Positions 1 to 64,000 of a stretch of DNA of 64,000 bases are shown piece by piece. The stretch is from Stomorhina lunata (lineage: Eukaryota; Arthropoda; Insecta; Diptera; Rhiniidae), in assembly GCA_933228675.1 (NCBI GenBank), contig OW121740.1, positions 50,856,174-50,920,173 of the forward strand, in the 5' to 3' direction. Position numbers and translations under genes: made by a program. The notes below the pieces were generated by a model that was given only the letters and a program-made list of their open reading frames with translations, did not search any database and was not told the origin of the DNA. Position 1 is the stretch's first letter. Every line of letters starts with the position of its first letter.

Positions 1-728
1 CTTCACTACTTAGGTCAAAGGTGTTATTTTTCGTGTATAAAAACAAATATTTGATAAATTTTGTCATCATACAAACATTTTCTCAAGAGTTATATATTTG
101 AGCTGTTTCAGTCATTTGGACTTATATGAGAGCTAAGGTCAAACAAATGTGGACCGAAATTAAGCAAATTGATTGCAGTTTTTTAATATGTATGTAAAAA
201 AGTTCACATAAAATTGTCATTATCTTCAGATTAACGAGCATTTAGTGCGTTTTGACAGAAGAGTTTGTATGGGAGCTATGATCAAATGTGGAGCAATTTC
301 AACGAAATTTGGTACAGTGGTTTTGGTTTACATAAGCAGTATTTGTTTTTAATTTCATAAACAAATGATATATGTGGCCAAACCATCAATTCCAGGAAGT
401 GGGACCTATGGAAGGTACCATAAATAATGGACCGATTTTGACGAATTTCAATAGGCTTGGTCCCACTGTGCCAAATTTCATCAAATTATCTTAAGTATTG
501 CGACCTGTACTTTGATTACATGGTTTACATGGGGGTCCAAACCAGCCAGTCAGCCGTCCAGCCAGATGGACGGACGGACTGACATTGCTAAATCGCCTCA
601 GAAAGTTATTCTAAGCCTATTGGTAACCTAAAAGGTGGGTCTAAGACAAATATTTCTATCCGTTACATACATATATCAACACAAACTTATAATACCCTTT
701 CCACCTGTGGTGGTGAAGGATATAAAAA
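1..728 (-). mobile_element. Hairpin-ended interspersed repeat, copy A (cut by window edge)
   Basis: Non-coding repeat closely matching the copy at 19791-20562 but in the opposite orientation. Shared landmarks are the stretch around TTTTTCGTGTATAAA, the phrase CAAACATTTTCTCAAGA, and a terminal TATACCC/GGGTATA-type hairpin, here near 681-727. The outer end lies beyond base 1. No coding capacity was seen; family name unknown. Confidence 0.6.
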
Positions 729-739
729 TGGGCAAAATT

Positions 740-1196
740 GGTTCACAACTGACATTTGAAATCATTCAGAAGTTTGGGAAATGCTGAGCAATTTATGGAA
801 AGAAAAACATATTTTTAACTAAGATTGTCATTCCGTTTGTTTGTAACTCCTCTAATATTAGCTCAAAACCAAAAAGAATATATAATCGAAATCTAAGACG
901 AACAATCGATGTCCGTTTGTCTATCTGTTGAAGGCACAATAGGGCCTGAACGTAAAGAGCCTGGTCAAAAAAATATTCCTTTAAAAAAAAATGTTATTGA
1001 AAATGGGCAAAATCGGTTCACAAATAAACATATCATCCAAATAAATTACTTACGAAAACGGCAAAAAGAAAAGGCGGTTTCTGCCTGTCTGTCTGTCTAT
1101 CCGCCAATTGAAAGAGCTAGAGCAACACAATTTGACAACAGTATTTCTAACCTAAACATTCCATGAATAGTTTCAATCAATTGACCTTCTCTACGT
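740..1196 (+). mobile_element. Fragment of hairpin-ended repeat, second subfamily
   Basis: Carries the motif AAGATTGTCATTCCGTTTGT followed by an 'ATTAGCTCAAAA...ATATATAATC...TCTAAGACGA' block and CTGTCTGTC runs, as in the start of the 32168-34004 copy. The short reading frame across it (909-1166) is repeat sequence, not a gene. Confidence 0.5.
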
Positions 1197-2040
1197 TCTA
1201 GCAGGTTCACCAGCACGGCGACCGCTTTCCAACGAAGTGCTTGACGAGCAATGTTGGTATTTGGCCTTCGAAGTGTGTGAAGGGCTTATCCACCGCCATT
1301 TCATAGATTTTCTTTTTTTATGCGATTCGGCCGCCATATATTAAGTATTTTTCGTAAGCATTTGTTTGCAAAGGTTTGCAGGTGCTTATCGATGACATTT
1401 TTGCGTTGTTAATACGCTTATCGATGACATTTTTGCGTTGTTAATACGCGATTCAATATCCTCGTCGGCGCCATCTTTTGAAGATACCAAACTTCCAAGA
1501 TACACATCCAATAAACTCGTTATCCACATTGATTTGTATCGATGGGTTTGCGCCATAGCTTCCAAGCATAATCTTTACCTTGGAAGTATTGATTTCCAGC
1601 CTATCTGTCAATAATCTCGTTATCCACATTGACTTGAATCAAGGCATAATCTTTGTCTTGGAAACATTGATTTCCAGCCCAGCACTCCGAGATTCAACAG
1701 TGATAGCGTTAGTATTTTCTTGAAGGTGACCTGAGCTTTGGCTTACAAGATATTTGTCATCAGCATATTCCAAGTTCTCAAGTTGTTTAAAGGGTGTCTA
1801 TTAGCAAATACGCGAATCTATATCCTCGTCAGTGCTACCAATTGTAGATGCCAAACTACCAAGAAAATTTAAGGTACCTACATATCCAATAACCTCGTTA
1901 TCCAAATTGATGTGTGTCGACGGGTTTGCACCATAGCAATTAGTAAATTTCAGAAAGTAATATCGTCTTAGAAACAGTTTAATTATTACTATATGTATTT
2001 TTAAAATCAGCCACTGTGCAATTTGCGGTATTATCATTAA
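1197..2040 (-). pseudogene. Decayed RTE-like LINE, 3' end of reverse transcriptase ORF
   Basis: Reverse-strand frames give NPSTHINLDNEVIGYVGTLN followed by a FLGSLASTIGSTDEDID block. This is the post-catalytic segment of RTE-like reverse transcriptases ('...YLGSLVSTTGGADEDI'). The same block occurs at 37880-39020. The copy is frameshifted and contains a local duplication: GCTTATCGATGACATTTTTG appears at about 1385 and again at about 1418. A non-functional remnant. Confidence 0.65.
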
Positions 2041-3170
2041 CTGTGTTACCGACTCACAAATGCGTTAGATTCAAATGAAATGGGAAATATTTTGCGGTTT
2101 TAAAAAAGTTTCAACAATTTCAATTACAAAGGTAAATGCTAATAGCCAACTAAAACATGGACCCATAAAATTCCAATGAAAGAATTTTTGGATTCATTGA
2201 AAAGTAAAGCACAAACAACATTTTTGTCGTTTACAGTCTTTAGTTTTCTATTAAATTACTCATATATACCTAATGTATGTATGAATTTTGGCTTTATATG
2301 TATAAACATACATACCCAGTATGTATGTAGACAAGAGCATTTATGTATATAACAAATACATATGTATTACTATCACATCTTCTCAATGTTACAACAGTTC
2401 TATTCATCGCCACCAGCAATATCATTAAAAGTTATTGCCTTGACCAACAACCGAACATAGATTTTACAACAACATTTTATGTTGCAACAAATAAAAAAAG
2501 CATCAAATGCGCCCGCGCACTTTCCTTTTCCAAAAACCCGACGAATCAACCAAAAAAATATCTATGCAATGCAATGCAACCATCCTTAACAACTTATCCT
2601 TGGAGCTTACAACAAAAACAATGTGAACACAAATAATATACATAGTTCTGTACTCTACTGTACCACTTACTGTGTAGGTACATATTGCATATTTACTACG
2701 ACGATTTTCCTTTTCTATGAAAACTAGGTTACCTCATTGAGAGCAAACAAACAAACCAAAAAATCAAAAAAAAAAAAAAAACAGAGGAAGGCATTGAGAA
2801 AAAGTAGGTTTTACATAGTCACACATTTACCGGTGCAAAAGTTAAAAATTTAGGATTTGAGGCCAAGGTTTGTCAAGTAAAAAAAAGAAGAAGGAAAAAC
2901 AATATGAATATAAATATTTTTTACTACATGAATAGGTGCTATAGGTTTAAAAAAAGTATGATTTTTATTTCATAAATAGACAAAAAGTTTGTAAAAAAGG
3001 GATTTTCTGTTTTGAAGGTTAAATTATAAATTGCATACATTAACTGCATTACCATTTTATGGGGGTTTTTTTGGTAAACCTACAATCAAGGCACAGTGAA
3101 TGGATTAAAAAAAAATAGAATTCAAATAATTCAAAAACCATAATAATTCCAAATTATCTTAAATTACTTG
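2041..3170. other. Unique AT-rich sequence, no gene recognised
   Basis: A 97-codon open frame at 2343-2636 on the plus strand has no recognisable domain and an undistinguished composition; I treat it as chance. A poly-A run lies near 2760-2780. Nothing else was identified. Confidence 0.5.
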
Positions 3171-3179
3171 GCATTCATT

Positions 3180-6170
3180 TTTGAGAAATAATTTTTGAAA
3201 AATTTCCTATAAAAATAGGAAATTTTTGAAAAATTTACACAAATAGAAAATTTTTAAAAGATTAGATTAAAATATAAAATTTTTGAAAAACTTAACATAA
3301 AAATAAAAAAATTTAAAAATTTCCTATAAAAAAATAATTTTTTTGAAAAATTTCCTATCAAAATAGAAAATTTTTGCAAAATTTCCTATAAAAATAGAAA
3401 ATTTTTGAAAAATTTCCTATAAAAATAAAAAATTTTTGATAAAAATTCCTATAAAAATAGAAAATTTTTGAAAAATTTCCTATAAAATAGGAAATTTTTG
3501 AAAAATTTCCTATAAAAATAGGAAATTTTTGAAAAATTTCCTATAAAAATAGGAAATTTTTGAAAAATTTCCTATAAAAATAGGAAATTTTTGAAAAATT
3601 TCCTATAAAAATAGGAAATTTTTGAAAAATTTCCTATAAAAATAGGAAATTTTTGAAAAATTTCCTATAAAAATAGGAAATTTTTGAAAAATTTCCTATA
3701 AAAATAGGAAATTTTTGAAAAATTTCCTATAAAAATAGGAAATTTTTGAAAAATTTCCTATAAAAATAGGAAATTTTTGAAAAATTTCCTATAAAAATAG
3801 GAAATTTTTGAAAAATTTCCTATAAAAATAGGAAATTTTTGAAAAATTTCCTATAAAAATAGGAAATTTTTGAAAAATTTCCTATAAAAATAGGAAATTT
3901 TTGAAAAATTTCCTATAAAAATAGAAAATTTTTGAAAAATTTCCTATCAAAATAGAAAATTTTTGAAAAATTTCCTATAAAAATAGAAAATTTTTGAAAA
4001 ATTTTCTATAAAAATAGAAAATTTTTGAAAAATTTCCTATAAAAATAGAAAAATTTTCTATGAAAATAGAAAATTTTTGAAAAATTTCCTATAAAAATAG
4101 AAAATTTTTGAAAAATTTCCTATAAAAATAGAAAATTTTTGAAAAATTTCCTATAAAAATAGAAAATTTTTGAAAAATTTCCTATAAAAATAGAAAATTT
4201 TTGAAAAATTTCCTATAAAAATAGAAAATTTTTGAAAAATTTCCTATAAAAATAGAATATTTTTTAAAAATTTCCTATAAAAATAGAAAATTTTTGAAAA
4301 ATTTCCTATAAAAATAGAAAATTTTTGAAAAATTTCCTATAAAAATAGAAAATTTTTGAAAAATTTCCTATAAAAATAGAAAATTTTTGAAAAATTTCCT
4401 ATAAAAATAGAAAATTTTTGAAAAATTTCCTATAAAAATAGAAAATTTTTGAAAAATTTCCTATAAAAATAGAAAATTTTTGAAAAATTTCCTATAAAAA
4501 TAGAAAATTTTTGAAAAATTTCCTATAAAAATAGAATATTTTTGAAAAATTTCCTATAAAAATAGAAAATTTTTGAAAAATTTCCTATAAAAATAGAAAA
4601 TTTTTGAAAAAATTCCTATAAAAGTAGAACATTTTTGAAAAATTTCCTAAAAAATAGAAAATTTTTGAAAAATTTCCTATAAAAATAGAAAATTTTTGAA
4701 AAATTTCCTATAAAAATAGTAAATTTTTGAAAAATTTCCTATAAAATTAGGAAATTTTTGAAAAATTTCCTATAAAAATAGAAAATTTTTGAAAAATTTC
4801 CTATAAAATAGGAAATTTTTGAAAAATTTCCTATAAAATTAGGAAACTTTTGAAAATTTTCCTATAAAATAGGAAAATTTTGAAAAATTTCCTATAAAAA
4901 CAGGAACATTTTTAAAAATTTCCTATAAAAATAGGAAATTTTTGAAAAATTTCCTATAAAAATAGAAAATTTTTGAAAAATTTCCTATAAAAATAGAAAA
5001 TTTTTGAAAAATTTCCTATAAAAATAGAAAATTTTTGAAAAATTTCCTATAAAAATAGAAAATTTTTGAAAAATTTCCTATAAAAATAGAAAATTTTTCA
5101 AAAATTTCCTATAAAAATAGAAAATTTTTCAAAAATTTCCTATAAAAATAGAAAATTTTTGAAAAATTTCCTATAAAAATAGAAAATTTTTGAAAAATTT
5201 CCTATAAAAATAGAAAATTTTTGAAAAATTTCCTATAAAAATAGAAAATTTTTGAAAAATTTTCAAAAAAAATAGAAAATTTTTGAAAAATTTTCAAAAA
5301 AAATAGAAAATTTTTGAAAAATTTTCAAAAAAAAATATAAATTTTTTGAAAAATTTTCAAAAAAAAATAGAAAATTTTTGAAAATTTAAAAAAAAATAGA
5401 ACATTTTTGAAAAATTTTCTAAAAAACATAGAAAATTTTTGAAAAATTTTCTAAAAAAAAATTGAAAATTTTTGAAAAATTTTATTAAAAAGAAAAAAAT
5501 TGAAAAATTTTCTAAAAAAAATAGAAAATTTTTGAAAAATTTTCTAAAAAAAATAGAAATTTTTTGAAAAATTTTCTAAAAAAAATAGAAAATTTTTGAA
5601 AAATTTTCTAAAAAAATAGAAAATTTTTGAAAAATTTTCAAAAAAAAAAAAAAATTTTTGAAAAATTTTCTAAAAAAAAAATTTTTGAAAAATTTTCTAA
5701 AAAATAGAAAATTTTTGAAAAATTTAAAAAAAAAAATAGAAAATTTTTGAAAAATTTTCTAAAAAAAATAGAAAATTTTTGAAAAATTTTTTAAAACAAA
5801 AAAAAAATCTAAAAAAATTAGAAAATTTTTGAAAAATTTTCTAAAAAAAATAGAAAATTTTTGAAAAATTTTCTAAAAAAAATAGAAAATTTTTAAAAAA
5901 TTTTTCTAAAAAAAAATTGAACAATTTTATAAAAAAATAGAAAATTTTTGAAAAATTATTAAAATAGGAAATTTTTTTTAAATTTCCTATAAAAATAGAA
6001 AATTTTTGAAGAATTTCCTATAAAAATAGTAAATTTTCCTATAAAAATAGTAAATTTTTAAAAAATTTCCTATAAAAATAATAAATTTTTAAAAAATTTC
6101 CTATGAAAATAGTAAATTATTGAAAAATTTCTTTAAAAAAAATAGTAAATTTTTCAAAATTTTTACCAAA
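3180..6170. repeat. 31-bp AT-rich satellite array with palindromic unit
   Basis: Roughly 95 tandem copies of a 31-bp unit. Each unit consists of the arm GGAAATTTTT, a single G, the reverse-complement arm AAAAATTTCC, and a TATAAAAATA spacer. Starts 31 bases apart are easily checked (3490, 3521). The array is zoned: a homogeneous GGAAA core at about 3480-3910, a GAAAA variant at 3910-5240, a variant with the CCTAT part replaced by C(T)AAAAAAA at 5240-5960, and an AGTAAA variant beyond. It lies downstream of the Art4 3' end. Confidence 0.95.
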
Positions 6171-7439
6171 ACATTGAAATTTTAGATTGATTTTTCCAAA
6201 ATACTTACACAACTTTAACAAATTTTTAAATAATAAAACATTTTTCTTTATATGTATATAGTTTTTTTTAATATTTTCTGCTGTTTTCTTTTCTTTATAA
6301 TTTTTTTTTTAATATTTATAGCAAAAACACTACTACTCGATTACAAATATTATTGAAATGTTTCTGTTGTTTTTCATATATTTGTTTGCTAAATATCAGT
6401 TTTTATATATGAATAGAAAGAATGTTTTATATCAGTTTTTATTCGTTTCTTGTAAAGAAATCACAAAATAATAATTTTGTATAGATTTTTTAAATCACTT
6501 CTTAAAATAAATAAAATGATTTGATTATACTTTAATTAATATCTTTCTAAAAGAAAACGAACTAAGTTTTTGAAAACTCAATTTTAAAAGTTAAATATTT
6601 TATTTGTTTTATAATTTTAATTAAAATTTAAACCTCTCTTGAATAAAATAAATGATTTTATTTCAATATAATAAACTTTTTAATTTAAATAAATATTTTC
6701 TTGTTTTTGGCAAATTATATTAATTTTTTTAATAACGGAAAATTTTATTTTTCTTTAAAATAAAATTCTGTATTACTTCTGCTAAATTTGTAATGGCTTT
6801 TTTTATTTCAATATTTGTTTTCTTTAAATTAAACCTAACTATTTTTGCAATTTAAAGTATTATTTCGTTATTTTGTTTCAGTTTTTTTTTCAAAATTTTT
6901 ATTTAAAGTCTATAATCTTTTAGAAAAGCTTTTGTAAATTAAGAGGTTCTTCTCTTTATATGTTTATATTTGAGGCTAAAAGACTAAATTTCTTTTGTCT
7001 ATTTTTACGCTAAATTATAGTTTTATAATTTTTTTTTTAAATAGTTTATTACTAAATATTAATACGAGTATTATATTAGATAGAATGTGGTTCTGTCTAA
7101 ATTTGTCTTTAAGCGAGGATTTAAATGAAATTTGAAATTTATGCAAATTAAAAATAAAATCAAATAAAGCTTTTTAATTGCTGCTAAAGTTTAAAGCATT
7201 CTTTTCAAATACGTATTTTTCTCAAACTCAAATAGAAACATAAAATTAAAAGCCTTTTTCTTGTATCATAAAAAAATCTCAAAAATTCAATATTCTTCTT
7301 AATTAATTCAAATACATATCTTTAATTATGTTGTTCAATTTGTATATAGTAAACAAATAAAAATATTTCAATTTGATCCAATAAAAAAATTTACATAACC
7401 TTAAAAAAATGAAACATAACCTTACAAACTCAAAAAATG
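6171..7439. other. AT-rich interruption between two parts of the 31-bp satellite
   Basis: No repeat register, gene or known element was recognised. It separates the main array from a diverged continuation at 7440-8240, so it may be an old insertion or simply fully decayed satellite. Confidence 0.4.
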
Positions 7440-8240
7440 GTAAATTCTTCAAAAATATTAAATGAAAATAGAAAATTTCCTATGAATATAGTAAATTGTT
7501 CAAAAATTTCATATAAAAAATAGTAAATTTTTTAAAAATTTCCTATAAAATAAATAATTTTTCAAAAATTTTCTAGAAAATTACAAAATTTTTTAAAAAA
7601 TTTCTATAAAAATTGTAAAATTTTTAAAAATTCAATATAAAAAATAGTAAATTTTTAAAAATTTTCCTATAAAAATAATAAATTTTTCAAAAATTTCCTA
7701 CAAAAATAGAAAATTTTTCAAAAATTTCCTACAAAAATAGAACATTTTTCTGAAATTCCCTATAAAAATATTAAATTTTTCAAAAATTTTCTATAAAAAT
7801 AGTCAATTTTTCAAAACTTTGCTGTAAAAAACGAAAATTTTTCAAAAATTTCCTAAAAAAAATTGAAAATTTTTCAAAAATTTCCTAAAAAAAATTGAAA
7901 TTTTTTCAAAAATTTTCGTAAAAAAATTTAAAAGTTTTCAAAAAATTCCTTAAAAAAATAGAAAATTTTTTAAAAATTTCTTATAAAAACAGTAAACTTT
8001 TCAACAATTTCCTATAAAAATAGTAAATTTTTCAAAAATTTACTATAAAGATAGTAGATTTTTTAAAAACTTCCTATAAAAATAGTACATTTTTTAAAAA
8101 ATTCCTGTAAAAATAGTAAGTTTTTAAAAAATTTCCCATAGAAAATAGTAAATTTCACGTAAATAGTAAATTTTTCAAAAATTTCCTATAAAAATAGTAA
8201 ATTTTTCATAAATTTCATATAAAAATAGTAAAGTTTTTAA
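7440..8240. repeat. Diverged continuation of the 31-bp satellite
   Basis: About 25 degenerate units of the AGTAAATTTTTCAAAAATTT type with CCTATAAAAAT spacers. A centre of TTC instead of TTG breaks the perfect dyad of the main array. The divergence suggests an older edge of the same array. Confidence 0.8.
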
Positions 8241-9632
8241 TTTTAAAATTCAAAGGATATTCCCATTAAAAGAAGTAAAAAAAATTAACTTGAAATGATT
8301 CCAATTTTATGGTTGTTTGAAAACTTCGCATTGAAATAAATTATTGGTTATATTTTAATTTAATAGGAAATACAACCCTTCAAAAGTTCAATCCGACTTA
8401 TGTGGGGTTTATATAACTCAAGCGACTGACGATTGTGTGAAATTTACATGTATTTTGTTTTTGTTACAATAACATTATTCTTAGAAATTTGAATTTTCTT
8501 TTATAGAAGTCAAAGTATTTAAAACAAACTGATAGAAATTTATTTCAAGTTCAGTGTAGTTCGAAAATTTCGTATTGAATTTAATTACTGGCAAATTATG
8601 TTTTAATCTAAAACGAAATACAAGCCTGAAAAATTTGAATTCAACGAAAGTAATAGCACAATAATTTATTTACTTTATGTACCATTAAATGTAGTCACAA
8701 ATCTAAAATAAGAAACATTTAACATTTATAGAACTGAAAATTTTAAAACTTTATTAAAACAATTTAAACAAAAAAAAACAAAAAAGGAGTTCATTTTCAT
8801 TTAATTTAAAATTCAAATCAATTTGTAAATTGATATGTAAAAAAATGTGTTTATCCATATTTTGATCTTACACAATAAAACTTTTTTTCAGTTTTCGAAT
8901 TTTTAAAAAAATTTGAATATTTTATTAATTTTTTATAACAAAGAAAAAAAAAAGAAGATATGAAATTTCTTTAAATCTAAATAAATAGCAAAAAAATCAT
9001 AACAAGAAGACAAGAAAAAGCTATTTTTCACCAGACTCTAACTGACAACATAATTTAAAAAAAAAAGTATAATAAAATAAGAAGACTTTACAAAAGCTTA
9101 AACAAAATTATTTTAAGAGATAGTTTTCTTTTTATGGAAAATATATGACAAACATTATATATAAATAAATCAACTTAAAGCAAACATTTCTATATATTTT
9201 TTTTTATATTAAAACTAAAACTAAATTCTGTGATTTTTGTATATTTTTCTTTAAAAGGAAGCTTTAGGGGGTTCGTTTCGTTTTGTTTTTAAAATATGTA
9301 AAAATATCAAATCAAAACATACAAATTTTTAAAATTTATAAAATATAAAAATTTGTATAAAAAATATAAAAGATTTGTAAAATTAATTTAAAAAAATAAA
9401 ATAGTAATAAATGAATGTTTTACACTTACAAATTAATAAAATCATGAAAAATAAAGAAAGTGGGAGAGGGAGGAGACAATTATAATAGAACATCTATATG
9501 AAAAGGTGGTTGGTTGTTGATTGGTTTTATATCTTTTGTAAAATGCGGTAAAAGAATGAGGGTGTTCGTTTGTGTTTTTTTTTTTCTATTTTAAGTTACT
9601 AAATTTTTAAATATATTATGTATGTAAATAAT
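8241..9632. other. AT-rich region 3' of Art4
   Basis: Contains the likely 3' UTR of Art4 on the minus strand, immediately left of its stop at 9633-9635, then A/T-rich spacer. No other gene, element or clear polyadenylation signal could be assigned. Confidence 0.4.
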
Positions 9633-12600
9633 TTACGACTGAGGATGCATAAGCGTATGTGAAATATCCATAGTAACATCAGTCAGGCCATTAACAGCCA
9701 TTCCATTAACCATATTACCAGCTAAAATCAAACAGAAACAACAAAACAATAAAGAAATTGATTGGTTTACAAAAGCTCAAGAAAGAAATAGGATGAGAGA
9801 TTGAGAAAACTATTTAGTAAAATTAAAACTATGCTCACTTGTACGCTGGCCTTGGGTATCTAATTGAGACCAGTACTGTTCGGAAGGGCTTTGGGAACAA
9901 GTGCCGGGAGGAGCTTGTACGGGGGCACCAGTATAGCGGAAATAGGGATTTTTCAAATCTAAGGTATTGCTAGAGGAAATTAAAGTGCCTTCAATGTGTA
10001 GATCGATGGTGACATCATAAGACTGGCGTCTATTAGCTTCAAGCAAAACACGTCCGGTCATGGTTTGTCCCTGCTTAATAAAGATGGGCATGGGCAGCAG
10101 ACAGCGTACTTGATACCAATGAGTCAAGGGTGCCGTAGGAGAGGTAGACAGCCATACATGTTGTATAGAGCCGCAGAATTCCACATCAAACCAAAAAGCC
10201 AGACCATGGCAAATGCCAGTTTGCAAAATTTGGAATTCCAAGGGAATATCTAAAAATATATTTGTTTTTAGAAAACATTTTTCGGCTTTCCTTTATCTCG
10301 CCATCAAACTTACCTATATTATGTAAATCATTTTCATTATCCCTAAGAAAATCACAAACATGCCGTACCGACTTGGCCATACAAATTCTTATATCAAATG
10401 TATCCACTATGGGTTGACGGAAATACTCTTTCATACCCTCTTTATGCAAAGTGGTTAGATCGACCCCATGAAATGCTGATTGATACCAAAAATTGGCCTT
10501 GTTATATTGTTCCGAATAGAGGGCTTCATCGGAAAACGGTGCTACATGTAAATCACCGTGTGTCGGAAACATTTTACCATTTGGTTTAAGCCATTTGCGA
10601 GCATGTAGATAAGTTTCCAACATACGTTCGTTGTATAACATATAGCCCATGGGCTCTGAGATAATAACATCTACATGTTCGGGTAAATCAATTTCTTCGA
10701 TTTTCCCCGGCATAACAAAGATTTTATCCTGAACATGATTGGATTCTACCAATTGTTGGGCATATTGAGCCATATTCGAGGCTTCAATGGCATAAACTTT
10801 GGCGGCTCCCGCCTGTACTGCAAAGAAGGAGAGTATACCAGAACCGGCACCCACATCCAAAACAACTTTGTTCTAAAAATATAAAACAATTTCTTTTAAA
10901 GTTTAATTAATATTAATAAAGAAAAGATGAACCTACATGAAAATCCATAGAATTTCCTAAGATGGCGCGTTGATAGGTACTTGTCCTGACATAGTCTTGC
11001 ATCATATTTTGTTGTTGTGACAAATAGCCATAGAACTGGAAATATTGTGAAGCCGAAGACTCTTCAGTTCTTTGTGAGAATACCGATTTGGGACGTAGTC
11101 GCTTGACATGATCAATCAGTTTGCGAAATCTTTGTTGTTCTTAAAAATAATTGAAAATTAAAAAAATATATTTCTTTGTATCCATTTCCTTAAACAAATC
11201 CAAACTTAATTTATGTCAAGTTACGTTTAAAATTTATTTGTAGAAACAATTTTTTAAATTTATTTTACTTTAATTATTTATTTATGAATTCTCAATTTAT
11301 TTAATTTTGTTTTGAATTTGTTTGTTAGAATAGGGTCTTTTTAAAATTTTACCTTTTTCCGTAGGAAAACGTAACAAAAAATTCTCATTACCAAATGATA
11401 TGGCAAATGTTTGCCTTCCCACCTGTGCCGCATCAGTATCTGATGTTACCAAATAATCTTTAAGTACATTCGTGGGCGAGGATTCTGAAAAAAAATTAAA
11501 ATTTCCAATACATTAAAATTTTTAGAAAATATATATAACTTTAGGATGTAATTTTACACAATAAAACCGTGTAGTTGTTGTTGTAACTATGATATTATTG
11601 TTTATATCGTACTGGCAGTCCTTGGTCGGAATCCTAAGATTTCCGAGTTGTTCCGGCAAGAAGAACCGATTGCCGTGGGAACGACACTAAAACCATCAAA
11701 TATTCTAGTTTAGCTCTTTAACATTTTTATAATAAAAAAAGTTATAAATCATCATTTCATTTGTTTTTCTAACAAATTAGGTGCCACAGATGGACTTTGA
11801 ATACGAGCAAAACTTTTTCTTGAAGACATAAAAGTATGTAGTATCTTAATGAAAAGGCCTACCAAATTTATTGCAAATTGTAAATAAAGACCTTCCAACT
11901 TGATCGTTTCTCGACTTGGTCTTTGTATCCCTTTCGCCCTATAGAATTCGAACCTTCATCCTCATGGACTTTAAAGTAACGACGACTGTGAAACGTTTAA
12001 GAGGAAGAGTTGTTTATACACCTCCTTTGTTATTGCCCCTCATAGACCTTAGGGATTATTATCTGGGATACTCTTTTGTGCACGATTTCTCCGACCTTTC
12101 GAACATTAACGTTCGAAAAATAAAGCATCTGGATGGCTCCTACCGTTAGGTAAACCATTGCTCGCAAAGAAATCTTTCTTTTTAATACAAATTTGTCTTC
12201 TATCGAATGTCCAATACGTTGTGTCGTTTAATGCAGAAATTTAATAAGTTTTTTCCGAAAAGCAACAGAAATCGTTCTAACAAAAACATCATTTCATAGA
12301 TTTCAAATTTGAATGATAAGGTATAGATAACAAGTTCTACAATAAGAATTGAAATATTCCCGCTGGGTACTTTCGTGAATGTAATGGATGTATGTATATT
12401 AGTGTATGTGTTTCTTTCTTTCCTACTTACCCAATGCAATTTTGACCAGAACACCTTGCGAATCATAACTGCACAATAGCGTTGAAATGCCCTTGTATTT
12501 AGGGCTAAATTCCAATTTAGATTCATCTGATATTTCACTAATTAAAACACTATTAAATGTGCAAGTACCACTAGCACTTAGGCCTGAACTATTGATAATG

Positions 12601-12785
12601 GCAGATGTACCCAAAAGCGTTGTAGTTGTTGTTGCTGAACTTGTAATAGGCACAATGGCATTATTTCCCACAACAACAGCTGCTGCTGACGCTGAACTGT
12701 TTAGCAAAGTTGGTGAGGTGGAGGTGGGGGCGACATTAGCTGTAGTATTGTTCGTTATACTAGTATTCGAGGGAAGGGTAGACAT
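9633..12785 (-). CDS. Art4: Histone-arginine methyltransferase CARMER (CARM1/PRMT4 orthologue)
   Basis: Type I protein arginine methyltransferase: transfers methyl groups from S-adenosylmethionine to arginines of histone H3 and of transcription and splicing factors, in the nucleus. Six coding exons, read on the minus strand: 12785-12431, 11484-11353, 11139-10937, 10872-10314, 10249-9839 and 9721-9633. All introns are GT-AG and phases join exactly to 582 codons plus TAA. The protein has a low-complexity Ser/Ala/Thr N-terminus, a PH-like N-terminal domain (about 80-185), the [19 protein letters not shown] helix (from 195), SAM motif [10 protein letters not shown] (233-242), double-E loop [15 protein letters not shown] (E303, E312) and THW loop (459-461). 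The tail ends [12 protein letters not shown]. All catalytic landmarks are present, so it should be functional. The start ATG is the first in exon 1. Intron 1 (946 bp) carries LINE debris. Fly CARMER is somewhat shorter (about 530 residues from memory); the excess is mainly the N-terminal low-complexity stretch. Confidence 0.95.
11575..11700 (+). repeat. Dispersed repeat in Art4 intron 1
   Basis: The segment around CAGTCCTTGG, AAGATTTCCGAGT and AGAAGAACCGA is repeated with few changes at 37515-37625. It is intronic and non-coding. Probably the tail of a mobile element whose identity I cannot name. Confidence 0.6.
12040..12150 (+). pseudogene. LOA-like LINE ORF2 C-terminal scrap in Art4 intron 1
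   Basis: Plus-strand translation gives [19 protein letters not shown], which aligns to PFLHDLSDLASIDIRKID near residues 1174-1191 of the complete LINE ORF2 in this window. About 110 bases survive. It lies antisense to Art4 within its first coding intron. Confidence 0.65.
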
Positions 12786-13985
12786 TTCTTTTTTTTTGTT
12801 ATTTAATTAACTTAAACGCGGGCTTATAGGTATAATAATTGACTTTAATCACTTGCTTGGAAAGTTTAACTTCTTTTATATGTATTTGAAATTTGCCGAT
12901 TTAGTTCTTTTTATATATGGGTTATAATTGGTTGTTTGTTGGCTTGATTGTGTTTGTGGTTGAACTCGTTTTAAAAAAATTTTGAGGCCAAATTAAAAAT
13001 TTTAGGGGTTAGGTTTAGTTTGTTTTAGTTTTTTTTTTCTTTTGACAAATGTTGTAAGTAGTAATTTTGCTTTAAGATTTTACTTTTCTAGACTTTTTTA
13101 TAATTCGTTTGCAACGTTTAGTTAATAAATAATGATTTATTGATTAGTTTTAGTTTCTTGGCAATACAATTATTATAAATTTTCTCGTGATCAAGACAAT
13201 AAATAAGCTTGATGTTCTTTTTCTGCTTAACAATTACTTTTGTCTTTTGTTGTATTTCGTTTAGTTTTCTTTTTTCAGCTTATTAAAATTTCTGTAGTGT
13301 GTCGTGGTAAGGGGTTCCTCTCACTGGCTGGCTGTCTGATTGACTGGGTAAATTGTTTGTCGTCTGTGGCTGGTTGTCTTTTGTTGTTGCAAAATGACAA
13401 AACACGTTTCCCCTTTTCTTTAGCAAATGGAATTTTTTGGTTTTTCAATAAAACAATTTAGGAAACTTTTCAAGTTTTTTGGTTTGTAACACTTTAATTT
13501 CTAAATTTTATTATTTATTTCAATAGCACAGTTATTTTTTATTAACAAATTTGCAAAAAAAAATTGCAAACTGGTTCACACAAACAAACACTGGGGGAAA
13601 CAAACGAATTGGTAAAATGCATGAAAACGCCAACGATTAGCAAACGAACAAAAAAAAAAACAACGAGTAAAGCAAGGTTGTATTATGAAAGCAAGAACAG
13701 AGATGCTATACATAAAAAAATAAATTGAGAGCAACTCTGTACAAATAATGATAAGGCAGGGGTCATAAGTTTTTGTTGGTAATACAAAATTATAAATGAG
13801 TAAAATTAAATAATTTTATTCCATTACGTTTTCATAATTGTGCAAATTAATAGAAAGCCAATAAATAGAATTAAGTTAAAAAGTCAAACAGTAAACAACA
13901 ATTTGAAATACGTTGTTTAAAAAAACTTATACCAACAAGAAATAAATTAATAAAAGTGATAGAATTAGGTATTGCACTGTTTTAT
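12786..13985. other. Art4 5' flank, no further gene seen
   Basis: Should contain the Art4 5' UTR and promoter on the minus strand. Non-coding 5' exons or a TATA/Inr arrangement could not be assigned with confidence. A 73-codon frame at 13240-13461 has no recognisable content. Confidence 0.4.
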
Positions 13986-13989
13986 CTCA

Positions 13990-14190
13990 AATAGTAATAT
14001 GAAACAGGGCTGCCAGACAATTTTTGAAATGTAAAATTTCAGAAATCGCCAAAAAAATCGGAATATAAAAAAATGTTTATTAAAAATTTTTCGAAAGAAC
14101 AGATTTCATATTACATTTTTTTTTTTAAGAAAAAATCATTAAAAATTTCTCTATACAAAAAATTTTATATTGAAAATTTTTCTATGCAAA
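13990..14190. repeat. Satellite-like AT repeats flanking the LINE (left)
   Basis: Degenerate units built on AAAAATTTTATATTG and AAAATTTTTCTAT. The same style of repeat resumes at 18948-19310 on the other side of the LINE, indicating that the LINE inserted into a pre-existing AT-rich tandem tract. Confidence 0.6.
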
Positions 14191-14302
14191 GGTTAGGTTA
14201 GGTTAGGCAGGCAGCCGATGTAGGTCAGCGTCACTTGGGTCCAAAAGACGGTCCCGTTGTGTTACCTGCAAGGGATAGACTGGAAGAAAAGAACAAAGGC
14301 AA

Positions 14303-17300
14303 TTACTCCAGGCTATCAGTGAGAGGCTGATCAAGCCATCCTGAAGCCCTGATAAATGAGTCTATTTTACGAATGTCAATACTCGCTAGATCCGATAAAT
14401 CATGCAGAAAAGGTGCCCCCAAATTGAGAGCCCTAGGGGTCGAGAGGGCGGGGCAGTGACAGAGAAGATGTGTCACTGTCTCTTCCTCTTCTATGTTGTG
14501 ACAGCTGCGGCAGTAGTCGTAAAATTGAAGATTAAGTCTTCTGGCATGAAGCCCAAAAACGCAGTGCCCTGTTAGGGTCGAGATAAGATTGCGAAGTCTA
14601 TGACGGGGTAGAGTTACCAAGATATTTGAACGTTTAGTGTTGTAGGTGGGCCATGTTTGCCTAGATATGGAGCAGTTCGTTACCGAAGACCACTCATTTT
14701 GCGCTGACGCATAAAGTGATTGCCTTATAATTGATTTGCAGGCGGATAGCGGTAAGCCCGTAAATTGGTCGATGCTATCCTGACTCAGGAGAGCACCGGA
14801 TTTAGCAAGTTTGTCCGCGGTGGAGTTACCAGGTATGTTGTTGTGCCCGGGTACCCATAAGAGTTCGATTTTGCAATGTCTCGCCATCTCGTTAAGAGAT
14901 GTCCGGCATTCGCTGGTAAGAACAGATGTCGTATGGACATTAGATAGGGATTTTATTGCAGCCTGACTGTCGATACAAAAGCGAATATCCCTGTCGTATA
15001 CTCTGTGGTATCTCAACCATTTGACTGCTTTGTGGATAGCCGATATCTCGGATTGTAGGACACTGCATTGATCAGGGAGCCTAAAGCAGATTTCCTTCCC
15101 AAGCAATGGGATGAAGAAGCCCCCCCCAACGCCTATCTTTGACTTCGATCCATCAGTGTAAACCTCTAGACAGCCATCATCTAAGGATGGAGGCTCTCCA
15201 GAGATAGTCACAGCGAAGGATTTGTCGAAGAAAGGAGTAGATATGCAGTAGTCTATATGTTCAGGGATGTTATTGATTTTGCCCAGGATGGTGGAATGCC
15301 CGATTTGTAAGTGGGACCAGGTTCCAATTGTGCTGAGACGGACAGCCGAGTTAAGAGCAATTTGCATTGCCATTAGTTCAGCTGGGAGCCAGTTTAGCAT
15401 GGTGAAGAGTGCCTTAGATGGAGTAGTTCTTAAAGCACCGGTGATCATTAGAGCAGCAGATCTCAAGATTTTGTTAAAATAGTGCAACTGGTTTGCCTTG
15501 GTGAGTGCAGGCCACCAGACCAGCGCACCATACATTAAAATAGGCTTAACCACCATGTTGAAGAGCCAGGCAGTGTTAATGGGATTCAGACCCCAGGTTT
15601 TGCCAATGGCCCCTCTACATGAATATAGTGCAATAGATGCTTTAGACACCCTAAGTTGGGTGTTCAGGCTCCAGGACAGTTTTGAGTCCAAAATGACCCC
15701 CAGGTATTTGGCATGGTCAGTGAGCGAAAGTTCAACCTTGTTTAATTTAGGAAGAGTAAAGGTGGGAATTTTGTATTTACGTGAGAAGAGTACAAGTTCC
15801 GTTTTAGCTGGATTTACTCCAAGGCCGTTGGAAACGCTCCATCGATAGAGTAGGTCAAGAGCTGTTTCGAGACGTTGTGACAGTGTGTTAAGAAATTTCC
15901 CTGACACTGCTATAGCAACATCATCCGCGTATGCGATGGTGTTGAATCTCAGAGAATCCAGTTCAGTGAGTAGTTTATTTATGGCAAGGTTCCACAGAAG
16001 AGGTGATAGTACACCTCCTTGTGGAGTACCTCGACAGGCTACTTTATAAACAGTAGTAGTGCCCATGGTTGAGCAGATGACTCTATAGGTGAGGAGTTTA
16101 TCTACAAACGAGATAATAGATTTGTCAACCCTTAAGTCCTCCATTGCCGATAAAATCGACTCAGGTCTAATGTTGTTAAAGGCGCCCTCTATATCTAGGA
16201 AGGCGGCAAGTGTGAATTCGCCAAACTCAAGAGATTTTTCAATATGGCTAACTAATGAGTGGAGTGCTGTCTCAACTGATTTGCCTTTGTTGTAGGCATG
16301 TTGTGAGTTGGACAGGAGCCTCGAATCTAATGAAGCACGAATATGTGCTTCAATGATACGCTCCAAAGTTTTAAGAAGGAAAGAACTAAGGCTAATAGGC
16401 CTGAAATCCTTAGGTTTCGTGTGCGAGGTTTTACCTGCTTTAGGAATAAAGACAACGTTGCACCTGGTCCAGGATTCTGGTATGTGAGACAGTCTAAGAC
16501 AGCCATCATATAGCAGGAGAAGCCAGGGCATTAAGAGATCGGTATTATGTTGAAGATCAGCTGGAATAATACCATCAGGACCCGCAGCTTTGTACGGTTC
16601 AAAGCTATCAAGAGCCCATTGAATTCTATCCCTAGTAAGAGGGATGGGGGTGGACTCGAGAATATAGTCGTTAGCGAATGTGTCCGCACCTAGTGGTTTG
16701 CAACCTGGAAAGTGGGTGTCTAAAAGGACCTCGAGGGTTTCGGATCCGCTTGTCGTCCAATGGCCACTGTCCCTTTGAATATAGGCAGCTACCGTGGGCG
16801 ATGAGGTCAGGATTTTTCGGAGACGACTAGTATCAGAGGAACCTTCGATGCCGCTGCAAAAGTTCATCCAGGACTGTCTCTTCGCTTTCCTGACTAGATT
16901 TTTGAATTTATTAACGCAGGCTTTATAGGGGAGCCAGTTTGCGGTCCTTTTGGCCTCGTTAAAAAGTCGGCGACATTCCTTTCTAAGTGATGCAATGTCG
17001 GTAGACCACCAGGGAGGTTTCTTTTTGCCTCTCCTGGTGGTGAGTTTACATGCCTGGTTTGTGGCTTGGTTTAGGGCGTCGGTTAGTGCATTAACCGCGT
17101 GATCTAAATCATTGCGAGTGTTGATGCTCGGTAAGGAGGGGAGGAGTCGCTCCAGGGTGCCCCTGTGGGTATCCCAGTTTGTCTTCCTCCTGTTACGGTA
17201 AGGAGTAGTTATTACCCGTTGTTGAGTTAATTCAAATTCGATGTAGCGGTGATCCGAAAAAGAGCAGTCGTTTGAGACCCTCCAATTCTTGATCAGAGCT

Positions 17301-17932
17301 GAGTGCATGTTACTAACTATCGTGATGTCGAGGACCTCTTGTCTGTTAGCAACGACAAAAGTGGGTTCTGACCCGGAGTTAACTATCTCTAAGTTGTTAC
17401 AAAGAATAAAATCAAAAATTGACTCACCTCTTGTGTTTGTGTCGGAGCTTCCCCAAATGACGTGATGTGCATTAGCGTCAGCTCCAATGATTAATGGCAG
17501 GTTTTGCCTGTGTGCACGGTCCACCGTCTTTCGAACCAGAGCATTGGGTGGGGGGCTGGGTTGGTCGTGCCCCATGTAGCACGAGGAGACCATAATGGAG
17601 CCTGTCTTGGTCTCCCAGGCCGCTACGGTGGTATCTTCATCACTGTAGTCAGAAAGAATGAAGATATTAAGTGTGCTTTTCGCTAAAATACACGCCCTGG
17701 GCCTACCTGTTCCCTTGGTGTAAATTAGCTTATAGCCTTTGAGCGATAATCCACAGATCCTTTCACGGTTGATCCAGGGCTCTTGAATTAACGCTAGATC
17801 GTCCCCACGTTCGGCCAAGCGGAGGAGCAGGGCAGCAGATGCCGCCTTGGAATGATGAAGATTAACTTGCGTTATCTTCATCATCATCATTCTCGGAGAA
17901 GGTGAGTGGAATGATCGTGACGTCGGAGTCAT
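14303..17932 (-). CDS. LINE ORF2 polyprotein: endonuclease, reverse transcriptase, RNase H
   Basis: Drives target-primed reverse transcription. Numbered from the upstream ATG (1,209 residues): apurinic-type endonuclease about 19-240 (LIQEPW at 48-53, GADANAH at 150-156, SDH at 226-228); reverse transcriptase about 480-760 (FRPISL, AFLDIEGAFNNI, GTPQGGVLSPLL, catalytic YADD at 668-671); RNase H about 920-1045 (YTDGSK, SEISAIHKA, CIDSQAA, WVPGHNNIPGNSTAD); and a C-terminal Cys-rich motif, CRSCHNIEEEETVTHLLCHC, at 1141-1160. All key acidic residues are present. The real start is more likely one of four consecutive ATGs at residues 15-18, directly before KITQVNLHHSKAA, because endonuclease homology begins there. 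The reading frame is unbroken. Confidence 0.93.
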   Translation of the reverse strand: MTPTSRSFHSPSPRMMMMKITQVNLHHSKAASAALLLRLAERGDDLALIQEPWINRERICGLSLKGYKLIYTKGTGRPRACILAKSTLNIFILSDYSDEDTTVAAWETKTGSIMVSSCYMGHDQPSPPPNALVRKTVDRAHRQNLPLIIGADANAHHVIWGSSDTNTRGESIFDFILCNNLEIVNSGSEPTFVVANRQEVLDITIVSNMHSALIKNWRVSNDCSFSDHRYIEFELTQQRVITTPYRNRRKTNWDTHRGTLERLLPSLPSINTRNDLDHAVNALTDALNQATNQACKLTTRRGKKKPPWWSTDIASLRKECRRLFNEAKRTANWLPYKACVNKFKNLVRKAKRQSWMNFCSGIEGSSDTSRLRKILTSSPTVAAYIQRDSGHWTTSGSETLEVLLDTHFPGCKPLGADTFANDYILESTPIPLTRDRIQWALDSFEPYKAAGPDGIIPADLQHNTDLLMPWLLLLYDGCLRLSHIPESWTRCNVVFIPKAGKTSHTKPKDFRPISLSSFLLKTLERIIEAHIRASLDSRLLSNSQHAYNKGKSVETALHSLVSHIEKSLEFGEFTLAAFLDIEGAFNNIRPESILSAMEDLRVDKSIISFVDKLLTYRVICSTMGTTTVYKVACRGTPQGGVLSPLLWNLAINKLLTELDSLRFNTIAYADDVAIAVSGKFLNTLSQRLETALDLLYRWSVSNGLGVNPAKTELVLFSRKYKIPTFTLPKLNKVELSLTDHAKYLGVILDSKLSWSLNTQLRVSKASIALYSCRGAIGKTWGLNPINTAWLFNMVVKPILMYGALVWWPALTKANQLHYFNKILRSAALMITGALRTTPSKALFTMLNWLPAELMAMQIALNSAVRLSTIGTWSHLQIGHSTILGKINNIPEHIDYCISTPFFDKSFAVTISGEPPSLDDGCLEVYTDGSKSKIGVGGGFFIPLLGKEICFRLPDQCSVLQSEISAIHKAVKWLRYHRVYDRDIRFCIDSQAAIKSLSNVHTTSVLTSECRTSLNEMARHCKIELLWVPGHNNIPGNSTADKLAKSGALLSQDSIDQFTGLPLSACKSIIRQSLYASAQNEWSSVTNCSISRQTWPTYNTKRSNILVTLPRHRLRNLISTLTGHCVFGLHARRLNLQFYDYCRSCHNIEEEETVTHLLCHCPALSTPRALNLGAPFLHDLSDLASIDIRKIDSFIRASGWLDQPLTDSLE

Positions 17933-18944
17933 CCTGATCCCCGTCCTCAGGGTCGGGGTTCAGGAGGGCTTCCTCGTCAGCATCCATGTCCATCACATCT
18001 TCGGCAGCGCTGAGAGAGTTTATGCTCTCCAGAGATTGCCTAAGTTGCGATGAGCCGGAAGCTTCATTCCTAGCGGGGGGATCAGATGAGCTGTTAGCCT
18101 TCCCACTTGAAACCTTATCATCACCTCGGTAAACATGCAGGGAGATCTCCTCGAAACCGTAGAAGATCTTCCCGCGCATCTCCCGAAGCGGAGCTAGGGT
18201 TTCCTGTGTAAGGATAACAGTTATCCTTCTGAGAGCTCCTTCAGGTTCAGAGATCTTAGCTACCTTCCATTCCTGGACGGGTAGGCTAGGATTGCTGATC
18301 TGAAGGAGCTCCAGTATCTCCTTGGCAGAGGACTTGCCATCGGGCACAAGGGCTGTGGACCTAGGTCTGCGAGGTATCTCCTCCCTGGAGACCACGTCAA
18401 GCCTAGCTCCATCCCAGATGCCCTCTATGAGCTGAACTGCTTTCTTTAGCAGAATAGCAGAGCGCTCATTATGACAAGCCATCAGTTTGACACGTCCTTG
18501 ATACCAACCAGCGTCGCTGCAGTTTGGTGGGGGGCCAGGATTGTCCTTTAGGACATTAATGACAACTCCCACTAACTTAACACGGATTATTTCCCACCTT
18601 TCGGGGGAAATAGCTCCGTCAGCGTCGCTACGGTCAATGACAGCCTTGACGAGGTGGCCTTTGGCAACCTCGCTAAAGGATCTGTCCATTAACCTGGTGG
18701 GTTTAGGACGTTTAGTGTCAGGCTGCTGGCTATGTGGACTAGAGTCTTCCTCCGAGCGTTGCCGTTTAGGCGCGTCCGAGGACGTGGAGGGAGTCTTGTC
18801 CAGAGATTCAGCCAGCGTCTTAATAGCCCATTCCTTGGATGCTTTCTCCTCAGGAGTAAGGGTGTCTTCAGGCTTGTCTCCAAGCGACTGAAGTTTCCTT
18901 GTAGCGGCACGCCGCTGAAGGAAAGCCCTTCTGGCCGGAAACAT
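17862..18944 (-). CDS. LINE ORF1 protein (gag-like, 360 aa)
   Basis: First ORF of the LINE, expected to bind element RNA in a ribonucleoprotein particle. It begins MFPARRAFLQRR. A basic/acidic N-terminal third (HSQQPDTKRPKPTRLMDRSF) is followed by a compact central domain of about 170 residues with the phrase SDAGWYQGRVKLMACHNERS, and it ends in a strongly acidic tail (DPEDGDQDDSDVTII...ENDDDEDNAS). No CCHC zinc knuckles are visible, unlike many I and jockey ORF1 proteins. The central region resembles the domain of unknown function found in LOA-type ORF1s; that link is from memory. The ATG lies at the very edge of the element. The 3' end overlaps ORF2. Confidence 0.85.
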   Translation of the reverse strand: MFPARRAFLQRRAATRKLQSLGDKPEDTLTPEEKASKEWAIKTLAESLDKTPSTSSDAPKRQRSEEDSSPHSQQPDTKRPKPTRLMDRSFSEVAKGHLVKAVIDRSDADGAISPERWEIIRVKLVGVVINVLKDNPGPPPNCSDAGWYQGRVKLMACHNERSAILLKKAVQLIEGIWDGARLDVVSREEIPRRPRSTALVPDGKSSAKEILELLQISNPSLPVQEWKVAKISEPEGALRRITVILTQETLAPLREMRGKIFYGFEEISLHVYRGDDKVSSGKANSSSDPPARNEASGSSQLRQSLESINSLSAAEDVMDMDADEEALLNPDPEDGDQDDSDVTIIPLTFSENDDDEDNAS

Positions 18945-18947
18945 TTT

Positions 18948-19310
18948 ATATTAAAAATTCTTCTTAACAAAATATCTTATTAAAAAGGGGGTTTACAAAT
19001 CATATATTAAAAACTTTTCTTTACAAAAACTGTATATGAAAAATTTTTCTATTAAAAAAATTGTATACGAAAAATTCTTCTTTACAAAAAAATGTATTAT
19101 TAAAAAAAATTTTAAATGGAAAATTTCACTACAGAAATAACTAAAAAATTTTCTATAAAAATAAATTGAATTGAAAGTTTTTTGGTAGAAACAATTTTAA
19201 ATTGAAAATTTTTCTACAGAAACAATTTTAAATGGAAAATTTTCCTAAAAATTTTTTTTCTGTTTGAAAATTTTTCTGTAAAAAAATATTTATAAAAATT
19301 TTATTTTGTG
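18948..19310. repeat. Satellite-like AT repeats flanking the LINE (right)
   Basis: Degenerate units such as TATTAAAAATTCTTCTT, GAAAATTTTTCTA and TACAAAAAATTGTAT, matching the style of the tract at 13990-14190. Probably the displaced other half of one AT-rich tandem tract. Confidence 0.55.
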
Positions 19311-19790
19311 CTTAATTTTGACTCTGTAAATTCAAATATATCGGAATTATTAAATACTTATATCGTTTTATGCACTCATTTGTCATATATGTTAATAAAA
19401 ACTATAAAGCCAAGTTTGTTTTTGATATAATCATAAAAATCGCCAATTTTGTAGCCGATATAAAAATATAAATCATAATAAAGTGACCTATTTCCACGGA
19501 AATAGCTTTTTTCTTAGTAATATGTTTACAAATCGGTTCAGAAAATATTTAAAGATTATACAGTGACTCAATAACTGTTAAAGCCATTTTTTGTATTCAC
19601 TCTGCTACATAAATTTTGCGTTTATAGTGCCTAATGGCACAACTACTTGACTAATTTTGTTGCAGCTACAAATTCTATCCGATTTTTTTTTACCCTATAG
19701 TCTTTCCGAAAATTGCTTAGTTCATCAGCAACAGAAAAAAATCTTAGACTGAAAGTTCAGAAAAGTCTGAAATTGAATTTTTTGTTTGCG
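19311..19790. other. AT-rich spacer
   Basis: No gene, repeat register or element end was recognised in this interval. Confidence 0.4.
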
Positions 19791-20562
19791 TTTTTATACC
19801 CTTCACCACTATAGGTGAAAAGGGTATTATAAGTTTGTTCTAATGTATGTAACGCATAAAAATATTGGTCTCAGACCCACCTTTAAGTATACCAATAGAC
19901 TTAGAATCACGATGTTAGAATCACTTAGAATCACGATGTTAGAATCACGATGACTTAGAATCCGTCCGTCCGCCTGGTTGGACCCCCACGTAAACCTTGT
20001 AATCAAAATTTGAAATTCTAAAGATAATTTGATGAAATTTGGCACAGAAATATGGGAACAATGGATATTGAAATTCGTCAAAATCGGTCCATTATTCATG
20101 GTATCTCCCATAGGTCCCACTTCCCGGAATTCATATTTTGACCACAAATATCAATATTTTTTATGAAATTTAAAACAGATATTGCTTTTGTAAACCAAAT
20201 TTCGTTGAAATTGGTTCACATTTGACCTTAGCTTCCATACAAAGAAGCACTAAATGCAACAAAAATCACTAAAAACGTTAGTAAATCTGAAGATAATGAC
20301 AATTTTAAGTTAATTTTTTGCATACATAGTTTTTGCAATTTGCCAAATTTCGAGATAATCGGTCTACATTTGACCCTTGCTCTCATATATGTAAGTCTAA
20401 ATGACAGAAACAGCTTAAATATGCAAGTCTTGAGAAAATGTTTGTATGATGACAAAATTTAGCAAATATTTGTCTTTATACACGAAAAAGAACACTTTTG
20501 ACCTTAGTGGTAAAGGGTATCGTATGGTCGGGCTTGACCAACTATTGCACTTTCTTACTTGT
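19791..20562 (+). mobile_element. Hairpin-ended non-autonomous element, copy B (most complete)
   Basis: Starts TTTTTATACCCTTCACC and folds on itself through GGTGAAAAGGGTA. It ends with a second hairpin (GGTC-GGGCTT-GACC) followed by ACTTTCTTACTTGT. No ORF is present. Copy A (1-728) and part of copy C (24640-25174) match it, and the 32168-34004 element shares the architecture. Transposition class unknown; hairpin-terminated ends without long terminal inverted repeats recall Helitron-related elements, which is only a suggestion. Confidence 0.65.
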
Positions 20563-20687
20563 TATACTAACGTTCTTTACCAAATTGCGATCAAAAACTT
20601 TCTGAACATAATTTAACTTCAGACCAGCTTAAGATTTCGGTCCATGTGCAAAAGTATTAGAGCATTTAACCGTATGAGCTTTTCTGA

Positions 20688-20938
20688 TAGAAGTGTTAAG
20701 CGGCATGCGGCTGCGGGCGGTCGTAGTATTGCCAGTATATAAAATGTGCGTTTGTTTACAAAAATATTCATATAAAAATATATGTATTTGAGTAGGATAT
20801 AATTAAATCTGGAAAAAAATCCGCCGCGCGGAAAAGTAGAACAAATTTATACTTTTTTCCATTGCCGCTTCAAATTTGACAAATCAAAACACTGCTGATT
20901 GCCGCCCGCAGCCGCTTGCCGCGTGCATTGGCCTTCTA
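20688..20938. mobile_element. Candidate 251-bp MITE with GC-rich inverted ends
   Basis: The left arm at 20700-20720 (GCGGC A TGCGGCTGCGGGCGG) and the reverse complement of 20902-20922 match with one change over 21 bases. TAGAAG lies further out on both sides. The arms stand out as G/C-rich in an AT-rich background. No target duplication could be confirmed. The repeated GCGGC subterminal motifs suggest a hAT-type MITE; this is uncertain. Confidence 0.6.
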
Positions 20939-21453
20939 CCTTTAGGCGTTCTTCGTTCTTGCTCGACTTCTATTTTTTCTTTCTGATCTAGATTTTCTTT
21001 CAATGCTCAGGTTTTCCTTAAACCTTTTGAATCAAAGAGTCAACCTATATAACTTTTGATATTTTTTTTAAAGTCTATAATAGATTTTTTTAAAAAGATT
21101 TACTTATAAACATTTTTATTATGACCTCATTTTACGCGAAGCTTAAATTAAAAATTGTATAGGACAAATCTATAAAAGCTAATGCTTAAAAAATATTAAT
21201 TTAAATACGGAATGCATGTTACATTCGGAACACTCTTTATATGAAAACATAAAGAAGGTAACATAGTTACTGTTACTGTAACTGTTAATTAACATACATA
21301 TGTAAATTGCAGACAGTGCACACTACAATGATTAATCAGTTCCTTTAATATAATACGAGTACATAAAATATATTTTTATAACGACATTTTACTTTTGTTC
21401 GTCCGTAAACTTAACAGTTTTAATTAAATTTAAAATTGTTTCTTCAATTTTAG
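20939..21453. other. Intron of the Glut4EF-like gene, right part
   Basis: AT-rich sequence ending in the splice acceptor CAATTTTAG directly before the exon at 21454. No upstream exon was recognised in it. Confidence 0.5.
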
Positions 21454-22856
21454 CTCTAAAAAAGTTCGCCGCACTGCCGCTGATCACTTGGATAGCGACA
21501 GTGATTGCAATGAAGAGGACTTCTATTATACAGAAGTCGAAGATGATGAAGATGACTGCAAAACTCCTAGTCCAACATCACCACCTACACTAAGCCACCG
21601 CGATATGGCACGTCCGCCCCACGAAGATCCTGAATACCAAAGACAACTAGTTGGGAATTTCAAGTAGGTTTTTTTTTCGAGAATCAAACAAATTCTTAAA
21701 CATTTTAAACTTATTATGTAAAAATTTTATTATTATTATTATGTTTTCTTTAAATAGACAAGGACGTGCGGCCGCCCAATTGCAACAAATAAATGGCAAA
21801 AATAAAAGCAACAACAATCATAATCTTCCACACACTATTTATGTGGGCAGCCAGCCACAACAACAGTTGCTGCAATTACAAAATAATAATAACAACATCA
21901 GCTGTATACCAACATCGCCATTAGCTCATCATAATTATACATGGCCGTCGGCCAAAGCCACCACAGTGATTACCACATCTGTAACAAGCACCTCAAATAA
22001 TCACAATCAGCAAGTAAATGCCTCTAGTAATTATCAAAGTTATCCACAACAGCAGCAGCAACAAAGTAATCATCAGCAACCACAGCAACAGTCAACGACA
22101 ACAACATTCATAAAACATGCTCGGGCCTCACCACGTCCGTCCCAGTCCACAGCGCCATATCCTTCACCAACATACGTCCATCAACATCACAATTACAGTA
22201 GTCCGGCTCCACCGCCACAACCACCACAAAGTCCCACTAACAACAACAGCAATTCGTTAGCAACTGCTAATTCAAACACAGCAATTGTACATCATAATAA
22301 CAGCAGTGCCAATAGTGTGCTACAACAGTTGTCGCAACAAAATGTTACAGTGACAACAACAACACATCATAGTAACAGTCAACATCACCACACACAACAA
22401 CAGCAGCAGCAACTGCAACAGCAGGCCACAGTTACCATAATACCAAATTATGCACACCCACGAGCCGTTGGACATCATCAGGAAACGCACTCGACGCATC
22501 ATCAACAACAGCAGTTGCATCCACATCATCCACAGCAGCAGCAACAACAACAACAACAGCATCATCGCTTACAACAATCGCCAACAGCCGCCACTGCCAG
22601 CCATAGAATGGTAGCCTCAAATCCAAACTCCAATACAAACACAAATAATACCGCTATCCAGACGACGGCGACAACAGCCAATGTTCATCAACAACATGTT
22701 GCTGTGCAACATGCCAACAAGCAAACACCCAATTCGCCGAATCGTCGTACGCGGGGTGAAAATAAGAAGTGTCGCAAAGTTTATGGCATGGATCGCCGGG
22801 AAATGTGGTGCACTCAATGCAGGTGGAAAAAGGCCTGCAGTCGTTTTGGTGACTGA
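21454..22856 (+). CDS. Glut4EF: Glut4EF-like C-clamp DNA-binding protein, last two exons (partial)
   Basis: 3' part of the fly member of the SLC2A4RG/ZNF395/ZNF704 family of nuclear DNA-binding regulators. Exon 21454-21663 follows a TTTTAG acceptor and encodes [20 protein letters not shown] then EDFYYTEV, the acidic block that follows the C2H2 finger in this family. A 94-bp GT-AG intron joins it in phase to 21758-22856. The second exon is Gln/Asn/His/Thr/Pro-rich and ends with the C-clamp: [17 protein letters not shown], then [11 protein letters not shown] and UGA. Four Cys residues of the zinc-binding clamp are present. Ending just after the clamp is, from memory, where vertebrate relatives end too. 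The C2H2 finger and start codon are not in these exons and I could not find them upstream. The same frame stays open beyond the UGA (next entry). Confidence 0.9.
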
Positions 22857-23915
22857 AAAAGGCCCAAATCGTCGAAAATGGCAGCGGCGACGACAACAAC
22901 GACGACGATGACAATGACGGCGATGACAACAACAACAACAACAACAACAAATACAAAGACGAGTGCGAGTACGACAATAATGACTGAAAATAATGTTATG
23001 CTGCCAACGTTGCTACAAACGTCGGCAACAAACATGCAACCCTCAAACACAGCAACTACAACAAATGCAGCAGCAATAACAACAACAACACCTTTATTAT
23101 ATAACAATAGTAGTAGCAACAACAACAACAATACTAGTGGTATTACAAATAGCAACTGTCAGAATATGGTAACTTTAACGCCGACGACAACATTTGAAAA
23201 TGTCGCAACAACAACAACAAAGACTTCTATAAAACGTCATGCCAACAGTAGCAACAACAATAATAATAACAATAAGATGTTGCCCAGCAAACAATCAAAA
23301 CATTTTTTAACCACAAACGTGCACACTTTACCCACCACCAACAACAACAACATTAACAACTCAAACTATAGCAGCAACAATATTAACAACAACACCAGCT
23401 CTACCACCGCATGTTGCAACAACAACAACAATAATAATACAAACGCTTGCTGTCATACAGCCAATAATAATTTAGGTGTTGTTAATGCTACTGCCAAAAT
23501 GAGTGGTGCTGTTGCAACATCGGTTATTGTTAAACCACCAACTAATTTAAGTAAAACTAACAATAAACATCAGCAACATTTGAAACAGCAACAACAACAA
23601 CAACTTTTGGCCAATACAATGACAGTGATAACAACACAACAATTAGCTAAAATAGAAGACGAACAACAACAACAGCATTGTCAGCAACAGTCTCAAACAA
23701 CTATTACCACAACCACCAACAGCAACGCTACAAAGCAGATTTTATTGAAATCTCCTAACTCTAGTAATCCTTTTTCTGCTCCTTCTCCTGCCCATCATGT
23801 TCTAAATGACTTAAGTGACATAAGTGGCAATGTAACAACAACTAAATTAGCAGCAACAACAACATCATCATCATCACAACAACAGCAACAACAAGTGGTA
23901 CTATTACAATGTTAA
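22857..23915 (+). CDS. In-frame 352-codon extension after the Glut4EF UGA (readthrough candidate)
   Basis: After the UGA at 22854-22856 the same frame is open for 352 codons to TAA at 23913-23915. It encodes KRPKSSKMAAATTTT, long Thr/Asn/Gln tracts, then more complex stretches such as ATKQILLKSPNSSNPFSAP and SPAHHVLNDLSDISGN. The other two forward frames are closed repeatedly. Homopolymer tracts use mixed synonymous codons (AAC/AAT for Asn, CAA/CAG for Gln), as expected for protein selected at amino-acid level. Insects are known for many functional readthrough extensions. Alternatives are a stop-poor CAA/AAC-rich 3' UTR, an unspotted splice that removes the stop, or initiation at ATG 22878. 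The base after UGA is A, not the favoured C. No other cue was tested. Confidence 0.55.
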   Translation, partial: KRPKSSKMAAATTTTTTMTMTAMTTTTTTTTNTKTSASTTIMTENNVMLPTLLQTSATNMQPSNTATTTNAAAITTTTPLLYNNSSSNNNNNTSGITNSNCQNMVTLTPTTTFENVATTTTKTSIKRHANSSNNNNNNNKMLPSKQSKHFLTTNVHTLPTTNNNNINNSNYSSNNINNNTSSTTACCNNNNNNNTNACCHTANNNLGVVNATAKMSGAVATSVIVKPPTNLSKTNNKHQQHLKQQQQQQLLANTMTVITTQQLAKIEDEQQQQHCQQQSQTTITTTTNSNATKQILLKSPNSSNPFSAPSPAHHVLNDLSDISGNVTTTKLAATTTSSSSQQQQQQVVLLQC

Positions 23916-24333
23916 ATTTATTTGAACAAAAAATTAATATTTTTTTATTACTTTACAAAAAAAGAAAACTAAGTATTAATTTTTAATTGAGTACAAATTA
24001 GTAAAATCTATTTCTTTGTCCTTTTTAATCTTAAAATATTTAATTTTTTTTATAGTATATTAAACATTAATTAGTAATATCACTTATTTTGTTGAAGCCG
24101 ATATGTAATGAGAAATTTTTATGTACTTAAGACAAAGAAAAATGCTGTTAAACTTCATATTTATGGTTATTTTCCGTAATTAGCAATTTTAAATCACTTA
24201 CCGATACTAAGATTTATTCGCTTTTCTATTCAAGTGGCAACACTTGAAAACACTTTGGCAGCCTTTGCAAAGGTTTTAACTGCCTTATCATCATAAATAG
24301 TGATAACAAATGGGAAACAAATACATTTTGAAA
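23916..24333. other. 3' flank of the Glut4EF-like gene
   Basis: AT-rich sequence likely containing the 3' UTR. No polyadenylation site could be assigned with confidence. Confidence 0.4.
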
Positions 24334-24639
24334 CAGGGATGGTAAACATGGTACAATTGTACTTTTATTGATACACTTTAAAAAATCTGATTGTTACCGT
24401 GGTACTACCGAGTAATAGTTGATAAAATTTTAAAGTTTTTACTATTTAATTATGAAGACTAAAACTAAATTTTAAAGACATTTTTATTGAAATTGGGTTA
24501 AATAAGTTGATTATTTCAGGAACTTACTACGGAACCCCGGAATTGAGATGTGGGCTTGTGACCGCCACAATTTTTTTGAAATTTCCGAGAATTTAAGCAA
24601 TAATAAAGAAAGGGTCGCTGTATCATGTTTTGTATAATT

Positions 24640-25174
24640 CAATTTCTTCGTTAAAAATCATTTTAATATCCCCTGAAAAGCGGTCCATACTTAACCCTAG
24701 CTCTCATACCACAATATACAGCCATGTCCCAGAACTTAATTCCGCTCGAAAGTGGAATGAATTCCGTATACTGATTCTACAGAAAAAGTAAAGCGCATAC
24801 TACTTTCAATGAAACCACTTTCAATTTTAAAAGTGAAATTGAAGTTGTGTATTTTTCATTGTTTATTCAATATTTGAACAATTTTATTAATTAATCAGTG
24901 TTATTTGCAAAAAGATAGAGTTTCCGATTTCAATTTAAAAAATCGTATTTTGAAGTGTTTTTGGACATTTTTCGGAATCTATAGAACCTAAAGCCATTTC
25001 GATTGGAATTTAACTACGGAATGGCTTCAATTCCGAACGGAATTTCTGACATGCCTGATATTTTCCTAGGCGTTACAAAATCTTCTAAATATGTTGACAA
25101 TCGTTTATCGGACCATAGTAGTTTAGGGTGCTATAGAATTGGTAGAGCCCGACTATATTACTTTCTTACTTGTA
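24640..25174 (+). mobile_element. Hairpin-ended repeat, copy C (diverged)
   Basis: Ends GAGCCCGACTATATTACTTT then CTTACTTGT, matching the right end of copy B. Internal phrases such as CATACTTAACCCTAGCTCTC also match. The left end is unclear. It lies inside the 24334-26701 element. Confidence 0.5.
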
Positions 25175-25289
25175 CAGGGCTATCCATTTTGCGGTTTCAA
25201 AAGTGAACGTAAATAAAAAAGATATAAAATATTTTTTTCATGATATTTCTTTTTTATTATAAAGTTTTAACGTTGACATTATGTGTGAA

Positions 25290-26260
25290 ACACTACATCA
25301 TTTAAATGACCACAACGCGAAATGTTGCAGGCATTGATTCTTTTGCGGTATTTCAGCCATAACTTGAGGAATGCTGGTTTTTAAGTGCTCAAGAGTTAAA
25401 GGTTTATATACATAAACATGGTCTTTCGCGTAGTCCCACAAAAAAAGTCTAATGGTGATAAATCGCATGATCTTGGTGTCCAGTTGATATCGCCACGACG
25501 AGAAATTACGTGGCCAGCAAATGTCTCTTGCAATAAAGCCATATTCGCTCGAGTTGTGTGGTTTCTTGTTGAAACCACATAGTCTCCAATCGTATATTTC
25601 AATAGCGAGCAAAAAAAAAAGTCGGTTATCATATGACCATAACCGAATTTACGGTGACAGTCGTTCCATCGTCGTTTTCGAAAAAGTAAGTTCCAATCAC
25701 ACCTTTGGACCAAAGAAAATAATAATAATACAACAAAACATAAAAATAGTTAAAATTTTGCCACCCTAAAATATAAAAAAACGTGAAATTAGAAAAAATA
25801 AAAAAAAAAAACAAAACAGTGACTTTCTTCAATTACTTGAGGATTCTCAGAACCCCAAATACTGCAATTTTATTTATTAACATACCCGCCGAGTGAGAAA
25901 TGTGCTTTATCGCTGAAGAAAATTTTGTTTAAAAAATCGCCGTCCACCGCTGGCTTTAGTTGTTGTGAGAGCTGGACTTATATGGATGCAGGTGTAGATC
26001 TAAATGGAAAATACGCCATAATGTGCCATAAGACAGTCCTAAATCCTGAGAACGATGAGGAACATTCGGGTCTTCGGCAACACTTGCTGCTGTATATGAA
26101 CATCAGCGATATTTTAGAGAAACGATGATCCACAGGCCTTACAATCTTTGTAACCGCTCCAGCCTCTTCAAATTTCTTCACAATTTCGCCTTGCGTAGTT
26201 GGACGATTATCTAAACCATAATCTGCTCTGTGGCTGTATCACATTTTTGTATTATGTTTT
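25290..26260 (-). pseudogene. Broken Tc1/mariner-superfamily transposase
   Basis: On the minus strand, fragments in order: KKFEEAGAVTKIVRPVDHRF (N-terminal), a block ending about 25870 with the equivalent of SDKAHFSLGGYVN, LWSKGVIGTYFFENDDGTTV, then ARANMALLQETFAGHVISRR, GDINWTPRSCDLSPLDFF and LEHLKTSIPQVMAEIPQ. These mark a DDE transposase that cut and pasted DNA. The frame is broken by several shifts and by an AT-rich insertion at about 25712-25830. Non-functional. Confidence 0.8.
25712..25830. repeat. AT-rich insertion in the transposase, duplicated at 27895-27990
   Basis: The phrase GTTAAAATTTTGCCACCCTA, an AATAATAATACAACA lead and an AACGT-AAATTAG trail occur both here and 2.2 kb downstream. 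It interrupts the transposase between the SENPQ and LWSKGVIG segments. Confidence 0.7.
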
Positions 26261-26701
26261 GGTAATTGAAAGGCTTGAGTTCATATTTTGATAATTTTTA
26301 TACGTTGTGTGATACATAAGCGATCCTTTTTCGTCAATGTCAGACTTTCAACTGAAAAGAAAAAAATTGGTTTAACAACTTGTTTGACAGATGTCGAATT
26401 CCAGTCCTGTACTTTTGAAACTACGAAATGGATAACCCGATATATAAAATTCTATAATTTCTGTTCAATTGAAAGATATTAATGCCCATCACTCGAAACC
26501 TATGTTTTACGGAAAATGTTTCTAATATGAATTTGATTATGAACTTCAATTCTTAAATTTTAATCAATTTTTACATCAAAAGGGATCAAAAAAGTTCCAT
26601 TCTTAAGTTTCGAATTTGATACCCGTTAAATATATCATTTTTTGAAGTACATTTCGTTTCCTTGTTTGGTACATAATCAAGAAAGCAATTTTCCATCCCT
26701 G

Positions 26702-28225
26702 TTTGGAAAGCGTAATTTAACTGTTTTATCTCGGAAAGGAGAACGTATGTTAACGGTATTGCCAAATGGTAAAAATATCATTTCCCTTATAAAAAGTAAT
26801 AAAAAAAGAGTTATTTTGGTTTTTTAGCTTAAAATTTAATTTATAACCAAAATTTTGTTTGTTTTATCAAACATATCATTAATTATATGAATTTTTCTTC
26901 ATTTATGCTAAAAATTTTGTTACTAATATTTGAGATTTTATAAACTATTGTTGTTTAATTTTATGCGATTACTATTTTTGTTTAAAAGTTTACGGCTTAT
27001 TTAAATGAGCTTTTTAATTATTGTGTTTTTAGTTGTCTGTGAAAAAAATTTACTTCAATATTTACATCAATGAGTGTTTTTTTATTATTATTATTTATTT
27101 TTATTTTTTTTATATAAATGTTTACATAAATTTTTTTTTGTTTTTTATTTTTAATCAAACGTTTAATTTTGTTTACACCTTATATACATGCATATTTTAT
27201 TATTATTATTATTAAATTTTAATTATTTTTATGAATTTATTTTATAAGATTCTAGACAATTTTTCTTTAGTTTCTAAGTATTATTACAAAAAAAATTAAA
27301 AAAAAAATACAAAAAAAAAACAAAAATATTTTTAATATAAGAAAGAGCATATTCTATAAAAAATGAAATTTAAAAAAATAAAACAAGAGTTATCATTAAA
27401 TAAAAAACAATAGCCCTTAAGCAAAACAACAAAAATATTATGATATAAAAAATAATCCCAACCACACAAATCTTAAGAAATAAAAAAATATTAAAATATA
27501 AAAAAAACTAGAACAATTTTATTATATACATAAAAAGCATATAAATAATTTAAAAACTAAAAGAACAGACATTTAACTAACTTAATGTAATTTTTTTAAA
27601 AAGGATAACAATTAAAATTTAAAAAAGAAGTATTACAAAACCAATAACATTATAAAAAAAAAAAACAAAGAAATAAACTAAAATTAAATAAAATCAATAT
27701 GTTAAAAGCGTAAATATCAAATTTTTAAAAATATTTAAAAATAATTAATTATACAAGAACATAAAAAAATAATCTAAACACTTACATACATACATTATTA
27801 CTATATTATGCTACAAAAAAATAGCAACAAAAAACAAAACATTTATATATCATATAAATATGTATAATTAAATCCCCCTAACACTGGACATAAAATAATA
27901 ATAATAATACAACAACAAAACAAAAAAAAATAGTTAAAATTTTGCCACCCTAAAATGTAAAAAACGTAAAATTAGTAAAAATATAAAAAATCCTTTTTAA
28001 ATATAGAAAAATCATACAAAACAAAATGATAATTGCAACTATTGTACACTGAGAAAAATATTAATTAATACAAAAAACAAAATCAAATTAAAAAAAGAAA
28101 AATTCTGTAAATCTTTAAAAACTAAACAAAAAGCTCTTTAATATTAAACAAAAAAAATTATATAATTTAAAAACAAACATAAACGAAATTATATTTTATA
28201 ATTTTAACTCCAAAAACAAAAACTA
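26702..28225. other. Strand-asymmetric AT-rich tract, no gene
   Basis: T-rich on the plus strand to about 27230, then A-rich to 28200. The segment 27895-27990 is the second copy of the 25712-25830 repeat. No coding frame of interest. Confidence 0.5.
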
Positions 28226-28479
28226 TTGGGTTGTTCAAAAAGTTATACCGTTTTAAAAATTAAAGACAGTGGCAGTGTATCCCGTTTAAAATGTAAAAGC
28301 TTTTGGCAAAAAGAAACTGATCCAGGAGATTTTTTGATATCTTGTAAAGTAAAACTCTTAACCTCCTTTAAATTTTGCCAGGGCCTAGGAATAAATTATA
28401 ATCGGAAGGTTTAGGATCTCGTGAATATGGTATGAGTTTTTGATGTTCTCGTCTTTACAGACAAGATAACGATGATCTC

Positions 28480-29310
28480 ATCTTTATAAGGGAGAGAGAT
28501 TGTAATGATCTTAACTTATTCTGTTATCCTTGACTCCCAGTAGAACATAGAGCCTCAATGATAATCTATTATAGTGGGATTGTGATGATCTTGTCTATAT
28601 AAAAGAGATTGTGATGATCTTAACTGTAAAAGTGAGTTTGTGATTTATCAAAGTAAGATTGTGATGATCTTATCTATTTTAAAGAGATTGTGATAATCTT
28701 AACTATTAAAGTGGAATTGTGATGATCTTCTCTATATAAAAGGGATTGTGATGATCTTAACTATTAAAGTTAGATTGTGATGATCTTATCTATATAATCA
28801 TATAATCTTAACTTTAAAAGTGAGACTGTGGCTATCATTCTATATAAAAGAGATTGTGATGATCTTTTCTATATAAATGAGATTGTGATGATCTTAACCA
28901 TTAAAGTGAGATTATGATGTTCTTATTTATATAGAAGAGATTGGAATGATCTTAACTGTAAAAATGAGATTGTGGTCATATTATCTATATAAAAGGGATT
29001 GTGATGATCTTAACTATTAAAGTGAGATTGTAGTGATCTTATCTATATAAAAGAGATTGTGATGATCTTAACTTTAAAGGTGAGATTGCGACCATCTTAT
29101 CTATATAAAAGAGATTGTGATGATCTTAACTATTAAAATGAAATTATGATGTTCTTATTTATATAGAAGAGATTTTGATGATCTTAATTCAAAAGTGAGA
29201 TTGTAGTCATCTTATCTATATAAGAGAGATTGTAATGATCTTAACTATTAAAGTGAGATTGTAGTGATCCTATTTATATAAAAGAAATTTTACTGATCCC
29301 TTCTATATAT
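28480..29310. repeat. 29-bp minisatellite, two alternating unit types
   Basis: About 28 units of GAGATTGTGATGATCTTA followed by either ACTATTAAAGT or TCTATATAAAA. The two versions tend to alternate, giving a 58-bp dimeric period. Copies are moderately diverged. No ORF spans it. Confidence 0.85.
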
Positions 29311-29689
29311 AAAAAAAGATGATGCTTTCGTCTACATAGTATCGATTAGTGATCTATATAGAAAATATAATGATCACAAGATTATGATAACCTTTTTCTT
29401 ATAGGTGAGATTATGGTCATATAGACTATATTAAGGCGAGATTGTGACCTTATAGATAAGACTATGATGACGGACTTAATGCCAACACATGTGATTGCGA
29501 TTAAATCAAAACTTGAATCTCTAAGAATTGGCAAGTCTATTGGTACTTAAATGGCCTATATTTACAACCTTTTAACTTCAAGTTCAATAAGACTACGAAT
29601 TCCATTGTGATACCACGGAAGCTAGTGAAAAACATATCACTAGCTTCGTCTATTTAGCCATCCCGAGCGCTCTTAAAAGCTCTTAAGCC

Positions 29690-29870
29690 GGCAGATATCA
29701 ATACCAGCCAGATCGTCTAGGTCGATTAAGAAAGCTGAACTTAAAATTAATCCCTACTTTTCGCTAGGGCAAGTGCATAGAAGATGTTTTATCGATTCAG
29801 TCTCCTCCTCGCCTCCACAGCTTTTGCAAAGGTCATTAGTGGTAGACTTCAGCCTAGGCCAAGTCTATTT
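29690..29870 (-). pseudogene. LINE ORF2 C-terminal scrap
   Basis: Minus-strand translation gives LCKSCGGEEETESIKHLLCT followed by CPS, then a LIDLDDLAGIDI-like segment. This is the Cys-rich C-terminus of LOA/I-type ORF2, related to CRSCHNIEEEETVTHLLCHC in the complete LINE but from a different lineage. Confidence 0.6.
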
Positions 29871-29874
29871 TAGA

Positions 29875-30240
29875 ATTCCAGGCTCTTCAATCTTGTGCAT
29901 TTCGTAAGCTAAGCTTTGAAAGATTTTCCTCTACTTGGTCTTTCTCTACTTGGTCTTTCTTTTTGGAAATACTCTTCTAATATTAGCGGCGCCGTTTTTA
30001 TTATAATTTTAGCTTTTTCATAGCAATTGCTTTTGCCAGGACTGGGTTACTAGCTCGACGTCCCAACCCAGATTTTTATAGTTTTTATAGGTGAACTCGC
30101 GGCATTTGCTCGCTCACTACATTAGAGGGTGTTAACGTAGTTCCGCGGGAGATATCACGAGAAGGTCGGTGTCCACCGTTGAGATGAAGGATAACCAAGA
30201 TAAGCCAACATCTCCTACATAGACTATATTAAGAATGTGA
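29875..30240 (-). mobile_element. RTE-like LINE derivative: C-terminus fused to 5' end
   Basis: Contains the conserved 5' leader seen elsewhere (GACTGGGTTACTAGC, GACGTCCCAACCCA, GAGATGAAGGATA, CATCTCCTACAT) placed directly next to ORF C-terminal sequence around TTTAGAATTCCAGGCTCTTC, with endonuclease and most of reverse transcriptase missing. The same arrangement occurs at 35050-35480. Confidence 0.55.
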
Positions 30241-30459
30241 TGATGAACTTAACGGCAAGATATATCTATACTTCCGCCAACACGTGATAAAGAATGCTCG
30301 CCTTGTGAAAGGAAGAGGTCTTCAGAACAATTGGAAAAAAATTTCAAATTGTACCATACCTTTAGACTTCCACATGTTCTCTCTCCCTGAGAATACAAAT
30401 AATTATATATATTCAGCTTCAAGATTAAATCTGGAACTATCAAGTGATAGTTAACAGTT

Positions 30460-30785
30460 CGTCGTGCGGGAGTTTATGTGCTCCATCCGCCATTTTACAC
30501 ATTTTGAGTTAATGATGCCACTTTAGTTTTTCGTGCCTAAATTTTTCAAATTTGCAATCCATTTTCGGCTATCTCGTCTAGTTTCTGAGATAAATAGTGT
30601 CTATTTTGTTCTATATCCTTCAAAACTGATTTTTTTGTGCTGTTTTGCTCAATACGCCAAATATATGGTGTAAAATCTCAAAATTCTATCGTATAGTTTT
30701 TTTAGAACAATTAAGTTAAAACTTCAAGATCGATTTTCTCAAAATGCATTTTTGGCGTATAGAGCATATAAACTCCCGCACGACG
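30460..30785. mobile_element. 326-bp MITE with long inverted ends
   Basis: The left end CGTCGTGCGGGAGTTTATGT + GCTC at 30460-30483 and the reverse complement of 30762-30785 differ at one base of 24. Weaker inverted similarity continues inward for about 40 more bases (CGCCA...CATTTTGAG). No ORF. A target-site duplication could not be fixed. Confidence 0.75.
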
Positions 30786-31275
30786 ACTTGGATATGATAA
30801 AATTTAACTCTTCCAGATCTCAGGTTTATCGTGTCTTTGGCGGCCCTCTGGAAGGCTGAGCATTTTCGTCATCAATATTCGGGTTCAAAATAATGCCAAA
30901 CAATTCTGACGATTGCGTATCCTTTACTCATACTTATCAGTTTCGAACTTTCTGGCTGAAACTTTTTTTTTACTTTTTCTAAAAAAAAAAATTATAATTA
31001 CACTCCATATATAAAAGGGTATCGACTTACTGCTGCATAGAATTTACTGAACTTTTTCATACACACACAAGCCTTGCTATATCCGATCTCAAAAGATATA
31101 TTAGCCCAGTTCAGAATCCGTATGTATAGCAAGTGCTACGAATGCAAAACTATTTGTAACGAATTGTGAACTGGGTTAATAATTATAGGGCTTAAGTGTA
31201 AATTTATTTACGGGAAAATGCCAAAAAAAATCCTTTAACATCAAAGCGAAAGAAATGACTCTCCGAACAACCCAA

Positions 31276-32160
31276 TGTTTTATATTTTAAAAAATTTTTA
31301 AAAAATCTTAATTTAACAAAAATTTGAACTTATTTTTAAACAAACAAAAATTTTTTTAAAAAATTATTACAATTACCATTTTTACCCCTTACAAAAAAAA
31401 CCATCTATTATGAATTTTATTCAATTATTTAATGAAGACAAAAAACAACAAAGAATAAAATTTTACCAAATATATTATTTCTTAAAAAACTGATTTTGCT
31501 TAAAAATCAGATTTTTATACTTTAAATCTAACTCTTACAAAATGTGCCTAATAATTTGTTAAATTTTTGTTGTTTTCTTTGAAAAATTAAATTTTCGAAA
31601 ATTTTTTAATTACTAACGAATTTAATTTCTGTTGAAAATTTGTTTTAAAATTCTGCTGTTAAAATTGTTAAAAGTTAATTTGTTAAAAAAACTTTTATTT
31701 AAACCGTGATTTGAATGAAATTCGTGATAGTGGCCATTTTCTATTTTTTATATTCATAATTCTCTATTTTTTTTTATATATATAAATTACTTTTATTTTC
31801 ATGGAAAAATTGTCAAAATTATTACAAATTTTTTTCTTTAAAGCGAATGGTGTGTTAATAAGTCCATGTTTTTATGCTGTTCCTGTCTTTTAATTGGAAT
31901 ATTCAAATTGCTTCTGTAAATATGCAACTTGACTCCTGTTTAAATTCGTGTTGCACAGAGTTAATAACAAACTATATCGCGTCTTAAGTAAAAGAAAATG
32001 GATTCACGCCGAGAAACCCATAGTAAGGTTATAAATGACGCAAAAGCTTATCCATATTGCTGTAAGCAAACACCAAAGCCATCTTGACAAGATCAATTTG
32101 AATTTCCCAATTATGAAACAGGAATTCAAAAAACATATACTTATTAACCCAGCCTCGTAT
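31276..32160. other. AT-rich spacer
   Basis: No gene or element recognised. Homopolymer-rich A/T sequence throughout. Confidence 0.4.
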
Positions 32161-32167
32161 TTTACCC

Positions 32168-34004
32168 TTTTTATACCCACCATCAAAAAGAATGGGGGGT
32201 ATATTGAGATTGTCATTCCGTTTGTAATTTCCTTAATATTGGCTCAAAAATCAAAAACGATATATATTCTGAATCCTTATGAAATTCTAAGACGATTGAG
32301 CGATGTCCGTCTGTCTGTCCGTCTGTCTGTCCGTCTGTCTGTCTGTCTATTGAAATCACGATAACGCCTAAACGAAAGGAGCTAGCTCACTGAAACTTAG
32401 CAAAAACATTCTTCATTTATGAGAAAATTTTGCTATTGAAATTGGGCAAAATCGGTTAACATTTGACCATAGCTCCCGTATAACCTCGTCAAGACTAGTC
32501 GCTTATTTGCTAATAACTGACAAATTATAATAGCTATGATGACAAAATTTGGTATCTAGAAGTTTTTCATAAGCACTAGGCAGCATATAAAATTTCATCG
32601 AAATCGGTTCACATTTAACCATAGCTCCCATATAAAAAACATACGGAAACAGCCAAAATTCCACCTGAAATTCACTTAAATGCCAATAAATGCTAAAATG
32701 TAATAGCTTTCGCCACCAAATTTAGCACAAATAAGTCTTATGTGAATACCAGCCAGTGTGCAAAATTTTGTCACAATCGGTCACCATTTGACCATAGCTC
32801 CCATATAAAGAACTTACGGAAACACAAAAATACAAAAAGAAAAGGGGGTTTATGTCCGTCTGTCCGTTAGATAAAAGCGCGATAGCGCCTTAACTGAAAG
32901 GGCTACAGCAACAAAATTTTGCAAAAGGAAGTCTTATGTGAATGCCAGTCAGTGTGCAAAATTTTGTTACAATCGGTCACCATTTGACCATAGCTCCCAT
33001 ATAAAAAACTTACAGAAACCCAAAAATACAAAAAGAAAAGGAGATTTATGTCCGTCTGTCCGTCAGATAAAAGCGCGACAGCTCCTTAACTACAAAAGCT
33101 AGAGAGACAAAATTTTACAAAAGTATTTCCGATATGTAACAAAAGTTGTGTACTGAAAATGGGCGAAATCGGTTCACATTTAGTTAGAGCTCCCATATAA
33201 CCCCGCCCCGGGAAACACATAAATGCTGATAAATTGAGTACAATTGTGATAGCTATGACGACTAAATTTAGTATAGCAAAGTTTTATGCAACTATTGGTC
33301 AGTATATCAAATTTTATAGGAATTGGTCCATATTTGACTATAGCTTTCATATAAAAAACACTCCCGGAAACCAAAAAATGTTTAGCAAGGACCAGTTAAA
33401 AGCTATTAAATTAGAAGCTGTGACAGCTATTGCCACTAAATTTTGCAAGAATAAGCCCTGTATAAATACCAGCCAGTGTGTGAAATTTTGTTACAATCGG
33501 TCAACATTTGGCTATAATTCTTATATATTTATATTACATCCCCTTTTTTATATCTACAATCAAAATGATTCGGAAGTACAAGCAGAATATTAAGATTATG
33601 TATATGGTAGATGCATTAGGAACTCCTAACAAAATATATGGACCTGTCGTATTACTATCAACTTCTTTATCTTAACTTAATATTAAGCTAAACGAAAAGT
33701 ATTTAACAACTTATTAATGTAAAACCATACCCGGTTACGATAACGAATTTTTTTCAAATTAAATAAATACTAGGGAAACCACTTACACACTTTTGAATGT
33801 TGAACTTTAAAGCTACTGCAACCGAAGTTATTCCAAATATTTTACCAACAATACCAACTAGCGTAACAACTTTTTTCCAATTTGGTCCACGTTTTGAATT
33901 TGCTGCAGCCTCGTAGATATATGAGATATGTTTCTAAATTTAACACAACTTGATGGTGGGTATATAAGATTCGGCACAGCCGAATATAACACTCTTTCTT
34001 GTTT
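32168..34004 (+). mobile_element. Hairpin-ended element, second subfamily, 1.8 kb
   Basis: Starts TTTTATACCCACCATC and ends GATGGTGGGTATATAAG then the perfect hairpin ATTCGGC-ACA-GCCGAAT and ACACTCTTTCTTGTTT. The interior is several diverged repeats of about 200 bp, each carrying a CCATAGCTCCCATATAA phrase and CCGTCTGTC runs. No protein. It shares its two-hairpin layout and CTTACTTGT-like 3' end with copies B and C, so all appear to be one superfamily. Confidence 0.7.
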
Positions 34005-34936
34005 CTAAATAAATTTAAGTGATATTTTTATAAAAAATTTTTCAATATTTTATCTTTTTCTAAATGATATTTATGAATTTAAGTTTTACTTTCAAAATAA
34101 ATGATCTTATTTGTTTTTTTTATTATTATTATTAACTATTAATTATTTTTTGCAATTTTACTCAAAATGATCTTTTTACAAAAAATCTTGTTATTGCGTG
34201 CAAATGGAAACAAAATAAAAGAAAATATAAAAAATTAATAAATATTTAATATGATTAAATAAAATCATAAAAAAAATTATACAAAATAATTTATCTACAT
34301 ACATAAATACATACTAACTACATATTTTGCAAAATCACATGCCTGAACTTCCCCTGAATTTCTTGAATTATCAAATTTTAAAAATTAAACAAATCCTTAT
34401 TATTTTTATTTTATATTTTATTCAAGTTTTAATGATCTTTTTAATATGTTTTACCATAACATTATTATACATTTAAAACAAAATACAAAACAAACAAAAT
34501 AAAAAAAAAAACAAAACAAAAGAAAAACAAGAAAATATTTTAAATGCAATTAATCTTATTTAAAAGAAAAACAAAATATACGATTGTTATTTATAATTAA
34601 AAAAAGAACCTAAATCTATTGTGTTTTTATTTATTTACTTTCAGTTTAAATCGGTAATTTTGATTTTTACTCTTTAAAATATTCATTTATTTTTTCGATT
34701 TTCAGTTGCATTTTGAATATTGTTTAAATATTTGAACTAGAAATACAAATTCCTTAAAACATTTTCAATCTTGCCTTTGGATTCAATTTCCTTAAGATAT
34801 TCTTAGGCCTTTGGCAACCCTTAATACAGTTGATTAATGATGCCAGACAATAACAGCTCAAATTAGGTTTGTTAGTGTGTATTTAGTGATTTCGGGCGAA
34901 TTTGTACTGCCTTATCTATTTTGTTTAGATGTAGAT
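34005..34936. other. AT-rich spacer
   Basis: No gene or element recognised. Confidence 0.4.
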
Positions 34937-35049
34937 CAGAGATGGCAAACATCATGTAATTGAACTTATGTTAGGTACATTTTAAACCTGATTGGTACCG
35001 TGGTACTAAAGCGTCATACTTGGTACAATTTGCTTATCTTCCACAACTT

Positions 35050-35480
35050 TGAAATTTTAATTCCAAAAGCCGAGCATGTTTTAGAATTCCATATGCTTCG
35101 ATCTTCTGAGCTTTTCTCCAATTTCGTAGGCCAGGCTTTGAAAGACTTTCTTCTATTTGGTCTCTCCATCGAAGTTTCTGACGTCTTCTTCTTGCATTTT
35201 CATAGTAATTGTTTTTTCCAGGAGTGGGTTACTAGCCAGACGTCCTAACCCACATTTTTAAAGTTCTCATAGGAGAACTCGCGACACTTGTTAGCTCACT
35301 ACTTTAACTGGTGTTAAAGTAGCTAACCAGTTGATAACACGAGGAGGTCAGTGTGCACAGTTGAGATGAGGGATAGACCAAGATAAGTCTGGGCTTACCA
35401 AATTAAGACTAATCAGAGCCATAGCTTAGCATAACACATCTCCTACATCACCCTGGATAAATATAAGCCATGAAAATGGT
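35050..35480 (-). mobile_element. RTE-like LINE derivative, second copy of the fused form
   Basis: On the minus strand the 5' leader (CATCTCCTACAT, GAGATGAGGGATAGACCA, GAGTGGGTTACTAGCC) runs straight into C-terminal coding sequence (RPNRRKSFKAWP, SIWNSKTCS). The intervening 2-3 kb of ORF is absent, as at 29875-30240. Confidence 0.6.
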
Positions 35481-35872
35481 GTCTGTAAGATTACCACGTA
35501 ATTAGAATTGTAAGAACTATATCACATCACTTAGTGGCTTGAAACAAAAAAAGTGCTAATAAATCTGTATCTTCTAAACTGTAAGTCTGATTACATCAGT
35601 ATCAGTATATAAGAGAATTGTTAAGAAGGACCCAAGCTTTCTGAATTTTGGATTTATGGTTACCCTGTGTTTTCACAGGGTGAACATCGAAGTCGACTAC
35701 CTCAGAAGTAAAAGAAAGTTTTGGACTGCGTTGATCTTTCAATTTTCATCCAATATGGTTTAATTTTGGAATGAGCTTTTAGACACAAAAAACAAACATG
35801 CTTACTTCACTGTAATAACTTTACTATAATAACTGATTGTGCATTCGTTATTCAATCGATATTTTTTTAAAT

Positions 35873-35970
35873 ACTGACATATAGACCACAGATTAGGAAA
35901 TAAAACTGACATATAGCCAACAGATTAGGAAATAAAACTGACATATAGCCAACAGATTAGGAAATAAAAC
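35873..35970. repeat. 32-bp triplication
   Basis: Three consecutive copies of ACTGACATATAGCCAACAGA + TTAGGAAATAAA. The first copy reads AGACCACAG in place of AGCCAACAG. Confidence 0.9.
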
Positions 35971-36439
35971 GGTGAAAACCGTTTTTTTAATACCTTTAAT
36001 TCTAAAGTCAAATAATTTTCGCTGATCGAAAAAATTTTTTTTCAAAGAGGGTATCAATGTTTTACTTTTTACTAAGAAGTTTTTTGCTAAAAGTTAAGTT
36101 AAAATATAAAGAACATTTTAAAAATTCTTAGACCATGTTCCAATTTATTCTAAAATTAACATAGATTGAATAGTATTCAGATAAAGTAAGATCCATTGTA
36201 AGGTTTCAAATTTGACCCCTCATATAAGTATATTTTAAAGCCGACATGTTCTCACTTTGAATCCAAAATAATAAAAACTGATATCTTAATGGTCTTAAAA
36301 GTACATTTTGCTTTTAAAGAAAGCCATTTTCCATCCCTGATATATGTATATCAGGGAATCAAGAAAGCCATTTTCCATTCCTGATATATGTATATTCGTA
36401 GTCATTCTCTAAAGAAAATAGACCTGAATCCTGCAAGGA

Positions 36440-36900
36440 ACATGTAGCCACAACTAAATTATTCCTGCTAGCGCCTTAAGTTTAGACAATACTTCTGCGC
36501 TCGAAGGTTACACGATTATACTAGCAAATGCCAACATAAATAGCAGGAGAGGTTGTTCTCCATATACTTGTCTTACACCGATATTTATACTTTTTTGTTC
36601 GCTAAGAAGATCCTCATGAGCTATATGACAGTTTGCATTTTAGGGCTTCAAGAAGTAGTTTAGGGACATCCTTACATCTAAGGGTGTTCCATATCTGGCT
36701 TTAGTTAATGGTTTCAAATGCTTTTACAAAGTAAAGAAACGTCAAATATAGGGTCGTAAGATAGTTAGGTAATTAAACGAAGTCTGAATCTAGCCTACAG
36801 CATTCTCAGAACAGAACTGATAATGGATTCTATAAGCAGAGCATCTATTTTTGGGGCTTAGGGAGATTTTGTCGAGTCCTTATGACTTGCCTTTTTTAAA
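36440..36900 (-). pseudogene. LINE reverse transcriptase fragment
   Basis: Minus-strand frame reads LYLTFLYFVKAFETIN, stop, SQIWNTLRCKDVP. It aligns with PLYLLFIDFKCAFNTLEHSA + IWEALRFKGVP at 53440-53520 on the plus strand. This is the first catalytic-aspartate region of reverse transcriptase; the key Asp is replaced by Tyr here. A decayed remnant. Confidence 0.6.
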
Positions 36901-37099
36901 AAGTTTTGAATAGCAAATCATCCAAAAGTCAAGTTTCTCGGTTTTTTATTTACTACTTTTGCATATCCCACTCTTACTAATTTACTACTTTTGCATATCC
37001 TACATTATAGGAAAACTGAAGTTAATTCATTCATAGCGTATTTTCTATCTTTACGTTTAAATTATACAAAGTTTGGTAAGGTCAAAAGTGGATCAGTTA

Positions 37100-37625
37100 T
37101 CAACTAATTTACAAATTCTACTAGATTCCTTAGGTTTACATTAATCCTATCCGTAAAGTTTTTGCACAAAACTTCAATTATCTTTAGAATTCTAAGCATT
37201 TTCCTAATTTTCGGGCTATTTGTGTGATTGGGTCTTATATGGGAGTTATGTATGATCAAGTACAGACCGATTCGGAATAGTGGTTTTAGCAATGGTTTTC
37301 TTGTGGCATTAATGTTTAACATGCTTGGCCTATAGTTGAATGAAAAATTGGCAAATGTTGCCATCATCTGCACAATACAATACTTGAGAAAGCTTGATAT
37401 AAACCGAGAGAAGTTGTTACCTGTATCAAAAGAAATAAGTTTTGGAAGAAGTTTACCTTGCTGCCTAATGCTTTCGCCAAAATGCTGCGTATTGAGTGAA
37501 TCCATTTGTTCGACATCCATGTTGTTGTGACTGCGATATTATTGGTAATTTAGTAGAAGTGACAGTCCTTGGTTGGAATCATAAGATTTCCGAGTCGTTC
37601 CGCTACGAAGAACCGACACATCCAT
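37100..37625. repeat. Dispersed repeat shared with 44500-44660 and 11575-11700
   Basis: Two blocks. CTTGATATAAACCGAGAGA...TTGTTACCTGTATCAAAAG recurs near 44515-44660, and CAGTCCTTGGTTGGAATC...AAGAACCGAC recurs in Art4 intron 1. The 138-codon minus-strand frame at 37104-37520 has no recognisable domain and is probably repeat sequence. Confidence 0.5.
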
Positions 37626-37879
37626 ACTGGTATGGATTATTGTTGTTTAGAACAAAGATCTTTAGGGTTGTTAGCTATCAAACTATTTTGATATTTGCGT
37701 AACATTAGCAACCTTGCAACACTAAGGAAATAAGGTTTGGCTTAGGTTTAGTTAATGAATTTCCGAAATGGGTCAGAATTAGGTAAACATTTTAATATCA
37801 ACTCAAAAAGTTTATAACTTAAACTTTTCCTAATTTATCAGGCATTTCACAAATTTCTATGGGAATTAAAACTACTTCG

Positions 37880-39020
37880 TAGTCGGACTCTATTGCGAGA
37901 AGATAGGCTGCTCCGCATCAATTGATCTTCTCCACGATCTAGTAGGTGCACCAACACTACGGCCTCTTCCTTGTAGATTCCAACAAAGCGCTTTTCGAGC
38001 AATGTTTGTATTTAGCCTTCGAAGTTTGTGGCCTAACCATCGCCATTTCCGTTGACATACTTCTATAAAAGCAGGATTTTGATTTGTCGCGTTAAGTAGA
38101 TCTTCATTTCTTATGCGGCTCGGCCATCATTTATTAAGCATTTGTTTGCAAAGGTTTGCAAGCGCTTATCGATGGACTTTGTGCGTTTCCAAGTTTCACA
38201 ACCGTAATACAGGATGAACTTGACATTCGAGTTATATATTTGTAGCTTGGTTGTTGTTAATATTTGCAGAAATTTCCAAATAGCTTGGAGAATAAGCTAT
38301 TCAATATCTTTGTCGGCGCCACCTGTTGTAGATACCAAACTTCCAAGGTAATTAATAGTATCTACATATACAATAACCTCGTTATCCACATTGATGTGTG
38401 TTGACGAGTTTGCTCCATAGCCTCTAGGCTTAATCTTTGTCTTGGAAATATTGATTTGTAGCCCAGCTGAAGGCGGCCTAAACTTTGGCTTAGAAGACAT
38501 ACGTCATCAGCATATTCCAAGTACTCGAGTTGTTTGAAGTGTGCCCATTGGATACCGCGTCTACCATTTAAAGCCGTACACGTTATATTGTCGATACATA
38601 CATAATTCCCACGACATTCCAGTTGGCACAAGGGGTACTTCTCTTAGACAATGAGCAGTATCCGATTTTATTTTTAGACTCATTGAAAGGAATCTACGTT
38701 TTAACTCCGTTTTCGAACGGCAAATGCATTAGTTAGAGAAGTTTTTCATAGCCTAATACTCAATAGCCAGTGGCTAGCTGAGTTATAAGGTGAACTGCTT
38801 TTTTTTAATTTGCTTTTTCAAGTGGATCTGGCCGGGGATCGAACTTGGGACCTCTGGAATGATAGGTCGATGACTTAACTGCTATACCAATGCGGCTCCC
38901 AAATTTTATTATCGATGACAAGGATAAAAAGTATAGATGACAAGATACATTCTTGCCCTACTCCAGAAGTAACTTCGAATGGATTTGACAATTTTCCCGT
39001 TGTGTAGAATTCGACATTTA
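37880..39020 (-). pseudogene. RTE-like LINE reverse transcriptase remnant split by a SINE
   Basis: Minus-strand segments in order: FEVTSGVGQECILSSILFIL (motif before the catalytic box), the SINE insertion, NITCTALNGRRGIQWAHFKQ, LEYLEYADDVCLLSQSL (catalytic YADD retained), then GANSSTHINVDNEVIVYVDT and INYLGSLVSTTGGADKDIE. Frames are shifted between segments. Same lineage as 1197-2040. Confidence 0.75.
38604..38900 (-). mobile_element. tRNA-derived SINE, copy 1
   Basis: On the minus strand it starts GGGAGCCGCA, then box A-like TTGGTATAGCAG, and box B-like AAGTTCGATCCCC about 40 bases on. The body contains CTTCTCTAACTAATGCATTT and CTTTCAATGAGTCT. It sits inside RTE-like coding sequence, with an approximate duplicated target (TATTGTCGAT left, TATTATCGAT right). 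Confidence 0.75.
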
Positions 39021-41380
39021 AAATCCACGTACATCGTCCGAAGTCTTAGATTTTCACTAATTTCAATTGGAAATGTATATCAAAGGCAACTCTTTTAATA
39101 TTTTCAAAATAATTCTTAATCTCCATAATGTTTAAGCCATGATATAAGTATAAGGTAATTCCATTGGCTTTACTAAATTTTTAATAAGGCTTTTTGAAGT
39201 TTGAATTTTATGTATATATTTCAAAAATCGTTGCCACATTTTTACAAAGTATCTTAGTTTTTTTTTTCATAATGTGTAATGGATATTGAATAATAATTCA
39301 TTTTGGTAATTTAAAATAAAATAATATGCCACAGAATAATAGATCGGAAATAAAGCTAGACCATGATTTTATGATTTTCTTATTTATTTAACTTTAATTT
39401 TTATAGCTGAAAAATTCAAAAGTTTTTATCGAAATATAGAATAGGTTATATGGACCAACGAGGAAGGTATTTTCATTAGAACTCACCTAAAGGCATTGCT
39501 CTTTAGATTTTGATTGTCCAAGAAGTCAGAGCAGTAACTTCGAGATGTTTTTCTGCTTTGATCCTATATTCGATTTTAAAGTTTTTTAGAACATGCATCC
39601 CACCTAAACCGATCAAGGATTTTTTCCAAAGCAGTAAAACAACTTTATTTATATGGAAATGAGGTGCTATACCGCTGCAGAAGCGATCGTCATCGATAAA
39701 AGTTCTCCATCTAGATGAAGACTATTTTAGACTTGAACAAATGTTTCAGCAACCTTTTGTTAGTCTTCGCTTTCCCGTTTATTGCGAATAGTTTCGGAGA
39801 TGGTGTATAGAACAGACAAAATAGCATGTAAATCAACTTAAACGGCAAATGTGATGTTTGTAATTTTAACAGCTACGATATCTGGACAAGCGCTTTCTAT
39901 TTCCATATTCAAGTTTAAGAATGATGAAAATATATCCGATTCATACAGGACAATGATATTGCCTCTGGTATTTTGATGTTGTCCTTCTTCAGGCTGTACT
40001 TCAGCCCAACAACCTTGGGCTACGTGGGGGCTTCAGAACGGTTTATGGCATCTTCTGCTATTACCGGAAATCTTTTAGTCTTTTATTTATTTAAATTCAA
40101 ATTTAATTTCTGTTTTTTAATATTTAATTTAAACAAAAAAATTTTCAACAAAATAATAAAATGACAAATAAAAAGTACACAAAATTTCAAACAAATTCAA
40201 ATATATGGTAGCTTCATTTTTACACAAATGTCAAAATCCTTAAATGTGTCAGATAGTGATTTTTTAATTTAATAATGACAATGGAACTACCGTGTATATA
40301 TATCTTGGTTTTAGCTTAATATCTTATATGTTAAAGTCTAAATTGTGTTATCGACTTTATTATAACTGCATTACCTATAATTATTAGATTCAGAGAAAAA
40401 TTGTGAACTCAACTTAAAAAGTTAAAAATAAAAGGTTTTCAATTTAATTTCTATTGGAAATGTAAATTCTAGGCAAATGTTTCAATATTTCCAAAATAAT
40501 TTCTTTGTTATAAAATCTTTTTAAAACTTTATTTTTTAATTTATTCTTTTTTTTAACTTTAAAATTTTTTTTTTCCTCGGTTCTAAACATATTTTATTTC
40601 GAAACATTCTCAAACACAAAAACATAATTTATGGTTTTCAACATGGTTTCTCTGACAAAACTCACCCTCTCTATATATATTTAAAACCTCTCTTTAAATA
40701 AAAATGGAGCTTATTGTTAAAACAAAAGAAAAAATCCAGAGTACTAGAAAAATGTTAGGTACAAAATAAAAACAATTCAAAAAATTAAAAAAAATAAAAT
40801 ACACAAAACGAAAAAAGAAACGTTAAAGAAGAAAATGTCCCTATGAAAAAAGCTGAGATACTTACAAAACTAAAAATTCCTAAAAATACAAAAATAAAAC
40901 ATAAAAAAAAAACTTTTTAAAATGCAAAGAAATATTTTTCTAAAACGGCTTATACAAAAATATAAATAAATATAAATTAATTAAAATAAATTACAGAAAA
41001 TAAAACAACAAAAAACAGTTAAAAAAATATTTTAATTTAAAATTCCAAAAGCTAAAGAAAGTTTAGGAGAGAAGAAAATGTTTGTAAATAAAAACCATTT
41101 AAATTGGAGTTAAAGGTAAAGCACAAATATTGTACAAAACAAATAATAAAACAAATTAAATAAAATAATAAATACACATTAATTTTAAATCATTAAATTA
41201 TATAATAACAATTAATTACACTCTGTATATAATCCCTTAAAGTAACATAAGTTCTACATCATTATACAGTCCGATTCAGTTAAATATACCCATTCAAAGT
41301 GGCTTAGTAAAATTGATTTATTAAGAAATGTTAACTGGTCTATTACATTAGCCGATTTAACAAGCATTAATTTTCGCTGT
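39021..41380. other. AT-rich region without recognised genes
   Basis: No coding frame or named element identified. The part from about 40700 to 41210 is strongly A-rich on the plus strand. Confidence 0.4.
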
Positions 41381-41690
41381 AACCGCCGTGGTATAGCAGG
41401 TTAGTCATCCGCCTAGCATACCGTGGTCCCAAGTTCGATCTCTGGTACTTGAAAAACAAATAAATTTCTAAAAAAAGCGGCGGTTCACCTCATAACTAAG
41501 TTAGCCACTAGTTATTGAGTATTAGGCTATGTAAAACTTCTCTAACTAATGCATTTGCCGTTCGGAGTCGGAGTTAAAACGTAGCTCCCTTTCAATGAGT
41601 CTGAAAATATTTAGAATCGGATGCAGCTCATTGTCTGAGAGAAATACCACTTGCTCCAATTGGAATGTTGTCGTGAAATTATTATTAGTA
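41381..41690 (+). mobile_element. tRNA-derived SINE, copy 2
   Basis: ACCGCCG, then box A-like TGGTATAGCAGG (fits TRGYNNARNNG) and box B-like AAGTTCGATCTC, followed by the same body as copy 1 (AACTTCTCTAACTAATGCAT, CCCTTTCAATGAGTCTG, GCAGCTCATTGTCTGAGAG). It ends in a short ATT repeat (ATTATTATTAG), a common SINE 3' tail. This copy keeps both internal promoter boxes. Confidence 0.8.
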
Positions 41691-41889
41691 CCTGGTTGAC
41701 CGAGCCTTGCTCGGAGCTTTATGATAAGCATTTTGAGGCAAATTTTAAAGTTTTTATATATTTCATTTTATAAAGTTAATCTTGAATTATTTTATTTATT
41801 TTGTCCGACCAAAACATAGTTTGCATAGTTTACAGTTTAACTCATTTTAATAACTTTGGAAATTGGTCATATCAACAGAAACCTCCGTC

Positions 41890-42480
41890 AACTCATTCGC
41901 AACAACTTTGCTAAATATTATAGTCTGATCAAATGCACAGTTTATGATTTATTTCATTTTAAGTAGTTTTCAGTGGCGCCACCTGAAGTTGTTCATACCA
42001 ACCAAGAAACCTTCGTTTGCTTATGCGTAACAACTTTGCTTATGATTATAACATGATCAAATGCACAGTTTACGATTTAATTCACTTTGAGTAATTTTCT
42101 GTCGCGGCACCTGTCGGACGTTGCTCATTCCAATTCATAAACCTTCGTCGGCTTATCCGCAAACAACTTTGCTGAAGATTATAGCATGATTAAATGTACA
42201 GCTTACGATTAAATTGACTTTGAGTAAATTTCAGTAGCGCCACCTGTCGAAATTTCTTCATACCAACTAAGAAACCTTCGTCGGCTCATGTGCAACAACT
42301 TTCCTAAAGATTGTAGTATGATCAAATGTACAGTTTACGATTTAATTAATTTTTAGTAATTTTCAGTGACGGAAATTGATCGGAAATTAGTCCTATCAAC
42401 TTTAAAACCTTCGCCGGCTTATCCGCAACATCTTCGCTAAAGAGCATAATATGATCAAATGCACAGTTTACTATTCTATA
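41890..42480. repeat. Five ~131-bp tandem repeats
   Basis: Copies begin near 41899, 42029, 42162, 42293 and 42426, each with AACAACTTTGCTAAAGATTA-like sequence, then GATCAAATGCACAGTTTA and a GTGGCGCCACCTG-like segment. Spacing is 130-133 bases. Moderately diverged; no ORF. Confidence 0.85.
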
Positions 42481-43115
42481 AAGAACATACATACAGACAA
42501 ACATTCATTTGTTTAAAAGGTATAACATTACTAATTTTTTCCCCTTTTTATCCCCTAATTTCAAAAAAGTTCCATATGCATATTTGGTACTTCTTTGGTA
42601 CCAATTGAATTCGGTACATTTTATTAAAACGCAGTTAACATAATGTTTCTATTCATATTACTTTTTGAGATGTTAAGTTATCATTTTATCCCTTTTTTAC
42701 CCATTTTGGCCCCAAAATCAAAAAGCACCAAATACGTGTTTAAAGTTTCTTTCACATTTATTGATTGCAGTACAAAGTTTCTTTCTATATTCCTTAGTTT
42801 AAAATATAAGAGTGGGTTAAAAAGGTACCAAAAAAACTATTTTCAACCTTTTTTACCCCCTATCGGACATAGTTTCAAAAAAGTACCAAACACCTGTGCG
42901 TTTATTTTCATAGCTGTTTGAAACGTAATTTAAATTTTGTTTCTTTACCTATTACTTAAGGAGATATAGCGTTTTCGAATTTTTCCCCTTTTTACCCGTT
43001 TTTACCCTCTTAGAGGCAAAGGTTCCAAAAGTCCCTTCTTCTTCGACCTATACATCAAAAAAGATACCCACTGTCCAAATTTTATCAAAATCGTTAGAGC
43101 CGTTTTCGAGATAGT

Positions 43116-43120
<5 letters not shown>
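42481..43120. other. Spacer with GTACC-rich phrases
   Basis: Recurrent short phrases such as AAAAAAGTACCAAA and CCCTTTTTACCC suggest decayed tandem structure, but no register could be fixed. The 92-codon frame at 42643-42921 follows this repetition and is not supported as a gene. Confidence 0.35.

Positions 43121-43192
<72 letters not shown>
43121..43192. repeat. (TA)36 microsatellite
   Basis: Seventy-two bases of uninterrupted alternating T and A. Such a run can extrude cruciforms and often collapses in assemblies. Confidence 0.97.
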
Positions 43193-43195
<3 letters not shown>

Positions 43196-43559
43196 ACATA
43201 CAATTATTGCTCGTTTAAGAATATAAGATTATAATTATCGCTGTATTTCGGTAGTGATGGATCTTAATTATATACCCACTACAACATTCTGTTATATTTA
43301 TAAACATATCTCCGAAGAAGCAGCTAATTTAAAGTCTGGATCAAAAACGATAACATTTGCTAAAGTTCAACATTTTTAGCATTTAAGTGGTTTCCGGGAG
43401 TGGCGTTTACCAACCATGGAAGCAATGGGTAAAAAAGAACCGATTCCCATAAAATTGTTGACATACATATAACATTGGTTTACTAACCCCATTTGGAGAT
43501 TGTACCTAGATCGTAATTAAGCTCATGTTTCGAAATAAAAAAAATCAAATGTTGTTTTG

Positions 43560-44490
43560 GAGTAGTCAGGCCGTTACGTCCGAGAGGTTTCCGGAATCAG
43601 GTCGGTCTGACTCAACTTCCCCACAGAAGCCAGAAACCTCAGAGGGGATCCCGCTATGGCTTGACTCGGAGTTGAGATCACAGTGATTACACTCTCCAAA
43701 TCAGAGTCCAGCGAGACAACCGCCGAGAACTGAGTAGCTTCAGTGACGCAGGTGGAATCAGACCGATCTGAATGACTAGAATCACCCACTAAAGCCAAAG
43801 ATCCCGGAGAGATCCCGACTGGGATCGGCTGAAGCCAGAAATAACAGTGACCTCATGTTCCGAATCTGACTCAATCGAGATGTCCGCCAGGATCTGGGTG
43901 GCTCATGTGGTATGAGATAAGTCTATTTCATTCAATAATCCATCCATCTCCACTAAGTCCGTCATACGAAGTCTCTCCTTTTGGAGTATATCCTCATTAA
44001 TGTCACTAAATGTCAGTTCACCTATGTCGTCCCTCCTGCAATGTCCTGTCTAACCCTGAAACTATCATTCAAGGTTGTCCTGTCCGATTTAGTTGGGTTT
44101 TTGTTGTTGAATTTCTAAAAAGGTTTCATGACTTATTCCTACGAATGCGGAGGAAAATAAGTCACCTGTGTGATGGTCCTCATTGACGTGGAAAAACTGG
44201 ATACTTGTGAAGGCGTTAAGGTATCCAACCAGTGTGCCGTTAAAACACACGAACCGAAAAGCCCATGGCATGGTTCGCAATGACACCGGGACTTGGAGGG
44301 GTGTGGTTTAAAGTATCAACCCACTACTACCTCTTTGGTCCGGGAGAGATATTTGATTTTTCCCTTACCTCCCACGCATGAAAAGGGGTTCATCGCCACC
44401 TATTTATGTGGCTGGTTACCAACCCATCAATGGGAAGCTTTTCCCTATCCGCCACCTGGGGACTCGCCCTCTAATCATTAGGTTCCCCTT
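43560..44490. other. GC-richer tract of unknown origin, probable mobile-element remnant
   Basis: Markedly more G/C than the surroundings. 43570-43920 contains about two diverged units of a tandem repeat (GAAGCCAGAAAC... / GAAGCCAGAAAT...; CAGTGATTAC... / CAGTGACCTC...). The minus-strand 74-codon frame reads SLDSDLESVITVISTPSQ. 44040-44490 looks like an element 3' UTR (GACACCGGGACTTGGAGGGG). I cannot name the element. Confidence 0.45.
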
Positions 44491-44879
44491 CTGGTATTTA
44501 GTACAATCTTTGATAAAGCCTGATATAAACTGATAGTAGTTGTTACCTGCATCAAAAGCAATAAGTTTAGAAAAAAGTTCACCTTGTTGCACTCTGTCAA
44601 GTGCCTAGGAACTATCGAGAACCTCAACTATGCTTTCTCCAAAACAGTGGGTATTGAATGACTTCATTTTTTGGGAATTATTGCGGGTCTCCACTAGAGC
44701 GTCCTCTACGACAGTCACTCGGGCACTTGCTAAATATGGAAAGTTCAGAACAAAAGGAATTTAGTGTTGTTAGCCTCACCCTTTTAAGATATTGGCTTAA
44801 CATTTGCAATAAATTCTCTAATATAAGGTGCAACACTTTGCCTGGTAGTTTAAAACAACTTTTTTGTCTGAATTCTATC

Positions 44880-45300
44880 ATTATAGCTTCAAATTGCTTG
44901 GTAACTTTACCTCTACACAGACTTCGCAACCTTATCTCAACCCTAACAGGTTATTGCGCTTTTGGGCTGCATGCCAGAAGACTTAATCTTCAATTCTATG
45001 ACTACTGTCGTAGTTGTCATAACACAGAAGAGAAGGAGACAGTAACTCATCTTCTTTGCCACTGCCCCGCCCTCTTAACTTCAAGGACTTTCAATCTGGG
45101 GGCACCTTTTCTGCATGATTTGACGGATCTAGCGAGTATTGACATAAATAAGTAAAATAGACTCATTTATCAGGGCTTCAGGATGGCTTGATTAGTCTCT
45201 CACTGATAGTCTGAAATAACTATTTTTGTTCTTTTCTTCCAGTCCGCTTTTAGGACCCAAGTGACTCTGACCTAACATCGGCTGCCTGCCTAATCTAACC
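44880..45300 (+). pseudogene. LOA-like LINE 3' end, truncated copy
   Basis: Plus-strand translation LVTLPLHRLRNLISTLTGYC continues through LNLQFYDYCRSCHNTEEKET to SIDINK and a stop. It is closely similar to residues 1106-1190 of the complete LINE at 14191-18947. It keeps the family 3' end (GACCCAAGTGACTC, GGCTGCCTGCCTAATCTAAC). A 5'-truncated relative, recently derived. Confidence 0.85.
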
Positions 45301-45377
45301 TATCGTTATAGCTATTAAAATTTAGGGGTACAACTATTTTTCTAGAAGCTTTATTATAATAAATTGGTTATACATTT

Positions 45378-46005
45378 ATGATTCAAAGTACTGTCCATCG
45401 CTGGCCACCATTTTGTCCCATCTTTCAGGCATCGTAGCGTTGAAAAAACTAGTCATCTTTCAAAGCGATTCACAAATCGATCCAAGCCAGGAACGTGTAT
45501 CATTGATCGAAACAAGTGATAGTTTGAGAGAGAAAGGTCTGAAGAATGCGGGTGGGGTAAGACTTCCCATTTCTACGTTTTCAAGTATGTCTTGATCACT
45601 TTTCTTGACATGAAGCTGAGCATTGTAACTTTTCCATGTCTCTCGTTGTATTGCGGTCAATACTCGACTCAAACGCATTAATTGTATTAATCGATCGCCT
45701 GTGATTGTTTCAGTCGGTTTTAACAACTCATAATACACTAAGCCGTGCTAGTCTCACTAAATGTAGAGCTTGACCTTAGAACCGTAAATGCTCGGTGTGG
45801 TCGGTCGTCGACGTGTTGTAATGAATACATCAGCTGTTCTCCAGCAAACTAACGCTGTTTAACATCTCTCGGCTTCAACTCGTACCGCACCCAATTTCAG
45901 GCGTATTAAAATGACTTGTCTTTATCAAGAAATGCCTCCAATTCTGCATCTTCGAAAACCTACACTCTTCCACCGTCTTGCCGGTCTGCGATGTCAAAAT
46001 CACCG
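45378..46005 (-). pseudogene. Degenerate mariner transposase
   Basis: Minus-strand pieces in order: FENGDFDIADRQDGGR, VFEDAELEAFLDKD, NWVRYELKPRDVKQR, a SIYGSKVKLYI-like piece, VYYELLKPTETITGDRLIQL + MRLSRVL, and the C-terminus MPERWDKMVASDGQYFES with a stop. This is the mariner order, with internal deletions and stops that remove most of the catalytic core. Non-functional. Confidence 0.8.
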
Positions 46006-46189
46006 TTCTCGAATACTTAATATTTATTTGCGTTTAACTCTTTTCCAAAGGTAGATTTATATGGTAGCCGTGGTCAAATATGATTCCCACAATGCTTTAA
46101 ATGCTATACAGAAATCCCATCCGTCTTTTCCTTGCAAACAGCTGTTCTCAAACAAACTAACGCCATTATCATTTTAACGTCATGATTAC

Positions 46190-46535
46190 GGCAATTATCG
46201 CAAGTTCCCTAAAGTTTATCATAACAGACGTCTTTTATATCATCATCTTTATCCTTTGTTTGAGCGTGAGAACAAATCAGGCTCAGATGGACGATCTTTG
46301 TTTTTACTCGTAGTCTTTTCTTAACTGGGGTGAACCTAGAGGTCTGAATCTTACTTATTAGCTTTTTCAGAGTAAATATTTTTTCCACATGTTCGCTCGC
46401 TACTTTAACGTGCATTAAAGTAGTTCCCCAGGTTGGAACGAAGAATAGAACAAGATAAAACTGGGCTTACTAAGTTAAGACCAATTAAAACCGTAATCCA
46501 ATATCTCCTATATACATCACGCACACAAAATAGCA
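46190..46535 (-). pseudogene. RTE-like LINE 5' end and endonuclease scrap
   Basis: Minus strand: 5' leader (ATATCTCCTATATACATC region) followed by SRFTPVKKRLRVKTKIVHLS, LICSHAQTKDKDDDIKD. The same piece occurs in the longer copy at 48620-50830. Truncated. Confidence 0.6.
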
Positions 46536-46559
46536 ATATGAAAAAATAGTCGTTTTTTT

Positions 46560-46835
46560 GAGAGAATCCCAAATTGTTCTGATCTGGTTCAATTCCTCTC
46601 CTTCCAAAAAATAAGAAATATTCTTACCAAATTTTTGCAAGTTCCTTTCGTTGAAGCTCTATCGTGTTTTCAACAGACACACGAACAAACAGACAGGCAA
46701 TCATCGCTCAATCGTCTTAGAATTTCATAGAGATCCAAGATATATATCCTCTTTGACTTTTCAGTCAATATTTTGGGAAGTCCAAACGGATTGACAATCT
46801 GAACCCCCATTATTTCTGTATTGGGTATAAAAGGT
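46560..46835 (-). mobile_element. Fragment of hairpin-ended repeat, second subfamily
   Basis: Reverse complement of the left part of the 32168-34004 element: CAATCGTCTTAGAATTTCAT, ATATATATCCTC, GGATTGACAATCTGAACCC and a terminal GGGTATAAAAGG. Confidence 0.6.
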
Positions 46836-48360
46836 AAAAAATTTTGTCATTAACTCATATTTAAAAATAGTCGTATCTACTTAATATCTCCTCCAGCCGA
46901 TTTCTCAATATAGCTATATTTTACTAACGCCTTTTGGCTGGTTACATTTAAGTGAATCGAACTGTATGCAAGCAACTTAAGTTTTAAACGACAAGTTCTA
47001 TAATTAAGGAAATATAGATTTAAAACTTAATATTTGAAGGATAAATTTTGTTAAGGTTTAAGCTAAAAACTAACTTCATTTTGAGGTTAGTTTTGAAAAA
47101 TTCATTAAAGCGCGGTACATTTACTACACTAAACAAAACAAAAACTATATAAGAAAATTAAAATTAAATATTAAAAATTATTATAAATGAAAAAAAAAAA
47201 TAAATATTAACAAATCTATTAACATTTAAATAAAAAAAATATGGAAATAATTAGGTTGGATAATTGGAATATTTATAACAAACAAATCAAGCCTTTTAAA
47301 ACTGTTTTTTTAATAAAATATTTTTATTTATATAACAATTTTTTTAAGACCCTTTAAACCAAAAAATGAACTAATAATATTTACCAAAAAAAAAAAACTG
47401 AACAAAAAATAATTTTTTCCCCAAAAAAAAAATAAGGCTGATTTAGTTCATTTTTTAAGATTTATTGTTAAAAAGTAATAATAATTATTACTTTTATAAA
47501 AAAAAAAAAATATTAATTTATCATATCAATATTTAAACTTAAAATTAAACAAAAAAGACATTCTTTAGCAGGGTTGCATTTTATGTTTCAAGATTTTTCA
47601 GTTGGTAGTGCTGACATTTGTCAAGTGATGTTTCTATAGTAAAGTTTGTAATTTTTGAAAATTTGCCTAAATATTCAAAATGTTTTGATGTCATGCTATT
47701 TCTATTGATTAAGAGTAACTTCACAAACAATCTCCAGGTGTCCGAAAAAATTGACCTCGCAAATCTAGACTTTGCGACGCATGACTCTCTACGTTTAAAG
47801 TGCTCAAAAATTCGCTTGTCTAAGTCGATGTGTGCTAGCTCACATTGCAAAGCGATTGTTGAGATGAAGATCACGTGTGATCTGATAGTGGTTTTTCTTA
47901 TTTCACTAAAGACTTCTGTGTTTTAAAGTCTATTTTGGAGATTCACGATCGAGTGCAGTTAAGGCGAAAGTGCTTTTTAGTAAAACTTAGGTATCCAACT
48001 CTATTAATGCTCTGGAGCACCATCACAATGTTACGCTTTTCTATCGTTTCTACTTTGGAATGTAAGCTAACAAAGACGGAGAACACGTTCAAAAAACTGT
48101 TAAGGCCTATACTTACGTGAGTAACATACTACACCTAAAATTCGATCTTTAAAGTTCGTATGGGAAAAAAAACTCGCCAGTTGCAATGTAGGAAATTTTA
48201 AGCCAAATGTCCACAAACACTAATCCGTCTATCCTCCACCCCATAACCTATTTAACTGCTTCCAATGCAAAACATTGCATGCATAGGGCTTATCTTCAGA
48301 GTCGTATCTTTAAATTTGAAAATATCCCTATATTATTTAAGCTTTTTCTTCAAAAATTGA
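46836..48360. other. AT-rich spacer, no gene recognised
   Basis: Long A and T runs to about 47560, then ordinary AT-rich sequence. Overlapping frames at 47581-47926 on both strands have no recognisable domain. Confidence 0.4.
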
Positions 48361-48365
48361 ATGAG

Positions 48366-48455
48366 GGTGCTGTGACTTAGTTGGTTAAAAAGTTTAATAC
48401 TCAGCATAACATATAATATTCAGCCTGGGTTCGAGCCCAGCTCACGGCAGCATTA
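48366..48455 (+). other. tRNA-like sequence (tRNA-derived SINE head or tRNA pseudogene)
   Basis: GTGCTGTGACTTAGTTGG resembles an acceptor strand plus box A, and GGGTTCGAGCCC is a perfect T-arm/box B. The 3' side ACGGCAG can pair with six of seven bases of GTGCTGT. The segment between the arms is too long and AT-rich for a normal anticodon arm plus variable loop, so a working tRNA is unlikely. Confidence 0.5.
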
Positions 48456-48619
48456 CTTTTTGTAGTTATTAATTCCTATTAAAATTATTAATTACCACAG
48501 CATCCTTCATCGGTGACAAGCCTACAGCAGTAACACGCCGTCGATGTACAATTAACTGTACAACAAAAAGCTTAAAAATTCTTCTAAATAACAACAAAAT
48601 GGCGCAACTTCTTACTTAT

Positions 48620-50830
48620 TCAAATGCCCTATAGTTACAACCCGTTTGGGTCAAATGCCGAGCATATTTTAGAATTCCAAGCGTCCAAAACTTCTTTCCA
48701 TCGAAGTTTTGGACGCCCTCTTTTACGAGTTCCCTCAGGATCATTATCGAACACTTTTCTTGCCGGATTATTTTCATCCATTCGCACAACATGTCCTAGC
48801 CAACGCAGCCGCTTCCGTATCGACCTGTCAAAAGCTGCTTTGTAGTCAACAAAGAGATGATAAATATCTATTTGTTTATCTTGGGTCTTCTTCAGGATTT
48901 GACATAGAGGTCTGATCTAAAGCCACATTGGTACATCCCAATTATTTAGTTAACTTTGTGCTTTAGCCTTTTCACACAGTATGGTCGATGGAGTCTTATA
49001 TGCAATTGAGAGGAGGCTTAACCTCTATAATTTGCACATACAGTTTTATCTCTCTTTTTTGTGCACTGGACAAAGGGCACTGACATTCCAATCGTCCGGC
49101 ATGCGTTCTTCTGACCATATGTTTTCTATCAGCTCATCACCTCCAGCCTTAAAAAGCTCTACTGGCAAACCATCGGCACCAGCAGTTTTATTGGTTTTTA
49201 ACCGCGCTATTGCAGTTCTAACCTCATTCTGGTTGGGTGGATGACATATAACGCCGCTATCGTTGATTTGTTCAGACGTGTCATCTTTGTCGCTTTGTCA
49301 TTTGCAACCAACGACTTGCAAAAGTGCTGCTCCACAGTATAAATACGCCTTCTGTTTCTGTAACCAGATTTCCTTGGTCGTCCTTACAGGAGAAGATAGA
49401 GTTGCCATAACCGACGGTGGTGCTTAATTTTTTTGTAAAATTTATGTACTTCATTTTGTGTCTTATACAACTCAATTTCTGCGAAATAGTCGTTTTTCTT
49501 CCCTCTTTTTCTCTCGATATCTTTCAAAAGATCCACGACCAGCTGTTGACTGCAGAGTTGCCCTGTAGGCCGCATTTTTCTCAGCATTGGCGTTGCGGCA
49601 CTCCTTGTCCTACTAAGAGTGTTTAGAATGAGGTATTTGGTACCCTATTACCGATTTTGCAGCAGACTTCATGGAGTAGGCAATATGTTGCCATATACTC
49701 TCTTTGCAATTTAGTTGCCCATTTGGTGTAATCACTGGCAATTTGCTGAGATTTAAGTTTTTTTGCGTTATACTTCCTTTGCGCTTCTGCCTGTATGCTC
49801 CTCGACACAATTAGACGAGTTCCCACCTTAAATACAACAAGGTAATGATCGGACTCCATGTTGGCTCCTCGCATGGAACGGACATCCAACACACTTGATG
49901 AGTGTCTTCTATCAACTAAAATAGGGTCTACTTGATTTTTTGTTAGTCGATCAGGAGACACCCATGTAGCTTTGTGGATTGCGAGCCGCCGCAAAATAGA
50001 TTAATCTCATACCATTGTCAGTTGTTACGCTGTGCAGACTAAATTTACCAAAAGTGGTCTCAAAACAACTTTCATGCCCTAACTTTGCGATAAAATCACC
50101 CAGTATTATTTTAACCTCGTGATTAGGGCAGCTATTGTAAACTACCCCAAGTTGTTCATAAAAGGATTCCTTTATATCATCATCTTTCTTTCTCCTCTGT
50201 TGGAGCGTGAGCACAAATCAAACTTAGATGGAAGTACTTAGCTTTGACGCAAAATGTCGCTAGAATTTCGTTTACTGGGGTGAACCAGGAAACAAGAACC
50301 GCATTCTTTTGTTAACCATAAAACCACAACCCAATTCGTGCCTACTCTCATAACAGCTGTAATAAACCTTATCTTATTTCCTGGACAGCAGTCACATCAC
50401 ATTTATATTCATCGAGAACATCCATTAACTGAACCAGAGCACCTTCTCTGTAGAGGTTTTGGATGTTCCTAGTGCTGACCCTTAAATCATGGTTTTTGTT
50501 TCGTTTGTTACAGTTGTTAACATTTGGGGGGCCGTTTTAATTCCTATATTTGTTTTTTCATAGTAAGTTTTTCTCAGGAGTGGGTTACTAGCCCGACGTC
50601 CTTGACCCACGTTTTTATCGTTCTTATGGAAGAACGCGCGGCACTTGTTGGCTGTTAATGTAGCTAACCAGATGAGATAAGTGTCCACAGTTGAGATGAA
50701 TTATAGACCAAGATTCTTTTTCTGTTATCCTTGACTCCCAGTTGATCATAGAGCCTCAATAGACCAAGATTACCTTGGGTTTACCAAGTTAAACCAATCA
50801 GAACCGTTGCTTGGTATCCAACATCCCCTA
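48620..50830 (-). pseudogene. RTE-like LINE with internal deletions
   Basis: Minus strand, 5' to 3': leader (CATCCCCTACAT...GAGTGGGTTACTAGCC); endonuclease pieces IKESFYEQLGVVYNSCPNHE, VKIILGDFIAKLGHESCFE, KFSLHSVTTDNGMRLIYFAA, IHKATWVSPDRLTKNQVDPI and RRHSSSVLDVRSMRGANMES followed by DHYLVV; a linker; reverse transcriptase pieces; then a jump from the VDYKAAFDR region directly to RLRWLGHVVRMDENNPARKV at the C-terminus. Most of the polymerase core is missing and frames are broken. Dead copy. Confidence 0.8.
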
Positions 50831-51799
50831 CATCACTGCTTAGAAAATAGACATATCATGCAATTATAGTGTTAAATAATATAAAGCTGATAAAAAGTAT
50901 CTAATATGACATAAAATATTCAGCACGAAGTATAGCCCCGATTATTTGGACACTGGTATCGACCTAAATTTGAAAATGTCCAATGTTAAAAGACCCGATA
51001 TTTCAAGTTACTTTAAATATCAGAAGAAGCGTTCGTACAAAATTCTTGACAAAAGTGCAAAACTTTACTTTAGATATATCAGTTGACCGATGACAGCTCT
51101 AGTATAAAACATTCTAGAAACATAAAATGCAAGCCTCGTATTAATATTTATTATATATAATAATAATAAAAAGCATTTAAATTGAAGTCGTCTGGAAATC
51201 TTAAAAACCAACTTCAAATTAAATTATGATTATTACCAAGAAAATATTAAAAATATTTATTACAAAAGGATTTAAGTAGTATATAAATAACTTACCAACG
51301 ATTTATATATTAACCTTTTTGCGGATAAAAAAAGTTGTCTATGTCTATATACATAAAATACAAAAACAATATTAAATAATATGAGTAAATATGTACTATG
51401 TATATATGTATTAACATTAAATTAAAATATTTAACATAAATAATTATTAATAATATTAAATAATCCTTAAAAAAAACTCACTTCAGAATCTAATATAATT
51501 TACTTGGTATAAGTCTAAGTCATCAGATTTAACCGGAAATAATTTTGCAGTTTTCCAATGGATAACACGGTTTTATGATACTTTTACACTATGATCTATT
51601 AGATTTTCAGTTAGGATAGTTAGACCTTAAGGGTGGTCACAACCTAACCTATTTTCGGTCCATTTAAAAAAGTCTTTGAAATATAAAGTCTATAAAAAAA
51701 GTAAAAATTATGATTTATTATTTTTGGTTATAAAAGTTATTCTTATTTTTTATTATGAATTTGTGTATCTATTCTCTTTAAAGTCCCAAAAACTGAAAA
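50831..51799. other. AT-rich spacer
   Basis: No gene or element recognised. Confidence 0.4.
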
Positions 51800-52190
51800 A
51801 CTTTACGACGCCACAAAATTAAGAACTTACAGAAAGCGCACTATAAATATTAGGGAGCCACCAGCCATTTATGGCCATATGTGAAACCATACATTTTAAC
51901 TTCTGTCAAATTTTTAAGAATGAATGAGCAGGGCGATCTGATCTACTTAGGGTTGCCAGACACTACACAACAAAATTAGGAACTTATAAAAAGCGCACTA
52001 TAAATTTTGGAGAGCCGCCAGACAATTTCAAATATGTCCATATGTGAAACCTTACATTTTAACTTCTGTCAAGTTTTTAAGAATGAATGAGCAGGGCGAG
52101 CTTATCTACTTAGGGTTGCCAGACACGACGCAATAAAATTAAGAACTTACAAAAAGCGCACTATAAATTTTGGGAAGCCACAAATCCTGA
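51800..52190. repeat. ~160-bp tandem repeat, about 2.3 copies
   Basis: Copies start near 51823, 51979 and 52143 with AAGAACTTACAGAAAGCGCA-like sequence, and share GAATGAATGAGCAGGGCGA and TTAGGGTTGCCAGACAC. Slightly diverged; non-coding. Confidence 0.85.
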
Positions 52191-52315
52191 AAAAGCTGGA
52201 CATAAAGAATAAAAAGCTTGACAACCCAAAAATTTGCTGGACATTAATAATGAAAAACTTGCTTTAATAATTTACTTCGGTGAATCTTTCAATTTTTGAT
52301 AAACCAAATTGCGAA

Positions 52316-52860
52316 TACCATAATTAACCGCAGCGATATCGAGAAAAAATGAAATCGTCCGAGATGCTGCAGCTAATACATCTTAAACAATTTTCACAGA
52401 AAACACATGCTACTCGCGTTTGTTGCACATTGCGCGATTTGGCTGTTGCCTTTTCAAGTATCGAGAAGGAATCTTATAAAATGGGTGTAGTTGTCAATGA
52501 ATTAAAACAAAACTGCTGGTTTCTACAAAAAGGCAATTCTCAAGAATTGGACCACATGTGATCGTTGAGAATTATAGCTACAAGGTTGTAATAGAATTTG
52601 TTTACCTTGATAGCGCAGTCAACATAAATAGCGACATAAGTTTCGAAATCAAATGCGGAATCATACTTGCCAAAAGATGCTATTTTGGCAGGCAGATAAG
52701 AAATAAAGCTCTCTCTGTAAGAACTTAAACTATGCTCTACAAAACGCTTATAGGTACTACCCGTGTTATTATATGGTGTTGAATCATAGACACTTGCACA
52801 GGCAGAGGAAGCTATTCTTGGAGTTTTTTGAGAAAAAGATTCTAATCTAATCTAAGGACC
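52316..52860 (+). pseudogene. RTE-like reverse transcriptase scrap
   Basis: Resembles 54470-54740 on the same strand: GAGATGCTGCAGCTAATACA, ACACATGCTACTCGCGTTTG, TTGCACATTGCGCGA and a TGAGAATTATAG stretch. Translation fragments include FSSIEKESYKMGVVVNELKQ, the segment after the YADD box. The catalytic box itself is deleted. Confidence 0.65.
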
Positions 52861-53009
52861 TTTCAGCTGGACAAATTTAATTTTAGCTTGACACTGGACA
52901 AGCACTAAAAAAGCTGGGCAATCCAGACGAATCCAGCCTGACTAGATCTACTGCAAAGATCAACAGATGGAATTTTGGAAAGGGTACTACAAAATATAAC
53001 TGTCACCTA

Positions 53010-53720
53010 ATCCAGCTGAATTTTGTAAAATATGTGATTGCGATCAAAGTAATAACGGTTATATCACCTCCAACATCTGACGAAATAACTGCTGAAATTA
53101 AAGCCTAAAGTCTGGAAAGTCTGCTAGTAGTGACGGAATACCATCTGAATTATTAAAAGCCAACATAATTCTATCCACAAAGCTTTTCAGACCTCTGACA
53201 ATAAAATACTGGTCTCACGAAAGACTGCCAAATGTCCTCAGAGAAGGTCTAATTATAAAAAATCCTAAAAAAGGGAATTTGCATGACTGTTCAAACTGGA
53301 GGAGTACCACTCTTCTAAAAATGGTCAATAAATTTATGGCCCATATTCTGCACAGTAGCATAGCGTCCATTGTCAAACCACATCAATAGCCTAAGGGTTA
53401 TTGTGAAACAATCGGTTGAATCGCGATCTCCCCTTTACCTATTGTTTATTGATTTTAAATGTGCATTTAACACATTAGAGCACAGCGCCATTTGGGAAGC
53501 TTTAAGATTCAAGGGAGTTCCCGAGAAGATAATATAACTCATCAAAGAGCTTTACAACAGAGAAAATCCATTAGTGTGAAGGTAGAAGTCCGTCAAAGAT
53601 GTGTATTGTCCCCACTGCTATTTAATATAGTTCCCGATGTTGTGTCAAGTAACTTGATATATGGGCAATATGATATCTTGTGGGGTCTTCACGATAAACT
53701 AGACGACATCGATTACGCAG
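53010..53720 (+). pseudogene. LINE reverse transcriptase fragment, second lineage
   Basis: Plus-strand frames: KKGNLHDCSNWRSTTLLKMV, PLYLLFIDFKCAFNTLEHSA, IWEALRFKGVPEKII, IKELYNRENP, then KVEVRQRCVLSPLLFNIVPD. These are successive reverse transcriptase motifs up to the one before the catalytic box. The insertion at about 53720 of a different LINE piece cuts it off. Stops and shifts are present. Confidence 0.7.
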
Positions 53721-54790
53721 AAAAAGTATGTATGTCTGTTCTCTAACCGATTCTCTCTGCAAGGACGACGAAGGAAACCTGGTGACAGATACAAAAAGAG
53801 TACTAAAACTATGCAAAAAGCACTTTTGTAAATTGTTGGTATCAAATGAAAACGATCAAAATGACACTCCTAAACAAATCAATGATGATGGCGTTATATG
53901 TCCAACACCCAACCAAAATGAGATAAGAATTGCTATAACTCGACTGAAAAATAACAAGCTGTGGGTGCCGATGGTTTGCCAGCAGAGCTTTTTAAGGAAG
54001 GAGGTGATGAGTTGTTAAGGCGTATGTCCCAGCTTATAAAAACCAGATGGTAAGAAGAAAGTATGCCAGACGATAAGAGTCTTTGTCTAGTGCACAAAAA
54101 AGGAGATTAAACCGTGTGCCAATTATAGAGGAATATGCCTTCTTTGAATTGCATATAAGATTCTATCGCTCATACTGGCTGAAAGGAAAAAGACCAAAGA
54201 TAACGAAATAATTGGAACATACCGATATGGCTTTAGACCAGTTAAATGTACCACTGACCAGATCTTCACGCTACGTCAAATTCTGGAGATGACCCAAGAG
54301 AAACAAATATACTCTTATCACCGCTTCGTTGGCTAAAAAGCTACTTTTGACAGCCCGATACGAACGATGATATTTAAAGCAATGTCTGAGTTTGGCATCC
54401 CTACTTACACAACCACATCAGTTAAAATAGGATTCAGGCGAGGCGATAGCTTATCATGCGTTCTGCGTGATGCTGCAGTTAATACATCTGGAACAATTTT
54501 CAACAGAAAACTCATGCTATTCGCGTTTGTCGATGACATTGTTGGGACGATGATCATGAGATGCACATTGCGCGAAGGAATTAAAAAAAAATGGATCAAG
54601 TTGTCAACGAATCAAAAACAAAACTGATAATTTTTAAAAGCAGTAGGTCCACAAGAATTGGACCATATGTGATCGTTGAGAACTGTTATTTGCTATTCTT
54701 GGAGTTTTTGAAAAAAAGATTCTATGAAAAATCTTTGGATCCGTCTGCTTCAACAATGAATAACGACATCAAATGAACCACGAACTGTAT
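53720..54790 (+). pseudogene. RTE-like LINE reverse transcriptase, decayed
   Basis: Plus-strand frames: DDEGNLVTDTKRVLKLCKKH, CPTPNQNEIRIAITRLKNNK, a YRGICLL-like block, FRPVKCTTDQIFTLRQILEM, MIFKAMSEFGIPTYTTTSVK, GFRRGDSLSC, and AFVDDIVG in place of the YADD-type box. Joined to the preceding fragment without a spacer. Not functional. Confidence 0.75.
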
Positions 54791-55011
54791 AAGCTATACG
54801 CTGACATAGACATAGTTAAACTCATTAAACAGCAAAGTTATAACAGGCTATAACATGGTATTGTAAAATACACTCAGCCTTTGACCTTACCAGTTTGTAA
54901 ATATAGGAAAATGAAGTTAGTAAGGTACGATTTTTCCCTTCAGTTTTGACCAAGTCTATGGGACTTTTTGAAACTTTAAAACCCTTTAATAGCCTTTAAT
55001 GGAATCACTAG

Positions 55012-55802
55012 GTTAAGCAGGAGGCTGACCATAAAGTCCGCGTCACTTGGGTCCATGACGTAATTCCTACAAGGGAGAAAGAAAAGTAAAATTTCTAGTC
55101 TACCGCATATAAGAGGCTCAGTTAGAGCCAGCCGGATGCACCAATAAAAGAGCCTATTTTACGAATGTTGATGTTCGAGATCTCTAATAGATCGTGCAAA
55201 AATGGGAATCCCAGATGGAGGGTCCTAATATCAGCAAGGGCTGGGCAGTGACAGAGGAGATGAGTGACGGTTTCTTCCACCTCCACGTTGTGACAACTTC
55301 TGCAGTAGTCGTTAAATTGAAAATCAAGTCTTCTAGCATGTAAACTTATTAAAAAGTGTCTTTTGAGTACTGAGATAAGGGTGCGAAGTCTATGGCGCGG
55401 AAAGGTGACCAAGATTGCAGAACTTTTACTGTTGTATGTTGGCCATGTAAGTCTAGAGATCGAACAGGTCGTTTCTGTGGACCAGTTGGTCCGTGCAGAC
55501 TTACAGAGAAACTGCTTAATAAGCAGTTTGCATGCTGATAGCGGCATACCTATGAATTGTTCAATGTTCTTTTTGCCAGATTGCTAGATGTTCCTTTTGC
55601 TAGATTGTCCGCAATGTTATTGCCTGGTCCATTACTGTGACTGCGTGTCGCGGAAAGTTAAATGTTGGAATGTCCCGCCATCTCATTTAGGGATGCCCGA
55701 AATTCACGGATAAGAACGGATGTCGTGTAGACCGATGATAAAGAATGAATGACAGCAAGACTATCCGTACAGAAATGAATATCGTTAAAGTATATTCGGT
55801 GG
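55012..55802 (-). pseudogene. LOA-like LINE, 3' part
   Basis: Minus strand: HRIYFNDIHFCTDSLAVIHS (RNase H), SVYTTSVLIREFRASLNEMA, LPLSACKLLIKQFL-like MPLSACKLLIKQF, FPRHRLRTLISVLKRH, FNDYCRSCHNVEVEETVTHL, and the 3' end GGACCCAAGTGACGCGGAC. Clearly diverged from the complete copy. Continues at 56862 after an insertion. Confidence 0.85.
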
Positions 55803-56187
55803 AATATTTCGAGTCGAGAGATAAGCGGACTACAAGCATTTATCAATCGATCGATGCCTCAAACGCATTCTAAGAATTTTCTGGCCCGTTACAATTTCAA
55901 ATCAAGATTTATGGTTGAGCACCAATCAAGAACCATTACAAACCACTATTCGTACTCAGAAATATGGTTGGCTAGGGCATACACTTAGAAAGGCAGCTCA
56001 GATATAAATCGTCAAGCCATCAAGTATAATCCTCAAGGTTCCAGGAGGTCCGGTAGCGGAAGCGGCAAACTGAGAACGAGTTACGAGAGTTTGGAGTATC
56101 ATGGAATGAGATGAAAGTCTTGACTACCAATAAACACACATGGAAAACATTTGTTGAGGTCCTAGGTTCCACAAGGAATTAAAGTTA

Positions 56188-56840
56188 GAAACACAATTGG
56201 GACGAATGACTAATTTCGTCCAGCACGACAAATTCGGCCTTAAAAATTTGTCTTGTAAATTCGTCCATTGAACACATTTGGGACGAATAAACGTTGTTGA
56301 CGCCATTTTTGTTGATTTTTTACTTGCACAAACTACTTACGCTTTCGGACATATCGCGCACTCACAACATTTGGAATTTTTTTTTTATTCTTTTATTATT
56401 TCACAAGATTATGTGTGTTCCTTTACTTTAACGAAACAACCCAAAGTTACTCAAAAGAGTTCCCGTACAAAATTTTCAATGCAAATTGTGGTTTTTTTGG
56501 GTAAATTCTGACAACTTTAGACTGTTTTGGGTAGTTTCGTTATAGTACGGGAACAAACATATTATATTTAAATAATTTTATTTGAAATAATTATTTTTTT
56601 ATTTTACAAGAACTCATATAATTTCTTAATAGAAAGAAATAGAAATACAGCCACTCTAAACCAGTTTAGTCGTCGTTCGTCTGCGTATGAAATAGAATTA
56701 AACCTATCGCACTGTTCGATACGCACGACGAATTTCGTCGTACGCATCAATTGTTAGCATACTCATATAAACTCATATGTTCTATTTCTAACGACGAATA
56801 TCTGTTCCGAAAAATTGGCCGTTCGTTCCAATTGTGTTTC
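56188..56840. mobile_element. 653-bp MITE with ~20-bp inverted ends
   Basis: Left end GAAACACAATTGGGACGAA; the reverse complement of the right end (56817-56840) reads GAAACACAATTGGAACGAA. A related subterminal copy (GAACACATTTGGGACGAA) lies near 56271. No ORF of note. Target duplication not identified. Confidence 0.7.
56412..56558. mobile_element. ~145-bp MITE nested in the 653-bp MITE
   Basis: The left end TGTTCCTTTACTTTAACGAA continues ACAACCCAAA. The reverse complement of 56525-56556 reads TGTTCCCGTACTATAACGAA then ACTACCCAAA. A third GTTCCCGTAC lies inside. Strong inverted ends, no coding capacity. Confidence 0.7.
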
Positions 56841-56861
56841 ATACTTAAAGGAATAAATATA

Positions 56862-57560
56862 TATATTCGGTGGTACGTGAGCCACTTGCTCGCCCTATAA
56901 ATAGCTGAGATTTTAGCTTGAAGAATACTGCATTGTTTTGGGAGCTTGAATTTTACTTTTTTTTCCCAAAAAATGGGATGAACCTCCACCCACACCACAT
57001 ACCGATTTGGATCCATCCAAGTAAATTTTTAGGGTACCATCTTTGGAATCGATTTCAGCTCCCGAGATATCCATAGAGAAAGATTGCTCGAAAATGGGTG
57101 AGGGAATGCAGTAGTCAATGTTTTAAGGGAGATTTGCGAGTTTATCCAGAATAGTAGAGTGGCCTAAAGATGAAGTAGACCATTCACCGGTAGTTCTTAA
57201 CCTAATTGCTGAATTAAGAGGGTGAGGGAATGCAGTAGTCAACGTTTCCAGGGAGATTTGTGAGTTTATCCAGAATAGTAGAGTGGCCTAAAGATGAAGT
57301 AGACTATTCACCGGTAGTTCTTAAACTAATTGCTGAATTAAAAGCTACGAATTGGGCCATTATCTCAACCGGGAGTCAGTTGAGCATAGAGTAGAGTGCC
57401 TTTGAAAGTGTAGTCCTTAAAGCACCCGTAATCATTAGGGTAGCAGATCTGAGAACCTCGACAAAAGATCCTCACTGATTAGCCTTATTAAGGACAGGCC
57501 TTAATAACGCTCTAAATGATAAGGCACTAAATGATGATGAAAAATGTTAGCTTCGTCCAG
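56862..57560 (-). pseudogene. LOA-like LINE, 5' side of the split remnant
   Basis: Minus strand: KFKLPKQCSILQAKISAIYR then ASKWLTYHRIY (RNase H N-terminal half), preceded by a MDPN piece equivalent to TDGSKSK and by thumb-region sequence. Together with 55012-55802 it forms one element split by the 55803-56861 insertion. Confidence 0.85.
57098..57365. repeat. 134-bp tandem duplication inside LOA remnant
   Basis: GTGAGGGAATGCAGTAGTCA begins at 57098 and again at 57232, followed by matching sequence through GTTCTTAA-CTAATTGCTGAA. A few differences separate the two copies. It would break any reading frame. Confidence 0.9.
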
Positions 57561-57569
57561 GAATAGGGG

Positions 57570-59332
57570 CAAGCTCTGCTAATTTAGAACACTGCCATTC
57601 TTTATTATTTTTTTTTTTAATTTTTTATTTGCCCTAGCTTAATTTTAAATTGTTTTTCCCTTCTCTACTTATTATTATTATAAAAAGCAATAATACAAAA
57701 ATTTAAACAATCAGCAAATAAATTTAAATTAAAATTTATACAAAATAAGAAATTAAAATAAAAATTTATAAATACATACAATTAATATTTATTGCAAAAT
57801 TCTTGCTATAAATAAAAATTATTTAAAATTGTTTTCCCCCTAATAATTTATTATATAATAAGTTACATATATTTGGCTGCTATGTATGCAAAATTTTTAT
57901 GACTGATATTCAAAAATTGATTTCAAAATTGTTTAGTAATTAAGCTGTAGATGTCAAAAAAAATTTTAATCAAAACATTTTTGTTTTATAATAAGAAATT
58001 AAATATTATATAAATTTAAACAATTGGAAGCCATTTAATTTTTTTATATTAAAAAAATTACAACTTAAAAATAACACTTCCTTAGACATTTTAAATTTTT
58101 ATTTAAATCACCAAAACAAAAAAAAAACAAGTTTTTACGCCACAAAATGTCTTCAATTAATTACATATTGTATTATTATTAATTATTATTAAAATAAAAT
58201 TAAAACCTTAATATTAAACTAATCAGAATGAACGTTTTAAGCTAAAATTTTGTTACTAATTTTTAAAAATTATTATAAATATGTACAACAATTTCTAAGA
58301 ATTGTTTAAAATTTTGTTAATCCTCTCAAGTCAAACTTCAAATTTGTTATAAATTATGGTGTCTTCTTTAAAATATCTGAACAAATTTGTTTTCACACTA
58401 ATTTTAAACTTATCTAATATCTGGTTTTCATTACAAAAAATACCCAAAAAATACTTTATTACCTACAAATGATAATGCAGTGTTTAACATTTTGTTCGAC
58501 TTATTTACTTAACTAGTAAAAAAACTGGTTGTACTTGATGACTTTCCTTTTGAAAATTATATTAAAATAAGTATGTGTCTATATAAAATTATTATAATAA
58601 CAATAATATTAACAAAACAATAAAGTTTTTTAATTATATTAAACAAAATTTGCAAAATGAACATTTTGTAACATGTTCAATTTTGGCAAATTTTATATTA
58701 AAAATAAGTTGGTGTTATCTTATAATATAATATTTATACCCTAATTAATGATAATTGTTAAAAAAAATGTAAGAGAAACAATTCAAAATTTATTTAGAAA
58801 TTTCAAAATCTGAAAAGAAAAAGATTTTTTTTTTTAACTCAACAATTATTAAAAATTTGAAATTTGAAACAAATTAAATATGAAAATTTACACAAGCTCA
58901 GTTTACAATCCCTTGCAAATAGTCTTACATCGCACAGTGGGATGGTGGAAAAATATTATGGAAATATGTCCGCAACCTATTTTAAAATAATATTAGGTGC
59001 ATATACAGAAGTGTTGGGGAGCTTAAGTTTTCAAAAGCCTATCTTTTACTGGGGCAGCACAATCGGCTCCCAAAGCAGGGCACCTCAGACTCATAAATCA
59101 CTTAAAACGATATATAATATAAATTTTCCAACCAATTCGAAAAATAATAACATATAACAAATACTTAGGCCAAGATCAACAAAAAACATTGCGACATGCA
59201 TATCCTTTCTCTTACGGTTATAAAGATATTTGACAACAAAAATTTTCAATATTTGTCCCATACTGTACCAATTTTTTTTACTAATATCTAATTTTACTTA
59301 TATCTAATATACATATATGTACATATATAATT
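57570..59332. other. AT-rich region, no gene recognised
   Basis: Contains a 97-codon plus-strand frame at 58864-59157 with no recognisable domain or supporting context; not called as a gene. Confidence 0.4.
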
Positions 59333-59643
59333 CCCCGGCAACATTTCAATTGGACCAAAGGGTACTTCTCTCACACAATGAGCTGCATCCGATTTTATTT
59401 TTAGACTCATCGAAAGGGGCCTACGTTTTAACTCCGGCTCCGAACGGCAAATGCATTACTTAGAGAAGTTTCACATAGCCTAATACTCAATAACCAGTGG
59501 CTAACTGAGTTATGAGGTGAACCGCTTTTTTGAAAATTTATTTTTTTTAAGTGGGTCTGGCCACTTGAAAAGGTGAACCGCCGCTTTTTTGGAAATTTAT
59601 TTTTTTTTTCAAGTGGCCGGGGATCGAACTTGGGACCTCTGGT
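59333..59643 (-). mobile_element. tRNA-derived SINE, copy 3 (head truncated)
   Basis: Minus strand: box B region (CCAAGTTCGATCCCCGGCC) is present but box A is missing, because the copy stops at an adjoining TATATA stretch. The body matches copies 1 and 2 (AAGTAATGCATTTGCCGTTC, CGATGAGTCTAAAAATAAAA). The piece GGTGAACCGC...AAGTGG is duplicated at 59515-59610. Confidence 0.75.
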
Positions 59644-59909
59644 ATATATATCTATATATAACCCAATTTTTTTAATTTAAAGATTATTTTAAAATCGGCC
59701 CAATGGTTTATAAGTTGCGGACTTATTTCCATTATATTTTTCCAACATCCCACTGTGCATCGGTATAACAATTGAAAAATTTACTATATTAATTCCATAG
59801 AAACTTTTTAATTTGCTATAGTTTTTGCTGAAATGTTGAGCAAAACTTTAATCCAAATTTTCTCTTTATCAAAAATTTATAAATTTTATTATAAATTTTC
59901 AATTTCTTG

Positions 59910-61020
59910 ATCCATCATAGATCTTTATGTAGATGGATTCCTGGATCAAAACTATTTCTTCATTATTCGTAGAAATTTATATACATACACCGATTTCTTT
60001 ATTAATCGTAAACGTTTATATAGACCGATTTCTTGATCAATCATATTTCTTTATAAAGACCTATTTCTTGATCAATCGTAGATCTTTATATAAAACGGTT
60101 TCTTGATTAATCATAGAAATTTATATATATATCAATTTCTGAATCAATCGTAGATCATTATATAGACTAATTCCTTTATTAATCGTAGATCTTTATAATG
60201 AAAAATTCCTTGATCAATCGTAGATCTTCATGTAGAAAAATTTCTTGATCAATCGTAGGTCTTTATATAGAAAAATTCCTTGATCAATCGTAGATCTTCA
60301 TGTAGAAAAATTCCTTGATTAGTCGTAGATCTTTATATAGAAAATTAATCGTAGATCTTCATGTAGAAAAATTCCTTGATCAGTAGTAGATCTTTATATA
60401 GAAAATCATTCGTAGATCTTTATATAGAAAAATTCCCTGATCAATCGTACATCTTTATATTAAATTTAAATCTTTATTAGGCCAATTTCTTGATCAATCG
60501 GAGAAATTTATAAATACAAATTTCTTAATTTCAATCATAGAAATGTATATATACAAAATTCTGTATCAATCGTAGATCTTTATATGACCGATTCCTTGAT
60601 CAAATGTATTTCTTTATATAGACCAATTCCCTAATCGTAGATGTTTATATAAAACGGTTTCCTGGCTAATTGCAGAAACTTCTAAGGACAGATCTTTATA
60701 TAGACCTATTCTTTGAGCAATCGTATATCTTTTTACAAACCGGTTTCTTGGTCAATCGTAGATCTTGATCAGTCGTAGATAAATTGTAAATCTTAATATA
60801 AATCCGTTTCTCGATCAATCATAAATCTTGATCTTTCATAGATCTTTATTAAGAACAATTCCTTGATCAGTCATAGATCTTTATATTAACCGGTTTCTTA
60901 GGCATTCATAGAAATTTATATATGCAAAATTTTTGATCAATCTTATATGTTTTTATAAACCGATTTATTGATTAATCTTACACATTTTTATATCTCTATA
61001 AAGTTCAAATTTTTCTTTAA
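59910..61020. repeat. ~35-bp minisatellite
   Basis: About 30 units of TTCCTTGATCAATCGTAGAT + CTTTATATAGAAAAA. Length and sequence vary; some copies have CCGA or CGGT in place of AAAA. Regular enough between 60170 and 60450 to count the period. Confidence 0.85.
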
Positions 61021-61049
61021 TCGCAGAAATTTATATGAACCGGGTTTTT

Positions 61050-62580
61050 AATCAATAATTTTCGATACAGAGAAAATTTATAGTAAATTTTCAATATAGA
61101 GAATATTTATAGAAAATTTTTAATGTAGAGAAAATTTATAACAAATTTTCGATATAGAGAAAATTTGTAGTAAATTTTCAATATAAAAAAAATTATAGTA
61201 AATTTTCAATACAGAGAAAATTTATAGTAAATTTTTAATATAGAGAAAATTTATAGCAAATTTTCAATATAGAGAAAATTTATAGTAAATTTTCAATATA
61301 GAGAAGATTTATAGCAAGTTTTCGATATAGAGAAAATTTATAGTAAATTTTCAATATAGAGAAGATTTATGGCAAATTTTCGATATAGAGAAATTTTAAA
61401 GCAAATTTTTAATATAAAGAAAATTTATAGTAAATTTTCAATATAGAGAAAATTTATAATAAATTTTCAATATGGAGAAAATTTATAGCAAATTTTCAAT
61501 ACACAGAAAGTTTATTGTAAGTTTTCAATATAGAGAAAATGTATAATAAATTTTCAATATAGAGAAAACTTATAGCAAATTTTCAATATAGAGAAAATTT
61601 ATAGCAAATTTTCGATACAGAGAAAATTGATAGCAAATTTTCAATATAGAGAAAATTTATAATAAATTTTCAATATGGAGAAAATTTATAGCAAATTTTC
61701 AATACAGAGAAAATTTGTAGCAAATTTTCAATATAAAAAAAATTTATAGTAAATTTTCAATATAGAGAAAATTTATAGTAAATTTTCAATATAGAGAAGA
61801 TTTATAGCAAGTTTTCGATACATAGAAAATTTATAGTAAATTTTCAATATAGAAAAGATTTATAGCAAATTTTCGATATAGAGAAATTTTAAAGCAAATT
61901 TTTAATATAAAGAAAATTTATAGTAAATTTTCAATAAATTTTCAATAAAGAGAAAATTTATAATAAATTTTCAATATGGAGAAAATTTATAGCAAATTTT
62001 CGATACAGAGAAAATTTATAGCAAATTTTCAATACACAGAAAGTTTATTGTAAGTTTTCAATATAGAGAAAATTTATAATAAATTTTCAAAATAGAGAAA
62101 ACTTATAGCAAATTTTCAATATAGAGAAAATTTATAGCAAATTTTCGATACAGAGAAAATTGATAGCAAATTTTCAATATAGAGAAAATTTAAAGTAAAT
62201 TTTTAATATAAAGAAAATTTATAGTAAATTTTCAATATAGAGATAACTTATAGTAAATTTTCAATATAGAGAAAATTTATAGTTAATTTTCGATGCAGAG
62301 AAAATTTATAGTATATTTTCAAAATAGAGAAAATTTATAGCAAATTTTCAATACTGGGAAAATTTATTGCAAATTTTCGATACAGAGAAAATTTATAGTA
62401 AATTTTCAATACAGAGAAAATTTATAGTAACTTTTTGATATAAAGAAACTTTATAGTAAATTTTCAATATAGAGAAAATTTATAGCAAATTTTTGATATG
62501 GAGAAAATTTGCAGTAAAAATATGTAATTCAATTTTCGTTACAGAGAAAATTATAGTTAATTTTTGTTATAGAGAGTATT
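61050..62580. repeat. 29-bp minisatellite with higher-order duplication
   Basis: About 52 units of AATATAGAGAAAATTTATAG + CAAATTTTC. A distinctive run of variants starting ATAGCAAGTT at 61311 recurs at 61804, exactly 493 bases (17 units) later, showing a segmental duplication inside the array. It abuts the 35-bp array. Confidence 0.9.
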
Positions 62581-64000
62581 TTAAAAAATTTTCAAACATT
62601 TTTAAAAAATTTTCATTATTTTGTACAAAAGACTTGAATGAAAAAACCCAATCATTTATTAAGATTTAAAACTAAATATACTTAAAATAAAAAATTTAAA
62701 ATAAAAATAGCATAATACATATTATAAACATAAATGAGACGTTTTCAAACAAAAATATTCACAATGAAATAACAGAAAAAACATAAATGATTAAATTTAA
62801 TTTTGAAAATAACCGTTTAAAGCTATTGTAGAGTATGTAGATAAAAAATTACAAAAAAAAAAAAAAAATAGAAAATGTAAAATAAACAAAATTCAAATCA
62901 TAAACATAAAATAAAATAGAAAAATTATTAAGACAAAAAACAAGCTTTGAATAATATTTTAAAGCCTAAGGAAAATAAAATATTTGTATCCACAATAAAA
63001 TTATTTAATAAAACTCAACTTTGTAAAATAATATAAAACATTTTATGTATATTTTGCAAACATTTCAATCAAAAGAGACAAACAAACCCCAACCCTGAAA
63101 CTGAAACTGAAATACAACACTGAACAAAATTTAAAAGGAAATCATTTTGAAAAAATCATTTTTAAACAGTAAAACCCAAACAATTTGTGCTCTGAACTAG
63201 TAACTGCTCTACCTGCTATAAAGAAAAACACTAACTACAATTTTAAAGAAATTTCAAAACTACTAAACAAAAAATACAACTCTACATATTCGAAAATTAA
63301 GCTTTTTTCAAAATCATTTTCACTATCAAACCTTAAATAACACTTCAATATAAATACATATAAGAAAATTATAAAATAAACGTAACTTTAAATTCAAAAC
63401 TTACAAATTAACAACTCAATATATATTTGAAAATATTTAAAAACCAAAAAAAAAATGGAAATACGTCAAAGTTCTAAAATATCATTAATGTGTAAATTAT
63501 GTATACAAACAGTAAAAAAATATTGAAAAATATTAAATAACACACATTTTTTTGAATGAATGAAAATATTGTATTAAAATATTAAAAAAACAACAAAAAA
63601 ATTAAATTATAAAAAAGACAGTAACAGTTTCTTAATAAGTTATTCTACTTACTTAAGAACAATTTTAATATAAATGTTAATTAAAAAAGAAATGTTAAAA
63701 ATATACATTATTATATATAAGAAAATATTCAATAAAAAAAATTGTAAAATCTACCAAAACAAATATTGAAATAAAAAATGAAAAAAAGAAATATGCATAT
63801 ATGTATTAATAATTGCAGATTGAGAGAAATTATTTAAAAACAACTTTTGTTTTATTTAAAAGTTAGAAAGAAATTATTCAAAATTATGGTAAGTTTTAAA
63901 GGTGACATACACGAAAACTGATGGGACAGAACCCTTAATATTAGTTATAATTACAATAACAAGAAAATTTACTATAAACTTTATCTATAACGAAAATTTA
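62581..64000. other. A-rich sequence to window end
   Basis: Strongly A-rich on the plus strand with no recognised gene, element or repeat register. Confidence 0.4.

Follow-up and report, generated by a model that had tools for sequence, protein, structure and literature searches.

Does a fly gene whose product appears to end at a DNA-binding C-clamp also encode a longer protein, through the frame that continues behind its stop codon? We addressed this question for one locus of Stomorhina lunata, located in a window of 64,000 nucleotides (the whole stretch of DNA that was analysed). The first-pass annotation had described a Glut4EF-like C-clamp exon closed by a UGA, an open frame of 352 codons behind it, and a possible stop-codon readthrough. 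The features on which the following analysis is based are collected in Table 1.

Table 1. Positions, in the window, of the exons, the stop codon and the elements of the extension
Feature	Positions	Strand	Basis
Upstream coding exon, Glut4EF ortholog	21454..21663	+	tblastn of Cochliomyia, Haematobia and Musca relatives; acceptor AG ends at 21453, donor GT at 21664
Coding exon including the UGA stop; Gln/His/Asn-rich, then C-clamp	21758..22856	+	tblastn; acceptor AG ends at 21757
C-clamp DNA-binding motif	22761..22853	+	phmmer match to PDB 7dta, SLC2A4 regulator
Donor-like G/GTGACT, possible rival splice site spanning the two final codons and base 1 of the stop	22848..22854	+	Score 0.84
UGA stop, candidate readthrough site, context GAC UGA AAA	22854..22856	+	Sequence; C-terminal end common to the listed relatives
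In-frame extension, 352 codons plus UAA	22857..23915	+	Open frame; masked 3-periodicity; frame-specific homology
Extension segment that aligns with the tail of Musca vetustissima	23145..23912	+	Smith-Waterman, MAFFT
Conserved motif LPSKQSK	23280..23300	+	7/7 identical in Musca vetustissima
Conserved motif GAVATSVIVKP	23505..23537	+	11/11 identical in Musca vetustissima
Conserved C-terminus VLLQC plus stop	23898..23915	+	Last five residues the same in the window and in the Musca vetustissima protein P0003

The gene and the stop at the end of its C-clamp

Two exons of the gene were recognized on the forward strand of the window, and the second of them showed 61% identity over 399 columns with the Cochliomyia protein P0004 in a tblastn comparison. 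This exon encodes a C-clamp with its conserved cysteines present, for which phmmer returned PDB 7dta with an E value of 2.8e-14, the last residue being the same in both sequences. A protein search carried out with the clamp yielded 163 proteins of about 395–1256 residues, each representing one 90% cluster; the top-scoring relatives were those of Haematobia, Musca and Cochliomyia, followed by the tephritids. The match to 7dta and these 163 proteins bear out the identity proposed in the first-pass annotation; as judged from this similarity, we are dealing with the fly Glut4EF ortholog, a member of the SLC2A4RG/ZNF395/ZNF704 family. No Pfam family was detected in the C-clamp exon or in the extension at E values up to 1. 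For the fly Glut4EF protein, an AAxxL motif has been described in a repressive domain (PMC9890238).

The C-terminal ends were read for 120 of the 163 matches. Among these listed relatives, 117 end at the end of the clamp, two end one residue later, and a single one, from Musca vetustissima, has a tail. The models that end at the clamp include those of Cochliomyia, Haematobia and Musca autumnalis, and also the listed D. melanogaster protein, which represents 18 sequences. The short form encoded in the window is like other products of the SLC2A4RG/ZNF395/ZNF704/Glut4EF family in having the C-clamp at its C-terminus; here, however, a tail follows that, among the 120 members listed of 163, is otherwise present in the Musca vetustissima model alone. 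We also considered that the UGA could be a sequencing error, and this was ruled out by the fact that 119 of the 120 listed relatives end at the same place or within one residue of it. A long in-frame ORF is thus placed right behind a stop whose position, compared at the protein level, is conserved in the listed relatives.

Other features were observed in the window. Upstream of the Glut4EF exons there is a full-looking non-LTR retrotransposon on the reverse strand (14303–18950) with two long open frames, one with DUF4780 (362 aa) and the other encoding an endonuclease-reverse transcriptase-RNase H protein (1218 aa). Two fragments (44658–45155 on the forward strand and 55122–55583 on the reverse strand) resemble the C-terminal end of ORF2 of a retrotransposon of this type, with HRLR, LHARRL and YCRSCHN in common; they gave no Pfam match, and a guessed shared transposon end sequence had 0 matches. 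At 9810–10872 on the reverse strand there are exons of a gene for a protein arginine methyltransferase, recognized by its methyltransferase domain and PRMT_C, which we take to be probably Art4/CARM1. A sub-threshold Rfam match to TMV_UPD-PK3 at 24220–24254 on the reverse strand (26 bits versus a gathering value of 34, E 0.0025) is probably due to chance.

The open frame behind the UGA

Inspection of the sequence confirmed that the C-clamp exon is closed by a UGA and that the same frame remains open for 352 codons (22857–23912) until a UAA at 23913–23915. The other two forward frames, reported before as repeatedly closed, contain 25 and 34 stops along the extension, and in the 1,061 bases located 3' of the UAA the three frames contain 21, 30 and 25 stops. 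In sequences simulated with Markov models of orders 1 to 3, for which the extension itself served as training sequence, 352 codons were open in 0 of 1,500 runs for each order (0 of 4,500 in total), with a mean of 17–20 stops. The composition of the extension by codon position was periodic even with the period-3 arrays masked (p about 3e-12), and this periodicity was absent in the 1,056 bases 3' of the extension (p 0.56) and in a stretch upstream of the exons (p 0.46). The use of mixed synonymous codons in the Asn and Gln tracts was also verified, with AAC 33 times and AAT 27 times for Asn, and CAA 22 times and CAG 8 times for Gln. The extension contains the peptide stretch SGAVATSVIVKPPTNLSK.

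The residues located right behind the clamp (22857–22877, forward strand) are basic if read, KRPKSSK, and would lengthen the positive charge of the clamp.

The period-3 arrays account for 312 of the 1,056 bases of the extension, and a simple argument from the number of stops drops to 0.01–5e-6, depending on the gap, once adjacent stops are merged into clusters. Trinucleotide repeats are able to mimic the signals of an open frame and of periodicity; therefore, homology was sought.

Homology of the tail in Musca vetustissima

The sole tailed relative among the matches listed is P0003 of Musca vetustissima, a partial model with 215 residues after ...KKACSRF. In NCBI this protein bears the name 'protein split ends-like, partial', yet it is a Glut4EF relative. 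Its tail is collinear with residues 97–352 of the extension, with 80 of the 170 aligned residues identical. The Smith-Waterman score of the extension against this tail was 149, whereas shuffling the residues of the tail 1,000 times gave at most 97, and shuffling the extension by blocks 1,000 times gave at most 123. The similarity was specific for the frame of the UGA, given that the other five frames scored 27–44, values that their stops also depress. A BLAST comparison of the two tails with low complexity filtered gave 26.2 bits and an E value of 6e-4, calculated for that pair alone.

The raw Smith-Waterman score was rejected as a sufficient proof of homology, since the extension gave 116, 122 and 171 with tail-less family members and 144 with the exon of the window itself, in all cases through low-complexity sequence alone; the Musca vetustissima tail scored 82 against the window's own exon. 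Once the two exact motifs were removed, the remaining score was 88, which was reached by 96 of 1,000 shuffles and is thus not above them. In addition, the first 96 residues of the extension showed no significant similarity to Musca. The case for homology, drawn from a single relative, is hence built on the two exact motifs, the order in which they occur, the C-terminus common to both proteins, the block shuffles and the filtered BLAST. Protein-coding conservation of the second ORF was found in this relative, at the protein level, for residues 97–352. Because the P0003 tail is collinear and has LPSKQSK, GAVATSVIVKP and VLLQC in common with the extension, the tail very probably represents protein-coding sequence that calyptrate flies have conserved. 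This agrees with the coding nature that had been attributed to the extension from the sequence alone, and the homology evidence, obtained by comparing the sequences, is new and provides the decisive support.

These comparisons also bear on the idea that the extension goes untranslated today, being either a relic or a 3' UTR with many trinucleotide repeats. The proportion of the extension in period-3 arrays and the scores that tail-less members and the window's own exon reach through low complexity are compatible with it; on the other hand, none of the simulated sequences stayed open, and the two exact motifs and the C-terminus occur in the same order in Musca vetustissima. We consider an untranslated extension highly unlikely. 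A chance ORF was discarded on the basis of the Markov runs and the Musca vetustissima homology.

Further protein searches were also carried out. With the whole extension as query, scoring of the 8,000 candidates that had the most words in common with it gave no match at an E value of 0.001; probably, low-complexity words crowded out the relatives. With a less repetitive part as query, none of 480 candidates of about 165–525 residues was significant at E up to 1. Viral and prokaryote contigs were scanned with the clamp for stray fly DNA, and from 25 and 421 pattern matches, respectively, no relative was confirmed.

Routes that could join the clamp and the tail

A tail that is very probably coding could be reached in different ways. 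One of them is alternative splicing, in which an intron from G/GTGACT (22849; the slash marks the splice boundary) to an acceptor inside the extension would drop the stop and keep the tail in frame, and the unspliced transcript would give the short protein. The P0003 model has a splice-like junction at the homologous codon, and the Ala that follows SRF is the residue expected, judging from the protein, from a phase-1 intron with a donor G/GTGAY in the Gly-Asp-stop codons. Scored with approximate fly matrices, the donor of the window has a value of 0.84 that is reached by 5.2% of the 2,880 GTs of the window and is the best within 22600–22856, and in-phase acceptors are available, including those at 23052, 23070 and 23460; however, the donor scores below that of the gene at 21664 (3.4). 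Moreover, only four in-phase AGs are present between the UGA and LPSKQSK, at 22884 (which would define a 36-base intron), 23052, 23070 and 23073, and the best of them, 23052, scores −1.06, a value reached by 27% of all AGs, versus 1.73 and 3.0 for the acceptors of the gene. The acceptor at 23460 scores 0.95 (10.8% of the AGs are as good), yet its use would remove the conserved LPSKQSK.

The would-be intron is also open and 3-periodic. The 65 codons from the UGA to 23052, the best in-phase acceptor before the conserved motifs, were open in 2–10% of the Markov runs, and they are 3-periodic after masking (p 1.6e-6); the first 116 codons were open in 0.07–0.33% of the runs. Regarding P0003, the model is partial, it begins with LIYFLFYLFQ ahead of EPIELKK, which reads like the end of an intron, and it has an insert, WSLKA, that is absent from all other proteins compared; therefore, its introns may be unsupported. 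Taking these data together, we regard splicing in the window as rather unlikely, yet as the serious competitor of readthrough. A mixed situation seems improbable, in which readthrough of the UGA would join the tail here, whereas in Musca vetustissima an intron would do so from a donor located in the last clamp codons (G/GTGAYTGA); if true, one short sequence would be both a leaky stop and a splice donor, and the long isoform would have survived a change of mechanism.

The tail could also be translated on its own, from another transcript or through reinitiation at the ATG located at 22878 (context GAAAATGG). This ATG has a good context and lies 21 bases 3' of the stop, but reinitiation after an ORF of the length of the clamp ORF would be unusual, and a separately translated tail would share the frame of the clamp by chance in one case out of three. 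Within the length ranges covered, the searches, which low complexity limits, revealed no stand-alone tail protein. Independent translation is thus a very slim prospect. Insertion of selenocysteine at the stop, which is indeed a UGA, has a negligible probability in our view: no SECIS family was among the Rfam matches in 22000–27000 at E up to 1, and three selenoprotein genes are identified for D. melanogaster in PMC4528330.

The weak in-phase acceptors, together with a frame that shows no stop and a 3-periodic composition immediately behind the UGA, favour straight readthrough; the preference is moderate, as coding in the first 96 residues finds no confirmation in a relative. Compared with alternative splicing, readthrough is the most likely joining mechanism according to the sequence, and we consider it reasonably probable that readthrough of the UGA links the clamp to the 352-codon tail. 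The reading put forward in the first-pass annotation is accordingly sustained as to the coding extension and reduced to the most likely option as to readthrough, given that the Musca vetustissima model appears to remove the stop by a junction. A transcript joining the extension without the UGA had been named there as evidence against readthrough; the predicted P0003 model appears to be of this kind, while the acceptors of the window are weak.

The surroundings of the stop were also examined. The base 3' of the UGA is A and not the leakier C, as had been pointed out; the UGA-C context is frequent among fly readthrough genes and is not required. The RNA structure around the UGA is ordinary (z −0.03), and weak stability was found for the 100 bases that follow it (z −1.76, with 9 of 200 shuffles as good). 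One CAGCAGCA 8-mer is present at 23068, which says little in so repetitive a sequence; this motif is described as enriched in Drosophila readthrough regions (PMC5100048).

We infer both the mechanism and its rate as follows: most ribosomes would halt at the UGA right behind the C-clamp and give the short protein, and a minority would decode the UGA as an amino acid and continue for 352 codons. The gene would in this way probably make a second, longer form, whose C-terminal domain, rich in Thr, Asn, Ser and Gln, is probably disordered and would carry a few conserved short motifs. Such a tail might change the recruitment or assembly of the clamp protein; most likely, it would not add a folded domain but would modify the contacts that the DNA-bound factor makes with other proteins.

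Readthrough is frequent in flies, with 328 annotated FlyBase genes in 2015 and UGA as the commonest stop, and the extensions measure between 4 and more than 1000 residues; in many long extensions, low complexity of variable length alternates with conserved stretches (PMC4528330). The gene studied here resembles the FlyBase readthrough genes described in that source in having a UGA and a long low-complexity extension with conserved islands, seen here at the protein level and with splicing as a less probable route. It also resembles vvl/dfr, a fly transcription factor with an unusually long C-terminal extension that is repeat-rich, largely disordered and conserved in Diptera (PMC8417969). In contrast to vvl/dfr, for which the source gives UAG-C, a predicted stem-loop and an experimental demonstration, this gene has UGA-A and no notable structure, and it is known here from its sequence. 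No paper linking Glut4EF with readthrough was found in the literature search, nor any joining readthrough with the C-clamp or 'translational readthrough' with Musca domestica, and Glut4EF is unnamed in the main texts of PMC5100048, PMC3840789, PMC8417969, PMC4999894 and PMC4528330. The supplementary candidate lists and the 2011 Jungreis survey were outside this search, so Glut4EF could be on such a list.

By analogy with these systems, there is a somewhat better than even chance that this gene joins the fly regulators, vvl/dfr among them, whose readthrough tails are long and disordered. With a conserved tail of some 215–352 residues, the other calyptrate models examined would lack a long form of the regulator, and the clamp, which is usually at the very C-terminus (119 of the 120 listed models, two of them ending one residue later), could precede a large, probably disordered domain.
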